Virus record (IMG/VR): IMGVR_UViG_3300046616_000314
Coordinates: 474,616-538,615 of that record
DNA length: 64,000 nt
Strand: one strand, 5' to 3'
Source of the DNA: a virus
The translations under genes and the position numbers were made by a program. The first letter of the stretch is position 1; each line of letters opens with the position of its first letter. Below the pieces are notes generated by a model. It ran no database searches. It was not told the DNA's origin and was given only the letters and a program-made list of their open reading frames with translations. This document shows positions 1-64,000 of the stretch, piece by piece.

Positions 1-465
1 GTGTTCTTTAGCATTCTGTTTTTTGTGTTCCGCAAGGCGATCTTCTGGTTTCTGATCATCACAGTTGTCCTCACGGCAATCGCCATGATGTTCAACTCGA
101 CGCTCGGCGGCGCCCAGAAAAATCAACCTCTCGATAAAGTTATTTCGACGCTGCACCCCACGGAACACACGGATAAATCCCTGTCGGCTATCCTTACGGT
201 CACGAATAACTCGAATTATTCGGTCAAGACGATTAACGTTCGCTGCACAGGCACGACCTTCGGCGGTGAAAATGTCTCGGAAATCATGCTTCTTCCTATC
301 TCGTTCGAAGTGGCTCCGCACGAAATCAAGAGCACGACTTTGAGCGGTGCTATCTTGACGAGCCAAAGCGTGTGCGAGACTACGGCGTTTGCAAGCTGGA
401 ATCGCAACAAGAAAGACGCTGGTAGTTATATCGATGATATGACTGCATGGATGAATGCACACTAA
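1..465 (+). CDS. Small membrane-anchored protein, possibly 5'-truncated by the window edge
   Basis: The reading frame is open from base 1 and begins with GTG, so the true start may lie upstream. Residues about 10-30 are strongly hydrophobic (one membrane segment or uncleaved signal anchor). The remaining ~120 residues look like a soluble beta-rich domain with two cysteines (in CTGT and VCET) that could form a disulphide outside the cytoplasm. The gene ends just before a strong double hairpin. I do not recognise a family. The layout (N-terminal anchor plus small periplasmic domain) suggests a protein acting at the host envelope, but this is inference only. Confidence 0.7.
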   Translation: MFFSILFFVFRKAIFWFLIITVVLTAIAMMFNSTLGGAQKNQPLDKVISTLHPTEHTDKSLSAILTVTNNSNYSVKTINVRCTGTTFGGENVSEIMLLPISFEVAPHEIKSTTLSGAILTSQSVCETTAFASWNRNKKDAGSYIDDMTAWMNAH

Positions 466-474
466 GAGTCATAA

Positions 475-530
475 GGGAGGCTTAGCCTCCCAATGAGACT
501 GGACAAACGCTAACGCGCCTATCCAGTCTC
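475..530 (+). terminator. Tandem hairpins after the first gene
   Basis: Two consecutive inverted repeats follow the stop codon. The first pairs 475-481 with 485-491 (gggaggc/gcctccc, three-base loop). The second pairs 495-503 with 522-530 (gagactgga/tccagtctc). A T-rich stretch follows. They probably terminate the first gene and may isolate the non-coding region downstream. Confidence 0.6.
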
Positions 531-1198
531 TATCTCTTAATGAGTAATATTTCTTTTTATATCATGCACAGGAAGTAATTCACTTTCTCTCCCCCTTGAA
601 AACAATACACCTGTAGAAAGGTATAATGCTCCAAGGGGAAGAAATAAGATGATGCACTCTCGCTCATCGCTCAATAAGCGGCTAACCCACTTTACGTAGG
701 TAGATGGCGGTTTCCCTGTACCATCATGTTGCCGCCCAATCTCGATATTCTAACTCACCCTATCTAAGGGGCTTTGGGGCTGTTGCTGGTGTGCGTCGAT
801 ACGCCTTTTTCACCAACAGACCTTGTGCTCTGGTAGTTATTTTATAATCAAACGGTTATGAAATGTAATTTCACTCTTATACGCCGCGCTATTGAGGGAC
901 GGGCGTATACGGATAGTTGCCAAACTGTTGAAGGCATAGCTATCCTCTTTATTAAGTGCCTTTTTGCGAAAACTCTGTTCGCTGAGCAGCCGTCAATACA
1001 TCACCCCTGCTATGGTGTGTAGAATCCGTCTCATTCGGTCGCGTTCCTATCGGGCTCGGTCTATACTTCCCGGCTGGATGGTTGGGTCGGAGTGAAACCC
1101 TTTTAACTCCTACGCGAATTATGGCTAGACAACAGAACCAAATGGTTCTATAAATTTCTAGAGTCCTTTAATAGAATCCTTTGGGGTATCCTGTCAAT
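531..1198. ncRNA. Long gene-free stretch with multiple hairpins; candidate non-coding RNA
   Basis: No convincing open reading frame covers this stretch. It holds a perfect TATAAT at 622-627, several inverted repeats (for example 1134-1139 with 1144-1149, agaacc/ggttct around a four-base loop, followed by a T-rich tract; ggatag/ctatcc arms near 920-955; ctgttg...caccaacag near 780-830), and no tRNA signature (no T-loop GTTCGAATC-type motif that I could find). A transcript from about 634 to 1155 would be a plausible structured RNA of ~520 nt. The -35 partner is not clear (TTGAAA lies 20 nt away). No known RNA family was recognised. Confidence 0.4.
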
Positions 1199-1570
1199 AT
1201 GAATCGTGTAATTCTCGGTAAATTCGAACAAGGACGCCAAGCTAAGTGGATTTGTACTGCTGATATGGCAGGAATGCCGAAAAATAGGCTCGAATATTTT
1301 TGCGATCTGATGTTCTTGTACGACGACGATCCCGATCAAGTCGCGATCCGAGGCGGCGTTTTCTTCCGGGTCATCAAGAATCGGAACAGTGATCCCGAAA
1401 CGGCTGCGGTGTTTGAGAAGTTCTCCCGCGCGTTTCCCACCATGCCGGTATATTACCTAGGATCATCGATAGGCACTGATCCCAAAGATTTCACGAAAAA
1501 TTTGATGCCCTCGTTCCTCATCACCACCGATGAGCAACGGACCTATTTCAAACTGCTGTTTGGAGTTTAA
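1199..1570 (+). CDS. Small protein ending in the phage FKLxF-type C-terminal motif
   Basis: The 123-residue product is of unknown function. I chose ATG 1199 over an in-frame TTG at 1181; GGGG about 12 nt upstream is only a weak ribosome-binding site. The last 16 residues (…TTDEQRTYFKLLFGV) match a motif that recurs at or near the C-terminus of at least five other small proteins in this window: an acidic helix start followed by [FY]-x-K-L-x-[WYF]. The body contains no recognised catalytic motif. Confidence 0.75.
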   Translation: MNRVILGKFEQGRQAKWICTADMAGMPKNRLEYFCDLMFLYDDDPDQVAIRGGVFFRVIKNRNSDPETAAVFEKFSRAFPTMPVYYLGSSIGTDPKDFTKNLMPSFLITTDEQRTYFKLLFGV

Positions 1571-1577
1571 ACCATAG

Positions 1578-1584
1578 ATAAATA
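1578..1584 (+). promoter_or_regulatory. Late promoter element ATAAATA
   Basis: ATAAATA lies ~30 nt upstream of the 1615 start; predicted transcription start ~1590. Confidence 0.6.
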
Positions 1585-1614
1585 GTATTAACGCCTAATA
1601 TAAAGGAAAATACT

Positions 1615-1797
1615 ATGGCTAAGGTTGTTGAAGAAGTATACGTAGTTCGTTTGAGCAAGCTTGTTAAGGGCGACAGTGTTGACGCACTTTCCCCGAAGGG
1701 CTTCGTTGATAATGTCGAAGCGATTCTAGGCGAACTCGTTGGGGACGCGGGCGTTATTGTCGAAGTTGAGGTACTGGATTCCGGCGATAGCGAATGA
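1615..1797 (+). CDS. Small acidic protein, unknown function
   Basis: A 60-residue protein with an AAAGGA ribosome-binding site and a late promoter element upstream. The pattern is alternating beta and helix (VYVVRLSKL… GFVDNVEAILGEL…VIVEVEVLD), compatible with a small ferredoxin-like alpha/beta fold. Its 3' end overlaps the 3' end of the converging minus-strand gene by 72 nt, which is unusually long for this genome. No family recognised. Confidence 0.7.
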   Translation: MAKVVEEVYVVRLSKLVKGDSVDALSPKGFVDNVEAILGELVGDAGVIVEVEVLDSGDSE

Positions 1798-2265
1798 TCT
1801 GACATACTGACGTTCGATATCTTCGACCATCAATTTGAAATTGATAGCGGCTTCGCCAGGGATATCGGACTTCAGTTTGTTAAAATAATCGCCAATGAGG
1901 GATTGCCAGACCTGACGAATGCTGTTCGCTAGGTCTGCCTCTGACTTGGAATCTTCAATCTCGGCGTGCGACGACGGCAACTTAAGATGCTCGATCACCT
2001 TTTCACGGGTGCGAGTATCCACCAGTTTCCATAGATGACTCAGAAGATCAGTTTCCGTGTAGAATTTCGGCGGGTCTTCTTTAGACAGGCGCCGTGTCAA
2101 AAAAATACAGAACATGCGATACGGGATCGGAATGCCTCTCATAAAGATGAGCGTTTCGATCTCGCCGCTTTCGCATACGAGGGTATCGACTACCAAACCC
2201 TTATCGCGCACGATGCTACCGATCATGCCATTTTCGAGCATTTCTGAAGTCAGTTCGGTAATCAT
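1726..2265 (-). CDS. Hypothetical protein coupled to a nucleotidyltransferase-like gene
   Basis: The product is 179 residues, mostly helical, with no recognised motif. It starts at an ATG that overlaps the upstream stop codon (ATGA at 2262-2265), so it is probably translationally coupled to the nucleotidyltransferase-like gene 2262-2885 and works with it. Such pairing recalls toxin/antitoxin-like or enzyme/adaptor pairs, but nothing in the sequence proves that. Confidence 0.75.
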   Translation of the reverse strand: MITELTSEMLENGMIGSIVRDKGLVVDTLVCESGEIETLIFMRGIPIPYRMFCIFLTRRLSKEDPPKFYTETDLLSHLWKLVDTRTREKVIEHLKLPSSHAEIEDSKSEADLANSIRQVWQSLIGDYFNKLKSDIPGEAAINFKLMVEDIERQYVRSFAIAGIQYLNFDNNARVPNEFA

Positions 2266-2885
2266 CCGTAATCTTCTTCTTTACCGCACGTAAGATCGTC
2301 TTCAAACATAGTCCCGAAGGCGGGATCATTGATATTCATGATCTGAGCCAACATCCCCGGCGTGGGTGTAAAACCATAGCTGCAATATTTTCCCAAACGC
2401 TTAGGCTTAGGCTTCGAATATTTCAATTTCGAAGTCAGCAACTTATTCTTCAAATGCGGCAAGCACTCGGGATCATAAAGAATTTCTTCCCCATCCGTGA
2501 CGAATTTGGTCACGCTGAAGTCGTATCGATACAGAATCTCTTCCGCCGATTTCGGGAAATGCTTGCAATGGAGTTGAACGTTGAAGGGTTCACGCCCACC
2601 GACTGCGGTTGTCGTGCCATTCGTGCCGCCAGGAAACGGATATAAGTTCGGTGCGAACTGGCGCAAAAATTCCGCGCCCCAATTATACATTTCAAGCGAC
2701 GGAAAATAGACATCAATGTCCCCGCCGCTCTCGCATTCTGAGTTTTGAAAGACACGACGCGCAGCCCCACCGGCAATCCACGGACCATTGTCCATGGTGA
2801 GGTACGGGAAAAACAACCGGATAGCCTTTAGGTGCTTCCGATCATGAAATTCCGGGTCAATCGCGGCGCGGATAAAATTCGTCAT
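2262..2885 (-). CDS. Predicted nucleotidyltransferase-fold protein
   Basis: 207 residues. Near residues 38-65 it has the signature GGAARRVF followed by GGDIDVYF. This is the glycine-rich turn plus D-x-D metal-binding pair of the polymerase-beta-like nucleotidyltransferase superfamily (CCA-adding enzymes, kanamycin nucleotidyltransferases and others). The substrate cannot be read from sequence. I chose ATG 2885 rather than TTG 2894 because a TTGACA/TAATTG promoter upstream predicts transcription starting exactly at 2885, which would make the mRNA leaderless. It overlaps the next gene by ATGA. Confidence 0.7.
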   Translation of the reverse strand: MTNFIRAAIDPEFHDRKHLKAIRLFFPYLTMDNGPWIAGGAARRVFQNSECESGGDIDVYFPSLEMYNWGAEFLRQFAPNLYPFPGGTNGTTTAVGGREPFNVQLHCKHFPKSAEEILYRYDFSVTKFVTDGEEILYDPECLPHLKNKLLTSKLKYSKPKPKRLGKYCSYGFTPTPGMLAQIMNINDPAFGTMFEDDLTCGKEEDYG

Positions 2886-2891
2886 TTTCTT

Positions 2892-2920
2892 CAATTACGG
2901 AATTATCGCAGGGGTGTCAA
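2892..2920 (-). promoter_or_regulatory. Early sigma70-like promoter (minus strand)
   Basis: On the minus strand TTGACA (2920-2915), 17 nt spacer, TAATTG (2897-2892). The predicted start (+1 seven nt after the -10) is 2885, the A of the ATG of the nucleotidyltransferase-like gene. Confidence 0.6.
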
Positions 2921-2929
2921 GCATTTCGG

Positions 2930-2937
2930 TATAAATA
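2930..2937 (+). promoter_or_regulatory. Late promoter TATAAATA
   Basis: Full T4-type late element TATAAATA ~24 nt upstream of the 2962 start. Confidence 0.75.
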
Positions 2938-2961
2938 TCCCTAATAATACGGAGAGAATTC

Positions 2962-3363
2962 ATGAGCTACCGGAGTTTAGTATTGATGAGTAGTCCTCCG
3001 ATGGTACCGTTCTATATCAGCGATCCTATCAAAGTAGATCGCATGTGGTACACAAGTGCGGACCATTTGCACACCATTGCTATTGCTACATCTTGCTTCA
3101 CCGGTCGTCTAACTATTCAAGCTTCTCTGTCGAATGATCCGGGTGAAGGTGATTGGTTCTCGGTTTTGCTCAATGGACAACCCTTCATTGATTATCCGAG
3201 AATGTCATTTTCGGGAGAAACTTCTACAATATTTTTTAATTTCAAAGGGCGTTTCACGTTCTTGCGAGTCAAAATTGATAAGACCCGGCTCCTACCGATG
3301 AATGCTCCTGAAGAAGTAGTAGCTAAGTATGGCGCGGTAGACCGAATTCTTATTAATATCTAA
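2962..3363 (+). CDS. Small virion-type protein upstream of the fibre genes
   Basis: 133 residues, rich in predicted beta strands with a serine/threonine- and aromatic-rich sandwich-like pattern (ITIQASLS…DWFSVLLNGQPFIDY…TSTIFFNFKGRFTFLRVKID). It has a good ggagag ribosome-binding site and a TATAAATA late promoter, and it is followed directly by the fibre genes, so a structural role (fibre or baseplate accessory, possibly carbohydrate binding) is likely. Function is inferred from context only. Confidence 0.75.
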   Translation: MSYRSLVLMSSPPMVPFYISDPIKVDRMWYTSADHLHTIAIATSCFTGRLTIQASLSNDPGEGDWFSVLLNGQPFIDYPRMSFSGETSTIFFNFKGRFTFLRVKIDKTRLLPMNAPEEVVAKYGAVDRILINI

Positions 3364-3372
3364 AGAATACCG

Positions 3373-3412
3373 CTCTGGGTTTTGACTAAATATCAAGGCG
3401 TACCACCCGGAG
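3373..3412 (+). promoter_or_regulatory. Anti-SD / late promoter / SD element of the first fibre gene
   Basis: Bases 3373-3380 (ctctgggt) can pair with 3405-3412 (acccggag, containing the Shine-Dalgarno) as an 8 bp stem with one G-U. The late element CTAAATA (3386-3392) lies between the arms. The predicted late start (~3398) omits the 5' arm, which frees the ribosome-binding site. Confidence 0.6.
3386..3392 (+). promoter_or_regulatory. Late promoter element CTAAATA
   Basis: CTAAATA 30 nt upstream of the 3422 ATG; drives the fibre block. Confidence 0.65.
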
Positions 3413-3421
3413 TGTAAACCC

Positions 3422-5323
3422 ATGCCATCAGTTGATAATAGTCGTATCAGTACACCTACGGGTGAAATCGATTACGCAGAAGATGACGCAACCGCAAATG
3501 CGTCTACCACGTCCTCTTCTTCGCTAAATTCCTCTTCCACAACAAATCCTGATCAAACTATTTCTGGTTTGAACATCGGTGGTGGCTACGGTGTGTTCGC
3601 CGGAACCAACGGTCAATATGATGTTGTCATGGAATTCAAAACGCTGATTCCTGGCGTTGGTATTGAATTGATCCAAGATGCTTCAACCATCACTATCAAA
3701 AATGTTGGTCAAAGCTCGGGTAACGGCACGATCATCGGTGACGGTTTTGACATCGATCTAGGTGATTCGAACACGGTCGTTTGGTCCGGTGGCGCCTTGC
3801 CATTTACAAATACGACGGTTGTTTCTGAAGCCATTGACGATCTCAATAAGCTTCTTGCCCTTCTGGTCCCTTCTGCCCCGCCTGCATTCCCTAACGCAAA
3901 TGCGCTGGTCATCACCAACACAACGGGTTCGACTCCGTACCTGTGTTCGGGTGTAACAAACAACTCGGGCACAACCGCTCCCACCGCTGGTACCGCGATC
4001 AACCGCATTACTACAACGGGCGCAACTTCCAACGTTTTCAATGACATGGGTCCTGGCAATTCGGGAACCATTCAATTGCGTGTCAATGGCGCGGTCGCCA
4101 ACTCGCATGTCATGACTGGTACAGGCGACAATGGCAACTACGGCGGTCTGTTGATTGCTGACCAAAAAGATTTCCCGGTTGCGACCCCTGGTTTCTATAA
4201 ATCAGTTGATGTCTCGGCTCTGCTGGCTGCTGCACCATTCGGTCTGAATCGTATTAGCTTAAACCATACTGGTGCTGGTGCAACTGCGGACGTGTTCTTT
4301 GTCCGCGATGCAATGACTAGCATGGCTTCGCTGAATTCTTCTACAGTTACCGAAGCTGCACTTGGTACTGTTGCGTACTCTTCAAGTGTTCCGCACTACA
4401 ATACCGGTGCATCATTGACTGTTGGTACAACCGCTACGAACATTTCGGGCGATACATACTACGGTGGCACTGATCCTCTGGTTATTTCTTCTCCGGTTAT
4501 CGCTTCTCAATCGTTTGCTTATGGGACATTGGGTATCACGACACCGATTACTAAAGATTTGACTACTGCGACTATCAGCCCCGTAACTGTCAACATCGAC
4601 GGCACTGGTCACACTTCGGGTGTGATCCAGGGTTCGTTCAAGAACGTCAACGGCGCAAGCACACTGACGACACTATCACCGACCACTGTCTTGATTAAGC
4701 GTGGCTCTGCTGGTTCGCGCATTGACGAAATGAGCGTCCCCGTTTCGGGTCTGGGTTCATCTCCGAACACCAACAACGCACTTCGCGTGGGTCAAGCCGC
4801 TGGTGACACACCGGCTGGCTCTCCTGCGGCTTGGGTTTCGTCAGCTTCGATTGCTACGCATGAAGCCGCCGTGGTCGCTGGTATTCTGAAGCATGACCAA
4901 ACAAATTATAGTGTAAATTATTTGCCAGTTGGACCGGACCTGTCTTCAGGTCGTTCCGGTGCTCAATATGTCACGTTCTCGTTCAATCGTGCAACCGTGT
5001 CTACCTTCAAGATCGCCATCACTGGAAATTATGCTGGCTGCTGGATCAAGCTTCCGGGTGTTTCGGATAACAACTCTATTTCACCGAATGCCGCGAACGG
5101 CTGGTGGAATATGTCTCAATCGTACATCGGCGCGGGCGTCCCCGGCGGTCCTGGCGACACAAACGCGGGTTGCGCGGTTGGTTCGGTCATGACCGGTTCG
5201 ACGGGAACATATACCGTCACATTCGGTACACAAACTTCAACAAATGCAACGGGTAATCAGATTTTGGTTCGTATTCGCTTGAATGCTGGACAAACAATTT
5301 CGGCACTCGCGTTCACGAACTAA
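3422..5323 (+). CDS. Tail fibre protein A (paralogue of the minus-strand fibre at 20398)
   Basis: 633 residues, Ser/Thr/Gly/Asn-rich, beta-structured, typical of trimeric fibres. The N-terminal ~100 residues are low complexity (Ser/Thr runs). From about residue 135 onward it aligns end to end with the minus-strand protein 20398-22224: shared landmarks include SAPPAFPN/PAAPPAFPN, DMGPGNSGT, YYGGTDPLVIS, LSSGR-GAQYVTFSFNR, YAGCWI-LPGVSDN, SPNAANGWWN and the identical C-terminal block NATGNQILVRIRLNAGQ. Only the N-terminal module differs, so the shared part is probably the distal receptor-binding region and the N-terminus decides where the fibre attaches. Late promoter and hairpin-controlled ribosome-binding site lie upstream. 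Confidence 0.85.
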   Translation: MPSVDNSRISTPTGEIDYAEDDATANASTTSSSSLNSSSTTNPDQTISGLNIGGGYGVFAGTNGQYDVVMEFKTLIPGVGIELIQDASTITIKNVGQSSGNGTIIGDGFDIDLGDSNTVVWSGGALPFTNTTVVSEAIDDLNKLLALLVPSAPPAFPNANALVITNTTGSTPYLCSGVTNNSGTTAPTAGTAINRITTTGATSNVFNDMGPGNSGTIQLRVNGAVANSHVMTGTGDNGNYGGLLIADQKDFPVATPGFYKSVDVSALLAAAPFGLNRISLNHTGAGATADVFFVRDAMTSMASLNSSTVTEAALGTVAYSSSVPHYNTGASLTVGTTATNISGDTYYGGTDPLVISSPVIASQSFAYGTLGITTPITKDLTTATISPVTVNIDGTGHTSGVIQGSFKNVNGASTLTTLSPTTVLIKRGSAGSRIDEMSVPVSGLGSSPNTNNALRVGQAAGDTPAGSPAAWVSSASIATHEAAVVAGILKHDQTNYSVNYLPVGPDLSSGRSGAQYVTFSFNRATVSTFKIAITGNYAGCWIKLPGVSDNNSISPNAANGWWNMSQSYIGAGVPGGPGDTNAGCAVGSVMTGSTGTYTVTFGTQTSTNATGNQILVRIRLNAGQTISALAFTN

Positions 5324-5335
5324 GGGATTTGAAAG

Positions 5336-7567
5336 ATGGCTATTAGCGATTCAGAAAAGTTAGATACGCTCTGGAAAAAGATTACGTACGGCAAATCCAA
5401 GACGGGTTCGGCAACAGCTAAGACAGGTTCGAACGAAGCGATTTCTTCGCCGTTGCCTGTTGTTCCCGATAACATTTGGGCACAAGCAAACGCAACAACC
5501 ATTCCGTTGACCCCGCCGGTCTCCACCACGGGCTTTGTAAAGCGTTGGGTTGGTGTTGATCGCATTCGTATGACGAATGACGTTACATCGTCGCCGAACC
5601 AAACTTGGCTGGCTACCCTAACCTACAACAGCGCGATCACCCGCCTGCGGGATTTCATTACGCCTGAATTTGGTCCGCAATATATTGCTGCGGTCTACAT
5701 TGGTGATCCGAATGGCGGTCCTGCTGCGCGTTTGTTCCCCGATACGACCAACGAAGAATGGGTTTTTGACTATTCGGCTGGCGTTCTGATTTTCTTGAAC
5801 AACATCCCCGGATCGAAGACGGCTACCGTTGGCTCGGGCTCGGTTTCTATTGGTTCTAACGGAATCTATATTGAACTGTATCAATACATTGGTACAAAGG
5901 GTCTGGGTTCGGGCTCTGGTGGCGGCGGAAGCGGCGACTTCGTTGAACGAACTGGCGACACCATGTCGGGTACTCTGTCGTTTGGTGATTATGCCCCGAA
6001 CGATGGTCAAACTCTTCTAATTCAAGAAGACGGCAACCTGCGCTCTGGTATGGGCGTCTCGGGTAGCGAAGTTCGTGTATTTGCTTCGCAAAACTCGACG
6101 CTATCCTTTGGACACGTTTCGTCCACCGATGGAATTGCTTATACCGAACGTGCGCGTTTTGATGAAAATGGTATGTTCACCGTTACTGGTGCTGATGATG
6201 GTTATATCAGCACTGATGCTGGTAAGAGCCTAATTCTGGGTCATATTGACCAAGGTGTATTTGTTGAACGAGTTAAGATCAATGCCAACGGTGTTCTGAC
6301 ACGCGCTGGATACATGGTCTATGACACCAACAATTTCTCTCTGCAAAATACTACAGTAATTCCAGGCACTTACACTAGTGCAAACATTATCGTTGATGAG
6401 AAGGGTCGTATTCTTCAAGCGTCGAATGGTACGGGCTCTGGCGGCGGTGGTGGTGGAACCGTAACTAGCGTTGCTATCGCCAACGGCTCGGCTGCATTGT
6501 CCGTTTCGGGCGGTCCAATTACACTCGCGGGCACGATTACTGTTGATCTTACAAATACTGGTGTTACGGCTGGTCATTATACGAACGCCGATGTTACGGT
6601 TGACCGTCAAGGACGTGTCACGGCTATTACCAATGGTACAGCAAGCGTCGGCGGTAATGGTACGGTTACGAGCGTTGGTTTATCGGGCTCGCCGGATGTA
6701 TTGGTCTCGGGTGCTTCTCCGATCACAACTAGCGGCGCATTCGCTCTCAGTTTGTCCAACACGGGTGTTGCGCAAGGTACCTATACCAAGCTCACCGTTG
6801 ACACTAAAGGGCGTGTAACGGGTGCTGGAACGCTTGCAAACACCGACGTTACCGTGGCTCTGGGTTATAGCCCACTACGCATCAACGAAACGATTACTCT
6901 ATCTGGTGCAATCACTGGTTCGGGCGCAAATGCCATCGTCACTACACTGACAAACACCGTTGTCATCCCTGGTAGCTACACCAATGCCAACATTACTGTT
7001 GGTCCCGATGGTCGTCTTACATCCGCATCGAACGGAACTGGTGGCGGTGGTGGTGGAGCCGTGGCTGTCAGCAAGAACGGTACGCAAGTTCTGGCGTCGG
7101 CTGCTAATCTGAACTTCACTGGTAACGGCGTTACCGTGACGGATGGTGGCTCGGGTACTGCAACAATCAATATTCCTGATTATCTGGAATATGTGCATTT
7201 CCAATATACAAGCGGTGGTTCGGGTACATTCTCTCAAGCGGATTGCGTTATCGCCAACTCTGCTGGTGTAGCTGTTTCATTCGTTGATACCCTCAACAGT
7301 ATTGTTAAGTTTACATTTACTGGTCGTCCTTTCCCGCCCGCCTCGGTTGCTATCATGGGTCAATCTTATACTACTAACGAATTCCTGCACAAAAACTTGG
7401 GCGCGGAAATCGGAACACGTAAGATGCCCGGCGGCGGAACTGCTGCTGTCCCAACGGTCTTCGGTAATTTCACAGAAATGACTATTCAGCTTCGTCAACA
7501 AGACACCGGGGCTTCTGGCGCCGCGCTTGGTCAACGTGCTCATGGTGCCATTATCTTTAAATTCTAA
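5336..7567 (+). CDS. Tail fibre protein B with GxYTxxxVDxxGRV repeats
   Basis: 743 residues. The N-terminal ~190 residues (MAISDSEKLDTLWKK… YIGDPNGGPAAR… TTNEEWVFDY) match the N-terminal half of the minus-strand protein 19297-20379 and probably form an attachment module. After a Gly-rich linker (~195-205) come repeats of the common phage-fibre type (GTYTKLTVDTKGRVT, GHYTNADVTVDRQGRVT, GSYTNANITVGPDGRLT) separated by glycine linkers. A compact C-terminal domain (~610-743) may be the tip. It starts 13 nt after fibre A, so the two are co-transcribed. Confidence 0.85.
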   Translation: MAISDSEKLDTLWKKITYGKSKTGSATAKTGSNEAISSPLPVVPDNIWAQANATTIPLTPPVSTTGFVKRWVGVDRIRMTNDVTSSPNQTWLATLTYNSAITRLRDFITPEFGPQYIAAVYIGDPNGGPAARLFPDTTNEEWVFDYSAGVLIFLNNIPGSKTATVGSGSVSIGSNGIYIELYQYIGTKGLGSGSGGGGSGDFVERTGDTMSGTLSFGDYAPNDGQTLLIQEDGNLRSGMGVSGSEVRVFASQNSTLSFGHVSSTDGIAYTERARFDENGMFTVTGADDGYISTDAGKSLILGHIDQGVFVERVKINANGVLTRAGYMVYDTNNFSLQNTTVIPGTYTSANIIVDEKGRILQASNGTGSGGGGGGTVTSVAIANGSAALSVSGGPITLAGTITVDLTNTGVTAGHYTNADVTVDRQGRVTAITNGTASVGGNGTVTSVGLSGSPDVLVSGASPITTSGAFALSLSNTGVAQGTYTKLTVDTKGRVTGAGTLANTDVTVALGYSPLRINETITLSGAITGSGANAIVTTLTNTVVIPGSYTNANITVGPDGRLTSASNGTGGGGGGAVAVSKNGTQVLASAANLNFTGNGVTVTDGGSGTATINIPDYLEYVHFQYTSGGSGTFSQADCVIANSAGVAVSFVDTLNSIVKFTFTGRPFPPASVAIMGQSYTTNEFLHKNLGAEIGTRKMPGGGTAAVPTVFGNFTEMTIQLRQQDTGASGAALGQRAHGAIIFKF

Positions 7568-7576
7568 AGGATTACA

Positions 7577-9550
7577 ATGCGATATATTGATGTACCGGCA
7601 AAAGTAATTGAGTGCGTAGTATCATCCCAAACTGGTTTAGGGGCATGGCCCTATGACGATGGAACGGGTGATCCTTATTGGACAGGCGGATCAACACCGC
7701 GTGATTACCAATGGCGCATTACTATGTCGGTCACACCGCAAACGCATTCGAGTCCAAAGACACGTCAGCCTAAAATTTTTGATGGTATGGATATTTCCGT
7801 TGGTGATTATATCGCTGATCGCGAAGAAGGTGTTGCTCTAAAGATCATCAGTATTGACAGCAAGACTTCGACATCGGTTACGTGTGTTGTCGAAGATTTT
7901 CTTCGATACAACACTTATCGTTTCGTCGGTGGAACTGGCGTAGGTATTTTCAGTGTTCCAAACACATGCTTTGTGTTCTCGTTGAATGAGCAATCGCTAC
8001 CGGTTGTTGACCCGATTCCTTCTTCGGGAGCCGGATCGAATTTCTATGCAAATTTGATGTCGCGTTTCCAAAATATCGAAGAAACAGAAAATTTTTTGCT
8101 GGATAAAGTAGCTCATGGATTTGTTGTCGATGATCTGATCTCGGCTGATCCGGCTACCAATTCGTTTGAAAAAACAGATTCGGCTCACCCGTATGTTGTT
8201 GGCTCGGTTTCGTACGTTGCTACGGGACCGGATCAATTCATGATCAATCCGATTCAAAAGATTAACAACTATCCCGATTTGATTGGTGATGTCGGTGATA
8301 TAATTTACGCCGATCCAAACAATCCAGGGCAATACGCTTTGAATGGCGTTGTCCCAATCTTGATCAAACTGCGTAACAGCACACCTTCTCAATCGGTTGG
8401 ACAAATCGCGGGAGGTACATCAGCTAGCGGGTCTATATTCAATGTAAACGAAGTTGCTTGTACTCTCGTGGGAACAACCGCTTTGGATTGTGCCAACGCG
8501 ATCAATTTGACAACTAGCCAACATGGTATTGTTGCTTCGATGCAAGCGGCATCGTCATTTGCTCAAAGTGATGTTGGTCAGTGGGTTTATGGTGAGCCTG
8601 CGTTGATGACTCCGACTGCTGGACCATATGCTAATGCTACCATCAATGGCGTAAACGTTATTTTTTCTACAAATACAAATGGTCTGTCGCAATATAGTGC
8701 AGAATATTCGCTTGAAGAAGATATGGCTATCGATATCAATGCGGCAAACATTCCGAATATCGTGGCGACTACTGATAGTAACAAACTGATTATTACGAAC
8801 ACTCAAGGTGGAAGCATCACCATCGTCAATGGCAATGCTGACATTTCTGGAAATTATTTCGCCGGTTCCATGTCTGGATCGGGTGTTCCTCTATTCACGG
8901 CTGCATCGAGCAATCAATATATTAAATTGGTTGCCCCGGATGCCCGCGCAATTAGTTTGTCGGATATCAGTGGCTCGGCTGTTTATGATTTCGGTCTTGT
9001 TAGTGTTGAGAACGGCGTAAAGGCTGCTGGACTGTATATCGAACAAGGTATTCGTCAGGCTGCTACTTATGTTGTGCCTAACATCCCTGCCCGTGATGGT
9101 CTAACCGCCCTATTTGGCGACCAATGCTATGTTCAAGATGCCGGTAACGGTGAATGGGCATTCTATATCTACACTCTAGATAGCGAGTGGATTCAATTGG
9201 TCAACAAAGACGCCTCGGATACTGATGCTAAGACCATTGAAATCGAAGTCGATCATACAAGTGCTGTTAGTGGAGCCATCCACACGATTTCTGATGGAAG
9301 CCGCGTGAGCTTTGTTACAGTTACCGTGACCGAAGCGTTTGATGATCCGGCTGCAACTATTACGGTTGGTGATACAGGAAATCAATCTAGACTAATGTCA
9401 GATTACCAAAATGACATCACCGCGCTTGGTGATTACTCAACAACACCGTCATACGTGTATAATTTTGGGTCTGACACAACTGTAAGTTTTTATTTGGCGA
9501 CCGGAAATTCTACCACAGGTCATGCCACGATTTCAATAACTTATAGCTAA
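7577..9550 (+). CDS. Tail fibre or fibre-associated protein C
   Basis: 657 residues, beta-rich, no signal peptide. The first ~150 residues (WRITMSVTPQTHSSPKTRQPKIFDG…) differ from the other fibre genes. The last ~170 residues (PARDGLTALFGDQCYVQDA-NGEW … LMSDYQNDITALGDYSTTP… ATISITYS) are homologous to the C-terminal half of the minus-strand protein 19297-20379. This domain probably forms a trimeric tip or folding unit. It begins 9 nt after fibre B with an AAAGGA-type ribosome-binding site and is co-transcribed with it. Confidence 0.8.
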   Translation: MRYIDVPAKVIECVVSSQTGLGAWPYDDGTGDPYWTGGSTPRDYQWRITMSVTPQTHSSPKTRQPKIFDGMDISVGDYIADREEGVALKIISIDSKTSTSVTCVVEDFLRYNTYRFVGGTGVGIFSVPNTCFVFSLNEQSLPVVDPIPSSGAGSNFYANLMSRFQNIEETENFLLDKVAHGFVVDDLISADPATNSFEKTDSAHPYVVGSVSYVATGPDQFMINPIQKINNYPDLIGDVGDIIYADPNNPGQYALNGVVPILIKLRNSTPSQSVGQIAGGTSASGSIFNVNEVACTLVGTTALDCANAINLTTSQHGIVASMQAASSFAQSDVGQWVYGEPALMTPTAGPYANATINGVNVIFSTNTNGLSQYSAEYSLEEDMAIDINAANIPNIVATTDSNKLIITNTQGGSITIVNGNADISGNYFAGSMSGSGVPLFTAASSNQYIKLVAPDARAISLSDISGSAVYDFGLVSVENGVKAAGLYIEQGIRQAATYVVPNIPARDGLTALFGDQCYVQDAGNGEWAFYIYTLDSEWIQLVNKDASDTDAKTIEIEVDHTSAVSGAIHTISDGSRVSFVTVTVTEAFDDPAATITVGDTGNQSRLMSDYQNDITALGDYSTTPSYVYNFGSDTTVSFYLATGNSTTGHATISITYS

Positions 9551-9560
9551 ATTATCGATA

Positions 9561-9652
9561 TCTCCGACTAAATATAGTTACCTGACGCGGCAGAGTCTCG
9601 ACTTGATATTTTGCTGTGAATATTCATCAAACGGGTACTTTTTTCTAGGAGA
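9561..9652 (+). promoter_or_regulatory. Late promoter with short anti-SD, fibre D leader
   Basis: CTAAATA at 9568-9574. TCTCC (9561-9565) just upstream can pair with GGAGA (9648-9652), the ribosome-binding site of the 9658 gene. This is a weak 5 bp example of the arrangement seen at other late genes. The leader is ~80 nt. Confidence 0.5.
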
Positions 9653-9657
9653 AATAC

Positions 9658-12507
9658 ATGGCTAATATCAAGAACTTCGGTATGATTGGTGTTGGCTCGG
9701 ACGTTCAGTTTGGTAAGGGCGGCGTAAAGCTCGTCTCGACCAACGGAACATTCGCTGCCAAGGACGCACAAGGTAATGCCTTTGTTCGTTTCCAAATCGC
9801 CGATGGTAACAGCGCATCCGACGCCGTTACATATTCGCAGTTGCAAGCGACTGCGAACGCCGTTGCTGATAGCGTAGCAAACGCTGTCGATGGCGTTCAA
9901 AATGAACTGGACCTGACTCAAGCGGGTGCTGGTCTGGATACCGATGGTTCGTATATCGCCCCAGTCGGTTCGTTCTATCTGAACAACACCACAAGCCTCG
10001 CCAACGCAATTTTCGCGTTGGACACTCAAGCATTCAACGAAGCCAACGCCCGCGCGACTGCGGACGCTGAATTCGCTAACGCCCTGGCTGATGCGACCGC
10101 GAACGCGCTGTCGTTGCAAGCTGAAATCGACCAAATCGAAACTTCGGTTGGTCTGGGTCTTGATGGCACTCTGACTCTGGCTGCTGGCAACTATCTCGCC
10201 AACGCAGTTGATATCGTCAACGCAATCGAAACTTTGGATGGCGTTCTGGGTAACACCGCCACTGAAGCCGCTGCTGCCAACGCAACTGCTACCGCTGCTA
10301 ACGCCGCTGTCTCCGCTGTCGTTTCTGATCTGGCTAACACCAATGCAGAAGTTGCATCGGTTAATGCTACTGTTGAAGCTCTTTCGACCACTGTTACTGC
10401 TATTGCTGACAGCCTTGACGCTCTGAGCGACAACGTTGCAACCAACACTGCTGACATCGCAACCAACGCTGCTTCGATTGCAAACACCAATGCCGACGTT
10501 GCTAATACCAACGCTGACGTTGCTGCCCTGACCGCAAACGCTGTCCTGAAGGACGGTTCGGTTGCTTTCACTGGCGCAATGAGCATGGGCAACAACGTCA
10601 TTCACGACGTTGCTACTCCGGTTCTGGGTACTGATGCCGCTAACCGCGACTTCGTTATGCAAACAGTTGGCGAACTGGGTAACGCATTCAACTACGTTGG
10701 ATCGCTACCTGAACTGTTCGGTACCTTCCCGGTTTCGGGCGATGGTTTGACCGCTAACACCGCGTTCGATCTGGGTGAATTCCCGCCGGAAGGTCAAAAT
10801 GCCGGTGACTACTATAAGGTTACTGCTGAAGGTTTCTATAAGGTCGGCGCCAATACTGCTGTCCTGTTTGAACCGAACGATGGTCTCGTATTCAACGCCA
10901 TCGGTGATATCGATAAGATCGACAACCAATCGTCGGTCGTTCTGGGTACTCCTGGCGAAATCGACGTTACTGGTAGCGCATCGACCGGCTTCACCGTTGG
11001 TATCGATGATAGCTATACACTAGCTCGCCAACAAGAAGTTTCGGATTCGGCTAACGTTGCTGCTACTGCTACTGCTGCGGTTGCTTCTGATCTGGCTAAC
11101 ACCAATGCCGACGTTGCTGCTGTTGTTTCCGATCTGGCAAACACCAACGCTGACGTTGCTGCGGTTGCTGCTGATCTGGTAAGCACTAATGCAAACGTTG
11201 TCACTCTGACAGGTGTTGTTTCCGGTAACTCGGCAAACATCGCTCTGCTGCAAGGCGACATCGCTAACGCTGCTGGTGATTTGGCTGCTGAAACTGCTGC
11301 CCGTATCCAAGGCGACAGCGACAACGCTAACGCGATTGCTTCGACCAACGCCAACGTCACTTCGCTGGCTGGTAACGTTGCTACGATCAGCAACAACGTT
11401 GATGCATTGATTCTTGAACTCAATACCGTCGAAACCGGCGCCGGTCTGGAAACAGACGGTTCGTATTCGGCTAATGCACTGTCGCACTATCTGGCTAACG
11501 CTACAAGCCTGAAGACTGCTGACGAAGCTCTGGATACTGCGATCTATGATCTGGCTCAATCGCTGACCACTCTTTCGCAAGACGAAATCAAGACTGAAGA
11601 CAACCTCAACTCGGTTAAGGTCGAAGCTGACAAAATCGGTTTCAATCTGAACGTTGGTGGTGTTAAGACTGAAGTTGGTTCGATCCTCGCTGATGCAAAC
11701 ACCAACACAACCGCTACCCTCGATCTGACCACTGCTGGTGAAGTTCACCTTGCGGCTGGCGGTGCAAGCACAGACGTTGATCTGCGCCTGTCGGGTAAGG
11801 GTGCTGGTCAAGTCATCATCGGTGAAACCGGAACTGGTTTCATTCAAGCTGACGCTGGTTATGACCTGAACGTTGCTGGTGGTGATGGTGCTGCGCTGAA
11901 CCTGATGGGTACAGCGGTCAACATTTCCTCGGGTGAAGGCGATGCGATCATGTCGTTCGTTGGCGTTGCCAACGCAACTGCTTCGTTCGTTGCCACAAAC
12001 GGTACAACTGACGTTACTTTCGCCGCTACTGGCGCGGGTGCAAACATCGATATCGTTCTGGACCCGAAGGGTACAGGTACTATCAATGCTTCGTCGTCGC
12101 GCATCGTCTCGGTTGCTAACGCTGTTAGCGCAAACGACGCTGTTAACAAGGGTCAACTGGATACCGCGATTGCTACCGCAACCGTTGGTGTTGTTAAGAC
12201 CGTTGTTCTGTCGATTGTTGAAGTCGATGGTACATACGACATCGGTCAAATTGCCGGTACTGTTCTGCAAACTCGTACTTTGGTCACAGGTGGCTTCGGT
12301 CCCGGTGCTGCCATCGTCATCGGTTCGACAGCTACTCCGAACGAACTAGCGTCGGCTGCTGATATTGATGAATCTGCTGCTGGCATCTACGTTGTAGAAA
12401 CAGTTAAGGACTACGGTTCGCCGACAATGCTGACTGTTACCGTCACTGGCTCTGCCATTGCCGGAACCGGCGCCGCGAAGGTAATCGTTGAATATCTGTC
12501 TGCGTAA
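9658..12507 (+). CDS. Large tail fibre / coiled-coil fibre protein D
   Basis: 949 residues. N-terminus MANIKNFGMIGVGSDVQFGKGG is the anchor module shared with 20398-22224 (minus) and 59373-60701. Long Ala/Asn/Thr/Asp-rich stretches (~210-300 and ~450-520) contain tandem SDLANTNADVAAV-type heptad-like repeats, indicating triple coiled coil. Between them lie copies of a ~40-residue repeat (GAGLDTDGSY…YLNNTTSLANAI…LD). The C-terminal third is beta-rich with LDLTTAGEVHLAAGG and LRLSGKGAGQVIIG segments. It has its own late promoter and ends at a strong terminator, so it is expressed separately from fibres A-C. Confidence 0.85.
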   Translation: MANIKNFGMIGVGSDVQFGKGGVKLVSTNGTFAAKDAQGNAFVRFQIADGNSASDAVTYSQLQATANAVADSVANAVDGVQNELDLTQAGAGLDTDGSYIAPVGSFYLNNTTSLANAIFALDTQAFNEANARATADAEFANALADATANALSLQAEIDQIETSVGLGLDGTLTLAAGNYLANAVDIVNAIETLDGVLGNTATEAAAANATATAANAAVSAVVSDLANTNAEVASVNATVEALSTTVTAIADSLDALSDNVATNTADIATNAASIANTNADVANTNADVAALTANAVLKDGSVAFTGAMSMGNNVIHDVATPVLGTDAANRDFVMQTVGELGNAFNYVGSLPELFGTFPVSGDGLTANTAFDLGEFPPEGQNAGDYYKVTAEGFYKVGANTAVLFEPNDGLVFNAIGDIDKIDNQSSVVLGTPGEIDVTGSASTGFTVGIDDSYTLARQQEVSDSANVAATATAAVASDLANTNADVAAVVSDLANTNADVAAVAADLVSTNANVVTLTGVVSGNSANIALLQGDIANAAGDLAAETAARIQGDSDNANAIASTNANVTSLAGNVATISNNVDALILELNTVETGAGLETDGSYSANALSHYLANATSLKTADEALDTAIYDLAQSLTTLSQDEIKTEDNLNSVKVEADKIGFNLNVGGVKTEVGSILADANTNTTATLDLTTAGEVHLAAGGASTDVDLRLSGKGAGQVIIGETGTGFIQADAGYDLNVAGGDGAALNLMGTAVNISSGEGDAIMSFVGVANATASFVATNGTTDVTFAATGAGANIDIVLDPKGTGTINASSSRIVSVANAVSANDAVNKGQLDTAIATATVGVVKTVVLSIVEVDGTYDIGQIAGTVLQTRTLVTGGFGPGAAIVIGSTATPNELASAADIDESAAGIYVVETVKDYGSPTMLTVTVTGSAIAGTGAAKVIVEYLSA

Positions 12508-12531
12508 TTCTAGATAACTCAGACAACAGGG

Positions 12532-12553
12532 AAGGCGGGGGAAACCCCGCCTT
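12532..12553 (+). terminator. Rho-independent terminator after fibre D
   Basis: aaggcgggg (12532-12540), GAAA loop, ccccgcctt (12545-12553), then a T-rich run. The GNRA loop and 9 bp stem are strong. Confidence 0.85.
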
Positions 12554-12562
12554 TTCTATTTC

Positions 12563-12569
12563 ATAAATA
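12563..12569 (+). promoter_or_regulatory. Late promoter element ATAAATA
   Basis: ATAAATA directly after the terminator, 27 nt before the 12596 ATG. Confidence 0.6.
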
Positions 12570-12595
12570 AATGTATCCAATGGAATAAATGTCTC

Positions 12596-13225
12596 ATGTC
12601 TACACCCTCAAACATTCAATTTTATGTAAAATTAATTGTCTCCAAGGAACTAGATAAAAGTTCTGCGAAAGAGTGGTTTGCGTGCGTTCGTGATTTGGGT
12701 CCTAATGGTGTTTTGTCCACCATTCAAACTCCTGATGACAAGGGAACGCTACGTAGTGTGTCCATGGTATGTCGTGCAGTTGGTGAAAAATTCGAATATA
12801 TTGTTCCGTTGACACGCGATCTGATCGAACGAGAAGTTGAACCCATCATTCAATGTTTTGTCGCGGAACACCCCGAAGTCGATTTCGATGTTGAAACCTC
12901 GGTGGCAGTCATTCGCGGCTTCGAAGATTCCGCAAAAATTAAAGATTCAAAATACGTTGAGCTTTGCACCTTGTGGGCTAAGCAGCGTCACGACGAATGG
13001 TATAAAGATCGCACCGACAATGGTTGGTCGTATGGTACCTCGGTTAGCCTGAAAGATAAGAAGCATCCCTTGCTTCGTCCCTGGCATGAACTTTCTGATC
13101 AGCATCGCAAGATCGATCTGGACCAACCGAAGCAGATGATGAAGATGCTAGCCGATAGCGGTTACGCCGTTCTCGACAAGGACGAATTTGATAGCATGGT
13201 CCGACTTCTTAAGGGTGGATTGTAA
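12596..13225 (+). CDS. RyR-domain protein
   Basis: 209 residues. Residues ~122-192 match the RyR domain: a helix with LWAKQRHDEW, then DNGWSYG, KHPLLRPWHELSDQHR and a closing helix ending MLADSGY. RyR domains are named for the eukaryotic ryanodine receptor and occur in many phages and bacteria, where they probably bind small ligands such as nucleotides. The N-terminal ~120 residues are alpha/beta and unrecognised. ATG 12596 has only a weak ribosome-binding site but follows a late element. It is separated from DNA ligase by an early promoter, so the two genes are not necessarily co-regulated. Confidence 0.8.
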   Translation: MSTPSNIQFYVKLIVSKELDKSSAKEWFACVRDLGPNGVLSTIQTPDDKGTLRSVSMVCRAVGEKFEYIVPLTRDLIEREVEPIIQCFVAEHPEVDFDVETSVAVIRGFEDSAKIKDSKYVELCTLWAKQRHDEWYKDRTDNGWSYGTSVSLKDKKHPLLRPWHELSDQHRKIDLDQPKQMMKMLADSGYAVLDKDEFDSMVRLLKGGL

Positions 13226-13232
13226 TAAAATA

Positions 13233-13262
13233 TTGAAATGGGGTTAACGTAACCGGTATAAT
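13233..13262 (+). promoter_or_regulatory. Sigma70-like promoter of the DNA ligase gene
   Basis: TTGAAA (13233-13238), 18 nt spacer, TATAAT (13257-13262). The predicted start is 13269, the A of the ligase ATG: a leaderless message. Confidence 0.65.
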
Positions 13263-13268
13263 CTGGTT

Positions 13269-14627
13269 ATGAATTCTGTTTCAATTATCAAAGACCTTTC
13301 CGCTACCACGTCGCGCATCGACAAAGAGCAAATCCTAATCAATGCCTTCATGACAGGGCAACGAGAATTTTTTAAGGGCGCCCAACTCGCCTATGATCCG
13401 CTCATCACTTTCGGTGTTAAGAAAGTAGCGTTGATCGAAGAAGCCGATGACGAACCCGGTGATTATACGTTCGCAGACTTTCTTGCCCTCGCGAACGATC
13501 TACGCACTCGGAAGCTAACCGGACATGCCGCCCGTGATGCTATCAACGCCGCTGCAATGCGTTGCCATGTCGAAACATGGAATATGTTCTATCGCCGTAT
13601 TCTTCTAAAAGATTTCAAGGCTGGTGTTGAACAGTCCACCATCAATAAAATTTTAAAGAAGCTGGCATCGGAAGATGACGCTAAGGATTTCATCGTTCCT
13701 GAATTTTCGTGCCAACTAGCCGAAGATGGAATGAAGCCAGTTCACCACAAGAAGGTGAGCGGTCGCAAGATGCTAGACATCAAGTTGGATGGTATGCGTC
13801 TTCTTACGGTTTTGGACAAAGAACAAGGTACCGTAAACCAGTACACGCGCACGGGTAAGCTCAACGAAAACTTCAGTGAGATTCGTGAAGGTTTGTTGAA
13901 ACTTCTACCTGAACTTAAGACATCGTTGGTGCTCGACGGCGAAGTGATTTCAACAAGCTTCCAAGATTTGATGACACAGGTCAACCGCCGTGAAGGTGTT
14001 GACACGAAAGCTGCGCGCCTAGCACTTTTTGACATCATTCCTCTTGATGCATTTCGTGCCGGAAAATGGAATGTAGAACAAGTTCTTCGCCAAGAAATTC
14101 TTGCCGAAATGGAAACGAGTGGGCTTTTCAAGAAGTATTGTAACGGATTGGTCTACGTAATTCCCAAAGTAACGGTGGACCTAGATACGGACGCTGGACA
14201 AGAAACCTTCAAGGAATTCAACAAACAAGCAATCGAGTCTGACTATGAAGGTATCATGGTCAAGGACCCGAAGGCTCCATATATTTGTAAGCGTAACGTC
14301 GGATGGCTTAAGATCAAGCCCTTCATCGAAGTTAGCCTTGAGGTAATTGGTATTGAAGAGGGTGAACCCGATGGAAAGTATAAGGGCAAGCTTGGTGCGC
14401 TGAAGTGTCAGGGCGAAGACGACGGGAAAGAGATTGAGGTTTTCGTTGGTAGTGGTATAAGTGATATTCAACGTGACCTATGGTGGAAAAATCCTGCCTT
14501 GGTTATGGGTATGATTGTTGAAGTCCGCGCCGATTGCTTTACCTTAGAGGCAGGCGGCACGGTATATTCCTTGCGGTTCCCTCGTTTGAAGGGCTTCCGT
14601 GGCACGGTTCCAGGCGAGAAATTATGA
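13269..14627 (+). CDS. 30: ATP-dependent DNA ligase (T4 gp30-like)
   Basis: 452 residues, close to T4 gp30 (487). It seals nicks in DNA using ATP and is needed for phage replication, recombination and repair. Motif I KLDG at 172-175 (Lys172 is the adenylated residue), motif III LDGEVIS around Glu226, motif IV EGIMVK at 327-332 and motif V WLKIKP at 346-351 are all intact. The last ~90 residues form the OB-fold. There is no Shine-Dalgarno; the perfect TATAAT at 13257-13262 predicts transcription starting at the ATG. The stop overlaps the next start by ATGA. Confidence 0.95.
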   Translation: MNSVSIIKDLSATTSRIDKEQILINAFMTGQREFFKGAQLAYDPLITFGVKKVALIEEADDEPGDYTFADFLALANDLRTRKLTGHAARDAINAAAMRCHVETWNMFYRRILLKDFKAGVEQSTINKILKKLASEDDAKDFIVPEFSCQLAEDGMKPVHHKKVSGRKMLDIKLDGMRLLTVLDKEQGTVNQYTRTGKLNENFSEIREGLLKLLPELKTSLVLDGEVISTSFQDLMTQVNRREGVDTKAARLALFDIIPLDAFRAGKWNVEQVLRQEILAEMETSGLFKKYCNGLVYVIPKVTVDLDTDAGQETFKEFNKQAIESDYEGIMVKDPKAPYICKRNVGWLKIKPFIEVSLEVIGIEEGEPDGKYKGKLGALKCQGEDDGKEIEVFVGSGISDIQRDLWWKNPALVMGMIVEVRADCFTLEAGGTVYSLRFPRLKGFRGTVPGEKL

Positions 14628-15022
14628 AATTTGCGGTACGTGCTTCGGGTCTAGAACAAATCTCCTTTAAAGCCGGATGGTATGGTGATTTTCATGATGA
14701 TCTAGGGCACGTCGAGTTTGATGAGCATTTTTCAATTTACGAAGGGAAACTAGTGTTCCCTGAACCATGGCTAGAGACCGCATATATTATTTCTGCGGAA
14801 TGGTATTCAGGTATCGAAGCCGACGCTCTTTCTTTCATCAATCGGCTTCATGCACACCGGCACGAATTTTCAAAATGGACGAGTGCTCGGTTTTGGGATT
14901 TCTCCAAAAAGGCGGGTGCTACTGGTCACAATTTGAATCTTGGGATGTTTTTTACGAATGAGGATGACGCCGTTCTTGCTCTATTCATCCTCTCTACCTG
15001 TCTCCAATTTCCTCGTAAATAA
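14624..15022 (+). CDS. Small protein coupled to DNA ligase, KLKW-motif-like C-terminus
   Basis: 132 residues starting at ATG 14624, which overlaps the ligase stop (ATGA), so translation is coupled. A longer in-frame extension reaches back into the ligase gene but is not credible. The C-terminal segment MFFTNEDDAVLALFIL resembles the [F]-x-N-x-[DE]-D-A motif found in other small proteins here, although the final KLKW is degenerate. Function unknown. Confidence 0.8.
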   Translation: MKFAVRASGLEQISFKAGWYGDFHDDLGHVEFDEHFSIYEGKLVFPEPWLETAYIISAEWYSGIEADALSFINRLHAHRHEFSKWTSARFWDFSKKAGATGHNLNLGMFFTNEDDAVLALFILSTCLQFPRK

Positions 15023-15038
15023 AAATTCAGTAAGGGTA

Positions 15039-15066
15039 TTGACTAGGCATAAAAATCGAGTATCCT
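15039..15066 (+). promoter_or_regulatory. Early promoter of the NYN gene
   Basis: TTGACT (15039-15044), 16 nt, TATCCT (15061-15066). Predicted start ~15073, giving a 45 nt leader. Confidence 0.7.
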
Positions 15067-15117
15067 ATGCAAATCAGATACGGGATTAGCCCGTTAATTT
15101 TGAATGGGAATTGATTT

Positions 15118-15708
15118 ATGACCGAAGCTACTTACTCCCCCCGCGAAGAATTTTTTGGTGTTCGCGAAGATGAGCGCGTTGGCGTTTTCATCGACGGTCC
15201 CAATTTCTTCTCGGCTGCGAAGGCTATCGGGCTCCGCGTGGACTACGCCAAGCTGATCGAATATCTGGACGAAATGTCGAACTTCGTCCGCGCCAACTAC
15301 TACACCGCGCTCAGCACCGATCAAGAAACGCACGATCCGATTCGTCCGATGATCGACTTCCTCGAATACAACGGCTACAATCTCGTCACCAAGCCGGTGA
15401 AGACCTTCGAAGACTCGGAAGGTCGTCGTCGCTTCAAGGGCAACATGGACATCGAGATCGCCATCGACGTTCTGGAAGCCGCCGAACACCTGAACCACGT
15501 CATCATGTTCACGGGCGACGGCGATTTCCGCGCCCTGGTGGATCGCGTGCAACGCAAGGGCGTCCGCGTCACCGTGGTTTCGACCATGAACAAGGACGGT
15601 ACCGGTGGTCCGATGATCGCTGACGAACTGCGTCGCAAGGCTGACAGCTTCGTTGAACTGGCGACCCTGAAGCCGCTGCTGACCAAGGCTGAACGCACCG
15701 ACCGATAA
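15118..15708 (+). CDS. NYN-domain (LabA/DUF88-like) PIN-fold protein, probable RNase
   Basis: 196 residues covering a whole NYN domain: FIDGPNF (Asp26), KGNMDIEIAIDV (Asp111), FTGDGDFRALV (Asp134 and Asp136) and KGVRVTVVS. These four acidic residues form the metal site of PIN-like nucleases, so ribonuclease activity is expected. From memory of the family, the sequence is strikingly close to NYN proteins on alphaproteobacterial chromosomes (including the NMDIE and PMIADELRR stretches). It is visibly more GC-rich and host-like in codon use than its neighbours. Both facts suggest acquisition from the host. It is monocistronic, with its own early promoter and a terminator. Confidence 0.92.
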   Translation: MTEATYSPREEFFGVREDERVGVFIDGPNFFSAAKAIGLRVDYAKLIEYLDEMSNFVRANYYTALSTDQETHDPIRPMIDFLEYNGYNLVTKPVKTFEDSEGRRRFKGNMDIEIAIDVLEAAEHLNHVIMFTGDGDFRALVDRVQRKGVRVTVVSTMNKDGTGGPMIADELRRKADSFVELATLKPLLTKAERTDR

Positions 15709-15731
15709 TCGGCGCCAAAACCTAGAATGAG

Positions 15732-15761
15732 AAAAGGGCGGGGAATTTCCCCGCCCTTTTT
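15732..15761. terminator. Bidirectional terminator between converging genes
   Basis: gggcgggga (15736-15744) pairs with tccccgccc, flanked by AAAA on the left and TTTTT on the right, so it can serve the NYN gene (+) and the methyltransferase gene (-). Confidence 0.85.
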
Positions 15762-15762
15762 G

Positions 15763-16362
15763 CTATACCCATTTGATGACTGGATCGCCGGTATACCCGT
15801 GTTCCCATACTAACCAACAGAATGCAATCATTCCAGAATTCTTCATTTTCTCACCATTGCGCGTCATCGTTAGACGTTTAGAGAAAACATAAACTCTCGC
15901 CAGGGGAGTTTCTTCAAACATGATTTTTCGTTTTGCGCCTTCAAGAAATTGAAGCTTGCATAGCATGACCACTTTGCCCGTGGTTCTCTGTAACGAAAGC
16001 CTCACGAATTGTTCTGCCATCGTGAAGGGTGGATTGGTCACAATATTTTCAGCCTTCAAATCCGAAGTCAGAAAATCATGATCACCCTGACCCCAACCTC
16101 TATCGATGAGATCGGTTGCCAAAACTTCGTAGCCGTGGCTTTCAAGAACCTTGCAAATGGCTCCGTCACCACAAGCCGGTTCCCAAATCACGCCCTCGAA
16201 TTTTTCATGTTTCAATAGAGCATCTACCGCATCGGAAGGTGTCGGATAGAAATCATTCTCCGGTCTCCCGGCTGATGTTCCAACTAAACTTTGCGCTCGT
16301 TTGAGATTGCGATTAACTTCCGTGGGCTCAGTCACGGGAAACGAAAAAATATCATCATCCAT
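15763..16362 (-). CDS. DNA adenine-type (N6/N4) methyltransferase, small
   Basis: 199 residues. Motif I EPACGDGAI (~61-69) binds S-adenosylmethionine and motif IV NPPF (110-113) is the catalytic motif of exocyclic-amino DNA methyltransferases. The preceding DFYPTPSDAVDALL segment is typical of phage enzymes of this class. No target-recognition domain is visible and no restriction gene is adjacent, so it is probably an orphan that modifies phage DNA against host restriction or influences host methylation signals. The late element CTAAATA ends exactly five nt before the ATG, predicting a leaderless late mRNA. Confidence 0.88.
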   Translation of the reverse strand: MDDDIFSFPVTEPTEVNRNLKRAQSLVGTSAGRPENDFYPTPSDAVDALLKHEKFEGVIWEPACGDGAICKVLESHGYEVLATDLIDRGWGQGDHDFLTSDLKAENIVTNPPFTMAEQFVRLSLQRTTGKVVMLCKLQFLEGAKRKIMFEETPLARVYVFSKRLTMTRNGEKMKNSGMIAFCWLVWEHGYTGDPVIKWV

Positions 16363-16367
16363 ACACT

Positions 16368-16374
16368 TATTTAG
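16368..16374 (-). promoter_or_regulatory. Late promoter, leaderless geometry
   Basis: Minus-strand CTAAATA (16374-16368) followed by five nt and ATG 16362. With T4 geometry (+1 six nt after the element) transcription starts at the A of ATG. Confidence 0.55.
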
Positions 16375-16424
16375 TGCGTAGTTAATTACTTTGTGATATA
16401 AGCAAAATATTAATGGAGGTTGGT

Positions 16425-16745
16425 ATGCAACTCGATTTTACTGATCTTTCCGGTGACGATTGTCTTCAAAAACTCTACGATATTGAAGACATGCCCGGCT
16501 CTTTGGATTTTGGTTCCGATGGAAAATTGTACATCAAACTCGGAACCTACAGTGTCATTAATCGTAAGCAGATGAAAACTATCATGGCGTTGTCATACGT
16601 CCGTGATGGTAAGTATTATGCATTTAGTGAAATAGAAATCGATAGCCGTGTTGAAGGCGACTACGGATACGATGGTGAATATACGTCTACGACGTATTCA
16701 CACATGGTGATTACTTTCGATGAAGTTGATCCACTGACTATTTGA
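16425..16745 (+). CDS. Small acidic hypothetical protein
   Basis: 106 residues. I chose ATG 16425 rather than 16413 because a strong GGAGGT ribosome-binding site sits 5-6 nt before it and would lie inside the coding sequence otherwise. The product is acidic and Tyr-rich (YVRDGKYYAFSEIEIDSRVEGDYGYDGEY), beta-structured, with no recognised family. Its end overlaps the end of the converging 600-residue gene by 8 nt. Confidence 0.75.
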   Translation: MQLDFTDLSGDDCLQKLYDIEDMPGSLDFGSDGKLYIKLGTYSVINRKQMKTIMALSYVRDGKYYAFSEIEIDSRVEGDYGYDGEYTSTTYSHMVITFDEVDPLTI

Positions 16746-18540
16746 CTTTAAGTTGAAACTGGGGAAATTCGTCAAAGAAGCTGGAAACCCCGGATTCCTT
16801 ATCCCATCCGTCCCAACCGTAATGCGGAACGGAGATTGAGAATTCTTGATCTTCGAACCAGCCTTCGCTTTCGATTTCTTCTAGTTTTTCTGGTTTGTCG
16901 ATAATGTGTTCCATAGCATATGGCATGGGCAGAGCGAGATTTGCTGGCATATCCCAGTCAAACGCAGTTCCGTATGCCTCTTGATCTTTGTCACCATAAA
17001 TGACTACCAACGGTAAATTTCCCGGTGGGGAATCCAGTGTAGCTTTCAGAGCCTTGAACATTTGAGATTGTGCGCCATTTTCTTGGGCAGTCATCGAAGC
17101 TGAACGTAGAGCATCCATAATATCGCCGTCCTCGTATTTCACAAGGTTCCAAACATCGTCAAGATGATTAGGATCAAATTCTTCATCCTCTTCTTCTTCC
17201 CAACTAGCGACCAAATCGGGTTGTTCCTTGGCATAATATGCTCCAATCATTTTGATTGAATCATTTGGAAGATCATCCCATAGCGAGTCGGGAATAGGTT
17301 CAAAGTTCATGTCCTGGGTATCATCAATATTGTCGGCGCAATATTCGGTCTCTCGATCACCGTATTCTTTTAACAAATCTACCCATGATGCGAAGTGTTC
17401 AATAATCAAATAGTCTTTCGTTGCGTGTCTACAACGAATGTCTGCATTAGCAAGACTATTGATGACTTTCTTACCAAGTTCTTCGGACCAACCAAATTTC
17501 TTATATTGATACGAGGTAGTAGCCAGATTAGGTTTCTTTTCGAACAATTCATTCTGGGTTTCTTCGGGCAGATCGGAAACGGCAAAGTTATTCTCGGGCA
17601 TGTAGCCCCCGCCCTTGATGCCCTTGACGTACTTGCTTTCGAGAAGCTTGATAATCATCGGATGATAACGAGCCGCAGGCTTATCGTTGCCGCGCCCTTT
17701 CATTTCACCAAGATATTGATTCTCGTCTAGGATGAACGTCAGGTACGGAACCCAACTTAATTTTTGATCTTCTTTAATTAGGCGGCGTAGACTGATGATA
17801 CGATCACCCGAAGATGCACCCGCATTACCACAGTGACCCATGGCTTTTGCTTCTACATCGCAGTAGCCGCGTGGAAGCAAGACCCAGTAATATTGATCGC
17901 CGCAATTGATAATTTTTTCACCATCATTTTCATCATGATCGATGTATCGCGAGCCCTTTTCTTTCCACTCTTCTTCATCAGAAGCAAAAATCCGCATTAG
18001 ATCATCGGGCGTCTCACGTCCCCATTGATAATTTTGAATTTTGGGAACAGGCAAAGACAAATAGTGGCGTAACATAGAGTCCAAGCGATACATTCTCCGT
18101 TGTATAGCTTGTAAACTTTCGCCTGTTAGATTTGTGCCATTTTTGTAATTGAAGTCTTTAAGCTCAGTCTTGATTAAATCCTCACCCACCTGTCTCATGC
18201 CATCCTTGGCACTACGGCAATGATCGTAATATACATAAGCTAGAGTGATGCGTTTCCAACGAAGATACCAAGTGATCCGATCACTTTTCTTCAAATATTG
18301 CTTAGCCCACGCAATCGGTGAATCGGCTTGTGTAATATTTTTTGCACGATCCTGTTGGATGCCTCGTAAGACATCTTCCTTATCGGTGACGTTTGGATTG
18401 GCTTGAACCAATTTGGTCATGCGATTGAACAAGCTATCAAGCATTTCTGCATAATTAATAGCTTCGGTCAAAACAGCTTTGTTCTCTGTTAAAACGGCTT
18501 TGCCTTCAATGGCATTCATCAAATCGCGGAAGTTTTTCAT
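16738..18540 (-). CDS. Large protein with GHCGN…GRGNDKP motifs, unknown function
   Basis: 600 residues, soluble. The centre (~235-300) carries a distinctive block: KAMGHCGN, DRIISLR, PYLTFILDE, EMKGRGNDKPAARYHPMI. Similar H-C-containing blocks occur in PcfJ-like and other large-phage proteins whose activity is unknown; the Cys-His and following acidic/Lys residues could be an active site. The N-terminus contains a duplicated segment (GKAVLTENKAVLTE). The C-terminal ~250 residues are very acidic. The gene is preceded by CTAAATA exactly five nt from its ATG, so a leaderless late transcript is predicted. Late expression suggests a virion-associated or late role. Confidence 0.85.
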   Translation of the reverse strand: MKNFRDLMNAIEGKAVLTENKAVLTEAINYAEMLDSLFNRMTKLVQANPNVTDKEDVLRGIQQDRAKNITQADSPIAWAKQYLKKSDRITWYLRWKRITLAYVYYDHCRSAKDGMRQVGEDLIKTELKDFNYKNGTNLTGESLQAIQRRMYRLDSMLRHYLSLPVPKIQNYQWGRETPDDLMRIFASDEEEWKEKGSRYIDHDENDGEKIINCGDQYYWVLLPRGYCDVEAKAMGHCGNAGASSGDRIISLRRLIKEDQKLSWVPYLTFILDENQYLGEMKGRGNDKPAARYHPMIIKLLESKYVKGIKGGGYMPENNFAVSDLPEETQNELFEKKPNLATTSYQYKKFGWSEELGKKVINSLANADIRCRHATKDYLIIEHFASWVDLLKEYGDRETEYCADNIDDTQDMNFEPIPDSLWDDLPNDSIKMIGAYYAKEQPDLVASWEEEEDEEFDPNHLDDVWNLVKYEDGDIMDALRSASMTAQENGAQSQMFKALKATLDSPPGNLPLVVIYGDKDQEAYGTAFDWDMPANLALPMPYAMEHIIDKPEKLEEIESEGWFEDQEFSISVPHYGWDGWDKESGVSSFFDEFPQFQLKVK

Positions 18541-18545
18541 AGCTA

Positions 18546-18552
18546 TATTTAG
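18546..18552 (-). promoter_or_regulatory. Late promoter, leaderless geometry
   Basis: Minus-strand CTAAATA (18552-18546), five nt, ATG 18540; same geometry as at 16362. Confidence 0.55.
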
Positions 18553-18564
18553 CCGTATAAGGAT

Positions 18565-18592
18565 TTGACCATTTACGAAAATCTGGTATAAT
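18565..18592 (+). promoter_or_regulatory. Early promoter
   Basis: TTGACC (18565-18570), 16 nt, TATAAT (18587-18592). Close to the sigma70 consensus; drives the 18623 gene. Confidence 0.75.
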
Positions 18593-18622
18593 GCCTAGTC
18601 ATTAATCCTTTTGGAGATATAA

Positions 18623-19219
18623 ATGCGTCGTTTTGCAATGGCTCTCGTAGCCGCATCGCTTCTGTTCGTTCCCGCCATGGCTTCGGCTCAAGCCACCACG
18701 GCTCCTGCCAAGGTCGATACCGCCGGTCTGTCGGATGCCCAAATCGCCGAAGTCGCTGCGACCGCCGAACGTCTGAAGGCGGAAACCCCCGAAGACCTTC
18801 GCAACGCGCGCGAGACCGTCGAGCGCATGAACCAGTATGTCGAGATCGGCAAGGGTCTGGGTTCGGGCATCGGCGCCGCTGCGAAGGAATTGGGCGTCGC
18901 GGTCAACGACTTCGCCAAGACTCCCGTGGGCAAGATCACCATGGCTCTGATCGTCTTCAAGGTCGCGGGCGGTCAGATCATCGGCATCCTGGGCGGCTCG
19001 ATTTGGTTTCTGGTGATGATCCCGCTCTGGATTCATTACTTTAACCGTATCTGTAATCCGATCACGGTTGAAACCGAATACGACAAGGAAAGCGGCAAGC
19101 GCATTCGTACGACGAAGCGCGGTCCCGAACCCGGCAACGGCGACATCGCTGCTTATCGCGGCATCATGCTTCTGGTGTTGATCGTCATTTCCATCGCCGG
19201 TTTCGTCATGGTGTTCTAA
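18623..19219 (+). CDS. Secreted/membrane protein with cleavable signal peptide, early
   Basis: 198 residues. Residues 1-23 form a signal peptide (MRRF, hydrophobic core, AMASA cleavage site). A helical periplasmic segment (~30-95) is followed by hydrophobic segments at ~104-145 and a C-terminal segment (~178-198), so the mature protein is inner-membrane anchored. GGAGA ribosome-binding site, consensus-like early promoter, strong terminator, and GC-rich host-like codon use: a monocistronic, probably highly expressed early gene acting at the host envelope. It might serve superinfection exclusion or lysis control, but no family is recognised. Confidence 0.8.
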   Translation: MRRFAMALVAASLLFVPAMASAQATTAPAKVDTAGLSDAQIAEVAATAERLKAETPEDLRNARETVERMNQYVEIGKGLGSGIGAAAKELGVAVNDFAKTPVGKITMALIVFKVAGGQIIGILGGSIWFLVMIPLWIHYFNRICNPITVETEYDKESGKRIRTTKRGPEPGNGDIAAYRGIMLLVLIVISIAGFVMVF

Positions 19220-19242
19220 ATCCAAACGGATTTAGGAACGAA

Positions 19243-19274
19243 AAAAGCCCCGGCAGTTTTGCCGGGGCTTTTCT
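19243..19274. terminator. Bidirectional terminator
   Basis: agccccggc (19246-19254) pairs with gccggggct (19261-19269), flanked by A-run and T-run. Serves the 18623 gene (+) and the fibre gene ending at 19297 (-). Confidence 0.85.
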
Positions 19275-19296
19275 TTTACGCTTTACTTACGCGAAC

Positions 19297-20379
19297 TTAT
19301 GCGTAAGTGATGATGATTGTTGCGTTACCAAGAGTAGCAGTTCCGGTGACATAGATCGAAATCGCTGTCTCGGAACCGGCTGGATATTGGTAGATCGGTG
19401 TAGTTACGTAAGCACCTTCCGATTGCAAATCGTTTTGATCATCGCCCATTAGACGAAGATTGTCACTAGCGTCACCGACGCTAATTGCCATGTCGCCATC
19501 AAAACCATCGGTGACTTCAACGCTAACTTCAACGACACGAGCACCATTGCCAACGTTGCCGATGGAGATTGTACCGGTCGAAGCTGCGTCAATTTCAACC
19601 TTTGTAGTCAGGCTGTCCGAACGAGCCGAATCTTGGGTTGCAGTTAGAACCCATGCACCTGTCCACAGGTATTCAGCCCATTCACCAGCCGCCGCATCAG
19701 TGGGGTTGCCACTTGCGTCGATTACGTGAACGACTTGACCAGTGAACGGTGTCAGTGCGTCGCGCGCAGCAATATTGGCAACAACGGTGGTACCCGAAGT
19801 GATGCCGCTAAAGCCCTTGCTACCAACGTAGCGATAACCCTCAATGTAGATGCCGTTCGAAGCAACCGAAACGGTTGTAGCCGTACCGATTGTTGCCGTG
19901 CGGCTTGCCGGGATGGTGTTCGGGAAAGTCAGAACACCAGCAACGTAGTCGAAAATCCATTCTTCGTTAGTTGTATCCGGTAGGATACGTGCAGCAGGAC
20001 CGCCGTTCGGATCACCGATATATACCTTAACGGCATAACCAGCACCGAAAGCCGAAGGAACGAAGTCACCGGTACGCGATGCAGTTGTTCCAAAAGTCGA
20101 AGTTGTGAACCAAGTGAGGTTTGACGGAGCGGTCGGGTCATTCGTACAACGATAGCGATTAGCTCCGGTGTAAACGCCGACGTTAGCAGTTGTCGAAACC
20201 GGCGGGGTTTCTGGAATGCTAGTGCTGTCGGTGTTTGCCCAAATGCTTGACGCATAAACAGTTGTCGGCGAAGCGACGGTTTCGTTAGACGCAAGCTTTG
20301 TGCCCGAACCAGCGGTCTTAGAAGTACCGAAGTTCTTTTTCCACAAAAGGTCTAGTTTTTCTGTATCTGAAATAGCCAT
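19297..20379 (-). CDS. Chimeric tail fibre protein (N of fibre B joined to C of fibre C)
   Basis: 360 residues. Residues 1-~195 match the N-terminus of plus-strand fibre B (MAISDTEKLDLLWKK; YIGDPNGGPAARILPDTTNEEWIFDY; NGIYIEGYRYVGSKGF). Residues ~200-360 match the C-terminus of plus-strand fibre C (IAARDALTPFTGQ, GEWAEYLWTG, LMGDDQNDLQSEGAYVTTP, ATIIITYA). The two partner domains therefore occur in one polypeptide here and in two neighbouring genes at 5.3-9.5 kb. It lies 18 nt downstream of the 20398 fibre gene in the same transcript. Confidence 0.85.
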   Translation of the reverse strand: MAISDTEKLDLLWKKNFGTSKTAGSGTKLASNETVASPTTVYASSIWANTDSTSIPETPPVSTTANVGVYTGANRYRCTNDPTAPSNLTWFTTSTFGTTASRTGDFVPSAFGAGYAVKVYIGDPNGGPAARILPDTTNEEWIFDYVAGVLTFPNTIPASRTATIGTATTVSVASNGIYIEGYRYVGSKGFSGITSGTTVVANIAARDALTPFTGQVVHVIDASGNPTDAAAGEWAEYLWTGAWVLTATQDSARSDSLTTKVEIDAASTGTISIGNVGNGARVVEVSVEVTDGFDGDMAISVGDASDNLRLMGDDQNDLQSEGAYVTTPIYQYPAGSETAISIYVTGTATLGNATIIITYA

Positions 20380-20397
20380 AATAAATCTATACCTTTC

Positions 20398-22224
20398 TTA
20401 GTTTGTGAAGCTTAGAGCACTGATCGATTGACCAGCATTCAGGCGAATGCGAACCAAGATTTGATTGCCTGTAGCGTTAGTGGACGACTGAGTACCGAAA
20501 GTAATCGAGAAGGTACCCGAAGCACCCGACATCGCAGAACCTTGAGCACAACCGGCTAGAGTATCACCAGATTTACCGGGGACGCCAGCACCGTCGTACA
20601 GTTGGAAAGCATTCCACCAGCCGTTAGCAGCGTTCGGAGAGATTGTGCCATTGTCGGAGACGCCCGGTAGACCGATCCAGCAACCCGCGTAAGTGCCGGT
20701 GACTACGATCTTGAATGCCGATAGAGCCGAACGATTGAACGAGAAGGTTACGTATTGCGCACCAGTACGACCCGAAGACAGGTTCGGACCAGCAGGCAGA
20801 TAACCCGACGAATAGTTCGTTTGGTCATGCTTCAAAGTACCGCCAACAACGGTTGCATCGTAGGTTTGGATTGCAGCAGTAGCATCCCAAGCCGATTGAG
20901 TTTGAACCGGGGTGTCGCCACCAGCAGCCAGACCCATACGAATTGCGTTATTTGTGTTCGGAGAAGAACCCAGACCGGTGACTGTAACGCTCAGTTCATC
21001 AATACGACCAGCAGCAGTACCGCGCTTAACGAGAACAACGCCAGTAGCGGTTGTGCCTGTCGAGCCATTGACGTTGCGACCGGTAAGAGTAACGGTACCC
21101 ATATTGTGGATATTTGTGCCGTTAACGCTTAGTGATTGTTGAGAAATATTTGTAGCAGTAGTTGTGTTCGCATTGATCGGAGTAGAAATACCCAAAGTGG
21201 CGTATGTCAGAGTTTGCGAAGTTAGAATGCTGTTAGAGGCTGAAATAACCAGCGGGTCGGTGCCGCCGTAGTATGTTTGACCAGCGAGGTTGCTGATAGA
21301 ACCGTTGACGTTCAGAGACGCGCCGCTGTTGTAGTGAGGAACGCTGGACGAATACGCCAGAGTACCCGCAACACCTTCAACGACGTTGGCGGTGACAGCC
21401 GGAACGGCGGTCAAATGGTCACGAACAAAATAAATTTCAGAAGTTTGACCGGCGCCTGTGTGGTTCAGTCGGAATTTGTTGACGCCAAGCGGTGCAGCCG
21501 CCAGGGTAACAGTAGTATCAATGGACTTCCAAAAACCAGCAGTCGAAAGCGGATAATCTTTCTGATCGGCAAGGACCAGACCGGAATATGTACCGCCGTC
21601 GCCTGTACCTGTCAGAGCCTTAGAGCCAAGGACCGAACCGTTCAGCAAGAGTTGCATGGTACCCGAATTGCCCGGTCCCATGTCTTGGAAGGTGTTGGAA
21701 GAAACGCCAGCCGCCGTGATACGCGAAACAGCGTTGGTAGGAACGAGAGTAGAAGTACCGCTGTTATCAACGACACCGTTAGCCAGGACCGGAGTAGTAC
21801 CGGCGGTGTTGGCAACGGTCAGGGCGTTGCCGTTCGGGAACGCGGGAGGCGCAGCCGGTGTGAGCAAAGCCAAGATTTCGTTCAAGCCATCAATGGCATC
21901 CGAAACCTTTGTTGTTTCTGTGATAGTGATTGCACCCGGCGAGAACGATCCGTCGCCCTCAGTCGCGGCATTACCCATGACAAGGTGAAAGCCATCAACT
22001 GGACCGGCGTTTGCGACGGCGTTGCTGATGGACGTGTTAAGTTGGTTCAGGGTCACAACGTCGTTGTTTCCAACGCCGGGAGCCGCACGAACAACCGCCA
22101 ACGAACTATCGTCAGCGGTACGAGCCTCGATTGTTTCCGCATTTTTCTTCAGGCGCGGACCTGACTTACCTAGTTGTACGTTGCTGCCAACGCCAACCAG
22201 ACCGAAATTTTTAATATCAGCCAT
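20398..22224 (-). CDS. Tail fibre protein, second copy of fibre A body with a different anchor
   Basis: 608 residues. The first ~65 residues (MADIKNFGLVGVGSNVQLGKSGPRLK…) are the anchor module shared with 9658-12507 and 59373-60701. From ~residue 100 to the end it is homologous to plus-strand fibre A (3422-5323), ending in the same NATGNQILVRIRLNAGQSISALSFTN-type block. It therefore joins the anchor of one fibre type to the shaft and tip of another. The late promoter ATAAATA and a hairpin that masks the ribosome-binding site in read-through RNA lie just upstream. Confidence 0.87.
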   Translation of the reverse strand: MADIKNFGLVGVGSNVQLGKSGPRLKKNAETIEARTADDSSLAVVRAAPGVGNNDVVTLNQLNTSISNAVANAGPVDGFHLVMGNAATEGDGSFSPGAITITETTKVSDAIDGLNEILALLTPAAPPAFPNGNALTVANTAGTTPVLANGVVDNSGTSTLVPTNAVSRITAAGVSSNTFQDMGPGNSGTMQLLLNGSVLGSKALTGTGDGGTYSGLVLADQKDYPLSTAGFWKSIDTTVTLAAAPLGVNKFRLNHTGAGQTSEIYFVRDHLTAVPAVTANVVEGVAGTLAYSSSVPHYNSGASLNVNGSISNLAGQTYYGGTDPLVISASNSILTSQTLTYATLGISTPINANTTTATNISQQSLSVNGTNIHNMGTVTLTGRNVNGSTGTTATGVVLVKRGTAAGRIDELSVTVTGLGSSPNTNNAIRMGLAAGGDTPVQTQSAWDATAAIQTYDATVVGGTLKHDQTNYSSGYLPAGPNLSSGRTGAQYVTFSFNRSALSAFKIVVTGTYAGCWIGLPGVSDNGTISPNAANGWWNAFQLYDGAGVPGKSGDTLAGCAQGSAMSGASGTFSITFGTQSSTNATGNQILVRIRLNAGQSISALSFTN

Positions 22225-22227
22225 GAT

Positions 22228-22272
22228 TGTCTCCGAACAAGGGAAAACCCCTCGCCTTTATTTATGGAGACA
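22228..22272 (-). promoter_or_regulatory. Anti-SD / late promoter / SD element of the minus-strand fibre operon
   Basis: On the minus strand TGTCTCC (22272-22266) abuts ATAAATA (22265-22259) and is perfectly complementary to GGAGACA (22234-22228), which contains the ribosome-binding site 6 nt before the ATG. The predicted late start (~22253) excludes the anti-SD arm. Confidence 0.65.
22259..22265 (-). promoter_or_regulatory. Late promoter element ATAAATA (minus)
   Basis: Minus-strand ATAAATA 34 nt before ATG 22224. Confidence 0.7.
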
Positions 22273-22303
22273 CGGACCAATTTATCTGTAGCTTAATCAT
22301 AAA

Positions 22304-22337
22304 CATGGTTAACAACCATGATAATATTCATGGTTGT
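22304..22337. repeat. Overlapping inverted repeats with a CtrA-like half-site
   Basis: Arm A (catggtt, 22304-22310) can pair with arm B (aaccatg, 22314-22320); alternatively acaaccatga (22312-22321) pairs perfectly with tcatggttgt (22328-22337). The two hairpins exclude each other. ATGGTTAA at 22305-22312 is the reverse complement of TTAACCAT. Confidence 0.6.
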
Positions 22338-22502
22338 AACGTCTTGAAAACATTCAATTTTGAGTAGTGGGAGCTTTCTGTTGACAGGCTATAAGTCCGA
22401 AGACTTGGCTCCCTGGAGGCGCCGCTTTTGAGGTCGGGTCTTGCTCGGGTAGTAACTCAAGTCAACAATTCAACTCTATTTAACCACGGGATACCGCGCG
22501 CG
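22338..22502. other. Gene-free stretch with a possible three-way-junction RNA
   Basis: gggagc (22369-22374) can pair with gctccc (22408-22413), enclosing a small hairpin (ctg/cag at 22378-22387) and aagtc-CGAA-gactt (22393-22406). The 12-mer ataagtccgaag (22391-22402) recurs at 33434-33445 after tyrS. No protein-coding potential seen. Confidence 0.35.
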
Positions 22503-22792
22503 TCAACAATAATATGAATTATCGCCAACGCCGAATAAAATTTTGAAACCGATGAACAGCCACCAACCAAGACCGATGCAGAAACCAAGTCCAACAACGA
22601 TAACGAAAAGAACTTTGAACAGTATCAAATATTTGATGAGCGCAAGAGCGATCACTACCGTCGCGATGGCGGTGAAACCTATCACGGCGAACACAAAAAT
22701 TTTGTTCCAGAAAGGAAGATTGTCCACTTTACGAACCCATTGCTTAGTCGGATGTTCGAATAGAAGTTCCCATTCTTCTTTCTTCGTAGCCA

Positions 22793-22793
<1 letters not shown>
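22503..22793 (-). CDS. Small membrane protein downstream of serS
   Basis: 96 residues with two hydrophobic segments (~29-52 and ~57-87) after a polar N-terminus, predicted to span the membrane twice. Its ATG overlaps the serS stop codon by one base (TAATG), so it is the last gene of the overlapping minus-strand operon. No family recognised; a small two-helix membrane protein could modify the host envelope. Confidence 0.75.
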
Positions 22794-24997
<2,204 letters not shown>

Positions 24998-24998
<1 letters not shown>

Positions 24999-25252
24999 CA
25001 GAGCCACTTCAGTTTGAAATATACCGCATCATCTTTGTTGTTAAACGATATGGCTGATCCACCGGAAAGCCCGTAGAGATCGAGTGTGCAATCGATCTTT
25101 TCTCTAGCCAACCATTCAGCAAATTCGCCCGTAAACCGATGCTTGAGAGTGCAAGAAACTGGTGATTTGATACCTTGTACAAGGTAATGTTCCCCAACCG
25201 TCTTTGGTGGATTCAGGAAGACGTACTTGCCGTCAATAATTTTGAAACTCAT
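24998..25252 (-). CDS. Small KLKW-motif protein
   Basis: 84 residues; ATG 25252 overlaps the upstream stop as ATGA. The C-terminus FNNKDDAVYFKLKWL is the clearest example of a motif shared by small proteins in this window: a strand, Asn/Asp turn, acidic helix and KLKW at the very end. The rest is unrecognised. It is translationally coupled on both sides within the minus-strand operon. Confidence 0.8.
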
Positions 25253-26142
25253 AACGCCATCCAAAGTTGGAACTTACGAATGTAATCAACATCCGGTTTA
25301 TTAATTTGAGACCAATTCTCAATCAGAAAATCTCGGAACCATCCGGTAGTCATGACCGTGGTCAATCGTTGTAGTGCCTTTGAGTAGGCTTCGGACGGGT
25401 TGCGTTCTCGACCGGGGAGGATGAAACGCTCTAGGGCGATCACCATAATTTCTTCCCGTGCCAATTTTTGTTGAACGTCTAGGGATGCCGCATCGAATAG
25501 TGTTTTGTCGAGGCTGGCTTTGGACAAATCATTTTTGAAAGTTTCGAACAGCGGACGCCCGCCGTACTTCATCGCATCGTGCAAATCGTCGTGATCAAGC
25601 ATACGCCCGACAGAGTTGTTGCTTTTTGCAAAGAATGCTTCGTTACTCATGTTGGTGTTGATACGTCGAACACCGAATTTTTCTACATTCTCGGCGTGGC
25701 GAAACTGATAGAAATAAAGTTCGCTGAAGCTAGGCTCACCTTCGCTACGATCCTTCAGCCAATGATAATCCTCGATGTTCTTGCGCCAGTGAACATTCCA
25801 ATCCAGATGGCTTCGTTTGATCAACGTCAAAATGGACGGGGAAGGAACGTTTGCCTCACCAAATGGAATATCCATTTTGAAGGAATATGGTAGAGCGTTG
25901 ATTTGCGTTTCTAGCGTTTCGTTGCTTGACAAGGGCGTGATCGTCTCAAACTCTAGACGTGAGCCGTCCTTGAGCTTGAAGCGCACTTTCTTGTCATGCG
26001 GCGACACCATATCCACGATGGAATCTTTTGCTTCGGTAGCCCACGCCAGGATTTCCGAAGGTCGGGCAATGATGTCCCAATCCTTAGCTTCCCGAAAATC
26101 GGGATACCAAAAACTAATTGCGCGTGAGCCGATGATGATCAT
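25249..26142 (-). CDS. Nucleotidyltransferase-like phage protein
   Basis: 297 residues. The N-terminus MIIIGSRAISFWYPDFREAKDWDII fits the G-S…D-W-D-I signature of nucleotidyltransferase-fold proteins, and LEFETI later could supply the third acidic residue. Charged helical regions (~130-200) include DRSEGE and a histidine pair HDDLHD. Proteins of this kind are found in many large phages with unknown substrate. It overlaps both neighbours by ATGA and is unrelated in overall sequence to the other nucleotidyltransferase-like gene at 2262. Confidence 0.65.
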   Translation of the reverse strand: MIIIGSRAISFWYPDFREAKDWDIIARPSEILAWATEAKDSIVDMVSPHDKKVRFKLKDGSRLEFETITPLSSNETLETQINALPYSFKMDIPFGEANVPSPSILTLIKRSHLDWNVHWRKNIEDYHWLKDRSEGEPSFSELYFYQFRHAENVEKFGVRRINTNMSNEAFFAKSNNSVGRMLDHDDLHDAMKYGGRPLFETFKNDLSKASLDKTLFDAASLDVQQKLAREEIMVIALERFILPGRERNPSEAYSKALQRLTTVMTTGWFRDFLIENWSQINKPDVDYIRKFQLWMAL

Positions 26143-26444
26143 GTGTCTGGGTCAATAATGATTTGAGGATATTTTAGTTTTATAAACGCGAGGTCTTCTT
26201 CGCTTAGATCAAACGCGACATAGTGATTATTGTCAGCAATATTTCCGCCCCAAGGACGAACAGAAATAGATTTATCGGGAAATTGTTTTCTAAACCACTT
26301 CACGAATTCTCTATTATCATTTCGAAGCGTCTTGAACAATGTTCTAGTCCAAACCGAAGTGCCTTTGGGATGAAACAAAGACAGGGTGAATGACCCATCG
26401 TGTCGTTGTTGGTATCGCGGCGCAAAGGTGAGAAACGTTGTCAT
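26139..26444 (-). CDS. Small KLKY-motif protein
   Basis: 101 residues, basic N-terminal half. Near the C-terminus it has VAFDLSEEDLAFIKLKYPQ, matching the shared [F]-x-[DN]-x-[DE]-[DE]…KLK[WY] motif, with a nine-residue tail after it. Its ATG overlaps the preceding stop (TAATG). No enzymatic motif is visible. Confidence 0.8.
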   Translation of the reverse strand: MTTFLTFAPRYQQRHDGSFTLSLFHPKGTSVWTRTLFKTLRNDNREFVKWFRKQFPDKSISVRPWGGNIADNNHYVAFDLSEEDLAFIKLKYPQIIIDPDT

Positions 26445-26647
26445 TACGATTCGCGTTGAGACAGCCCGGCATGAGCGCGAAGCGTGTACTCAAAATCCAC
26501 GATTGAGAACGAGAGCCCTACCGCCTCGGCTTCGATTTGGATATCGTGTGCCATATCCAGGGCTTCGCGAAGGTCAATGCGTTCTTCGCGTAGGTCGTCA
26601 ATGATGCCAGCTTGCGCGGCATTGAGATCGAAACTGGTTGTAATCAC
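26444..26647 (-). CDS. Small helical protein, first gene of the minus-strand serS operon
   Basis: 67 residues, mostly acidic helix (DDLREERIDLREALDMAHDIQIEAEAVG). The start is GTG 26647, since no ATG is available in frame, with a weak ribosome-binding site. A TTGCAT/TAACTA promoter lies upstream on the same strand. It is the first of seven genes whose ends all overlap, ending at 22503. Confidence 0.6.
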   Translation of the reverse strand: MITTSFDLNAAQAGIIDDLREERIDLREALDMAHDIQIEAEAVGLSFSIVDFEYTLRAHAGLSQRES

Positions 26648-26678
26648 GGTAAAAACTCATAAAAAAATTACGAGAATT

Positions 26679-26707
26679 TAGTTACCGAATTTGGTTAAGG
26701 GATGCAA
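26679..26707 (-). promoter_or_regulatory. Possible promoter of the serS operon
   Basis: Minus-strand TTGCAT (26707-26702), 17 nt, TAACTA (26684-26679). Weaker match than the other early promoters; predicted start ~26672. Confidence 0.4.
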
Positions 26708-26715
26708 GCGAAAAA

Positions 26716-27330
26716 TTAATCGTCTTTTAGGAGATTGAGAAGCGACGTGTTAGCCACGGCTCCCAAAACAGCCTTTAGCGAAAAATCTGCGAACGATTCC
26801 GCATACTTGTTGGCTTGCTCGATAGCAGCGGCTTGAGCCGTGCCATCGGAATAAAAACTGCCCTCACCCGCGATCATGGTACTCACAGTGGTAGGAGTAG
26901 CAACGATTGTGTTAACACGCGATTGTAAAATGACGGTATTGGCTTCGCTGGGATTAGCCGCCGCCGCTTCTAACTCATCAATCGCAGTCAGAAATGTTCG
27001 TGCTCCAAATGTCGCACCAAATGCCTGAGATACACTGTTCGCCGGTTTATTGGTAGTCAATATGACAGTCGAATAGGTATCCATTTGAGCGGGCAAGTCA
27101 GCAAGCGTGTTGCCAACGTGCATGGATAGTGCATCCATTTCGCCTGAATTTACAAAACTAGCCGATAGGGTTGTGCTAAGTGCGATAAGATCGGCGTCTC
27201 CTGAGTTGGCAAGATTTGCCACTACGGCATTCACGACATTGTTCGCGTCAGCCAATCGTGTGACGAAATAAGGATCAAATTGGTTGCCCGCACCGATGAT
27301 GCCAGCAATTTCGTTAATTTTATCGCTCAT
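26716..27330 (-). CDS. Probable virion-associated protein, Ala/Asn/Thr rich
   Basis: 204 residues, helical, low in charged residues, with composition like fibre coiled-coil segments (VVNAVVANLANSGDADLIALSTTLSA). Its ATG overlaps the stop of the peptidase-like gene (TAATG), so the two are co-translated from a late promoter. A tail or baseplate component or a chaperone for the upstream protein is plausible. No family recognised with confidence. Confidence 0.7.
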   Translation of the reverse strand: MSDKINEIAGIIGAGNQFDPYFVTRLADANNVVNAVVANLANSGDADLIALSTTLSASFVNSGEMDALSMHVGNTLADLPAQMDTYSTVILTTNKPANSVSQAFGATFGARTFLTAIDELEAAAANPSEANTVILQSRVNTIVATPTTVSTMIAGEGSFYSDGTAQAAAIEQANKYAESFADFSLKAVLGAVANTSLLNLLKDD

Positions 27331-28187
27331 TATGCGCTCTTAGGAAGATTGGGGTGATATGGTGTGCCGCCGGTCATAGTGTATCCAAGTGGAAGCCCTG
27401 ACATTTGTTGAGAACGTCGGTTCGCGAAATGAATCCAGCCGGGGCTACCTGAACCGCTATACTCCAAAAGAAATTGGGTATAGGGAATTTTGGCAGTCGT
27501 AATGATCTTGACGGCGAGTTGACGAAGTTCTTCACGGCTAAGTCTGTTACCATTTTTGAACATATGTAGATCGCAAGCCGAACCAATGTTATGATCCGAA
27601 GTGCCAGTAGAATTTCTAAAGCCGCTACCAATCTTGAATTCGATCCCATCGGTGTTGTGTGACAACCAATCCTTAAGAGCATCGACGCTATTGGTAGCGA
27701 GAAATTTCAAATTACAAATAATGTCTGCTTTGTTGACACCATTGTTTCCGCCAGAGGGGATGGTATGGCGCAAAGCCGGTTGATAGACGCCAGACGAGAA
27801 ATCAGCGACCGTAAAATATTTTGAAATTTTTGTGGAATCTGGGGTGGATGAATTGTAGTCGCCGCATCCGACACCCTTGGATGTCCCGTTGACCGGAGTA
27901 ACGCCCGCCGCTCCTGGGTCTTCTGCGTTGCTTACTGAAGCCCGCTCCAAGCTATCAGCGGTACCGGGACCATATTTGTTATCGAGATACGCCCGGCGTT
28001 GATCCGGTTCCATATCCTCGGTTTCCATACCGATAGATTCGTATTCGGCGACTTCAGCCGAAACACCGCTAGAGCCGACAACAGCCCCGCCGCCTTCGAC
28101 AAAATGCGAAGACGCGCCAGTGATGACTTTTCCAAGTTTGCCTTGGACCATGACAACACTACCAACGTGGGCTACAGGATATGGCAT
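27330..28187 (-). CDS. Tail-associated protein with M15 peptidase-like domain
   Basis: 285 residues. The N-terminal ~45 residues (VAHVGSVVMVQGKLGKVITGASSHFVEGGGAVVG) have the short strand/turn pattern of PAAR/OB spike-like domains. Residues ~150-260 carry the M15/VanY-type zinc peptidase pattern: GSGFRNSTGTSDHNIGSACD (His199, Asp206) and GSPGWIHF (His253), preceded by a helix. This suggests a peptidoglycan-cleaving lysin used on entry, perhaps as part of the baseplate spike. Late promoter upstream; co-translated with the 204-residue protein. Confidence 0.7.
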   Translation of the reverse strand: MPYPVAHVGSVVMVQGKLGKVITGASSHFVEGGGAVVGSSGVSAEVAEYESIGMETEDMEPDQRRAYLDNKYGPGTADSLERASVSNAEDPGAAGVTPVNGTSKGVGCGDYNSSTPDSTKISKYFTVADFSSGVYQPALRHTIPSGGNNGVNKADIICNLKFLATNSVDALKDWLSHNTDGIEFKIGSGFRNSTGTSDHNIGSACDLHMFKNGNRLSREELRQLAVKIITTAKIPYTQFLLEYSGSGSPGWIHFANRRSQQMSGLPLGYTMTGGTPYHPNLPKSA

Positions 28188-28204
28188 GAAAACCTCAAAT
28201 AAAA

Positions 28205-28230
28205 ACCGATGTCTCCGAATAGAGACACCG
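28205..28230 (-). terminator. Hairpin overlapping a late promoter start (minus)
   Basis: Minus-strand ccggtgtctc (28230-28221) pairs with gagacatcgg (28214-28205) with one G-U wobble, followed by TTTTT. It can terminate the upstream 112-residue gene. The late start (~28225) removes five bases of the 5' arm, weakening the hairpin for late transcripts. Confidence 0.6.
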
Positions 28231-28237
28231 GTATTTA
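28231..28237 (-). promoter_or_regulatory. Late promoter element ATAAATA (minus)
   Basis: Minus-strand ATAAATA ~44 nt upstream of ATG 28187, directly abutting the hairpin 28205-28230. Confidence 0.65.
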
Positions 28238-28247
28238 TTGTATTAAA

Positions 28248-28586
28248 TTAGCCCTTTAGGATCGTGCTGGGCGATGCAGCGACGAGACCCGTGGTGGCGT
28301 GAAGATAAGAATTGTCGATATCTTCGCGCGGAGCCATCGGAGCCACGACGAGACGATCAAACGAAAACGTGAAAATTGAGTCTTCGTCAACGGCGCCCAT
28401 GAAGGGAGCGAAGCCCAAACCGGCTTCCTGGGCACTAACCATTCGCATCTGAATGGCAATCGGCTTGGTGATGGAAATGGTCTTTTCATCGACCGAATGC
28501 ACTCGTCCAACCAATTCTTCTCCGGTAACTAGTCGAAGAACAACGGTTTTTCCTGCTTCGGGCTTATATTTGGTTTTGATAAGCAT
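28248..28586 (-). CDS. Small Sm-like/beta-barrel protein
   Basis: 112 residues. Residues ~13-45 (KTVVLRLVTGEELVGRVHSVDEKTISITKPIAIQ) follow the Sm1-motif pattern of LSm/Hfq-like folds: hydrophobic strand, TGEEL-x-GRV, D-x-x-T-I-x-I-x-x-P. Such small proteins are seen in T4-like phages with unknown function; RNA binding is possible but unproven. AGGAGT ribosome-binding site ~9 nt before the ATG. Confidence 0.7.
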   Translation of the reverse strand: MLIKTKYKPEAGKTVVLRLVTGEELVGRVHSVDEKTISITKPIAIQMRMVSAQEAGLGFAPFMGAVDEDSIFTFSFDRLVVAPMAPREDIDNSYLHATTGLVAASPSTILKG

Positions 28587-28625
28587 AATTTAAAACTCCT
28601 AAATAATGCATCATCTTATCATGCC

Positions 28626-28633
28626 TTAACCAT
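28626..28633 (+). promoter_or_regulatory. CtrA-like half-site TTAACCAT
   Basis: TTAACCAT in the divergent intergenic region between the 28248 gene (-) and the tail sheath gene (+). Confidence 0.45.
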
Positions 28634-28695
28634 CTTTTTCCATTTAAAAGTCTGAGATAATACTGATTTTTTGGGGTCGTTTTGGGGAGGTCTAG

Positions 28696-28702
28696 ATAAA
28701 TA
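28696..28702 (+). promoter_or_regulatory. Late promoter of the tail sheath gene
   Basis: ATAAATA 31 nt upstream of ATG 28734. Confidence 0.75.
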
Positions 28703-28733
28703 CTTTTACTACTCATTTTGGAGAATAATAATC

Positions 28734-31643
28734 ATGGCAACACTCGTAAGTCCCGGTGTAGACGTTCAAATTTATAATGAAAGCTTCTACGCAACCGCTG
28801 GTACTGGGACAGTTCCTTTGGTGGTATTCGCTAGTGCTGCGAATAAGCCAATTTCTGCTAGTGACTCTACTATCGCTCCATATTCTGTTCCTTCCCGCGC
28901 TGGCGAACTTTTCTTGGCTACTTCGCAACGCGAACTGATCCAACAATTCGGTACGCCTACCTTCAAGACCGTTCAGGGTACCCCTCTGCACGGCGACGAA
29001 CTGAACGAATATGGTCTTCTGGCTGCTTATCAATATCTGGGAATTTCGAACCGTTGCTACGTTGTTCGCGCTGATATCGATACGGCTCAACTGGAATCCA
29101 GCACTTCGGCTCCGGTCGGTGCTCCGCAAGCTGGTACATTCTGGTTTGACGTTGGTGAAACTTCGTTTGGTGTCTTCCAATCGAACGGCAATCCGAACGC
29201 TGGTGTTGCTTGGTTGACCCAACCGGTTCTGGTCGCGGGTTCGGCGAACACCACAAACGGCGAGCCTTCAACTGGCTTCGGCGCCGATGGCGACTTCGCT
29301 GTTGTCGTAAGTGTTTCGGATAACCTGCTTTATGAAAAGCTGGCTGGTGCTTGGTTCCTAGTTGGTTCGACCGCTTGGAAGGCAAACTATCCGACTAAGG
29401 TCCAAGGTTCGACCAACCCGGCTCCGATCCTGACCACCGATACCATCGTTATCACTGTTTATGACAGTGTTGGTGCTCCGACCGCAACAACCATTTCCTT
29501 CAGCGCGACCACTGGTACGCTTCCTGAAATTGTTACAGAAATCAACAACGCAGCTATTCCGAACGTTACGGCTTCGGTCACAACTGGTACGGCTCTGCTG
29601 ATCGCTGAAATCGCTGGTGGTAAGATCACGGTTCAAAATGGTGCTGGTACTCCGCTGGCAACTTTGGGCATCGTTCCGAATACCTATAATGGCGTTTCTC
29701 TGAAGCAAACAAGCAACGCTCAATATCCGGCTAATTCGGTCGCGGGCGACGTTTGGATCAAGGGTACGGTTCCTAACAAGGGTGCTGACTGGTCTGTTAA
29801 GTATTGGTCGTCGGCTGGTCAATGGATCGAAGTTGCGGCTCCGTTCTATCCTTACGACAGCATCGCCGCTGATGGCGACGCTGGTAAGGACGCTGCTGCC
29901 TTGCTCGCCTTCGGTGTTCCTACTGTTGGTACAATCTACGTTGGTTATGACGATGGCGTTGCTTCGGGCGGCACACCGGGTACTCAACAAATTCGTCGTT
30001 GGAATGGCACTATGTTCGAAAACCTCGTTTATGAGGCTTCGACTGTTCCTCCGACTTCGGCTCCTTCGGAAGGTACTCTGTGGTACAATTCTGATCTGCG
30101 CGTTGACATCATGTACGGCGATGGCACGACATGGATGGGCTACAAGCACAAGTTCCAAACAACTGACCCGAACGGCGTCATCATTTCGGGCTCTAAGCCT
30201 CTGGTCCAATCGACCGGTTCGGCTCTGGTCGATAATGACCTGTGGCTGGATTCGAGCGATCTGGAAAACTATCCGCTGCTGTATCGTTACTCGACCACAA
30301 CTGGTCGTTGGACACTGATCGACAACACTGACCAAACCTCGCCGTTTGGTGTCGTGTTCGCTGATGCACGTGCTGACTCGGGTCCGACCTATAGCGGTGC
30401 GCAATCTGGCTATGCATTTAACTCGGAACTGCCCGCCGATATGGTGAAGTCCGATTACCTGCTGCCGGATGCTCCCGATCCTCGCACATACCCAGACGGT
30501 ATGCTGCTGTTCAACACTCGCTATGGTACGTACAACGTTAAGCAATGGGAACCGAACTACTTCGCTCTCGGCGGCTACGACGCTAACACCGACTATACCG
30601 AAGAAACATATCGTATCGGAACCGCTGGTCCCGTCTTCCCGGCTCTGACTGATGCTGGTGTTTGGCTGACAGCAAGCGGCAATGGAACAAACGGTGCTCC
30701 GCTGATGGGTCGTAAGGCTCAACGTGCGATGATCGTTCGTGCCATGGGTGCCACAATCTCCGAAAACGAAAACCTGCGTTCAGACCTAGTTTATTACAAC
30801 CTCATCGCCGCACCGGGCTACCCGGAAATGATCGATGAAATGGTTGTCCTGAATACCGATCAAAAGGAAGTGTCGTTCATCGTTGCCGATACGCCTGCGC
30901 GCCTGCGTCCGACCGGTACAGACATCACCGCGTGGGCAACCAATGCGAATGGTGCTTCGTCTAACGGCGAAGATGGTCTGACCACTTCTAGCGATTACGT
31001 TGGTGTCTATTACCCTTGGGGTCTGAGCACCGATCTGTCGGGTAACGAAGTTATGGTTCCGCCTTCTTCGGTTGCTCTCTGCACCATGGCTTATAACGAC
31101 CAAGTTGCTTACCCGTGGTTCGCCCCGGCTGGCTTCACTCGTGGTCTGGTCCAGAATGCTACCACCGTTGGTTATCTGACTAGCGAAGGTGAATTCAAGC
31201 CTGTTCTGTTGAACCAAGGTCAAAAGGATGTTCTTTACACCAACAAGATCAACCCAATCGTGTTCATTCCGAACCGTGGCTTGGTTGTCAATGGTCAAAA
31301 GACCCGTGCGCCGCTTGACAGCGCAATGGACCGCATCAACGTTGCTCGTCTGGTCAACTACCTGAAGTACCAACTGAGCAACATCACGCAACCGTTCTTG
31401 TTCGAACCGAACGATGAACAAACACGTGAATCGGCTCGCGTAACTGTCGAACGTTTCCTTGAAGGTCTCGTTGGTCTGCGCGCCCTGGAAGACTACGGCG
31501 TCCAGTGCGACTTGAACAACAACACCCCGGAACGTCGTGATCGTAATGAATTGTGGATCGATGTCGCTATCATCCCGACCAAGGCTGTCGAATTCATCTA
31601 CATCCCGGTTCGTATTCTGAACAGCGGCGATTCTATCGCTTAA
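28734..31643 (+). CDS. 18: Tail sheath protein (T4 gp18-like), unusually long
   Basis: 969 residues against 659 for T4 gp18. The protein polymerises around the tail tube and contracts on infection. Landmarks: MATLVSPGVDVQIYNES at the N-terminus, ELIQQFGTP and the YLGISNRCYVVRADIDTA strand typical of myovirus sheaths, and a conserved C-terminal domain (KINPIVFIPNRGLVVNGQKT, ARLVNYLKYQL, FEPNDEQTR) that forms the subunit-linking core. The extra length lies in the middle (~130-560), with segments resembling inserted surface domains. I chose ATG 28734 (GGAG 8 nt upstream) over an in-frame upstream start at 28671 that would precede the late promoter. Confidence 0.95.
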   Translation: MATLVSPGVDVQIYNESFYATAGTGTVPLVVFASAANKPISASDSTIAPYSVPSRAGELFLATSQRELIQQFGTPTFKTVQGTPLHGDELNEYGLLAAYQYLGISNRCYVVRADIDTAQLESSTSAPVGAPQAGTFWFDVGETSFGVFQSNGNPNAGVAWLTQPVLVAGSANTTNGEPSTGFGADGDFAVVVSVSDNLLYEKLAGAWFLVGSTAWKANYPTKVQGSTNPAPILTTDTIVITVYDSVGAPTATTISFSATTGTLPEIVTEINNAAIPNVTASVTTGTALLIAEIAGGKITVQNGAGTPLATLGIVPNTYNGVSLKQTSNAQYPANSVAGDVWIKGTVPNKGADWSVKYWSSAGQWIEVAAPFYPYDSIAADGDAGKDAAALLAFGVPTVGTIYVGYDDGVASGGTPGTQQIRRWNGTMFENLVYEASTVPPTSAPSEGTLWYNSDLRVDIMYGDGTTWMGYKHKFQTTDPNGVIISGSKPLVQSTGSALVDNDLWLDSSDLENYPLLYRYSTTTGRWTLIDNTDQTSPFGVVFADARADSGPTYSGAQSGYAFNSELPADMVKSDYLLPDAPDPRTYPDGMLLFNTRYGTYNVKQWEPNYFALGGYDANTDYTEETYRIGTAGPVFPALTDAGVWLTASGNGTNGAPLMGRKAQRAMIVRAMGATISENENLRSDLVYYNLIAAPGYPEMIDEMVVLNTDQKEVSFIVADTPARLRPTGTDITAWATNANGASSNGEDGLTTSSDYVGVYYPWGLSTDLSGNEVMVPPSSVALCTMAYNDQVAYPWFAPAGFTRGLVQNATTVGYLTSEGEFKPVLLNQGQKDVLYTNKINPIVFIPNRGLVVNGQKTRAPLDSAMDRINVARLVNYLKYQLSNITQPFLFEPNDEQTRESARVTVERFLEGLVGLRALEDYGVQCDLNNNTPERRDRNELWIDVAIIPTKAVEFIYIPVRILNSGDSIA

Positions 31644-31666
31644 GGGAAACCTTAAAAGAATTGAAG

Positions 31667-31695
31667 AAGGGGAGGGCGAAAGCTCTCCCCTTTTT
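31667..31695 (+). terminator. Terminator after tail sheath
   Basis: ggggag arm pairs with ctcccc around a GCGAAAGC-type top, followed by TTTTT. Confidence 0.85.
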
Positions 31696-31697
31696 CG

Positions 31698-31728
31698 TTG
31701 ACAATTATACTCTATCGCTGTATATGAT
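31698..31728 (+). promoter_or_regulatory. Early promoter of the 31752-tyrS operon
   Basis: TTGACA (31698-31703), 17 nt to TATATG (31721-31726) or 19 nt to TATGAT. It begins immediately after the sheath terminator. Confidence 0.65.
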
Positions 31729-31751
31729 ATGGATCATTTATGGAGATAGGC

Positions 31752-32228
31752 ATGTCTGATCTTGTTGAAAAGTATTTTATGGATGCGTGGCGTCCACTCA
31801 GCAAGGTCTATGCACACCCTCCGGTTCTCAACTCACAAGCGGATGCCCTTGCCTGGATTGCCGATCAGCATTCGTATATGCAAAACCAATATCGGCTGAC
31901 CGATCCGGCGAACGATAAAACACCACCGCCCAAGCTCACCTTGGATTTGGGTGAATTCGAAAAAGCCATCACCGTTTCGCAATTTCCCTGGACGGCTGTT
32001 AAGATGCGTCGTCGCCCAATTATCGCGAATGGCGTACCGCAACCGCATTATAACTATTCCTACGATATGTGGGAATGGAACGTGTACAAGATGAAGTGGG
32101 TTCGTCTTTCGAATACGGCTTGTGGCTTCGGCGAGCAAAGTGATGCAGATCGTTGTGCCAAGGAACGTTCGGACGAAATTCAAGACATGCTTGATTCTAA
32201 CAAGAATCATCCGCCCGTAATTAAGTAA
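31752..32228 (+). CDS. Hypothetical protein upstream of tyrS
   Basis: 158 residues from ATG 31752, with GGAGA 6-7 nt upstream (an in-frame ATG at 31740 would overlap that site). Soluble, aromatic-rich (PHYNYSYDMWEWNVYKMKWVRL), no recognised motif. It is five nt upstream of tyrS and under the same early promoter, so the two are probably co-expressed. Confidence 0.8.
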   Translation: MSDLVEKYFMDAWRPLSKVYAHPPVLNSQADALAWIADQHSYMQNQYRLTDPANDKTPPPKLTLDLGEFEKAITVSQFPWTAVKMRRRPIIANGVPQPHYNYSYDMWEWNVYKMKWVRLSNTACGFGEQSDADRCAKERSDEIQDMLDSNKNHPPVIK

Positions 32229-32233
32229 AGAAA

Positions 32234-33403
32234 ATGAAATCTGAATTATTCAAAGTCCTGTCCGACCGTGGGTTCATCAACCAAACAACCAATTTGGCTG
32301 CGTTGGATGATGCGGCTGTTGCTGGTCCGATCACGGCATACATCGGCTTCGACCTGACGGCGAACAGCCTGCATGTCGGTTCTCTGATTCAGATCATGGT
32401 GTTGCGTTGGATGCGCAAGCTGGGTCACAATCCCCTAATTCTCCTGGGCGATGCTACAACTCGTGTGGGCGATCCCTCGGGTAAGAGCACGGCTCGCCCG
32501 ATCCTGACCACGGAACAAATCGGTTCCAATCGCCAAGGAATCGAGAAAGTTTTTAAGACGCTTGTTCCCGAACCTCAATTCGTCACGAACGAAGCGTGGT
32601 TCAACGGCGAAACGGGTTTCTTTGAATTTCTCCAAGAATACGGTTCGATGTTCAGTATCAATCGTATGCTGACGTTCGATTCGGTAAAGAGCCGTCTCAA
32701 GCCCGACTCGTCTCTGTCGTTCCTTGAATTCAACTACATGCTGATGCAAGCGGTTGATTTCTTCAAGCTGAACGAATTGCAAAATTGTATCTTGCAAGTC
32801 GGTGGCTCGGATCAATGGGGCAACATCATCAACGGCGTCGAGCTAACCCGCAAGAAAGCTCAACGGGAAGTCTTCGGGCTGACTACCCCTCTGATGACCA
32901 ACGTTGCTGGGGAAAAAATGGGCAAGACGGCTTCTGGCGCCGTTTGGCTTGATCCCGAAAAGACTTCGGCGTTTGATTTCTGGCAGTTTTGGCGCAATGT
33001 CGAAGATGCCAAGGTTGGTGAATTCCTGCGTCTGTTCACCGAACTTGATCTCGGAGAAATCGAAAATATTATTGCCAAGGATGTCAACGAAGCCAAGATC
33101 GTCCTGGCGGACACCGTTACTGGAATGGTTCATCCCAATTTTGGCGGCGAGCTTCCCGTTCTCAATCGCCATCGGTCGCATCTGTTCGCCGCTGGTCAAG
33201 TATCGATCTCGCAACTGTTCGTGGAAGTTGGGCTGGCAAAATCGAACGGTGATGCTGCCCGTCTTGCTCAAAATGGTGGTTTGAAATTGGATGATGTTCT
33301 GGTACAAGATGTTCGTCGTCTTGTATCCGAGAGTGACATTCCCGCCTCGGGTATGAAATTCTCGCTTGGGAAAAAGAAGTCGGTAATTTTGAAATTGGTT
33401 TAG
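32234..33403 (+). CDS. tyrS: Tyrosyl-tRNA synthetase
   Basis: 389 residues. Class I synthetase that charges tRNA-Tyr. HIGH-type motif SLHVGS (~45-50), GFDLTANSLHVG and GDATTRVGDPSGKS for ATP/tyrosine binding, QVGGSDQWGNI, and the KMSKS-type loop as KMGKT (228-232). The C-terminal S4-like RNA-binding domain (~325-389, VEVGLAKSNGDAARLAQNGGLKLDDV) is present. All parts look functional. It is transcribed as an early gene inserted between the late genes for sheath and tube. Confidence 0.95.
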   Translation: MKSELFKVLSDRGFINQTTNLAALDDAAVAGPITAYIGFDLTANSLHVGSLIQIMVLRWMRKLGHNPLILLGDATTRVGDPSGKSTARPILTTEQIGSNRQGIEKVFKTLVPEPQFVTNEAWFNGETGFFEFLQEYGSMFSINRMLTFDSVKSRLKPDSSLSFLEFNYMLMQAVDFFKLNELQNCILQVGGSDQWGNIINGVELTRKKAQREVFGLTTPLMTNVAGEKMGKTASGAVWLDPEKTSAFDFWQFWRNVEDAKVGEFLRLFTELDLGEIENIIAKDVNEAKIVLADTVTGMVHPNFGGELPVLNRHRSHLFAAGQVSISQLFVEVGLAKSNGDAARLAQNGGLKLDDVLVQDVRRLVSESDIPASGMKFSLGKKKSVILKLV

Positions 33404-33550
33404 TAGCTCCGAAAGGGCGAAAGCCCTGAACCCATAAGTCCGAAGGTAGGTGACTGGGAGGCTGTTCAGCGTAAAGGTACTGCTTCACTCCATTAAACAC
33501 AGGATGAAGATGCCTCGGATAATCAAGAGTTTGCTTGATATTGGTAGCTA
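33404..33550 (+). ncRNA. Structured RNA candidate following tyrS
   Basis: About 150 nt without a gene. ttagtagct at the tyrS stop (33399-33407) can pair with agctactaa (33546-33554) to close the element. Inside are gggc-GAAA-gccc (33416-33427) and ctgaac/gttcag arms (33425-33430 with 33463-33468) enclosing the 12-mer ataagtccgaag (33434-33445), which also occurs at 22391-22402. No known RNA family identified. Confidence 0.4.
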
Positions 33551-33556
33551 CTAAAA

Positions 33557-33582
33557 AGAGCCGGGGAGTGATCCCCGGCTCT
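33557..33582 (+). terminator. Terminator after tyrS
   Basis: agagccgggga pairs with tccccggctct (33557-33582), preceded by A-run and followed by TTT. Confidence 0.8.
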
Positions 33583-33677
33583 TTCTACGATTCCTAAGAG
33601 CATCCTACCATTTCTGGCTGTGGGTTTTTCGGGGTCACTCGTTTGAACCGTTGCTACTCTAGACCCTTGTTCACATA

Positions 33678-33685
33678 TTAACCAT
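33678..33685 (+). promoter_or_regulatory. CtrA-like half-site TTAACCAT
   Basis: TTAACCAT in the gene-free stretch 33583-33700, followed by two further TTAA tetramers (33691 and 33701 regions). Confidence 0.45.
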
Positions 33686-33700
33686 ACGCCTTAACGAAAA

Positions 33701-34162
33701 TTAACTCAAGTAAATTCGTGCTTTCATGGCGTCTTCGACATATTGGAAGACAAACGAAGTATCTAGTTCGGCGAAAAGCCCTTCGCACCGATCCTTCAAC
33801 CATTGCAGGTTGGATTTATCATCGCGGATGCGCTTCTTCTTCATGACGCGATAGACCTTGTTATTTTCATCGCGTTCGAAGCCTGGGAAGCCCGCTTGTT
33901 CCAGAACCCTTGATTGACGCTTGTTAAGACGGCGCCATTCCCAGTAAGGCAAAAGATACTGGTTGGCGGTGTTCGCCGTGATTTCATACATCGTCATGTA
34001 ACGACTATCAGTCACGCGAGCATATGGGCGCCGCACCATTTCCGCGATCTTGAACGGGCGGTTTTGGGGACTGACCTGTTTCGTCTCACGTTCTGGCTGC
34101 ACCTGTTTAGGTGGCACGTATTCCACGTGTGGAAGCCAGTATTGAGGATCAGGAGAAACCAT
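33701..34162 (-). CDS. Hypothetical basic protein, early
   Basis: 153 residues from ATG 34162. A longer frame begins at ATG 34192, but the promoter's -10 (34198-34193) would place transcription start at ~34186, inside that extension, so the downstream ATG is preferred. The product is basic (MKKKRIRDDKSNLQWLKDRC) with a Pro-rich N-terminus; the end FVFQYVEDAMKARIYLS loosely resembles the shared C-terminal motif. Unknown function; DNA or RNA binding is possible from charge alone. Confidence 0.7.
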   Translation of the reverse strand: MVSPDPQYWLPHVEYVPPKQVQPERETKQVSPQNRPFKIAEMVRRPYARVTDSRYMTMYEITANTANQYLLPYWEWRRLNKRQSRVLEQAGFPGFERDENNKVYRVMKKKRIRDDKSNLQWLKDRCEGLFAELDTSFVFQYVEDAMKARIYLS

Positions 34163-34192
34163 ATCACCAACATTAATTGAAATTATAGTCAT

Positions 34193-34220
34193 ATATTAAC
34201 GCAGGAATCCCACAAGTCAA
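34193..34220 (-). promoter_or_regulatory. Early promoter (minus)
   Basis: Minus-strand TTGACT (34220-34215), 16 nt, TAATAT (34198-34193). Confidence 0.6.
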
Positions 34221-34240
34221 GTATTAACTGAGACTATTAC

Positions 34241-34296
34241 GAATTCTCCTAAATAAATACAGTAAGTGCCTTTTACAGGCTATTAAGGAGATATTC
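34241..34296 (+). promoter_or_regulatory. Anti-SD / late promoter / SD element of the tail tube gene
   Basis: gaattctcct (34241-34250) pairs with aggagatattc (34286-34296) over 10 bp with a single bulge, covering the ribosome-binding site up to the ATG. The late element ATAAATA (34253-34259) begins three nt after the 5' arm, so late RNA lacks that arm. Confidence 0.7.
34253..34259 (+). promoter_or_regulatory. Late promoter of the tail tube gene
   Basis: ATAAATA, predicted start ~34265, 32 nt leader. Confidence 0.75.
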
Positions 34297-34881
34297 ATGG
34301 CTACGGTTTCCAATTTCGGAATTCCTAATGGCGGTGGCGGTGGTCGTGGCGGCTTCATCCATCCCAAGACAAAGCAGAAGTTCCGCGTCCGCGTGTTCAA
34401 TTTTGGACCGGTAGCCGGTGGTTTGGAACTGACGCAACAAGTTGAGACGGTTGATCGTCCCGGCGTTACTTTCGATTCGAACGAAGTTCACTCGTACAAC
34501 TCACTGGCGTACTACGCTGGTAAGGCGAAGTGGGATTCGATCAACCTTGTTATCCGTGATGATATTTCTAACTCGGTAAACAAGTTGGTCGGACACCAGT
34601 TGCAGAAGCAAATGAATTTCTTCCAACAAACGTCGGCTGCTGCGGGTTCGAACTATAAGTTCCAAACCTTCATCGAAACCCTCGACGGTGGTAATGACAC
34701 TGTGTACGAGCAATGGACTCTTGAAGGCTGCTTCCTAGAATCCGCTAAGTACGATCAGTTTGACTACAAGTCGAGCGATCACATGACCATCCAACTGAGC
34801 ATTCGTTACGATAACGCAACCCAATCTGACGGCTTGATGGACCTGAATCCTCAACTGGGCGTCGGACCTATGCAAATGTAA
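34297..34881 (+). CDS. 19: Tail tube protein (T4 gp19-like)
   Basis: 194 residues (T4 gp19 has 163). Forms the inner tube of the contractile tail. Characteristic segments are FRVRVFNFGP, the loop VETVDRPGVTFDSNEVHSYNS, KWDSINLVIRDD and the C-terminal LEGCFLESAKYDQFDYKSSDHMTIQLSIRYDNA. The Gly-rich N-terminus is short. ATG follows GGAGA directly and is covered by a hairpin in read-through RNA. A second, longer tube-like gene follows 15 nt downstream. Confidence 0.92.
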   Translation: MATVSNFGIPNGGGGGRGGFIHPKTKQKFRVRVFNFGPVAGGLELTQQVETVDRPGVTFDSNEVHSYNSLAYYAGKAKWDSINLVIRDDISNSVNKLVGHQLQKQMNFFQQTSAAAGSNYKFQTFIETLDGGNDTVYEQWTLEGCFLESAKYDQFDYKSSDHMTIQLSIRYDNATQSDGLMDLNPQLGVGPMQM

Positions 34882-34896
34882 TGAGAGAATTGGTCT

Positions 34897-36216
34897 ATGG
34901 CTGATAATAGACTTATTCGCTCACCACGTCAGGCTTCAACGGTTTACGGGTTGGACGGTAATACCGTCCCCCGTAAGAAGTCGCTTTTTTATGTTCGTTT
35001 CCGACGTTCGTCAAACGGGCAAAATAGTAGTGAATGGCAACAAAATTTAGGTTTCATCGTAAAGTCGATTGATCGTCCTTCGGTGCAACCTAATATTGAG
35101 GAGCTAAATCAATACAATAAGCGTCGTCAAGTCACGACAGGGTTTAAGCTACAAGCTATCCGCATGTCTCTATATGATACTGCGGATAGCCTTGTCATGC
35201 GTATGTGGGATGAATATACCCGCTGGTATTTTGGTGACTTCAACCAAGAAGATGACCGTTATTTCAAGTATGACGTTACGTCTGATGAAATGCTGAACAA
35301 CAACGGCGCCGGTTTCGGTTACGTACCTCGTTCGGGATTAGCAGACGAATTGGATTTGAATTCACAATTTTTCTTTGATGCAATCGAAGTCTACCAAGTC
35401 TTCGGTGGATATTTCACGCAATTTGACTTGATCCATCCTAAGATTTCGACTTTCGATCCCGATGATTTCGACTTCGAAAACACCACGCCTTCTACTATTC
35501 AGATGACTTTGAATTATGAGGCTATCAATTATCGCAACAGCGGCGCCCCTCTACCGATCAGTTCTAACGAACAAATCAGTGCAGCTTTCAATCAACAGTT
35601 TGATGGCAACACAATTGATACCGGTGATATTCCATCGAACAAACTGACACGTTTCAGTCAACCGGCTAGTCCGCCTAATTCTTCTTCTATTTTCGCGGAT
35701 TTGTCAGGCTCCACAAACATTGGTTCGATCATGCGCAAGACATCATCGACCGTGGGTAGCGGCGTCCTGGGGGTGTTTGGGAACTATGACTTCGGAGCCC
35801 TCGCCACCGGAGTCGCTAACAATCTCGCGGGTAGCAATGATCCGAAGACTCGTAGCCTCGCGGTTGATGTCGCATACCTCGCTAAGGGTAGTCGTACGCT
35901 TGCTACGGCGTTGAATGTTGGCAAGACACTCAATCCCGCCGGTATTTCTGGCGTGAATGTAGCGGCTGGTTCTGCTGCATTGACTGCGGCTGGATCGACT
36001 AAAAACAACGCTTATGCCAACAAATATGTAAACAGTCAGCTTTTGAGTGGCGTGATTTCTTCCGCGATTATTGGCGGAAAAGATTCCAAATCACAAATTC
36101 TTTCTCAGGCGTCTTCGCTAGCTAGTAGTTCTGGGCTTGCTTTGAATTCACAAAGCATCGGAATTATTAATTCATTGCGCCCCGTTATTAGCCAGATTGG
36201 CTTCAACAAAGGATAA
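34897..36216 (+). CDS. Tube-like baseplate protein (tube initiator type, gp54/gp48-like)
   Basis: 439 residues. The first ~230 residues have the same fold signature as gp19: FIVKSIDRPSVQPNIEELNQYN, a long helix-containing insertion, FFFDAIEVYQVFGG and TIQMTLNYEAINY at the expected end. The remaining ~200 residues are Ser/Ala/Asn/Gly-rich and helical. A tube paralogue with an extension directly after gp19 fits a baseplate protein that nucleates the tube (T4 gp54 or gp48 role). The assignment is by pattern and position, not close identity. Confidence 0.75.
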   Translation: MADNRLIRSPRQASTVYGLDGNTVPRKKSLFYVRFRRSSNGQNSSEWQQNLGFIVKSIDRPSVQPNIEELNQYNKRRQVTTGFKLQAIRMSLYDTADSLVMRMWDEYTRWYFGDFNQEDDRYFKYDVTSDEMLNNNGAGFGYVPRSGLADELDLNSQFFFDAIEVYQVFGGYFTQFDLIHPKISTFDPDDFDFENTTPSTIQMTLNYEAINYRNSGAPLPISSNEQISAAFNQQFDGNTIDTGDIPSNKLTRFSQPASPPNSSSIFADLSGSTNIGSIMRKTSSTVGSGVLGVFGNYDFGALATGVANNLAGSNDPKTRSLAVDVAYLAKGSRTLATALNVGKTLNPAGISGVNVAAGSAALTAAGSTKNNAYANKYVNSQLLSGVISSAIIGGKDSKSQILSQASSLASSSGLALNSQSIGIINSLRPVISQIGFNKG

Positions 36217-36217
36217 T

Positions 36218-36670
36218 ATGCTCGGAAAGAGAACCGCGCACGGAATATTCGTGCCCAAGAACCCACAAAAATATCGCGGAACCAACGCGGATAATATAAC
36301 CTATCGTTCTAGCTGGGAACACACATTCATGAATATGTGTGATGCTCATCCTAATATTGTTCAATGGTCGTCGGAATGTATCTCTGTACCCTATCGTAAC
36401 CCTCTAACCGGGCGATGGAGCATGTACGTTCCCGATTTCTTGATTGTATATATAGATAAGAAAGGTCAGCACCATTCGGAAATGATCGAGATCAAGCCCT
36501 TGAAAGAGACCCCTCTTTTTGAAGGTAAGGTTGGAAAGCAAGTAAAAATTTCACAGGCTATCAATCAAGCCAAGTGGACTGCCGCTCTCCAATTCTGCGT
36601 TAAGCGCGGGATCAAGTTCCGGGTTATGACAGAGAACGATTTGTTCGGATATAAGAGAAAAACTAAATGA
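36218..36670 (+). CDS. 4: Head completion nuclease (T4 gp4-like)
   Basis: 150 residues, the same length as T4 gp4. YRSSWEHTFMNMCDAHPNIVQW, SSECISVPYRNP and YVPDFLIVYIDKKGQHHSEMIEIKP are the TnsA/restriction-endonuclease-like core: Glu near residue 38, Asp of PDF and E-I-K form the active site. gp4 joins heads after packaging and allows tail attachment. ATG 36218 overlaps nothing but begins one base after the preceding stop; an in-frame upstream start lies inside the previous gene. Confidence 0.9.
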   Translation: MLGKRTAHGIFVPKNPQKYRGTNADNITYRSSWEHTFMNMCDAHPNIVQWSSECISVPYRNPLTGRWSMYVPDFLIVYIDKKGQHHSEMIEIKPLKETPLFEGKVGKQVKISQAINQAKWTAALQFCVKRGIKFRVMTENDLFGYKRKTK

Positions 36671-37191
36671 CACAAGGTATTATCAACACACTGAATCTTC
36701 CTAACATGGATGAGCTTTTCGCCGAAGGCGCGGAGAACGCGGAAAACCATGTCGAAATTGAAGATGATGTTGAGACCGAAACCGAATCTTCGGATGGTGA
36801 TGCACTAGTTCTTCAAAAAGCCCAAGAAGTTTTGGGTTTGATGAACGGAAAAGAGCATGGACAAAAGACTAACGAAATCCATGACCAAACACTGAAGCAC
36901 GCACAAGAAATCGTTGATCTTTCGTTCAACGTTGATCAACGTTCGCAACGCGGGCTTCTAGAAGTTGCGGCTTCTTTCTATAAGAATGCCCTGGACGCAG
37001 CCAATTCCAAGCGTGATGCCGAATTGAAAGCCATGAAGCTTGCGCTAGAGAAGCGCAAACTTGACATGGAAGAACATCGCATGAAGGCGGAACTTGGTGA
37101 CAAATCGCTCGCTACGGAAGGTGTCATCGTGGAAAACCGCAACGACATCATCCGTAAGCTGATCGAAATGCGGAACCAAGCAAAACCTTAA
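36667..37191 (+). CDS. 16: Terminase small subunit (T4 gp16-like)
   Basis: 174 residues (T4 gp16 has 164). Acidic N-terminal tail, then a coiled-coil centre (~75-145) with QRGLLEVAASFYKNALDAANSKRDAELKAMKLALEKRK and a C-terminal segment EGVIVENRNDIIRKLIEM. This three-part layout and these segments match phage gp16-type proteins, which recognise DNA and stimulate the gp17 motor. Start overlaps the gp4 stop (ATGA). Unlike in T4, gene 17 is not adjacent but 11.5 kb downstream. Confidence 0.75.
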   Translation: MTQGIINTLNLPNMDELFAEGAENAENHVEIEDDVETETESSDGDALVLQKAQEVLGLMNGKEHGQKTNEIHDQTLKHAQEIVDLSFNVDQRSQRGLLEVAASFYKNALDAANSKRDAELKAMKLALEKRKLDMEEHRMKAELGDKSLATEGVIVENRNDIIRKLIEMRNQAKP

Positions 37192-37847
37192 AGGCGGTTT
37201 TTCATCTTTTGCATGATGACGAGCGATTCCCAATCGCATTCGAACATAGTCAATTCGTATGCATACCCGTTAGTACCACGCGATCCGCCCGTTCCTGAAA
37301 AAAGCCCGGTGTTGTTCAAGATGTCACTTCCACTAGCGGAATCGTGATATCCAGCACCTTCGGGTTTCCGAATGACGAAACTGATTCTACCAGACCAACC
37401 AAGTAGTTTTTCGGCGCCACTTGGATTATTGTTATCACGCCTCAGTGGACGCCCCAAACGCAAAGGGCGAGCCCAATAAGTAGTCTGATATCCGTAATGA
37501 ATATCCGAGATTTCGAAATTCGTGATCTTGGTTTTGCGTACAAATTCGCGCCGTTTTTGTTGGCTCTTGGTCAGCTTCCCCTTCGGGGTGCCATACCGGA
37601 ATTCTTCATTGGCTAGATAGTTCTCCATGATGACATGAGAATTATCTTCCATCCACTTACAGATTTCCGTGAACGACCCACACCCGCGCAGTTCGTCCAT
37701 TTTCTCGTCAAGTGCCCTGCGAATGCTCGCAATACGCTCATCGTAGCGACGCTTCCAATAGCGATCACAGGAATATCGCGCATACTCTTCGCGAGTGGCG
37801 AAAAATTCCTGAGTTTTAGGGCAACGATACGCAGTGACACGCGGCAT
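37188..37847 (-). CDS. Hypothetical early protein
   Basis: 219 residues, basic. The N-terminus (YRCPKTQEFFATREEYARYSCDRYWKRR) has a Cys-Pro-x-Thr zinc-ribbon-like start but only scattered cysteines. The C-terminal half holds a Gly/Ser-rich loop (GLFSGTGGSRGTNGYAYELTMFECDW). GAGG ribosome-binding site and early promoter on the minus strand. Ends overlap gp16 by 4 nt. Not recognised. Confidence 0.75.
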   Translation of the reverse strand: MPRVTAYRCPKTQEFFATREEYARYSCDRYWKRRYDERIASIRRALDEKMDELRGCGSFTEICKWMEDNSHVIMENYLANEEFRYGTPKGKLTKSQQKRREFVRKTKITNFEISDIHYGYQTTYWARPLRLGRPLRRDNNNPSGAEKLLGWSGRISFVIRKPEGAGYHDSASGSDILNNTGLFSGTGGSRGTNGYAYELTMFECDWESLVIMQKMKNRL

Positions 37848-37872
37848 AGGAAATCCTCATTAATATGGGTGC

Positions 37873-37900
37873 AATCTAGCAAAACATATTGAAAAGTCAA
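37873..37900 (-). promoter_or_regulatory. Early promoter (minus)
   Basis: Minus-strand TTGACT (37900-37895), 16 nt, TAGATT (37878-37873). Confidence 0.65.
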
Positions 37901-37905
37901 GTCGA

Positions 37906-37912
37906 ATAAATA
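37906..37912 (+). promoter_or_regulatory. Late promoter element ATAAATA
   Basis: ATAAATA 29 nt before ATG 37941, divergent from the early promoter alongside. Confidence 0.65.
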
Positions 37913-37940
37913 TAAGATAGTTTTTAGGAACGCCATAATC

Positions 37941-38720
37941 ATGTCTATTAAGAAGTATCTCGCCGAGGGCGAAAAGCACTACCAATATCGTTTGAAGACG
38001 GTTATGAAGTTGGACGACGACGCAATGGATCGCGTCGAACGTGTTCTGTTGAAGCACCTTCCGGTGGACATTAGCCGTCCTAAGAAGATGATGTTCCAAG
38101 CCCGTCCTCTAGATTTCACCAACGTCGAAAACGCTGAAATTTATTTCGTGGATTTCACCCTAGAGCTTCCCGCTTCTCCTAACGTTTTGGAGAGCGAAAT
38201 TCGTATCGCTCTGAAAGCACCGGCTCCCTATGTCATCGTTCGTGGTTTCAATGACCCGACCGCTCTTGAGCAAAACTTGCTGGACGCAGAAGGCGCCATG
38301 GCAATCGCTGCTGCAAAAGAAGGTATGACCCCTGGCGCCCTGATGGACGAAGGTAATTACGCTGATGGTGATGAACCGGAAACTCCGTTGTACGGCGATG
38401 CATACAACGCAAAACTAAAAGACTATCTGCGTACGATCCAAAAAGATGATCCGACCAACAAGAAGATCGATGCTCCGAATGCTCTCTTCAAGTGGATGGA
38501 TATGCCCAAGGATGGTGCCGATGACAACATGGCGTTCAACAACGGCATCAAAGACGCCCCTGGTCTCGGTAAGGCTGGCACAAAAGAAAAGCCGGTTGAA
38601 ACTTCGCCGGAAGGAAATCTTGACGATACACAGAAGCGTTACAAGCGTCTCTACGGTAAGGATGGTACTCGCGTAGCATTGACCCGTACTAGTGATGAAG
38701 TTCGCAAGGGTGGCAACTAA
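37941..38720 (+). CDS. Virion-associated protein candidate
   Basis: 259 residues. The first ~100 residues (YQYRLKTVMKLDDDAMDRVERVLLKHLPVDISRP, YFVDFTLELPASPNVLESEIRIALKAP) form an alpha/beta domain. The rest is charged and probably extended (DEPETPLYGDAYNAKLKDY, TSPEGNLDDTQKRYKRLYG). Proteins of this pattern are found in structural clusters of T4-like phages. Late promoter upstream; overlaps the next start by one base (TAATG). Confidence 0.75.
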   Translation: MSIKKYLAEGEKHYQYRLKTVMKLDDDAMDRVERVLLKHLPVDISRPKKMMFQARPLDFTNVENAEIYFVDFTLELPASPNVLESEIRIALKAPAPYVIVRGFNDPTALEQNLLDAEGAMAIAAAKEGMTPGALMDEGNYADGDEPETPLYGDAYNAKLKDYLRTIQKDDPTNKKIDAPNALFKWMDMPKDGADDNMAFNNGIKDAPGLGKAGTKEKPVETSPEGNLDDTQKRYKRLYGKDGTRVALTRTSDEVRKGGN

Positions 38721-39547
38721 TGGCTGATATGCGCTCTCTTCTGCGGATTGTCGAAGGTTGGGAAAAAACCAAGACGAATATGCCGCAACGAATGACATCG
38801 GGACGGTATTCGGACAACCCGATGAAGGATGCTGCTGGTCAGGAATTCCGTAACACGTCACCGCGTTATGCAGATAACCCATTGAAAGAAGACAACGAAT
38901 TTCCTCAATACCCCCAAGAAACATTGGACACGCTTCGTGGTCTATTGAATTCCATTGGTGTTGAAGATGATCGTATTGCCCGTGGTGTTGAATTGCAGCC
39001 TTCGGGTTATGCGAAGATCGCGGGAACCATGGGTATTCATCAAAAAGATGTCGTTCGTATGATCGCATTCTTGCGTACCGATCTCCAAGACGATGAAGAA
39101 CAATTGGACGAATCCGAAGACCCGCGTTTTACCTATGAAAAAGACATCATCGGAAACGTAACGGTTCGTGACACCATCACCGGTAAAGAAGAATATATCC
39201 AAGGCGAGCCCGCTTCACAGTTGCTCAATCGTTTGAAGTCAGGTACAGATGAGCAACAATTGCTTAGCTTGTATTTCAAGGATGAGCCTCACGAACTGCA
39301 TGAGGATGACAATTTGTTTAGCCCGTCTGATGACAATTTTGAAGACGAAATCAACAGCAAAAGCGGTTCATACAATTTCCCCTGGAACATTGGTGACGAA
39401 CATGGCACGGCTACGGCGACCTATACCGATGATGGAAAGATCAAGGTAGTCAGCCTACGTGACGAAGAGGGTCATGAGCTTCAGATGGACCCGGCTATCA
39501 AAGACCAAATTCTTCAACAAGCTATTTCGTTTATTTCAGAGGTATAA
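38720..39547 (+). CDS. Virion-associated protein candidate, acidic
   Basis: 275 residues, highly acidic, co-translated with the previous gene. The N-terminus holds two similar segments (GRYSDNPMKD and PRYADNPLKED), a possible short repeat. The middle has a helical module (SGYAKIAGTMGIHQKDVVRMIAFL). The C-terminus (TATATYTDDGKIKVVSLRDEEGHEL) is a small beta domain. Likely a late structural or assembly protein, by position. No close family recognised. Confidence 0.75.
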   Translation: MADMRSLLRIVEGWEKTKTNMPQRMTSGRYSDNPMKDAAGQEFRNTSPRYADNPLKEDNEFPQYPQETLDTLRGLLNSIGVEDDRIARGVELQPSGYAKIAGTMGIHQKDVVRMIAFLRTDLQDDEEQLDESEDPRFTYEKDIIGNVTVRDTITGKEEYIQGEPASQLLNRLKSGTDEQQLLSLYFKDEPHELHEDDNLFSPSDDNFEDEINSKSGSYNFPWNIGDEHGTATATYTDDGKIKVVSLRDEEGHELQMDPAIKDQILQQAISFISEV

Positions 39548-39548
39548 T

Positions 39549-40532
39549 ATGTATATCAAGGAATTGTTTGAAGACGTTACGCCTTCTGATAACGAATCAA
39601 TTCTTTATCACGGCATGAGCTTTACTCGTGCAGTCGGTGCGATGATGGACAATTCCATTCATGGTCCTTCTGGTGGAGTGACTATGTTTACGGATATGTC
39701 GGCTGCTAAAAAGCAAGCTCGCGAATCGGTAAAAGACCCCAAAAATCTGTATGGTGCGATTGGTGCCATTTCAGCCAAGGTCGAAAACGAACTTCCTCCG
39801 GTTGGTGTTGTTTTCGAATTGAATGGCTATCGTTTGACCAAGGGATATCATATCCAACCGTTGAACGTCGGTTTCTCGGGCACATACCGGGTCGATGGTG
39901 AGATTCACGAACTGCGTCAATTCATTGAACACTTGGAATATCCCAAGACTGTTGCTCGTGCCTATATCGAACGTCTGGTGCAAGCCGCTGCTGAATTGGG
40001 TGATGATTACGTTGCTCAACGTTTTGTTGCGACCGCAAAAGATTTCATCGGCTCGATCAGCGAAGCATACGATCCCGAAAAAGAAAAAGTTCATTTCGAC
40101 GCCTTGGATCGTACTGGTTTCTATGGTGCGCAAGGTGCAGGCTGCATTATCCTAGCAAAAGACACTGGTCGTTTGCTGTTTAATCACCGAAGCAATATGG
40201 TTGAACAACCGGGCACTTGGGGTAACTGGGGTGGAGCAATTGATCCTAATGAAGACCCCGCCGTTGCAGCGCGCCGCGAAGTTCAAGAAGAAGCTGAATA
40301 CCACGGTCCTCTAGAACTATTCCCGTTGTTGGTGTTTACAAAGGGTACGTTCCGCTATTCGAATTTCCTCGCTGTCGTAGCTTCAGAATTTGAACCGCAA
40401 TTGGATTGGGAAAGCCAAGGATATCGTTGGTGTGACTTCGGTGATTTCCCTGAACCGCTGCACTTCGGCATGGTTTCATTGTTCAACGACCCGGCGAGCG
40501 TCGCAACGATCAAATCGCACCTGAAAAAATAG
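39549..40532 (+). CDS. ART-like domain fused to a Nudix hydrolase
   Basis: 327 residues from ATG 39549 (two nt after the previous stop). Residues ~17-125 look like an ADP-ribosyltransferase-type fold seen in phage proteins: ILYHGMSF (His21), GGVTMFTD (~42-49), PVGVVFELNGYRLTKGYHIQPLN, and RVDGEIHELRQFI (Glu118/121), i.e. the order H…S/T-Y…E. Residues ~195-327 are a Nudix hydrolase with an intact box, G229-x5-E235-x7-REVQEE (243-248). Nudix enzymes hydrolyse nucleoside diphosphates linked to other groups, including ADP-ribose and NAD-capped RNA. The combination in one chain is unusual. Catalysis of the first domain is inferred from pattern only. Confidence 0.75.
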   Translation: MYIKELFEDVTPSDNESILYHGMSFTRAVGAMMDNSIHGPSGGVTMFTDMSAAKKQARESVKDPKNLYGAIGAISAKVENELPPVGVVFELNGYRLTKGYHIQPLNVGFSGTYRVDGEIHELRQFIEHLEYPKTVARAYIERLVQAAAELGDDYVAQRFVATAKDFIGSISEAYDPEKEKVHFDALDRTGFYGAQGAGCIILAKDTGRLLFNHRSNMVEQPGTWGNWGGAIDPNEDPAVAARREVQEEAEYHGPLELFPLLVFTKGTFRYSNFLAVVASEFEPQLDWESQGYRWCDFGDFPEPLHFGMVSLFNDPASVATIKSHLKK

Positions 40533-40556
40533 TAGCATTTAAAATTTAAATTTCGT

Positions 40557-40593
40557 ATAGGGCGCCCCTGAGTAATTTCTTGAGGCGCCCTAT
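40557..40593 (+). promoter_or_regulatory. Hairpin covering the start codon of the zinc-finger gene
   Basis: atagggcgcc (40557-40566) is perfectly complementary to ggcgccctat (40584-40593), whose last two bases are the A and T of ATG 40592. The TGAGG ribosome-binding site is in the loop/stem junction. No T-run follows, so it looks like a translational hairpin more than a terminator. Confidence 0.55.
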
Positions 40594-40897
40594 GACTGTT
40601 ACCCTGGCTCAAAGCGAATTGGCAAAGACCGTGCCTTGCGGGCATTGTGAAGCTAAGGCAGGGCATTCATGTGTTGATTGGCGAAAGAAGCCGATCCGTT
40701 ACTCGCATTCGTCGCGCGTTCTCCAAGCACAAAAGCAAGACGTATCCAAAGATGAATGGACGCCTCAACCTACTCTAAATAATTTTGCTGGCGATATTGA
40801 TACGCTGGTATCTCGTCTGATGGAATTGAAGGCGAAGGGCTTTCAAAACGTTGCCGTTCAAGGCGGTTATTACACCGCTCTGGTTTCCGCAAACTGA
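40592..40897 (+). CDS. Small protein with phage-type zinc-binding motif
   Basis: 101 residues. VPCGHCEAKAGHSCVDWRKKPIRYSHSSRV (about residues 15-45, C-x2-C…C…H) matches the CP-x-C-x-A-x-x-G-x-x-C…H-x-x-R zinc finger found in small phage DNA-binding proteins. The C-terminal helix (DIDTLVSRLMELKAKGFQNVAVQGGYYTALV) is separate. ATG 40592 is preceded by TGAGG; an in-frame TTG twelve nt upstream would overlap that site. The start codon lies in a strong hairpin. Confidence 0.75.
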   Translation: MTVTLAQSELAKTVPCGHCEAKAGHSCVDWRKKPIRYSHSSRVLQAQKQDVSKDEWTPQPTLNNFAGDIDTLVSRLMELKAKGFQNVAVQGGYYTALVSAN

Positions 40898-40962
40898 CCA
40901 AAATTTTCATGGAATTTGGTGGTTTCGTGTGCTAACGTCACCGTCTGGTTTGGGATTCCAAA

Positions 40963-41343
40963 ATGTCTGATATTGAAAACGCTCGCGGTACAACTTTCCT
41001 TAATGAAATGGGTGACATCGAAATCACCTGGGAACCCGCGCAAGATGCAGCCATGCGCGAGATCATCGAAAAGAAAATGAGCGAAGGTGTTCGCTTTATG
41101 ATTCTTGCCCCGATTTTGGGTACGTTCCTGAAAGCCAAGCGTCGCATCAAATCGGTTGACGAACTTCAGACGCTAAGCATCCGTGTCAAGGACCCGGATA
41201 TTGAAGCCCTGTTCAAGGCTGGCAAGGTGTCTCTTGAACGCGCTGAAAACACCGGGACGATCAACCCGGTTGGCTACGCGAAGACTGCGGATGATGCCGT
41301 TAAAAACCGCACTGTGGCTGTCAAAGCCTATCAAGGTGGCTGA
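40963..41343 (+). CDS. Hypothetical protein
   Basis: 126 residues, alpha/beta, with MREIIEKKMSEGVRFMILAPILGTFLKAKRRIKSVDELQ in the middle. No recognised motif. The stop overlaps the next ATG (TGATG), so it is coupled to the 418-residue protein that follows. Only a weak ribosome-binding site is visible. Confidence 0.75.
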   Translation: MSDIENARGTTFLNEMGDIEITWEPAQDAAMREIIEKKMSEGVRFMILAPILGTFLKAKRRIKSVDELQTLSIRVKDPDIEALFKAGKVSLERAENTGTINPVGYAKTADDAVKNRTVAVKAYQGG

Positions 41344-42599
41344 TGCCCGCTCCTGATGTTGCTTATTTTCTAGATTGTTCGGTGCAATGCGGACATATGG
41401 GTGGTGATACCTATCACTACTTTATGAACGTGTGTCCTGACACCAACGAGATTCTAGACAATTACGACAAACTGGAACGCCCGCCGGGCGAACGCCATAT
41501 GCATACCCTATTGGATATGGGTCTCTATCATGAAGACCTGTATCTGAATTGGCGGCATCACAACCGCCAAGACTCTGTAATCGCATCCTTCAATGGAATG
41601 CGCCCCGTTTCCTATACCATTAAGGAACTGGGTTTGACTGCGGTCAACGAACTATACTCGCTAGGTAAAGAGAACCTAGATCGCCCCGGTATGGAACACT
41701 TGCAAGCCAAATACAAATTTGAAACTTGTATTGCTTTGCAGCGTCGATCCATTGCACGCTCGCACGCGGATATGTCGCAACTTTCTACGACAGAAATTCG
41801 GGCGATCCGATTGGATTCCGATGCCCGTGAACGTCAGCAAATGATCGCTGCGCAAGAAGCGCGCAATCAGTATATCAATCCCAATGCACTTCCTGCCCTT
41901 CCCGATGAGGAATGGAATGACGGGCGATGGACACCCACGCCGAAACTAACCGGACCTGAACTGGTTCGTGCTCAACGTTTGCTCCAAGATAAAAACCGGC
42001 GCGTTGTCAAACGAAGCATTAAATTTTTTGAAAAGCTGGTTGGTTCAACGACTGCCCGATTGCTGATTTCTGGCGACAGAATTCGTATTGAGGGTAAGCA
42101 TGGCGTTTATGAAATCAAGAAATCTGGCACGCTGACTGCCGCCCACGGTGCAGCGCGATTGTCTGTGTTCACAAAGAAAAATGATCTGCATCTTTGTGAC
42201 GTGTGCATTTACACACCTAATGTTCCGATGCTTGATCACGTCGCCGCGATGATTATGGATATACAGTGCGGCAACGAAGAACAAATTCTATCAATCGGCA
42301 ATCCTTACAACGTGTCGGTACATGCGCGCGAACAGGATTGGCTCGTTCCATTTTTGCCAAAACAAACCCTTGGTGTGAACGGAATTATTTTTGCGGACCA
42401 TATTACCGCTGGAATGATAACCGGAAATCAAATGCTTGCGTATGGTCCTCGTGAGCTTGAAGACCCGAAAGCCATCGCAGAGCGGGTCCGTATCCAAACA
42501 CTTCTCCGAAAGAGTGTTAGTAAATATTTGTACAACGAACTGATTGATGATTTCGCCGATAGTTATCGCAAAGTCATGGCGTACGCCGAACCATATTAG
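41343..42599 (+). CDS. Hypothetical protein, 418 residues
   Basis: Soluble, alpha/beta, with several Cys/His clusters (DCSVQCGHMGGDTYHYFMNVC; LHLCDVCIYTPNVPMLDHV) that could bind metal. The region ~245-310 (GDRIRIEGKHGVYEIKKSGTL…HGAARLSVFTKKNDLHLCDVC) reads like a small beta domain. The first ~120 residues contain GERHMHTLLDMGLYHEDLYLNWRHHNRQ. I do not recognise the family. It is translationally coupled to the preceding gene and ends before an early promoter. Confidence 0.75.
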   Translation: MPAPDVAYFLDCSVQCGHMGGDTYHYFMNVCPDTNEILDNYDKLERPPGERHMHTLLDMGLYHEDLYLNWRHHNRQDSVIASFNGMRPVSYTIKELGLTAVNELYSLGKENLDRPGMEHLQAKYKFETCIALQRRSIARSHADMSQLSTTEIRAIRLDSDARERQQMIAAQEARNQYINPNALPALPDEEWNDGRWTPTPKLTGPELVRAQRLLQDKNRRVVKRSIKFFEKLVGSTTARLLISGDRIRIEGKHGVYEIKKSGTLTAAHGAARLSVFTKKNDLHLCDVCIYTPNVPMLDHVAAMIMDIQCGNEEQILSIGNPYNVSVHAREQDWLVPFLPKQTLGVNGIIFADHITAGMITGNQMLAYGPRELEDPKAIAERVRIQTLLRKSVSKYLYNELIDDFADSYRKVMAYAEPY

Positions 42600-42602
42600 T
42601 GC

Positions 42603-42630
42603 TTGACAAATTTCGTAGCACGTATAGATT
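42603..42630 (+). promoter_or_regulatory. Early promoter
   Basis: TTGACA (42603-42608), 16 nt, TAGATT (42625-42630). Drives the 42664-45197 operon. Confidence 0.7.
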
Positions 42631-42663
42631 ACCGATATTCTTTGATGGTTTCGGGAGATATGC

Positions 42664-43359
42664 GTGGAAAAGACCCTCGGACAAATTGCCGCTGAAGCCA
42701 TCGCCGCTGGTAAGCTGGCTGAAGCTGCGGCAACGGTAGACGAAGCCGAAGCGCATCAGCGCAAGATCGCTCTCGCTGTTGAACGTGCCAAGAATTTCGT
42801 TTCCGAAGCCAAGGAACGCATCAGCGGCGCCATCATGTCGAATCGCAAGATTCCCGCCATCAAGGTTCTTCCGTCGCTCCGGGTTTATAGCCCCAAGCGC
42901 GATGATGTTGGCGTTCGCGTCGGCGGCGATATGCTGTTTCCTCACGCCTCGGAACAATATGCCGAACTGGTTCGCTGGGGTGCCGAAAACGATCTCGATA
43001 TCACGCTTCAAAATCAACACGATGGCGTAGGTATGGAAGACTGGTACGTCGTCCACACGGTTCCGACTGTCTTGCTCAATAAGAAGCGCGATGCCTACTT
43101 CGCTGCCCTGAAGGGGCATGACGTAAATGGCAAGAACGCCAACCCGACCATCTTCGTCAAGCTGCTGAAGAGTGACAATAAGGTCATTCAGTATCCGGCT
43201 TTGGGTCTTCTGGAAATCCATGAGAAGACTTCGGATGCGCTGATCAACGTCGCGACCTTCCGTCAACTGAACAAGGACGGCACGCTTGGTGCCAAGGTCG
43301 GCGCCAGCCGCCCGGTGTTCGAATTCGACTCCGCTATCCTGACCGAGGGTCTGAAGTAA
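42664..43359 (+). CDS. Early hypothetical protein, first gene of the TPM/LemA-like operon
   Basis: 231 residues, GTG start with GGGAGA ~7 nt upstream (the nearby ATG is in another frame). The N-terminal ~50 residues are an Ala-rich helix (AAEAIAAGKLAEAAATVDEAEAHQRKIAL). The rest is alpha/beta (DWYVVHTVPTVLLNKKRDAYFAALKGHDVNG). GC-rich, host-like codon use. No family recognised. Confidence 0.75.
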   Translation: MEKTLGQIAAEAIAAGKLAEAAATVDEAEAHQRKIALAVERAKNFVSEAKERISGAIMSNRKIPAIKVLPSLRVYSPKRDDVGVRVGGDMLFPHASEQYAELVRWGAENDLDITLQNQHDGVGMEDWYVVHTVPTVLLNKKRDAYFAALKGHDVNGKNANPTIFVKLLKSDNKVIQYPALGLLEIHEKTSDALINVATFRQLNKDGTLGAKVGASRPVFEFDSAILTEGLK

Positions 43360-43360
43360 C

Positions 43361-44587
43361 ATGCTGAACCCTCTCATTTTTTTGCTGATCGGTATTCCGA
43401 TTGCGATTTCGCTGCTGTTCTATGCTGCGCTGCGAATCTTCGCGCCCAATTCGGAATTCAAGATCACGCTTCCCGAACTGGGCGTTCAAGCCCTGGTGGG
43501 TACGCTCTGTATCGCCCTAGTTTGGTGCGTAGGCAATGCTAGCGCGCACTACGATACCGAAGTGCTCAATGGCGCCGTGGTCGCTAAGAAGCCCTGGACG
43601 TTCTCTTGTCCGATTAACACGAGCAATCCATGTCGTAATGGCTACGACTGTAATTGCGTACAAGTGCCGTATGATTGCAGCACGACGACTACGGATTCCA
43701 AGGGCAATAGCGTCACTGTTCCCCAGACGTGCTATCGCACCGAATGCGATACTTGCTACAAGTACGACTGGGAACGTAACTGGTATATCTATACCAATCT
43801 TCCTGGCGATAAATCTTACGAGATTGATCGAATTGACGCACAAGGCGCGGACGAACCTTCACGCTGGACCAAGACCCGCATCGGTGATGGTGCCAGCATC
43901 ACTCACCGCTATAAGAACTGGGTCCGTGCATCCGCCGATTCCCTATTCCATGCGGATAAGGAAAAGGCTGAACGATACGCGCCGATCATCGCCGAATATC
44001 CGACTGAGATTTACGACTACTACAAGGTGGATCGCGTCGCGGCTGCTAATTTCAAGTTTGCCAATGAGTATGCTTGGAATGAAGAAATCGGTCGCACTCT
44101 CGCGGTTGTTGGTCCGAAGCGTCAGATGAATTTGGTCGTTGTCATCGTCAATAACGTTGGGCGTGACTATGCCCCGGCTGTTCGTCGTAATTGGCAAGGG
44201 TTCAAGAAGAACGACGCCATTCTGTTCATCGGTCTGCACAATGGAACGATTGATTGGGCAGAGTCTATGTCTTGGTCCAAGAATGCTCTGTTTGACGTAC
44301 AGATGCGTAATCTTGTGATCGATTACGAAGGAAAGAACATCAATTCGGTTGACCCGGTTGAATTCTTTGGTAAGGTGCGTACGATTTCGGAGACGCAGTA
44401 TGTGCGTCGCCCGATGAAAGAGTTTGAGTATCTGAAGGGCAACATTCCGCCCCCGAAGGGTCTTGTGATTACTGCGGTAATCCTGGGTATCCTCTTGGGT
44501 ATCGGAACCAGCTACCTATTCTATCGGATTGATCTGATGGCATTGTTTACTGGTCGTTACTCTTCTTCTCCGCGTTATCGCTATTAA
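43361..44587 (+). CDS. Membrane protein with TPM-like domain and Cys-rich segment
   Basis: 408 residues. Membrane segments at ~4-24, ~42-62 and ~376-400. A Cys-rich segment (~82-130, about ten cysteines, e.g. NPCRNGYDCNCVQ and CYRTECDTCYKYDW) lies outside the membrane. Residues ~245-350 (MNLVVVIVNNVGRDYAPAVRRNWQGFKKNDAILFIG… ) fit the pattern of TPM (YgcG/DUF477) domains: central strand, W-x-x-F-K, then hydrophobic strand. In bacteria TPM genes typically sit beside lemA, and here a LemA-like gene follows. Two nt after the previous stop; same operon. Confidence 0.65.
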   Translation: MLNPLIFLLIGIPIAISLLFYAALRIFAPNSEFKITLPELGVQALVGTLCIALVWCVGNASAHYDTEVLNGAVVAKKPWTFSCPINTSNPCRNGYDCNCVQVPYDCSTTTTDSKGNSVTVPQTCYRTECDTCYKYDWERNWYIYTNLPGDKSYEIDRIDAQGADEPSRWTKTRIGDGASITHRYKNWVRASADSLFHADKEKAERYAPIIAEYPTEIYDYYKVDRVAAANFKFANEYAWNEEIGRTLAVVGPKRQMNLVVVIVNNVGRDYAPAVRRNWQGFKKNDAILFIGLHNGTIDWAESMSWSKNALFDVQMRNLVIDYEGKNINSVDPVEFFGKVRTISETQYVRRPMKEFEYLKGNIPPPKGLVITAVILGILLGIGTSYLFYRIDLMALFTGRYSSSPRYRY

Positions 44588-44612
44588 TTTCAACAGACAA
44601 AAGGGTTAAAAC

Positions 44613-45197
44613 ATGAGCAAGGGTTCGGGTATTGGTGGTCTGGCTGTCGCTGGGATCATCGCCGCTGTCGTCGTGGCTTTCGGTGTGTTCGGCTTCGTTC
44701 AGTACGCCAACACCGTCGCCTATGGTACGCGCACGGAAGCGGGCATCGAGGCAACGTGGCAGAACAACACGAACATCCTCGGCACGTACACCACCAAGAT
44801 CAGCGAAATGGCGCAAGTTCCGAGCATGGCTCGCAACGACCTGACCAAGGTTCTGAAGGCGGCGTTCGGTGATCAAGGTCGCGCGGGCTCGCAAGCCGCC
44901 GTGCAGTTCGTTCGCGAAGCCTATCCGGGTACGATGGATGCGACGCTGTATCGTCGTCTCCAAGAGACCATGGAAGCCGGTCGTAACGAATTCCGCGACA
45001 ACCAAACCAAGCTGATCGACCAAAAGCGCGACTACGAAGTTTCGCTGGGCACGGTCTGGACCGGCGGTTGGCTGAAGATGGCTGGCTTCCCGCGCAAGGA
45101 CATGACGAAGTTCAATATCGTCACGTCTTCGTCCGCCCAAGAATCGTTCCGTACGGGCGTCGATAACGGCGTCAAGCTGCCGGGCGCCGACAACTAA
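44613..45197 (+). CDS. LemA-like membrane-anchored protein
   Basis: 194 residues. N-terminal membrane anchor (~8-32) followed by a helical bundle with paired Asn/Glu positions (TRTEAGIEATWQNNTNILGTYTTKI; DATLYRRLQETMEAGRNEFRDNQTKLIDQKRDYEVSLG), the pattern of LemA-family four-helix proteins with an external C-terminus. LemA function is poorly known; it is usually linked to TPM proteins and membrane stress. High GC and strong codon bias suggest high expression. Confidence 0.65.
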   Translation: MSKGSGIGGLAVAGIIAAVVVAFGVFGFVQYANTVAYGTRTEAGIEATWQNNTNILGTYTTKISEMAQVPSMARNDLTKVLKAAFGDQGRAGSQAAVQFVREAYPGTMDATLYRRLQETMEAGRNEFRDNQTKLIDQKRDYEVSLGTVWTGGWLKMAGFPRKDMTKFNIVTSSSAQESFRTGVDNGVKLPGADN

Positions 45198-45208
45198 GAC
45201 CGCGAATG

Positions 45209-45228
45209 CGCCGGGGGAAAACCCGGCG
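45209..45228 (+). terminator. Hairpin after the LemA-like gene
   Basis: cgccggg (45209-45215) pairs with cccggcg (45222-45228). The following T-run is short, so termination may be partial. Confidence 0.5.
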
Positions 45229-45257
45229 TCTTTCCCATCAAATCAAACGAGGAAAAC

Positions 45258-45524
45258 ATGACCGGTCTAGAAACTGCTGACAAGGTTATCGCTGACATTC
45301 TCGCCCACGGTGGCAAGGACTATTCGGCGGCTCGCCAGGAAATCGCCGATTTGTTCGATGAAACCCTCTGGAATGGAAACTGGGACGCTACGACCGATTT
45401 CAACCCCGGTCTTCCCAATCTCCGGTTCATCCAAGAGGACGAATACGATCAGCACATGGACGATGAGCGTCCCTCCAAGAAGATGATCTGCTATTCGTGT
45501 GGTCACTACGTCTTCCCGGCGTAA
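45258..45524 (+). CDS. Small protein with C-terminal CxxC
   Basis: 88 residues, acidic, ending MICYSCGHYVFPA: a single C-x-x-C near the C-terminus that could bind zinc with a partner. CGAGG ribosome-binding site ~9 nt before the ATG. It is followed by a strong terminator, which closes the operon begun at 42603. Not recognised. Confidence 0.75.
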   Translation: MTGLETADKVIADILAHGGKDYSAARQEIADLFDETLWNGNWDATTDFNPGLPNLRFIQEDEYDQHMDDERPSKKMICYSCGHYVFPA

Positions 45525-45547
45525 AGCAAACCACCTAGCGACAAAGG

Positions 45548-45576
45548 AAAGCCAGGGCGAAAGCTCTGGCTTTTTT
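45548..45576 (+). terminator. Terminator
   Basis: aaagccag (45548-45555) pairs with ctggcttt (45566-45573), GCGAAAGC-type top, six T. Confidence 0.88.
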
Positions 45577-45585
45577 GCATTCAAC

Positions 45586-45617
45586 AATCATAAATAATCT
45601 GTGTGGAATTTATGATT
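45586..45617 (+). promoter_or_regulatory. Late promoter inside a perfect inverted repeat
   Basis: ATAAATA at 45590-45596 lies in aatcataaat (45586-45595), whose exact inverted copy is atttatgatt (45608-45617). Predicted start ~45602 removes the 5' arm. Confidence 0.6.
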
Positions 45618-45624
45618 GGCTCCA

Positions 45625-45963
45625 ATGGGTGTTCTGAATAATATTTTTAAAAAGAAAACAGCAAAGCCGCCATTGCCGATGCGAATCATCAGTAATACAG
45701 CGGACAAGGCTATCGTAAAGATTGGTGAAACGATCTACGATATGTCTCGTCGTGTAACGTTGGTGTCGCGTCGAAGTGCTCAATTCACTAGTGAAGACGA
45801 TTGGGTGGCTACCTCTCGCGCAACTGGCAAACAGTTTGATACCGGTACAGGCTCAATTCACGAGGCTCTGAAGAAGCTACACGATTATTGCAATAGCCTT
45901 CAAGAGAGTGAAATCCCTTCCATCTTTGATTTTGTTTGCGAAGCTCCTCAAATTAATATTTGA
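45625..45963 (+). CDS. Hypothetical late protein
   Basis: 112 residues from ATG 45625 (an in-frame TTG at 45616 is less likely). Basic N-terminus (MGVLNNIFKKKTAKPP) followed by a strand-rich domain and a C-terminal helix (GSIHEALKKLHDYCNSLQ). No Shine-Dalgarno is evident; a late promoter in an inverted repeat lies 29 nt upstream. Unrecognised. Confidence 0.7.
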   Translation: MGVLNNIFKKKTAKPPLPMRIISNTADKAIVKIGETIYDMSRRVTLVSRRSAQFTSEDDWVATSRATGKQFDTGTGSIHEALKKLHDYCNSLQESEIPSIFDFVCEAPQINI

Positions 45964-45988
45964 CAAGAATCTCGTAATCTCGTATAAG
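45960..45988 (+). promoter_or_regulatory. Early promoter
   Basis: TTGACA (45960-45965, overlapping the previous stop), 17 nt, TATAAG (45983-45988). Leader of ~66 nt before ATG 46061. Confidence 0.65.
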
Positions 45989-46060
45989 TACATTATCGAC
46001 TGACTATCAAGACCATTCCTCTTATCTGGCAATTGCATTTGCACGGAGAGGAATAGAACT

Positions 46061-46429
46061 ATGTTCGAAGGTTTTGAGAATAAAGAAGATGTGTGTAGCC
46101 AATTCAACATTGGTGATTTTGACGGCGTTATTGTACTCGCCATCTATGATCAGGGAAGCTACGACGGCACTGCCGAAGTAATCTATGTTCATGGGGGTAA
46201 GTTCTACATGGCGTCAGGATCGCATTGTTCGTGTTATGGTTTGGAAGATCAATGGAACCCGGTAGAAATGCCGGTCGAAGGGATCGAAAAAATCATCGCG
46301 GGCGGTGGGCTGCTAAGCGGCTACAAGGATTGGCTATTGAAAGTGATCGCGGCATATGAGCGATTGGACTTATTCAATGCGTCTTCGGACGAGGTTGATG
46401 TAGCCCTGAAATTCATCGTGAACACTTAA
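46061..46429 (+). CDS. Hypothetical early protein
   Basis: 122 residues with a strong GGAGAGG ribosome-binding site. Region ~45-65 (GKFYMASGSHCSCYGLEDQWNPVEM) has a His-Cys-Ser-Cys cluster; segments of this type, with SCYG-x-E-x-W-x-P, occur in small proteins from many large phages. Mixed alpha/beta, acidic. Function unknown. A bidirectional terminator follows. Confidence 0.78.
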   Translation: MFEGFENKEDVCSQFNIGDFDGVIVLAIYDQGSYDGTAEVIYVHGGKFYMASGSHCSCYGLEDQWNPVEMPVEGIEKIIAGGGLLSGYKDWLLKVIAAYERLDLFNASSDEVDVALKFIVNT

Positions 46430-46453
46430 TCCAGGGGTTGGACCCCACAACAA

Positions 46454-46486
46454 GGCTCGCATGATCTTCGGATTGTGCGAGCCCTT
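46454..46486. terminator. Terminator between converging genes
   Basis: ggctcgca (46454-46461) pairs with tgcgagcc (46476-46483) followed by CTTT. Lies between genes ending at 46429 (+) and 46487 (-). Confidence 0.7.
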
Positions 46487-46681
46487 TCAGGTCTCCAAAA
46501 ATTTCTTAAGCTGATACCAGACGAGCACGGGAACAGTGTGTCCGCCGTCTACTGGTTCTAGTAAATTCATTTCAACAAGCTGTTCAACGATGTCAGCGTC
46601 ATGCGTAGACGACTGTTCACCGTTAGCAATAGCCGTCAAAACGGCTAGTTGGGCTTTATTGCAATTCTCAAAGCGTTTCAT
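46487..46681 (-). CDS. Small winged-helix-like hypothetical protein
   Basis: 64 residues from ATG 46681, which is preceded by AGGAGT; the open frame extends upstream, but that part holds the opposite-strand late promoter. Sequence CNKAQLAVLTAIANGEQSSTHDADIVEQLVEMNLLEPVDGG fits a small helix-turn-helix or winged-helix unit (helix, turn, 'DADIVEQLVEMNLLE', wing). It might be a transcription regulator. No palindromic operator was identified. Confidence 0.6.
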   Translation of the reverse strand: MKRFENCNKAQLAVLTAIANGEQSSTHDADIVEQLVEMNLLEPVDGGHTVPVLVWYQLKKFLET

Positions 46682-46703
46682 GTTTAAGACTCCTGTCAGG
46701 TTA

Positions 46704-46711
46704 TATAAATA
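46704..46711 (+). promoter_or_regulatory. Late promoter TATAAATA
   Basis: Full TATAAATA, 37 nt upstream of ATG 46748. Confidence 0.72.
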
Positions 46712-46747
46712 ACACATAATGTAAAGCTGTCAAGAGGAATAATTTAC

Positions 46748-48532
46748 ATGCGTCTTCGCGAATTCCAAGGTGAGAGCCCACGTACTATCGATGCTGTTGC
46801 ACAAGCCCTTCAGGGCGGCGGTTTGGGAACCCTGCAACGTCTAGGTGGTAAAACTCGGGTTTACGATGTCACCGACCACGCCCAAAAGGCTGCTATTTTT
46901 GCTATTGCCGGTACACTCTCGGCGGTTGCTTTGGCTTACACCGCCGATATGGGCGATGTTGGCGTAACCACGATTTATTATTGGAAAACATTTGATTTCT
47001 ATCGTGATCCTGACTACCAACTAGATTTGCCGATTCGCGGAAATCTTTATGACATGGTTGAGACCATTGTCGATGCGATTAAGCATCCGCAAATGGGTAA
47101 CATCCCAGTTGAAGAAGAAATCCATGAAGATCGTGAATTGACCGAAGCTCGTCGTTCTACTGAAGATGAATTTATTGGTATGGTTCGCAACGCTACGGAT
47201 ATCAATCCGGCGTATGTTACCTGGGTTGAATTGGACAAGGTTGCTAAGGCAAACGACGTTCAAATTCCGGGTAGCATTCGTTTCAATAAAGCGTTGAAAG
47301 TCGATTCGCACCACTGGAACCTGTCGGGTGGTGATGCATCGAACGTCGAAAAGGATAATGCTAAATTGGGCGACACCTTGGGTGGTCCTATCGAGCAACC
47401 CGAAAACGACGATCCCGAATTCCAAAACATGCTGCAACTGGCGAAGGTCAAGAGCCTGAAGCCCTTGGCGGCAAAGGGTCGTTTGCACTTGACCGGTCGT
47501 AAGCCGAACGGCGCCTTCTTCAAGGTTCCGGGTGTTGAACTGGTTCTGGCTCAACTTGAGCGCATGTTGTCCAATCAGCTTCAAGGTGCTGGCGAACAGA
47601 ACATGCAAGAACAGTACGAGCAACTTCACGACAAGGTGAAGCTGGTCGCTGGTGGACAATCAAACTTTATTAAGTCTCTTTTGATTATGGGTGCGCCGTC
47701 TTCGGGTAAGACTTTCACCGTCATGAAGACCATTAAAGAATTGGGTCTAGTTGAAGGCAAGGACTACGTTGTCAAGAAGGGTCGTATTACGACTGTTGCG
47801 ATGTATCGTACTCTGATTGAGCAAGTCAACGGCATGGTCATCTTCGATGACTGCGATAGCGTCGTTGATGACAAGAACGCTGTTAACATGCTGAAGGGTG
47901 CGTTGGATACTGACCCGGTTCGTGAAATTTCTTACGATACCGCTCGTACCATGAACACCGCTGCAATGGAGGCAGGAGACCGTGATGAGGTAGTTGACGC
48001 TATCTCTCGTATCCTGCGCAACAAGCCCGCTCCTGGCGATCTGGAACGCTTTGAGCACCTACTGAAGGCTAAAAAGAAAGCCCGCCCTGGTCGCGACGAT
48101 CAAGAAGACATGATTGACGATACCGATGACGAAGATTACGGCGACGATTTGGAAGGCGATGAAAACGCCGAAAAGCTTGGCGAAATTCAATCGCTGCTGA
48201 TGAAGCGTCTACCGAACAAGATCGACTTTAAGGGTCGCGTGATCTTCATTTCGAACATGGACGAATCTGAATGGGATGGTGCTATCATCACCCGTGCTTT
48301 CACCATCAACATGAACTTCACTTCTTCGGAAATGCTGGACTACATCGACAAGGTTAAGTCACACATTAAGACTCCTGGCTTGAGCGAAGAAGACAAGCAA
48401 GAAGTTATGGATTATCTGCGCGCTCTGTGGACTTCGGGTAAACTGAAGCGTGATGTCAACTTCCGTCTTGTTCAGCAAGCATTCGATTTGCGCCTGACCG
48501 ACAACTGGAAAAAGATGCTGGCAATGCTGTAA
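46748..48532 (+). CDS. AAA+ ATPase, late, directly upstream of the large terminase
   Basis: 594 residues. Walker A GAPSSGKT (315-322), Walker B MVIFDDCDSV (363-372), an arginine-containing segment DFKGRVIFISNMDESEWDGAIITRAF typical of the sensor/arginine-finger region, and a very acidic insert (~430-460). The N-terminal ~300 residues are a separate helical domain of unknown role starting MRLREFQ. Expression from a TATAAATA late promoter next to gene 17 suggests a virion-associated or packaging-linked motor, but its job is not known. Confidence 0.82.
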   Translation: MRLREFQGESPRTIDAVAQALQGGGLGTLQRLGGKTRVYDVTDHAQKAAIFAIAGTLSAVALAYTADMGDVGVTTIYYWKTFDFYRDPDYQLDLPIRGNLYDMVETIVDAIKHPQMGNIPVEEEIHEDRELTEARRSTEDEFIGMVRNATDINPAYVTWVELDKVAKANDVQIPGSIRFNKALKVDSHHWNLSGGDASNVEKDNAKLGDTLGGPIEQPENDDPEFQNMLQLAKVKSLKPLAAKGRLHLTGRKPNGAFFKVPGVELVLAQLERMLSNQLQGAGEQNMQEQYEQLHDKVKLVAGGQSNFIKSLLIMGAPSSGKTFTVMKTIKELGLVEGKDYVVKKGRITTVAMYRTLIEQVNGMVIFDDCDSVVDDKNAVNMLKGALDTDPVREISYDTARTMNTAAMEAGDRDEVVDAISRILRNKPAPGDLERFEHLLKAKKKARPGRDDQEDMIDDTDDEDYGDDLEGDENAEKLGEIQSLLMKRLPNKIDFKGRVIFISNMDESEWDGAIITRAFTINMNFTSSEMLDYIDKVKSHIKTPGLSEEDKQEVMDYLRALWTSGKLKRDVNFRLVQQAFDLRLTDNWKKMLAML

Positions 48533-48556
48533 AAGCATTAACATTTCAATACTTTA

Positions 48557-48587
48557 AAGGGGATGCTGTAACGGCATCCCCTTTTTT
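48557..48587 (+). terminator. Terminator
   Basis: aaggggatgc (48557-48566) pairs with gcatcccctt (48574-48583), then TTTTT. Confidence 0.88.
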
Positions 48588-48589
48588 GT

Positions 48590-48597
48590 TATAAATA
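48590..48597 (+). promoter_or_regulatory. Late promoter TATAAATA of the terminase gene
   Basis: TATAAATA immediately after the terminator; predicted start ~48603, 45 nt leader without an obvious ribosome-binding site. Confidence 0.72.
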
Positions 48598-48647
48598 ACT
48601 ATACTTAACTGATTAGGATCATTGCTAAAGCAATATTCAACATAATT

Positions 48648-50255
48648 ATGGCAAAAAGTTCAGCCTCCGACGTTACCAAAAAAGCAAATATCGATGATGA
48701 GTTTACGGATCAAAATCTAATTGATCTTACTCGTTGTTTCGAAGACCCGGTTTATTTCATCGATAATTTCATGAAAGTCCAACACGCAACCAAGGGGTCT
48801 ATCCCTTTGAAAATGTGGGACTATCAATATGAAATGGTCAAGGCGTTCCACGAAAATCGTTACGTGGTGGCTCTGACTGGTCGCCAGCTTGGTAAGACGA
48901 CTATCGCGGCGGCGTACCTTCTTTGGAAGGCGATGTTCACGCCCGACACTACGATTCTGATCGCGGCGAACACCTACAACCAAGCCTTGGAAATTATGGA
49001 CCGTATTCGCTACGGTTATGAAAATCTTCCAAATTTTATTCGTGCTGGTCAAACCGAATACAACAAGGGCACGATTGCTTTTGACAACGGTTCTAAGATC
49101 ATCAGCCGCGCCACGTCGCCGAACGCCGGTCGTGGTCTTTCGGTCTCGGTTCTGTATCTGGACGAATTTGCATTCGTTGCGCCGAACATCGGTCGCGATT
49201 TCTGGACTGCTATGCTTCCCGTTCTGTCAACGGGTGGTTCGTGTATCATCACGTCAACGCCAAAGTCCGACGAAGACCAATTCGCTGAAATTTATAAAAA
49301 TGCTCTGAACAACACTGACGAGTATGGCAATCCGCTGCCAGGGAAAGTGGGTAAGAATGGTTTCTTCCCCATCACCTTCAAATGGGATGTTCACCCGGAT
49401 CGGGATGAAGCATGGGAAACTGAATATCGCTCTAAGCTTGGTGACGCTAAGTTCCGCCAAGAAATGTGCTGCGAATTCGTTACCGACGATGAAACCTTGA
49501 TCAACGGTGTTAAGCTGTCGATGCTGAAAGGCATTGATCCAGATTTCTACACACAAACGGTTCGATGGTACAAAGAGCCGGAAGCCAATAAAACTTATTG
49601 CGTTGCTCTTGATCCAAGCCTTGGAACCGGGGGTGACTATGCGGCTATTCAGGTATTCGAACTTCCTGAAATGATTCAGGTCGCCGAGTGGCAGAATAAT
49701 AACACCGTGGCTATGGGTCAGGTTCGTATTCTCATGCGAATCCTTATGTACATAGAACAGACCATGATGGAGAGCGGCAAGCAAGCCGGTGAGCCTGACA
49801 TTTTCTGGACCGTGGAAAACAACACTATTGGTGAGGCTGTTCTTCAGATCATTGAAGATACTGGTGAAGAACGTTTCCCCGGTATTTTTGTGACCGAAAA
49901 ACGTCGTAAGGGTCAAGGCAAGCGCGTTCGTAAGGGTATGAACACGGACAACAAAAAGAAGTTGTCGGGCTGCGTTCGTCTCAAAAGCCTTATCGAAACT
50001 GATCGTATGGTGATCAATAGTAATCAGCTAATCAAGGAACTGAAATTTTTCGTGGCTTCTGGTGCATCTTTCAAAGCCAAATCAGGCGAACACGACGACT
50101 TGGTTATGGCTACGTGTCTAGTGGTACGAATGCTAGATGTTGTGTTGAATTGGTCCAACGCTATTGGTGATTTGAAAGAACATATCTCGGACGATCAACT
50201 TTTTGATGATGCTGACGGCGAAGATATGGATGCGGGAATGCCAGTAGTCATTTAA
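48648..50255 (+). CDS. 17: Terminase large subunit (T4 gp17-like)
   Basis: 535 residues (T4 gp17 has 610). DNA-packaging motor and headful nuclease. Walker A GRQLGKTT (78-85), Walker B VSVLYLDEFAFV (~166-177), the coupling segment ITSTPKSDED, and RNaseH-type nuclease acidic residues at LDPSLGTGGD (Asp322, Asp330), NNTIGEAVLQII and EHDDLVMAT near the C-terminus. All key residues are present. It is separated from the gp16-like gene by 11.5 kb. Confidence 0.96.
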   Translation: MAKSSASDVTKKANIDDEFTDQNLIDLTRCFEDPVYFIDNFMKVQHATKGSIPLKMWDYQYEMVKAFHENRYVVALTGRQLGKTTIAAAYLLWKAMFTPDTTILIAANTYNQALEIMDRIRYGYENLPNFIRAGQTEYNKGTIAFDNGSKIISRATSPNAGRGLSVSVLYLDEFAFVAPNIGRDFWTAMLPVLSTGGSCIITSTPKSDEDQFAEIYKNALNNTDEYGNPLPGKVGKNGFFPITFKWDVHPDRDEAWETEYRSKLGDAKFRQEMCCEFVTDDETLINGVKLSMLKGIDPDFYTQTVRWYKEPEANKTYCVALDPSLGTGGDYAAIQVFELPEMIQVAEWQNNNTVAMGQVRILMRILMYIEQTMMESGKQAGEPDIFWTVENNTIGEAVLQIIEDTGEERFPGIFVTEKRRKGQGKRVRKGMNTDNKKKLSGCVRLKSLIETDRMVINSNQLIKELKFFVASGASFKAKSGEHDDLVMATCLVVRMLDVVLNWSNAIGDLKEHISDDQLFDDADGEDMDAGMPVVI

Positions 50256-50268
50256 TTGAATATTGTAG

Positions 50269-50296
50269 TTGACAGTTCTCTAGAAGGTGATATCTT
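50269..50296 (+). promoter_or_regulatory. Early promoter
   Basis: TTGACA (50269-50274), 16 nt, TATCTT (50291-50296) followed by ACAT, the same extended -10 as at 63471. Confidence 0.72.
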
Positions 50297-50330
50297 ACAT
50301 ATAGAGATTGACCCCAACGGAGACGACCTT

Positions 50331-51002
50331 ATGGCTTTCGCCAACGCCAAGACCATCGCCAAGCCGGAAACCAAGGCTAAGAAGGCTGAAGCTCCCGTTG
50401 TGCAAATCGTCGGCGTTGAAGAACACGCCGCTCTGGATGCCGTCATCAAGTCGCTGCTGGCTCTGCAATCGTCGCTCGCCGAAGAAATCAAGGCTGATGG
50501 CGCCGAGCATTTCATCGAAGCTGGTTGCGCTCTGAAGAAGGCGCCGCCGAACTTCCGCGCCATCGAAGGCACTGCCTCTTCGTCGCTGGAACTGAAGAAG
50601 CGTTCTTCGGCTTCGCACCTGACCGAAACCGACGTTGAGCTTCTGAAGGAAGCCGGTATTTCGATCAAGGAAAAGATCGTCACCGTTGGTACCTACGTCA
50701 TCAACCCCGCCTACAAGGATGACGTGGAACTGCTGGAAAAGGTCGAATCGGCTCTGTCGGGCGTCGAAGGCATTCCCGAAGATTTCATGATGATCCAAGA
50801 AGAAGACAAGAAGTTCGTCACCACCGAAGAATCGCTGGACGAACTGTTCACCAAGGACCCGGCTGTTGTTGCCGATCTGATCAGCATCGTGGGTACCATG
50901 GCTCTGAAGCCGACCCTCACCATCAGCGATATCGCTCACGCCCACGGCATCGTTTCGAAGCTGGTGGACAAGCAATTGAAGGCTTCGAAGGAAGCCAAGT
51001 AA
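50331..51002 (+). CDS. Early acidic/helical protein, unknown function
   Basis: 223 residues from ATG 50331 (GGAGA ~9 nt upstream; the longer frame would include the promoter). Ala/Lys/Glu-rich helices, e.g. EEHAALDAVIKSLLALQSSLAEEIKADGAEHFIEAGCALKK. The central part has KEKIVTVGTYVINPAYKDDVELLEKVESALS; no enzymatic motif. GC-rich with very uniform codon choice, suggesting strong early expression. Not recognised. Confidence 0.8.
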   Translation: MAFANAKTIAKPETKAKKAEAPVVQIVGVEEHAALDAVIKSLLALQSSLAEEIKADGAEHFIEAGCALKKAPPNFRAIEGTASSSLELKKRSSASHLTETDVELLKEAGISIKEKIVTVGTYVINPAYKDDVELLEKVESALSGVEGIPEDFMMIQEEDKKFVTTEESLDELFTKDPAVVADLISIVGTMALKPTLTISDIAHAHGIVSKLVDKQLKASKEAK

Positions 51003-51029
51003 CGTCGGTATCCCGACAGAGCCTCTAAC

Positions 51030-51036
51030 ATAAATA
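51030..51036 (+). promoter_or_regulatory. Late promoter element within a terminator arm
   Basis: ATAAATA overlaps the first bases of the terminator's 5' arm (51033-51041); predicted start ~51042. Confidence 0.65.
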
Positions 51037-51069
51037 GCCTCTGAGACCCTTTCTCGGAGGCTATTTTTT
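51033..51069 (+). terminator. Terminator whose 3' arm holds the next gene's ribosome-binding site
   Basis: aatagcctc (51033-51041) pairs with gaggctatt (51057-51065), with gaga/tctc continuing inside, then TTTTTT. GGAGG (51056-51060) in the 3' arm is the ribosome-binding site for ATG 51070. Read-through or early RNA has a closed site and terminates; late RNA starting ~51042 lacks the 5' arm. Confidence 0.72.
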
Positions 51070-52383
51070 ATGTCGTATAATCTTGGTTATTGGGATGATG
51101 CCAGAGGCAGTCGCTTCCGTAGCTATGCCATCGGTGGCAAAGCCGGTCCCGTAATTTATCAGGGTGCAAATTCCCCTGTTCAACCCGATGTCGCCAAGTC
51201 TGGTGACTTGTGGATTCAAACCGGAGTTACCCCAACCCTTCAACAATACGTTGATGGTGAGTGGACAATTCTCGGTGCTGGCGCCGGGGGCACTGGTCCT
51301 CAAGGTCCCGCCGGTCCCGCTGGTGCAAATGGCATCGCAGGCGCGGACGGTGCAGATGGTATCGACGGCGTAAGCGTCTCGAATGCTGTTGTGAACGGTT
51401 CGGGAAATTTAATTCTCACTCTATCCGATAACTCGGTAATTACAGCCGGTTCGGTTTATCCAACCGCCGCCGATACCGCTGTTCTTTACGTATCTAAGTT
51501 CACTGGTTTCTCTGGGGCTCCCAATGGTTCGGCATCGAAGCCTTTCCCGAACCCGCAAGCCGCACACGATTGGGCACTTGCAAACATTTCTAATGCGGCG
51601 GCTCTGGTCATTCGCATCAACCCTGGTAGCTATCCCGAAGCCCTGACCATTAGCCGCGCAAAAACATTTGTTCGCGGTTATAATGGTAAGCAAGCCGCAA
51701 CAGGTCTATCGGGCGGTGTAACAGTTAACATGGCAAACGCCACGGGCGATTGGACTACTCATCGCTGTAGCGTTGAAGAAGTTCAAGTTACCAATCTTTC
51801 GGGCGGAACTATTTTCGCCGTCACGGGCGCCAGCCCGGTTGGTCTGTATATCAATAAAGTAAAATTGTTTTCGGAAACTCCTTCACAAATTTGTTTCCTG
51901 GCAAACAACACGGTCGCTGCTGGCGTTCGTCTTGAAATCGATGACTGTGATTTCCAAAGCCAAGCCAACGCGGTTGTTGCCGATTTCTCTAACGTTGCTG
52001 CTGGATCGACATATAAGCGTATCCTCACGGAATCCGGTACTGCCCCCGCTATGCGTTTCCGTTCGGGTTACATGACGTGTAGTGACCTGTTCATTGGTTC
52101 AACCGGAAGCAACGCGGTTATTCAAATTGATGCTGGCACATTGAATATGTCTGGTTCGATTGTGTACAACAATGCTCCTAACACTGATGGTGTTGTCTTG
52201 GCAACTGGTGCGCAATATTTCACTTCGGGTACATTCTACAATGTTCCGACCGGAAGTGGTTTTGTTATTCGAGCCGCTGCGGGTAGTTCTGTCTATTATT
52301 CGTCAACAACATTCCAAGCTAATACTAAAATTTCTTCGAACGCGACCGTAGTTGCTCTGCCAACTACTTTCACACCGGCATAA
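51070..52383 (+). CDS. Tail fibre protein with collagen-like repeat and beta-helix
   Basis: 437 residues. N-terminal head domain (~1-70, GPVIYQGANSPVQPDVAKSGDLWIQTG), then a short collagen-like Gly-X-Y run (~73-100, TGPQGPAGPAGANGIAG), then a right-handed beta-helix-like body with evenly spaced hydrophobic/Asn rungs (~135-420). The order (attachment head, triple-helix shaft, beta-helix) fits a trimeric receptor-binding or enzyme-like fibre. No depolymerase catalytic residues can be assigned. Late, hairpin-gated expression. Confidence 0.85.
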   Translation: MSYNLGYWDDARGSRFRSYAIGGKAGPVIYQGANSPVQPDVAKSGDLWIQTGVTPTLQQYVDGEWTILGAGAGGTGPQGPAGPAGANGIAGADGADGIDGVSVSNAVVNGSGNLILTLSDNSVITAGSVYPTAADTAVLYVSKFTGFSGAPNGSASKPFPNPQAAHDWALANISNAAALVIRINPGSYPEALTISRAKTFVRGYNGKQAATGLSGGVTVNMANATGDWTTHRCSVEEVQVTNLSGGTIFAVTGASPVGLYINKVKLFSETPSQICFLANNTVAAGVRLEIDDCDFQSQANAVVADFSNVAAGSTYKRILTESGTAPAMRFRSGYMTCSDLFIGSTGSNAVIQIDAGTLNMSGSIVYNNAPNTDGVVLATGAQYFTSGTFYNVPTGSGFVIRAAAGSSVYYSSTTFQANTKISSNATVVALPTTFTPA

Positions 52384-52389
52384 TAACAC

Positions 52390-52417
52390 TTGACTTAAAC
52401 GTATAATGGGGTAATCT
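52390..52417 (+). promoter_or_regulatory. Early promoter overlapping a hairpin arm
   Basis: TTGACT (52390-52395), 16 nt, TAATCT (52412-52417). gggtaatc (52409-52416) pairs with gattaccc (52439-52446), and gcttc with gaagc inside, closing just before ATG 52450. Transcripts started at ~52424 lack the outer arm; read-through RNA forms the full hairpin. Confidence 0.6.
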
Positions 52418-52449
52418 AAGCTTCTCTTTTGAAGCATGGATTACCCTTT

Positions 52450-53079
52450 ATGCGTTTTGATGCTTGGTCCTATCTGTATCCTCCGCGCCCCGACAAGGCG
52501 ATCTCGCCTTCGTTTGCGAGCTTTTATGAGGATCGCGGATACGTGGCGCAAGTCAAGATGAACGGGACATGCAACATGATTTCGGTTTCACCGGAAAAGA
52601 AACTGGTCACGATGAACCGCCACAATGAGCCCCATCGCCTGTGGATGCCATCGGTAAAATCGTCGGCGGCTTTTGAAGCTCTGCCCGGTCCCGGTTGGTA
52701 CGTGTTCGTCGCCGAACTGATGCATTCGAAGGTCACGGGTTTCCAGCGTGACACGAATTATATCCATGACGTACTGGTTGCCGATGGAGAATATCTGGTC
52801 GGACAAACCTGGGCTGAACGTCAAGAAGTTCTAGCCGGGCTGTTTGAAACCACGGACACCGGATCGCTTAGCCATCTGGTGATTAACGAGAATACGTGGC
52901 TTGCCCGCAATCATTTCACCGGTTTCGACAAGCTCTATGCTGATGTCCAGCCGCACACCGAAATGGAAGGCTTGGTGTTCAAGAACCAGAAAGCGAAACT
53001 CGCCCTATGTTCGCGCGAGAACGCCAACAATTCCTGGCAAGTGAAGTGCCGCAAGGGCGGCAAGAACTACACTAGCTAG
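52450..53079 (+). CDS. Minimal RNA-ligase-like nucleotidyltransferase
   Basis: 209 residues from ATG 52450. Residues ~31-39 YVAQVKMNG supply motif I K-x-x-G (Lys36, the expected adenylated lysine; KMNG instead of KxDG). VFVAEL (Glu89) corresponds to motif III, MEGLVFK (172-178) to motif IV, and WQVKCRK (196-202) to motif V. Together these are the covalent nucleotidyltransferase signature of DNA/RNA ligases and capping enzymes. There is no OB-fold, and the total length is that of the catalytic core alone, as in small RNA-ligase-type proteins. It is distinct from the full DNA ligase at 13269. Substrate unknown; RNA repair is likely. Confidence 0.8.
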   Translation: MRFDAWSYLYPPRPDKAISPSFASFYEDRGYVAQVKMNGTCNMISVSPEKKLVTMNRHNEPHRLWMPSVKSSAAFEALPGPGWYVFVAELMHSKVTGFQRDTNYIHDVLVADGEYLVGQTWAERQEVLAGLFETTDTGSLSHLVINENTWLARNHFTGFDKLYADVQPHTEMEGLVFKNQKAKLALCSRENANNSWQVKCRKGGKNYTS

Positions 53080-53549
53080 ACACCGTACTTCAGTTTGTAA
53101 GCGGTTCGTGCTTCTTCGTTATTGAAGAAGATGATGGATGATTTTGCCAATTCAAAGTAGTCCCATTCGTCATCTGCGAATGTAGAACCGCACCAGTGAA
53201 AAACTTCCAAGTTTTTAGTATCGACAAACACTGGGTCTTTGTCTTTTAGAAAATAGGCGGCGATGTCCGCCAGTTCTCCCATAAACTTGCCTTGTTCATT
53301 ATTGAAAGTCGCAAGACTTTCGGCGAACACGATGCATTCATCAGCGATTTCGCTGATCGCACTTTTTGTAGTTTTTTCAATTGTGTCCCAATTGATATGA
53401 CCTTCGTCATCGACATTTTGATCAATTATCGAAGTAATGTCATCGGTTATGTGCCCGATAGCCCGACTCAATGATTTGTTATTGAAGTTTGCAACCGAAT
53501 CCGGTTCGTCCGCTTTGAATTGACGGAGGATTTCATCTTTCAGCCACAT
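53076..53549 (-). CDS. Small protein ending in KLKYGV
   Basis: 157 residues from ATG 53549, preceded by GAGAGAAG; a longer frame to 53642 would cross the opposite-strand late promoter. Ends SSIIFFNNEEARTAYKLKYGV, a clear copy of the shared C-terminal motif at the very end. The body is helical (AISEIADECIVFAESLATFNNEQGKFMGELADIAAYFLK), giving no functional hint. The end overlaps the end of the RNA-ligase-like gene by 4 nt. Confidence 0.75.
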   Translation of the reverse strand: MWLKDEILRQFKADEPDSVANFNNKSLSRAIGHITDDITSIIDQNVDDEGHINWDTIEKTTKSAISEIADECIVFAESLATFNNEQGKFMGELADIAAYFLKDKDPVFVDTKNLEVFHWCGSTFADDEWDYFELAKSSIIFFNNEEARTAYKLKYGV

Positions 53550-53556
53550 AGGTCTT

Positions 53557-53599
53557 CTCTCAGATTGGAATAAATACATACTATAGATATTTGGGAGAG
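53557..53599 (+). promoter_or_regulatory. Late promoter with short anti-SD, 53604 gene
   Basis: ATAAATA at 53570-53576. CTCTC (53557-53561) can pair with GAGAG (53595-53599), part of the ribosome-binding site GGGAGAG before GTG 53604 (5 bp, weak). Confidence 0.5.
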
Positions 53600-53603
53600 C
53601 CAA

Positions 53604-55601
53604 GTGATTTTGCTCGACACAGTTGCTACCGAAGTTTTTCAAATCCTGAGATCGTATGACTATACGGTTAAGATGTACGACGACGACGGCAAGCGCGTAA
53701 CTGAACCCTCAGAATGCCGCCGTTTTTTCGCTGAACCCGAAGGTCCCATGGTTGCCATGAACGACGAAGGCGACAACAACAAAATTCGTTTGATTTTGGG
53801 CGAAACTGACATTTCTTCCGTTCGTGGATTGGTCGATACCCTGCGTACCGCAGCCACTAAATACAATATGATTTTTAATATTACACGTCGTGGGCACAAG
53901 ATCACCCCTGCTGATTATGCGACCAAGACATCTGTGAATGAAGACAAGAAAGAAGATAACATGATGATCCTAGAGGGCATGTACGGTACCACTCGTAGTT
54001 CGTACTTAAAGCTAGAGAATGCGCGTATGATCGTGCGCCATTCGAAGAAGATTGACGAAAATGTCATGGGTAGCCGTGGACGTAACATCGAACAAATCTT
54101 CGTTGAAAATGCTCAAGGTGAGCGTTTCTTGTTCCCCACCGCCAACCTTGCTGGTGGTCGCGCTATGACGCAACATATCAATCACGGCGGAACATTCGCC
54201 GATCAGGTTGGTAGCCAAATCACTCGCATCGCCAACGATTTCCAAAATCTCGGCACGGCTGCTTCGTACATGGGTCAAAATGCTGGCGCCCTGGCAGAAT
54301 CGGTTGGTCCGATCCGCGAAGCTTGTAAGGAACGTCTGCGCGAAATGCGTAAGTGTTTTGAGAAGCTGTCTCGTTCGGGCGGCTATCCTGCTGAAGCTCG
54401 CAAGCTTGAAGAACAAGCCAATATGTTGAATGAAGGCGACGAATTCGACTTCACACCGCACGTCAAGAGCCTGCGTAATGCTCTGGTCGTTGAAGGCAAG
54501 GAAATTGATGACACAGTTCTGAAGTCGGTTGCGGAAGCGATGAAACATTGCGGTTGCGAGCCGCTGAAGGAAACCGGTAACGAGACTGTTAAGGTATTTG
54601 GTCGTTTGATCAACAAAGCAGCCTGGGACGAACTGATCTCGGGTCACATTGAATTCATGCAAACTCCGTCGATGCCGTCTGACTCGCCGGGCTTCACAAA
54701 TAAGGATTCGGAACTGCGCTTCAAGCTGGGTCTGGTTATCCCTCAAGTTCGTGACGACACACTGATGACCTTCCTTAGCTTCGTTTCCGATCAACTGGAT
54801 AATCCTCGCCAAGGCGCCGACTTGAAGAACTATCGTCGCGTCGCCAACGCTGCCCTGAAAGCGGCTGGTATGGACGCTTCTTCGGAACTGGCTGGCAATG
54901 CCCAACCGATCCGCGAATTTAATGAATGGTTGAATTCGTTCGATACCCGCAAGGTTCTCGCCCCGGAAGTTGTTGCCGAAGACGAAGACGGCGATGCTGC
55001 TGCCGAAGTTGAAGACGAAAGCGCGGGCGATGATGATTCCATGATCGCGGAAGACGATGATGAAGAGTTGGATGAAGCGCGTGCTCGCCCTTTTGCTAAG
55101 GGAAAATTTGGACTAGGTGAAGATTGGAATGATCCGACTAGCGATGCTTCGGAACAATATTCTCAAGATTCGGAAGATTACATTGAAGAACTGATGAACG
55201 ATTTCTCGGCATCAGACTTCCTAGATTCGGATTATGCCACCAATCTTGATTGGAAGCATGACGAACCAGATAAGACGCAATCCAAGGAATACATTCTTAG
55301 CTGCGTAACTCGTTACCTAGAAGGCAAAGCTCGTGAAGCTGGTTACGATAATCTGAACCTGAAGAACGAAGCCAAGAGCCTCATTGCTGACGTTATCAAC
55401 ATGATGTCGGAAGCTGGTTACACCCTGGTTGAAGGAAGCCTTGATAAGTCGGACGTTCTATTGCCTACGAACCAAGGCGAAGACCTGAAGCGCGAAGTCA
55501 GTGCTCCAACCGATGAAGACCCTATGACGGGTCGAGAGGTTGCCACAGACGGCGACCAAGTAGACCGCCTACGAACATTGGCGGGTGTTACTCGAAACTA
55601 A
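53604..55601 (+). CDS. Large virion-associated protein
   Basis: 665 residues, GTG start with GGGAGAG six nt upstream. The region ~115-225 (MYGTTRSSYLKLENARMIVRHSKKI, GSRGRNIEQIFVENAQGERFLFP, GGRAMTQHINHGGTFADQVGSQI) is a conserved-looking block seen in structural proteins of T4-like phages with large genomes; it may be DNA or head-vertex associated. Residues ~455-500 are extremely acidic (EDEDGDAAAEVEDESAGDDDS). The C-terminal ~170 residues are a separate helical domain. Late promoter upstream, terminator downstream. Exact location in the virion is unknown. Confidence 0.75.
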   Translation: MILLDTVATEVFQILRSYDYTVKMYDDDGKRVTEPSECRRFFAEPEGPMVAMNDEGDNNKIRLILGETDISSVRGLVDTLRTAATKYNMIFNITRRGHKITPADYATKTSVNEDKKEDNMMILEGMYGTTRSSYLKLENARMIVRHSKKIDENVMGSRGRNIEQIFVENAQGERFLFPTANLAGGRAMTQHINHGGTFADQVGSQITRIANDFQNLGTAASYMGQNAGALAESVGPIREACKERLREMRKCFEKLSRSGGYPAEARKLEEQANMLNEGDEFDFTPHVKSLRNALVVEGKEIDDTVLKSVAEAMKHCGCEPLKETGNETVKVFGRLINKAAWDELISGHIEFMQTPSMPSDSPGFTNKDSELRFKLGLVIPQVRDDTLMTFLSFVSDQLDNPRQGADLKNYRRVANAALKAAGMDASSELAGNAQPIREFNEWLNSFDTRKVLAPEVVAEDEDGDAAAEVEDESAGDDDSMIAEDDDEELDEARARPFAKGKFGLGEDWNDPTSDASEQYSQDSEDYIEELMNDFSASDFLDSDYATNLDWKHDEPDKTQSKEYILSCVTRYLEGKAREAGYDNLNLKNEAKSLIADVINMMSEAGYTLVEGSLDKSDVLLPTNQGEDLKREVSAPTDEDPMTGREVATDGDQVDRLRTLAGVTRN

Positions 55602-55605
55602 AACA

Positions 55606-55635
55606 AAAGAGCCGGGTTTTCCCGGCTCTTTTTTT
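55606..55635 (+). terminator. Terminator
   Basis: aaagagccggg (55606-55616) pairs with cccggctcttt (55621-55631), followed by TTTT. Confidence 0.88.
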
Positions 55636-55660
55636 GTTTACGATTAATATTGCAACCGCA

Positions 55661-55685
55661 TTAACCATTCTGATATATTAACCAT
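55661..55685 (+). promoter_or_regulatory. Two CtrA-like half-sites TTAACCAT upstream of gene 32
   Basis: TTAACCAT at 55661-55668 and again at 55678-55685, 17 bp apart start to start, in the gene-free stretch before gene 32. Confidence 0.5.
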
Positions 55686-55763
55686 ACTGAGTTGAAGCGG
55701 TACCGTTTCTTTCCCCAAATCGAAGCAAAAAACTTCTAAACTTGGTTAAAAAAATATTGCGAA

Positions 55764-55771
55764 TTAACCAT
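55764..55771 (+). promoter_or_regulatory. Third CtrA-like half-site upstream of gene 32
   Basis: TTAACCAT at 55764-55771, preceded by another TTAA at 55746-55749. Confidence 0.45.
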
Positions 55772-55808
55772 GTTTTTTGCGATACTGAACAAATCGAGAG
55801 GGAATTAC

Positions 55809-55906
55809 GACCTTTCGAAAGATAAATAGAAGGTCGAAGAATTACTTCGACAGTTACTTTTAAACTACTTTTATACCTGGCAAATTTTAAAAAGGCACAT
55901 AATATA
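55809..55906 (+). promoter_or_regulatory. Gene 32 late promoter and long AT-rich leader
   Basis: ATAAATA at 55822-55828 lies between inverted repeats cgacctt (55808-55814) and aaggtcg (55830-55836). A second hairpin tcgaa…ttcga follows, then ~60 nt of AT-rich, poorly structured RNA before the AAAAAGG ribosome-binding site. In T4 an unstructured AT-rich leader is the operator for gp32 autoregulation; the same may apply here. Confidence 0.5.
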
Positions 55907-56905
55907 ATGGCAACTCTAGCAGAAATTAAAGCTAAGCTTGAAGCTCAAAAGGCACGTACAGGCGGCAACAATAATAACCAACAATCGACTGGCGGCGACA
56001 ACGCCAGCTATCCTTTCTGGAACATGAACTTCGACCAATCGGCGACTGTTCGTTTCCTCCCCGACGCAGACGAAAGCAACGACTTTTTCTGGGTCAAGCG
56101 CGAAGTCATCAAGCTGCCGTTCGACGGCGTTGAAGGTGGCGACAACCCCTCAAATAAGCCTGTAGAAGTCACTGTTCCTTGCTTGGATATGTGGCAACCG
56201 AATTCCTGCCCGATCATCCAACACACTAAGTCGTGGTGGAAGACCGACAAGGAAGAGATCGCACGTCGTTACTGGAAGAAGAAGTCCTATATCTTCCAAG
56301 GTTTCGTGATCAACTCGCCGTTTGAAGAACAAACCCTTCCCGAGAATCCTATTCGTCGCTTCATGATCAATGCCTCGATTTACGAGATCATTGAAAAGTC
56401 GCTGCTGAATCCTGAAATGGAAGACATGCCGACCGACTTCACTGGTGGTCGTGACTTCAAGATTCAAAAGACCAAGAAGGGCGAATACGCCAACTACGGT
56501 ACGTCGCAATGGTCCATGCGTACTCGCGCTCTGAACGAGCAAGAGTTGATCGCCATCGACCAACACAAGCTGTACGATCTGAAGGAATATCAGGGCAAGC
56601 GTCCTGATGCAGACGGCATCGAAGCTATCAAGGCGATGTTCTTGGATAGCTTGGACGGCAAGCCTTTCGATATGGAAAGCTACGGTAAGTATTACCGTCC
56701 GTACGGCACTCGTTTCGACAACGGCAACGCCCAAACCACTTCGGCTCCGAAGACCCAATCGACTGGTTTCACCGCCCCGGCGGCTGCTAAGGCAGAAGAC
56801 ACCACCGTTGGTGCTGCTGAAGCTTCGGCTCCTGCGACCGAAGAAAAGAAGAACACTGACGATATCATTGCGCGCATCATGGCTCGCAAGGCTGCCGCTC
56901 AGTAA
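55907..56905 (+). CDS. 32: Single-stranded DNA-binding protein (T4 gp32-like)
   Basis: 332 residues (T4 gp32 has 301). Coats ssDNA during replication, recombination and repair. N-terminal segment with Lys/Arg residues (AEIKAKLEAQKARTGG) followed by an Asn/Gln-rich linker, then the OB-fold core (~34-250) with FWNMNFDQSATVRFLPD and the Cys/His cluster VPCLDMWQPNSCPIIQHTKSWW corresponding to the zinc site. Pro/Ala/Thr-rich linker and an acidic-then-basic tail (ATEEKKNTDDIIARIMARKAA) follow. Upstream lie three TTAACCAT boxes and a late element. It is followed by a terminator before uvsX. Confidence 0.92.
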   Translation: MATLAEIKAKLEAQKARTGGNNNNQQSTGGDNASYPFWNMNFDQSATVRFLPDADESNDFFWVKREVIKLPFDGVEGGDNPSNKPVEVTVPCLDMWQPNSCPIIQHTKSWWKTDKEEIARRYWKKKSYIFQGFVINSPFEEQTLPENPIRRFMINASIYEIIEKSLLNPEMEDMPTDFTGGRDFKIQKTKKGEYANYGTSQWSMRTRALNEQELIAIDQHKLYDLKEYQGKRPDADGIEAIKAMFLDSLDGKPFDMESYGKYYRPYGTRFDNGNAQTTSAPKTQSTGFTAPAAAKAEDTTVGAAEASAPATEEKKNTDDIIARIMARKAAAQ

Positions 56906-56926
56906 TTTTTTCTGAACACAACTTTG

Positions 56927-56968
56927 TGCCGTGGGAGACTAACCGCGCTTCCACGGCATATTTTTTCC
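56927..56968 (+). terminator. Terminator between gene 32 and uvsX
   Basis: tgccgtgg (56927-56934) pairs with ccacggca (56951-56958), then TATTTTTT. May be partial so that uvsX is expressed at a lower level from read-through. Confidence 0.75.
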
Positions 56969-56987
56969 TTCATTTTATAGGCAATGA

Positions 56988-58094
56988 ATGACAAGACCAA
57001 TTGACATGACTAAATTTCGGAAAAAGGTCGATAAGTCCATTCCGAATATTTCTCAAGGCTTCAACGACCCGCGCACTTGGTTGAGCACCGGTTGTTATGC
57101 CCTGAACTATCTAATTTGTGATCGCTTCGACGGTGGTATTCCGCTTGAAGGCAAGTTCACAATGTTCGCAGGCGACTCCGGTTCGGGTAAGTCGTATATC
57201 GCTTCGGCAAACATCGTTAAGGATTGTCAAGACAAGGGCGTTTACGTTCTGATCGTTGACACCGAAAACGCCCTGGACGAATCCTGGCTGCATGACTTGG
57301 GCGTTGACACGTCCGAAGACAAAATGTGGAAGATTTCTGGCGCCACCGTCGATGACGTAGCTCAATTACTGGGCGAATTCATGGACCAGTATCGCGAAGA
57401 AAACCAAGCCAAGAAGTATGAAGATCGCGCCAAGGTGATGATCATCATCGACTCGCTTGGTATGCTGATCACGCCGAACCAAGAACGACAGTTCATGGAA
57501 GGCGACATGAAGGGCGACATGGGTCTGAAGGCTAAGCAGATCACCGCTCTGCTGCGCGTGACCATGGCTAAGATCGCTTCGCAACCCATCGGTCTGATTG
57601 CAACCAACCACGTTTATGACAGCCAAGATCAATACAAGCCGGATACTATTCCGGGTGGTAAGATGTTGGAATTCGCTTCGTCGGTTATCATTCAGATGAA
57701 CAAGTATCTTCTGAAGGAAGACGAAGACGGCACAAAGCTGGTTGGTGGTGCTGTTGCTGGTATTCGTTCGACAGCGGTGGTTCGTAAGAGCCGTTATGCT
57801 AAGCCGTTCGAAAAGGTTTATCTGAACATCCCTTATGACAAGGGAATGGACCCCTATTCGGGTCTGTTCGATTTGTTCGAAAAGAAGGGTCTCGTTGTCA
57901 AAGACGGTATGCGTTACGTTTATACTTCTCCGGTAACTGGTGAAGTTCTGAAGGATTATCGTAAGCGTTTCAAGGCTAATGGTTGGCTTGATCAAATCAT
58001 GTCCGAACAAGAAGCTTGGGATCAACCCGCTGTTCAAGAAGGCTTCGACCTTACTGAAACAGCGAATGTCACCGATATTACTGAAGTAGAATAA
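56988..58094 (+). CDS. uvsX: UvsX RecA-like recombinase
   Basis: 368 residues (T4 UvsX has 391). Strand-exchange protein for recombination-dependent replication and repair. Walker A GDSGSGKS (62-69), YVLIVDTENALD (~86-97), Walker B VMIIIDSLGML (~150-160), and ATNHVYDSQDQYKPDTIPGGKML containing the RecA-type loop. C-terminal acidic region as in T4. No own promoter was identified; it probably relies on transcription through the gene 32 terminator. Confidence 0.95.
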   Translation: MTRPIDMTKFRKKVDKSIPNISQGFNDPRTWLSTGCYALNYLICDRFDGGIPLEGKFTMFAGDSGSGKSYIASANIVKDCQDKGVYVLIVDTENALDESWLHDLGVDTSEDKMWKISGATVDDVAQLLGEFMDQYREENQAKKYEDRAKVMIIIDSLGMLITPNQERQFMEGDMKGDMGLKAKQITALLRVTMAKIASQPIGLIATNHVYDSQDQYKPDTIPGGKMLEFASSVIIQMNKYLLKEDEDGTKLVGGAVAGIRSTAVVRKSRYAKPFEKVYLNIPYDKGMDPYSGLFDLFEKKGLVVKDGMRYVYTSPVTGEVLKDYRKRFKANGWLDQIMSEQEAWDQPAVQEGFDLTETANVTDITEVE

Positions 58095-58158
58095 CTAGTT
58101 AACCCCCGGTGCGGATTTTGATCCATGGGGCGTAAATTCCGTGGAGTGTATACAGTAA

Positions 58159-58389
58159 ATGAAACATGAATGTCAGTTGATTGCGGAAGTATGGGATTTG
58201 TTCAGAGAGCATATTTCTACTTCTCGCAAGCTTGAAACAGCTATTGCTTTTCTTAAAATTTATGAAGAACATGGCGTAGAAAAACGAGACCTTCTCGACT
58301 TAGTTGAAGAAGACCCCTACCTAGCCCGTGCATTCGATGATTTGTACGGCGAGGAAGAAGAAGACGAAGAAGAAGACTACGAATACTAG
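58159..58389 (+). CDS. Small protein with acidic tail between uvsX and the uvsY candidate
   Basis: 76 residues. Helical N-terminus (ECQLIAEVWDLFREHISTSRKLETAIAFLKIYEEHG) and an extremely acidic last ~15 residues (YGEEEEDEEEDYEY), which could mimic DNA or bind a basic partner. GGAG about 13 nt before the ATG. Placed between two recombination genes, so a regulatory or adaptor role in that pathway is plausible but unproven. Confidence 0.75.
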   Translation: MKHECQLIAEVWDLFREHISTSRKLETAIAFLKIYEEHGVEKRDLLDLVEEDPYLARAFDDLYGEEEEDEEEDYEY

Positions 58390-58397
58390 GATAGACA

Positions 58398-58877
58398 ATG
58401 GCAAGAAAATATTATTCAAAAATCGTTCAGAATCCAGATGATTATTCACACGTTGCTGACGCTCTTGAATATTTCGATGCCGAACTAGACAAAGCTTCGG
58501 CTGAGTTGAACCCCCACGGAAGAATCGAGGAAATCGCTCGATCTCTTCCGGGGATTGTCGAATTCCGGTTCGGACAGCTTCAGGAAATTGAAGCCATCAT
58601 GAACTATCTAGAGCGTAAGGAAGACAAGGTAAAAGGCGACATCAAGCGTAATTACCTTGAAAACTACAATCGTGCTATTTCTGAACGTCTTGCGGACCAG
58701 TATGCGAGCATCGAAAAGGAAGTGCTGAACATTCGGCAAATCCGAGAAGAAGTTTCTCTGGTTCGTAATAAATTTTTGGCGATCTCAAAGGGTTTGGAAT
58801 ATCTTCATTTCCAAATCACCAACATCGTCAAGCTTCGGGTCGCTGGTATCGAAGATGCTGAACTAACCCGACGCTAA
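58398..58877 (+). CDS. uvsY: Probable recombination mediator (UvsY-like)
   Basis: 159 residues, almost entirely helical, with a basic centre (ERKEDKVKGDIKRNYLENYNRAIS) and a well-defined C-terminal helix pair (VRNKFLAISKGLEYLHFQITNIVKLRVAGIEDAEL). T4 UvsY (137 residues) is likewise a small helical protein that loads UvsX onto gp32-coated ssDNA. Position two genes after uvsX and overall layout support this call, but direct identity to T4 UvsY is low. It begins 8 nt after the preceding stop. Confidence 0.55.
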   Translation: MARKYYSKIVQNPDDYSHVADALEYFDAELDKASAELNPHGRIEEIARSLPGIVEFRFGQLQEIEAIMNYLERKEDKVKGDIKRNYLENYNRAISERLADQYASIEKEVLNIRQIREEVSLVRNKFLAISKGLEYLHFQITNIVKLRVAGIEDAELTRR

Positions 58878-59317
58878 ACCAGCACCGTATAAAATACCGC
58901 GCTATTGATAACCTTGAGTAGGGTAATATCCCTCTCAAGGTTTTCTGTTTCTGCCTCATCGAATTCATATCCGAAAAAGCTGTAGGTGTGGGGCGTTCTG
59001 CTACCGTTGGAAAATATGTCAACCGCGTATTTGCGTTGCCATTTGAAATACATTCCACTTCTGTCTTTCGACAAAAAGAACTTAATTTCCCAATCATCGC
59101 CTCTTAGGAGATAATTGGAGGCATGTCGCGGTGTGTTTTCGGTTCTAAACCACGAATCTCGCGCTCGAATGATTACGCCTTTGAAGTCGTATACCATTTC
59201 GAGATTTTCAAATGTGCCATTTTCCTTAACGAATTTCCATAGTGACAACATTGCCACGGCATCCCAGTGGGCAATCTGGGTACGCAGAGAAATCGGATCG
59301 GGTGCCACAACATTCAT
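58874..59317 (-). CDS. Hypothetical protein
   Basis: 147 residues from ATG 59317 (an alternative ATG at 59335 is possible; neither has a strong ribosome-binding site). Alpha/beta, aromatic-rich (DWEIKFFLSKDRSGMYFKWQRKYAVDIFSNGSR). Ends overlap the uvsY candidate by 4 nt. Its upstream region is shared with the divergent fibre operon. Not recognised. Confidence 0.65.
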   Translation of the reverse strand: MNVVAPDPISLRTQIAHWDAVAMLSLWKFVKENGTFENLEMVYDFKGVIIRARDSWFRTENTPRHASNYLLRGDDWEIKFFLSKDRSGMYFKWQRKYAVDIFSNGSRTPHTYSFFGYEFDEAETENLERDITLLKVINSAVFYTVLV

Positions 59318-59338
59318 AGGTAATTGAAATAACATAAG

Positions 59339-59346
59339 TATAAATA
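59339..59346 (+). promoter_or_regulatory. Late promoter TATAAATA
   Basis: Full TATAAATA 27 nt upstream of ATG 59373; drives the fibre operon to 62591. Confidence 0.72.
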
Positions 59347-59372
59347 TTAGCAACCTTTATTATGTGGTTTTC

Positions 59373-60701
59373 ATGTCCGATATCAAACAATTCAAATTGG
59401 CGGGGCTATCGGGCAATGTGCAACTCGGTAAGAGTGGACCGCGCCTAAAAATCAACGGGACAGCCGTTGAAGTCCGCACGTCGGATGATACCTCCCTGGC
59501 AGTGCTGCGCGGTGCTCAAGGCTCTGGTTCTAACGATCTGGTCAACCTTACACAATTAAACAACGGGCTTGCAAACGCCGTCAATCTTTCCGCTTCGGCT
59601 GCATATGCCAACGCGACATTTTCAACGATCACCTATACCGACACCAAGGCTTCAGCCGCATATGTAAACGCCGCGCTTTCATTAGCTGCATCAATTACAT
59701 ACGTTGATACGAAAGCTTCGGCGGTATATTCGAACGCCACGTTTGCAACATACACGTATGCCAATACTAAAGCAGATGCAACATATGCCAATGCAACCTT
59801 TGCATCCGGTTCATATGCCAACGCTACATTTGCTCCATTGTCCTTGGTCAATACCAAAGCTGACGCCACTTATACCAATGCTGCGTTAGCAAATGCTGCC
59901 ACTATCACGTACGCCGATACTAAAGCATCAGCGGCTTATGCCAACGCTACTTTCTCAACGATCACTTATGCAGATACTAAGGCTTCCGCCGCATATGCTA
60001 ACGCTACCTTTGCTACACAATCCATTGTAAATACCAAAGCCGATGCGGCGTATACCAATGCCGCGCTAGTAAATGCTGCGACCATCACTTATGCAGACAC
60101 GAAAGCTTCCGCTGCATACGCGAATGCCACTTTTGCATCAGCAACATTTGCGAACGCGACGTTTGCAACGATGTCATTCACCAATGCCTCCATCCTGGCT
60201 GCTGCGTACACCGCAGGACCCGGTTTGTCTCTTACTGGACGTGCGTTCTCTGCGAACACGACAGGGGTCTCTACGGGGCTTGTGGCTAACAATATCGCGG
60301 TACGTTCAACCGCGACCAATGGTCAAATTTTGCGTTCGATTGGAACGGCGGGAAGTGAGGCGACTTGGGGCGCCCTCGATCTTACCAATGCGAACAGTGT
60401 TACCGGTGCATTGCCGGTCACAAACGGCGGCACGGGCGCCACCACGGCTGCTGCGTCACGCGCGGCTCTCGTAACACCAAGTTTTTATAGAGCAAGCTTT
60501 ACCAGTGCTAACGTGTCTAATGGGTCTTATGTCATCGCGCATAATCTTGGACAACAGTTTGTAGCTATTACTTTGGTCGATAACACCAATAGTGTAGTAA
60601 TGCCAGATAACATAGTAATGACTAATGCAACAGCTTCGACAATGGATTTGACTTCTTTTGGCGCGTTATCGGGAACGTGGCAAGTTATTGTATTAGGGTG
60701 A
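59373..60701 (+). CDS. Tail fibre protein E with YADTKASAAYANATF repeats
   Basis: 442 residues. I chose ATG 59373 because MSDIKQFKLAGLSGNVQLGKSGPRLK then aligns with the anchor module of 20398-22224 and 9658-12507. Residues ~75-275 contain about ten tandem repeats of 19-29 residues of the form SAAYANATF-x-TITYADTKA, a shaft sequence probably forming a triple beta or coiled structure. The C-terminal ~150 residues (VTGALPVTNGGTGATTAAASRAAL, then FYRASFTSANVSNGSYVIAHNLGQQFV) contain the common TNGGTGA fibre motif and a tip domain. First gene of a four-gene late operon. Confidence 0.85.
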   Translation: MSDIKQFKLAGLSGNVQLGKSGPRLKINGTAVEVRTSDDTSLAVLRGAQGSGSNDLVNLTQLNNGLANAVNLSASAAYANATFSTITYTDTKASAAYVNAALSLAASITYVDTKASAVYSNATFATYTYANTKADATYANATFASGSYANATFAPLSLVNTKADATYTNAALANAATITYADTKASAAYANATFSTITYADTKASAAYANATFATQSIVNTKADAAYTNAALVNAATITYADTKASAAYANATFASATFANATFATMSFTNASILAAAYTAGPGLSLTGRAFSANTTGVSTGLVANNIAVRSTATNGQILRSIGTAGSEATWGALDLTNANSVTGALPVTNGGTGATTAAASRAALVTPSFYRASFTSANVSNGSYVIAHNLGQQFVAITLVDNTNSVVMPDNIVMTNATASTMDLTSFGALSGTWQVIVLG

Positions 60702-60704
60702 TAA

Positions 60705-61352
60705 ATGCGCTTCGGTAAAATTGATCAACAGACATCGAACAGTACGGTAAGCTATTTTCAGTTAGCTACGGGTCCTACGTCTGCACGTCCAAGTCCTGCG
60801 ACCAATGGGCAGATTCGTTATAATTCAACAAACAGTCGTGCAGAATACTATGCCAACACTGGTTGGAATAATGCTCCCATGTTTGGCAACACAACCATTT
60901 CTGTTCAAAATCTGACGTTACCGGATGCATCCCCGACCGGAAACATGATTTATTGGAGAGACCCGGCTACCTACAATAAAACGCTATCTGTAATGATGCT
61001 GAATTACCGTTTCTCGGTGGCGACTGCTTATAAAGACACATGGTTGCAGGTCGATCCTTCGATTACGGGTTCTAATGTTGGATACGTAGTGCCGACCGCC
61101 GCGACACTAACGTTTATGACTGGCTTTACGGATAACGCCTCCAATAAATCAATCTCGTTGTATGTGGATGACACCGAATACACTAACAGAATGATTTTCA
61201 CGTCCAGCGGTGACATTACGGACCAAGCGGTAAGTTCGCCGATCAATATTGATATCGCCGCCGGGCAAAAAATTCGCTTACGTGTTCGATCCGGTAGCGT
61301 TTTGAGCTTAGGATCGATAGTTTGTATCCTTTATTTCATGTTGAGAAAATAA
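60705..61352 (+). CDS. Fibre-associated virion protein
   Basis: 215 residues, beta-rich. The N-terminal ~55 residues (ATGPTSARPSPATNGQIRYNSTNSRAEYYANTGWNNA) match the GTTAQRPA-type sequence common in phage fibre proteins, which marks a trimer shaft or neck. The rest (~75-215) is a jelly-roll-like domain. Starts 3 nt after the fibre gene. Likely a distal tip or a capping protein. Confidence 0.75.
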   Translation: MRFGKIDQQTSNSTVSYFQLATGPTSARPSPATNGQIRYNSTNSRAEYYANTGWNNAPMFGNTTISVQNLTLPDASPTGNMIYWRDPATYNKTLSVMMLNYRFSVATAYKDTWLQVDPSITGSNVGYVVPTAATLTFMTGFTDNASNKSISLYVDDTEYTNRMIFTSSGDITDQAVSSPINIDIAAGQKIRLRVRSGSVLSLGSIVCILYFMLRK

Positions 61353-61353
61353 A

Positions 61354-62133
61354 ATGCCATCAATTTATAATCCTTCTACTACAGTAGATATTGAGATCGA
61401 TGATTTGGGTATTACCATTCATGCTCAACAAATTTTTGATATTACCTACATTCGTCGTCTCACAGTTGTAAATTCTGAGGGATTGCGTGCTGCAATCACT
61501 TCTGGTGATCTAGCATTTGTTTTGTCGGACATTGATAACGTCGTTACGACTTATAGCGTAGCAGATGGTCTAGAAATTATTGACCATGGTGTTTCGGGAA
61601 CGGACGTTGGTATCAACAAGCCGACTCGTCCTGGCATTGTTGAAGGTAATTTCTATGGTCCTTCCACTGACGCGGCTTTGATCAATGATGTCGTTCCAGC
61701 CGATCATTTGAATGCCATTCCCGTAAACTACATGAATGAAACATTCAATAGAATTGGAATTTGCGTAACGACTGCTGTTGCAAACACCTTTGTTAGACTT
61801 GGTGTGTACGGCAACAATAATGGCGCCCCTGGCGAACTTTTGCTCGATGCTGGTGTTGTCCCGTGTGACACCGCTGGAAACAAAGAAATCGTTATTGATT
61901 TCACTACTCCCAACGATTGGATTTTCGTGTCAACGCATACGAGCGGCGATGTCGAATGTAAATCTGTAACCGGTGTTGTCAGCGTCTTTGGTAATATCGA
62001 AGGTGACATTGAAAATGTTGTTCGCCATCTTCATACCGATTTGACCTACGACGGAAGTGGTCTTCCCGAAGAATTTCCTGCTTACACTGTATCCAGTAAC
62101 TATCCACCTTTTGTTTGGTTTAGAAAACTCTAA
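61354..62133 (+). CDS. Fibre-associated virion protein
   Basis: 259 residues, beta-rich. Two parts: ~1-95 (VDIEIDDLGITIHAQQIFDIT…, containing DITYIRRLTVVNSEGLRAAI) and ~100-259, a beta-sandwich-like domain (NRIGICVTTAVANTFVRLGVYGNNNGAPGELLLDAG) typical of phage tip or lectin-like domains. It overlaps the next start (TAATG). Probably part of the same fibre, but no catalytic motif is visible. Confidence 0.75.
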   Translation: MPSIYNPSTTVDIEIDDLGITIHAQQIFDITYIRRLTVVNSEGLRAAITSGDLAFVLSDIDNVVTTYSVADGLEIIDHGVSGTDVGINKPTRPGIVEGNFYGPSTDAALINDVVPADHLNAIPVNYMNETFNRIGICVTTAVANTFVRLGVYGNNNGAPGELLLDAGVVPCDTAGNKEIVIDFTTPNDWIFVSTHTSGDVECKSVTGVVSVFGNIEGDIENVVRHLHTDLTYDGSGLPEEFPAYTVSSNYPPFVWFRKL

Positions 62134-62591
62134 TGGCAACACGTAATGAAACTTACGATAGCAATGGTAATTTGCTGTCGGTTGTAGATACTCGTTCGAT
62201 TGAACAAGTAAAAGAAGTAAAGCGTCAAGAGATCAACGCATATCGCGAGGTCAAGCTTGATTCTGGATTGTGGTATCTTGGATACAACTGGGATACCGAT
62301 GAGCGTAGTCGCGCCAACATCACAGGCATGACGGCTGGTATGGCATCTGGTATTCCGTTGCCAGCCGGTCTCACATGGCGTGATAGTAATAACAACAATG
62401 TGCCGTTTAATCAGACTAAGCTAGTAACGTTGGCTGGATATATTTTGTTATATGTCAATCAAGTCTACGGCGCTAGTTGGGCAATGAAATCGGTACTTGA
62501 GAATATGGAAACGCTTGAAGAATTAGACGCCTTTGATGTTCGCACGCAATCATGGCCCGATGGCGATATGGATGGCTCGCGCCCCGATTAA
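62133..62591 (+). CDS. DUF4376-type tail fibre assembly-associated protein
   Basis: 152 residues. KRQEINAYREVKLDSGLWYLGYNWDTDERSRANI and TWRDSNNNNVPFNQTKLVTLAGYILLYV match the DUF4376 pattern: helix with basic residues, G-x-x-Y-x-G-x-x-W-D-x-D-x-x-S-x-x-N-I, then W-x-D-x-x-N and a helix. DUF4376 proteins commonly lie at the end of fibre operons and are thought to assist fibre assembly or be a fibre-tip component. The gene is translationally coupled to its predecessor. It overlaps the end of the converging Dps-like gene by 4 nt. Confidence 0.75.
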   Translation: MATRNETYDSNGNLLSVVDTRSIEQVKEVKRQEINAYREVKLDSGLWYLGYNWDTDERSRANITGMTAGMASGIPLPAGLTWRDSNNNNVPFNQTKLVTLAGYILLYVNQVYGASWAMKSVLENMETLEELDAFDVRTQSWPDGDMDGSRPD

Positions 62592-63028
62592 ATATTTTTG
62601 GCGGTAGACCGGAGCATCCAACGATGCTTTTGGTGAGCTTCGATACGATCACCTAGCAAATTTACGATGCCTTGTTCATTCATTTCGTCAGCGATATGAA
62701 GGGCTTCCGTCATCAAATCCACTATGATTTCGTGCGACGCCATCAGATGCACAAGCATTGCATCTGCGTCGATAGGCGACATGCCAAGTTCTTCAACTCG
62801 GCTCAATTCTAAGAAACGAGCCATACTGGCTGGTGCGTAAGCATCTAGCGTGCGAATGCTTTCGGCAATTTTATCATTTGCTTCCCACATTTCGGTGTAT
62901 TGATCTTCCAACATTTTATGAAGTTGATAAAAATCTCGACCTTCCACGTTCCAATGCGCCCCGTGGGTCATCAGATAAAGGGAAAATGACGTTCCTAGAA
63001 CGGCGCGCATGGCTTCAATTAGATTCAT
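62588..63028 (-). CDS. Dps-like ferritin
   Basis: 146 residues. Typical Dps/ferritin-like segment: YLMTHGAHWNVEGRDFYQLHKMLEDQYTEMWEANDKIAESIRTL (~18-61) with the ferroxidase ligands His, Asp and Glu at inter-subunit positions (H-W-N-V-x-G-x-D-F…L…E-x-x-Y…E). Four-helix protein forming 12-subunit shells that store iron or protect DNA from peroxide. Dps genes are unusual in phages. Late promoter and GGAGA ribosome-binding site upstream, so it is made late, possibly to protect phage DNA or sequester iron. Confidence 0.85.
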   Translation of the reverse strand: MNLIEAMRAVLGTSFSLYLMTHGAHWNVEGRDFYQLHKMLEDQYTEMWEANDKIAESIRTLDAYAPASMARFLELSRVEELGMSPIDADAMLVHLMASHEIIVDLMTEALHIADEMNEQGIVNLLGDRIEAHQKHRWMLRSTAKNI

Positions 63029-63047
63029 AACGATCTCCTGTTGGGGA

Positions 63048-63054
63048 TATTTAT
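63048..63054 (-). promoter_or_regulatory. Late promoter of the Dps-like gene
   Basis: Minus-strand ATAAATA (63054-63048), 19 nt before the ATG, with GGAGA in between. Confidence 0.65.
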
Positions 63055-63070
63055 CAGTATATAAAAGTAG

Positions 63071-63098
63071 TTGACGGATTTTGGTGGCGTGTTATATA
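63071..63098 (+). promoter_or_regulatory. Early promoter
   Basis: TTGACG (63071-63076), 16 nt, TATATA (63093-63098). Confidence 0.65.
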
Positions 63099-63126
63099 CG
63101 TAACTGAAGTCAAGCGGAGACTAATT

Positions 63127-63441
63127 ATGGCGAAGCATCACGAACTGACGAATTCGAAAGACGGGCTGCTTCGTCTCACCGCGAAAATCGAAATTCGTCT
63201 GACCTTGCAAGACATCGCCACCGCTGTTGTGGCGTCGAAAGGTTTCAATTTCGATGAGGAAGAGGGTCGTGATGAAATCATCGCGAAACTCGTTCCGTCG
63301 CGTCGCCGCGCCGTAGAGATTGCTACGGACGCCAGCACTTACCACGGTCGCGAAAACTGGTGGGAACGTGTGACTAGTTACGACGATGGCGAAGAAATGG
63401 TTGAAGCTGTTCTTCGTCATCTGGAAAAACTCTGGGCGTAA
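63127..63441 (+). CDS. Small early protein
   Basis: 104 residues, charged, alpha/beta (LTLQDIATAVVASKGFNFDEEEGRDEIIAKLVPSRRRAVEIATDASTYHGRENW). GGAGA ~7 nt before the ATG. No recognised motif. Likely a small host-takeover or regulatory protein, by position among early genes only. Confidence 0.75.
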   Translation: MAKHHELTNSKDGLLRLTAKIEIRLTLQDIATAVVASKGFNFDEEEGRDEIIAKLVPSRRRAVEIATDASTYHGRENWWERVTSYDDGEEMVEAVLRHLEKLWA

Positions 63442-63448
63442 TTACCGC

Positions 63449-63476
63449 TTGACAGTCTCGTTATTTGGTATATCTT
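63449..63476 (+). promoter_or_regulatory. Early promoter
   Basis: TTGACA (63449-63454), 16 nt, TATCTT (63471-63476) followed by ACATA. Confidence 0.72.
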
Positions 63477-63505
63477 ACATACATAGCAACCACGGAGATT
63501 TATTA

Positions 63506-63955
63506 ATGGCTACCCGCACTCGTAAGGCTCCCCGCACCATCCAGCACACCGTTCTGAGCGACTTCGGTCGCGCCCGCCGGGATGAACCCCACTTCCTCGT
63601 CTACAAGCACAAGATTTACGTCGAGAAGGAACGGGTCAACGCCGATCAAGTCCATGCGTGGCTGCAACTGCGCTATGCCGAATCCGCCAGCGGACACCGC
63701 TACCGCGTGGTCGAATACATCCACGTCAACGGCAAGCGGTACGTGGACTACATTTTCATGGAAACCTGCACCGATGACGATCTGGCGTTCATGAAGCTGA
63801 AGTGGGGCTGGTCGCTGGACAAGGTGAAGCGCGGCGCCCGCGTTCCCCGTCGTCGCCTGTCGAAGGCGTACAAGACCCAACTGGACGACGAAATCGCCCA
63901 ACTGCGCGAGCGGTACTATGCCGCCCAAGCCCTGGAACGTGGCGAAGCGGCGTGA
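63506..63955 (+). CDS. Early basic protein carrying the KLKWGW motif internally
   Basis: 149 residues from ATG 63506 (GGAGA 8-9 nt upstream; the longer frame would overlap the previous gene and the promoter). Very basic. YIFMETCTDDDLAFMKLKWGW at ~87-107 matches the C-terminal motif seen at the ends of other small proteins, but here a ~42-residue basic helical tail (KRGARVPRRRLSKAYKTQ… LRERYYAAQALERGEAA) follows. GC-rich, strongly biased codons. Nucleic-acid binding is plausible from charge; no family recognised. Confidence 0.75.
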   Translation: MATRTRKAPRTIQHTVLSDFGRARRDEPHFLVYKHKIYVEKERVNADQVHAWLQLRYAESASGHRYRVVEYIHVNGKRYVDYIFMETCTDDDLAFMKLKWGWSLDKVKRGARVPRRRLSKAYKTQLDDEIAQLRERYYAAQALERGEAA

Positions 63956-63973
63956 TCGGACGACGCCTCACGT

Positions 63974-63994
63974 GGGACCGCCCTAGGCGGTCCC
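63974..63994 (+). terminator. Hairpin at the window end
   Basis: gggaccgcc (63974-63982), cta loop, ggcggtccc (63986-63994). The expected T-run would lie at or beyond the window edge. Confidence 0.7.
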
Positions 63995-64000
63995 GTCATG

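What the first reader, a model, noticed from the sequence alone, without database searches (positions are those of the whole stretch)
39549..40532. ADP-ribosyltransferase-like domain fused to a Nudix hydrolase
The N-terminal half has the order YHG…TMFTD…VVFEL…GEIHELRQF expected for an ART-type fold, and the C-terminal half has an intact Nudix box. T4 uses separate ART enzymes (Alt, ModA, ModB), one of which attaches NAD-capped RNA to proteins, and Nudix enzymes can remove ADP-ribose or NAD caps. A single protein containing a possible writer or reader and an eraser of ADP-ribose/NAD linkages would be a new arrangement. It lies in a late virion cluster, so it might be packaged and injected.
Basis: inference. 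Interest (0 to 1): 0.72.

Follow-up and report, generated by a model that had tools for sequence, protein, structure and literature searches.

The report
Capsid-targeted degenerate ART fused to Nudix
A giant T4-like phage carries a protein, probably packed into the virus head and injected, in which a decayed-looking ADP-ribosyltransferase domain sits between a head-targeting leader and a nucleotide-cleaving Nudix domain, and related giant phages have joined the same kind of Nudix enzyme to other ADP-ribosyltransferases more than once.

Summary
The ORF is real (327 aa). The C-terminal Nudix domain is certain (Pfam 4e-13) with all catalytic residues; the box deviates from consensus only at Gly (E250). 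The N-terminal half has no Pfam, PHROG or NCBIfam match and no relative detectable by tblastn. Profile-profile comparison, shuffles and two paralogs elsewhere in this 561-kb genome make it a divergent member of a large, unannotated phage family (LYHxT...FLSTTR...FVLDG...ExED). That family's AlphaFold model matches DarT, the DNA ADP-ribosyltransferase, and nothing else in the PDB. So 'ART-like' is supported. However, the best alignments put Arg where the second Glu of ExE should be, and the conserved Arg is missing too; the model of this particular domain is poor. It may be a pseudo-ART.

In about ten distinct relatives with the same gene order (13 contigs) the Nudix gene has the same short leader and no ART domain, so the ART was inserted between leader and Nudix. 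The leader resembles the T4 capsid-targeting sequence (MKTYQEFIAE), and the genome has T4-type portal and prohead protease. The 'new arrangement' claim is only partly right: in this Nudix family 10 of 56 clusters are fused to an ART. A new variant of the known theme of head-packaged NAD/ADP-ribose effectors.

The parts
39549..40532 (+). whole gene: leader + DarT-like ART-fold domain + helical linker + Nudix hydrolase, 327 aa
   Evidence: Shine-Dalgarno-like AGAGG upstream
39549..39572 (+). N-terminal leader MYIKELFE|D, T4 capsid-targeting-sequence-like (cleavage expected after E8)
   Evidence: matches the leaders of syntenic Nudix genes (MFIRELFE, MRIHDLFE, MEISELFE) and resembles T4 IPII/IPIII MKTYQEFIAE; enrichment test
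39597..39998 (+). DarT-like ART-fold domain, about residues 17-150 (H21 kept; ExE region reads E121-L-R123); absent from syntenic relatives
   Evidence: hhalign; family fold; own model low confidence
39999..40106 (+). predicted helical linker (about residues 151-186) between ART-like and Nudix domains
   Evidence: predicts helix at the end of the folded segment (low confidence); Nudix homology begins at about residue 187
40107..40514 (+). Nudix hydrolase domain (residues 187-322)
40233..40301 (+). Nudix box G-x5-E-x7-REVQEE-A-E-Y (catalytic residues intact, consensus Gly replaced by E250)
   Evidence: sequence
37941..38720 (+). upstream virion gene with CTS-like leader MSIKKYLAE|G; PHROG head-and-packaging virion protein
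   Evidence: phrog_14802, 1e-10; synteny
38720..39547 (+). upstream virion-cluster gene, conserved neighbour of the Nudix gene; its homologue is split around the Nudix domain in a 608-kb phage (L040)
36197..36670 (+). T4 gp4-like head-closure protein (TnsA-like fold), conserved context
34297..34881 (+). tail tube protein, conserved context
   Evidence: phrog_4542, 2.6e-57
41343..42599 (+). downstream conserved neighbour of unknown function

Best explanation
It is a head-packaged, injected protein of a T4-like huge phage. A short capsid-targeting leader (MYIKELFE|D) would bring it into the prohead core and be cut off by the T4-type prohead protease. The Nudix domain is the working enzyme: delivered with the DNA, it hydrolyses an NDP-X compound early in infection, most plausibly an ADP-ribose- or NAD-related molecule. 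The N-terminal domain is a DarT-like ADP-ribosyltransferase fold inserted between leader and Nudix. It has lost at least one catalytic residue and most likely serves to bind a nucleic acid or nucleotide ligand, or the Nudix substrate, rather than to transfer ADP-ribose. Shown: the ORF, the Nudix domain, the synteny, the absence of the ART domain in relatives, and the leader similarity. Supported but not proven: DarT-like membership. Inferred: packaging, injection, loss of transferase activity, substrate.
For: Nudix. ART-fold membership: hhalign of the N-terminal domain against the phage LYHxT/FELDG family gives score 37.5 (prob 84%), 33.2 (68%) with P0001-selected members removed, and 41.3 (89%) when two paralogs from the same genome are added; best shuffles reach about 20 and the best of the other background ORFs 26. 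A pattern taken from its FEL[DN]G..L...Y.I.P strand hits only two places in IMG/VR, both in LYH...[ST]xTR proteins; four hits in genome contigs lack these motifs. The family's AlphaFold model (pLDDT 86, pTM 0.83) matches four Thermus DarT structures with probability 1.00; the next hit has 0.08. Insertion: about ten distinct syntenic relatives (13 contigs) lack it. Packaging: leader enrichment, 19/28 and 30/45 against shuffle means of 0.7 and 0.8; T4 portal and Peptidase_S77 prohead protease in the genome. Functional link: ART fused or within 4 kb in 18/56 Nudix clusters against 3/40 random stretches, p = 0.003.
Against: No HMM library recognises the N-terminal domain and no contig encodes a tblastn relative, so it rests on one sequence. 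Its AlphaFold model is poor (pLDDT 51); its PDB hits are all KptA/DarT at the top but with probability below 0.2, and its alignment rows were DarT-like family members, so that is not independent. With a larger, narrower family profile the hhalign score falls to 25.9, barely above the best shuffle (23.2). Local alignment to the nearer paralog is beaten by 12 of 3000 shuffles, and to the other by 51. Where strand 2 lies (TMFTD or AISAK) is uncertain, so residue-level statements about the pocket are soft. No virion proteomics.
Confidence: 0.5

Rival explanations
1. Active writer plus eraser: the N-terminal domain still transfers ADP-ribose (to DNA, RNA or protein), and the Nudix domain trims the adduct or removes free ADP-ribose, making a self-limiting switch.
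For: H21 and E121 are present; another register would supply a single Glu as in PARP-type ARTs; independent ART-Nudix fusions in related phages argue for a shared pathway; the genome also carries better-conserved DarT-like and polyvalent-type ARTs, so this chemistry is used by the phage.
Against: The natural alignment puts R123 where the second Glu of ExE is and no Arg at the SxTR position. Nudix enzymes cut the pyrophosphate and so leave phosphoribosyl on the target rather than erase it (established chemistry).
Confidence: 0.17
2. The N-terminal domain is not an ART at all: a lineage-specific insert of unknown fold whose YHG and FEL motifs match by chance.
For: Singleton; no library match; poor model; weakened score with a larger profile.
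Against: Scores above all shuffles in every broad DarT-like-family profile test and is not matched by the Alt-like or polyvalent ART profiles; order and spacing of LYHG, VVFEL.G..L...Y.I.P and E..xF[IV] follow the two paralogs found independently in the same genome.
Confidence: 0.17
3. The Nudix gene is an ordinary virion component or nucleotide-pool sanitiser of T4-like huge phages; the extra N-terminal domain is a passenger without functional coupling.
For: The Nudix gene is conserved in this virion cluster without any ART domain; its nearest solved relatives are RenU, DIPP1, MutT and ApnA hydrolases rather than ADP-ribose pyrophosphatases; the Nudix is also fused to ParB, GNAT, nucleotidyltransferase and HAD-like domains.
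Against: ARTs of several kinds recur as partners or neighbours above the background rate.
Confidence: 0.16

Closest known systems
DarT (DNA ADP-ribosyltransferase of DarT-DarG; PDB 7omv-7omy)
   Same: Predicted fold of the phage family to which the N-terminal domain belongs; first-strand His, an Arg in the second motif and a Glu near the end of the domain are conserved in that family
   Different: No detectable sequence similarity by HMMER; the window protein lacks the Arg and the second Glu of ExE; DarT is a bacterial antiphage toxin, this family is phage-borne with capsid-targeting-like leaders; no DarG-like partner was looked for or seen
T4 Alt (head-packaged, injected ADP-ribosyltransferase) and T4 internal proteins IPII/IPIII
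   Same: Short N-terminal leader of the CTS type, T4-type prohead protease in the genome, proposed packaging and injection
   Different: The ART domain here is not of the Alt/VIP2 R-S-E type (hhalign to the Alt-like set no better than shuffles); Alt has no Nudix domain. Alt-like ART fused to the same Nudix family does occur in related contigs such as L028 and L030-L035
Phage head-packaged Nudix domains (fused to MuF, portal or protease) and polyvalent proteins (PMC9503650, PMC5512222)
   Same: Nudix in the late/virion cluster, fused to other injected-type domains
   Different: The fusion partner here is a DarT-like, apparently degenerate ART domain inserted between leader and Nudix; this combination was not found in the passages of those papers that I read
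KptA-Nudix fusion of Bodo saltans virus (PMC9503650)
   Same: ART-superfamily domain and Nudix in one viral polypeptide
   Different: Giant eukaryotic virus, RNA-repair-type KptA ART, no capsid-targeting leader described

Membership tests
Nudix hydrolase superfamily | Nudix box GX5EX7REUXEEXGU on a Nudix fold | tested here: met
   PF00293 E=4.2e-13, 49.9 bits against a cut-off of 21.1; catalytic G, E, REUxEE all present; only the late Gly is replaced by E250
Nudix ADP-ribose/NAD-specific subfamilies (NudE, NudF, NudC type) | specific subfamily match | tested here: not met
   NCBIfam equivalogs far below cut-off; nearest solved structures RenU, DIPP1, MutT. Substrate therefore open
DarT-like phage ART family (LYHxT/FLSTTR/FVLDG/ExED) | sequence-profile relationship | tested here: met
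   hhalign 84-89% probability with the broad family profiles, above all shuffles; only 19% with a larger, narrower profile. Moderate evidence
DarT-like phage ART family (LYHxT/FLSTTR/FVLDG/ExED) | catalytic set His, Arg (SxTR), Glu (ExE) | tested here: not met
   His21 kept; Arg replaced in both possible registers; second Glu of ExE aligns with R123
ART fold | three-dimensional ART fold of this very domain | tested here: inconclusive
   own model pLDDT 51, hits KptA/DarT with probability below 0.2; the family model is a clear DarT match
T4-type capsid-targeted internal protein | N-terminal leader ending in [LIV]xE recognised by the prohead protease | tested here: met
   MYIKELFE|D; leader enrichment in the two families; T4 CTS read from the T4 record; Peptidase_S77 in the genome. 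Similarity only
T4-type capsid-targeted internal protein | presence in virions, cleavage and injection | not testable with these tools
   needs virion mass spectrometry
T4 Alt / VIP2 (R-S-E) ARTs | profile match to Alt-like/PF03496 | tested here: not met
   no PF03496 match in P0001 or anywhere in the genome; hhalign to the Alt-like set below shuffles
Polyvalent proteins | multidomain effector protein (2 to 15 domains, usually large) with separately recognised enzymatic domains | tested here: inconclusive
   two domains in 327 aa, only one of them recognised by a curated family model; larger polyvalent-like Nudix fusions exist in L018, L053, L057, L080, L087 and Tunturi_5

The most novel reading that the evidence does not exclude
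Huge phages inject a DarT-fold ADP-ribosyltransferase covalently coupled to a Nudix hydrolase that act on the same ADP-ribose adduct or metabolite, a built-in writer/trimmer switch. More broadly, T4-like huge phages carry a large capsid-targeted family of DarT-type enzymes, i.e. the virus side of a chemistry known as bacterial antiphage defence.
Probability: 0.2. Interest if true: 0.8.

Novelty: new variant of a known kind. Interest (0 to 1): 0.52.

Why it matters
Head-packaged ARTs and Nudix enzymes are predicted to be a first strike of phages on host NAD/ADP-ribose signalling, but which ones act on the same molecule is unknown. Recurrent fusions of one Nudix family with several ART types, often next to virion genes and behind T4-like targeting leaders, single out a testable enzyme pair. 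The leader also offers a simple way to predict which proteins of huge phages are packaged and injected. A large unannotated DarT-fold family in phages would be a phage counterpart of a known antiphage toxin.

Tried and rejected
1) tblastn alignments of residues 58-190 to Asteriusvirus-type jumbo phages: these run through a stop and across the tail-sheath-stabiliser gene and vanish when the N-terminal half is searched alone; rejected. 2) Pfam, PHROGs, NCBIfam for the N-terminal half at E up to 10: nothing meaningful. 3) Close relatives in IMG/VR, phages, plasmids, 40 related records: none. 4) Full-length combined alignment for folding: MAFFT misaligned the two domains, so the N-terminal domain was folded alone; the model was poor. 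5) Alt-like and polyvalent-ART profiles against the N-terminal domain: no better than shuffles. 6) First, narrow LYHxT profile against the domain with hmmsearch: no better than shuffles; only the broader family gave signal. 7) A loose leader pattern (any [LIVFM]xE in 14 residues) was dropped because background genes of the same loci match it 32% of the time.

Full report
OBSERVATION. The frame 39549-40532 (+) is open for 327 codons, begins at an ATG preceded by AGAGG, and the reverse strand is broken. The Nudix domain is certain: PF00293 4.2e-13 at residues 196-306, phrog_1198 3.5e-19. The box is GAIDPNEDPAVAARREVQEEAEY; all metal and catalytic positions are present, the consensus Gly is E250. 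The first half matches nothing meaningful in Pfam, PHROGs or NCBIfam at E up to 10 and has no tblastn relative in phages, plasmids or IMG/VR. Apparent hits of residues 58-190 in Asteriusvirus-type phages are artefacts that cross a stop codon and a neighbouring gene.

CONTEXT. The window lies in a 561,116-bp virus record with T4-type portal (PF07230, 323 bits) and T4-type prohead protease (PF03420, 92.8 bits). The gene sits in a virion cluster: tail tube, a second tube-like protein, gp4-like head closure, PHROG virion protein, g38720, then this gene.

DOMAIN INSERTION. A Nudix-based scan of IMG/VR gave 80 loci, and a scan with the virion gene 37941-38720 gave 11. In 13 contigs (about ten distinct phages; three pairs are near-identical) this virion cluster is kept, and in 12 of them the Nudix gene consists of a short leader followed directly by the Nudix domain, for example MFIRELFEGEHD-, MRIHDLFEASADAEH-, MEISELFESDEEH-; in the thirteenth (L040) the Nudix domain lies inside the homologue of g38720. 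None has the ART-like domain. In the window the leader is MYIKELFED and about 165 residues intervene before the Nudix domain. The ART-like domain is therefore most simply a lineage-specific insertion. GC and third-position GC of the two halves are alike, so it is not an obviously recent import.

WHAT THE INSERT IS. ORFs next to these Nudix genes, and whole arrays in named jumbo phages (Lu11, Dickeya JA33, Alishewanella Slickus01, Salicola SCTP-2, Vibrio K566), belong to an unannotated family with LYHxT, FLSTTR, FVLDG..L and ExED motifs. At least 150 stretches in IMG/VR encode it. Its AlphaFold model is confident (pLDDT 86, pTM 0.83). Its only meaningful PDB matches are four Thermus DarT structures (probability 1.00, E about 1e-3, TM about 0.5; next hit probability 0.08). 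So the family is a DarT-like ART fold by structure comparison, although HMMER sees no link. Fold, not activity, is what this shows.

The window domain scores 37.5 (84%) against this family with hhalign; 33.2 (68%) when the two members found with its own pattern are left out; and 41.3 (89%) when two paralogs from its own genome, found independently with the family profile (sequences), are added. Shuffled versions reach 20, the reversed sequence 9.9, and the best of the other background ORFs 26.2. A pattern from its strand, FEL[DN]G..L...Y.I.P, has only two hits in IMG/VR, both in proteins with LYH and [ST]xTR upstream; four hits in genome contigs lack them. Against this: a larger, narrower profile drops the score to 25.9, close to the best shuffle of 23.2; the domain's own model is poor (pLDDT 51); its PDB hits, all KptA or DarT in the first 13 ranks, have probability below 0.2 and are not independent of the alignment rows. 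I put the probability of an ART-fold relationship at about 0.8.

ACTIVE SITE. In the family His, Arg (SxTR) and ExE are invariant or nearly so. In the window protein His21 is kept, the Arg is missing in either possible register (TMFTD or AISAK), and E121-L-R123-Q-F-I aligns with E-x-E-E-F-V, placing Arg at the second Glu of ExE. A single-Glu register cannot be excluded. The simplest reading is a degenerate ART domain.

PACKAGING. T4 IPII and IPIII begin MKTYQEFIAE|A (read from the T4 record); the first ten residues suffice for capsid targeting (PMC9026906). Leaders of the two families are of this type (MRAIEFITE|A, MKAAEFITE|S, MFIRELFE|G). A core pattern matches 19 of 28 Nudix and 30 of 45 DarT-like leaders, against shuffle means of 0.7 and 0.8 and maxima of 5 and 6 (the Nudix set there was picked by eye for short leaders, which inflates its fraction). 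This control tests letter order only; background genes of the same loci also often carry a looser version, as expected if they too are virion proteins. The genome's other ARTs start MFIHEILCE|G, MRDLMNIVE|G, MRYRDLLKE|S and MRQWINIVE|H.

ART-NUDIX LINK. Of 56 Nudix clusters (85% identity), 10 are fused to an HMM-detectable ART: Alt-like (PF03496 9.3e-12 in L028; also phrog_802 Alt-like 4.8e-5), polyvalent-type (L068-L071, L080), DarT-like (L018). More are visible by eye (L048, L053, L057, L089, Tunturi_5). Fused or within 4 kb: 18 of 56 against 3 of 40 random 8-kb stretches from the same contigs, Fisher p = 0.003. The Nudix is also fused to ParB-, nucleotidyltransferase-, GNAT- and HAD-like domains, so the link is an enrichment, not exclusive.

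COMPARISON WITH THE LITERATURE. Head-packaged phage ARTs and Nudix domains fused to MuF, portal or protease are described (PMC9503650, PMC5512222, PMC7824862), as is a KptA-Nudix fusion in Bodo saltans virus. In the passages read I found neither a DarT-like capsid-targeted family nor recurrent ART-Nudix fusion in huge phages; I did not read these papers in full, and most subscription literature is not searchable here.

VERDICT. A real gene and a real two-domain arrangement. The writer half is probably a degenerate DarT-like ART fold, the Nudix half is probably active, and packaging is likely. New variant of a known kind; interest moderate, raised by the recurrent ART-Nudix pattern and the DarT-like family.

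Noticed in passing
L118-L197 and loci L014, L022, L028, L036, L042, L103, L107-L117: Large unannotated phage family (LYHxT...FLSTTR...FVLDG...ExED) with predicted DarT fold and T4-CTS-like leaders, often in tandem arrays (Lu11, JA33, Slickus01, Salmonella phage Sen-NF); all 'hypothetical protein' where annotated.
   Followed up: partly
L028, L030-L035, L038 (ORF around 3965-5250): Same Nudix family followed by an Alt-like ART (PF03496, phrog_802) in one about 420-aa protein with a leader of the MRVLDLFE type.
   Followed up: partly
L040:3437-4717: In a 608-kb phage the Nudix domain lies inside the homologue of the window's upstream gene (38720-39547): N-terminal part, Nudix, then the C-terminal YNFPW part.
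   Followed up: no
L018/L020:3188-7969: 1593-aa protein with ParB-like, Nudix, DarT-like ART and GH19-like segments in one chain.
   Followed up: no
G000:C1:308434-308733 (-), L247:11-2442: A second Nudix protein of this phage has an N-terminal nucleotidyltransferase-like part (NadM-like) and lies next to a nicotinamide phosphoribosyltransferase-like gene (both identified by eye), suggesting an NAD salvage pair.
   Followed up: no
G000:C1:106731-107357 (+) and 294160-294729 (+); L245, L246: Two ART-PolyVal proteins (69 and 63 bits) elsewhere in the genome with leaders MRYRDLLKE|S and MRQWINIVE|H.
   Followed up: partly
L003:5788-10257 (Tunturiibacter phage Tunturi_5 ORF273): 1489-aa protein with a HAD-like N-terminus, the Nudix domain and at least three YHG(T/S) ART-like segments; annotated only as MutT/NUDIX hydrolase.
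   Followed up: no
window 40580-40897: Small protein with a phage zinc-finger match (PF24623, 1.1e-6) directly downstream of the ART-Nudix gene.
   Followed up: no
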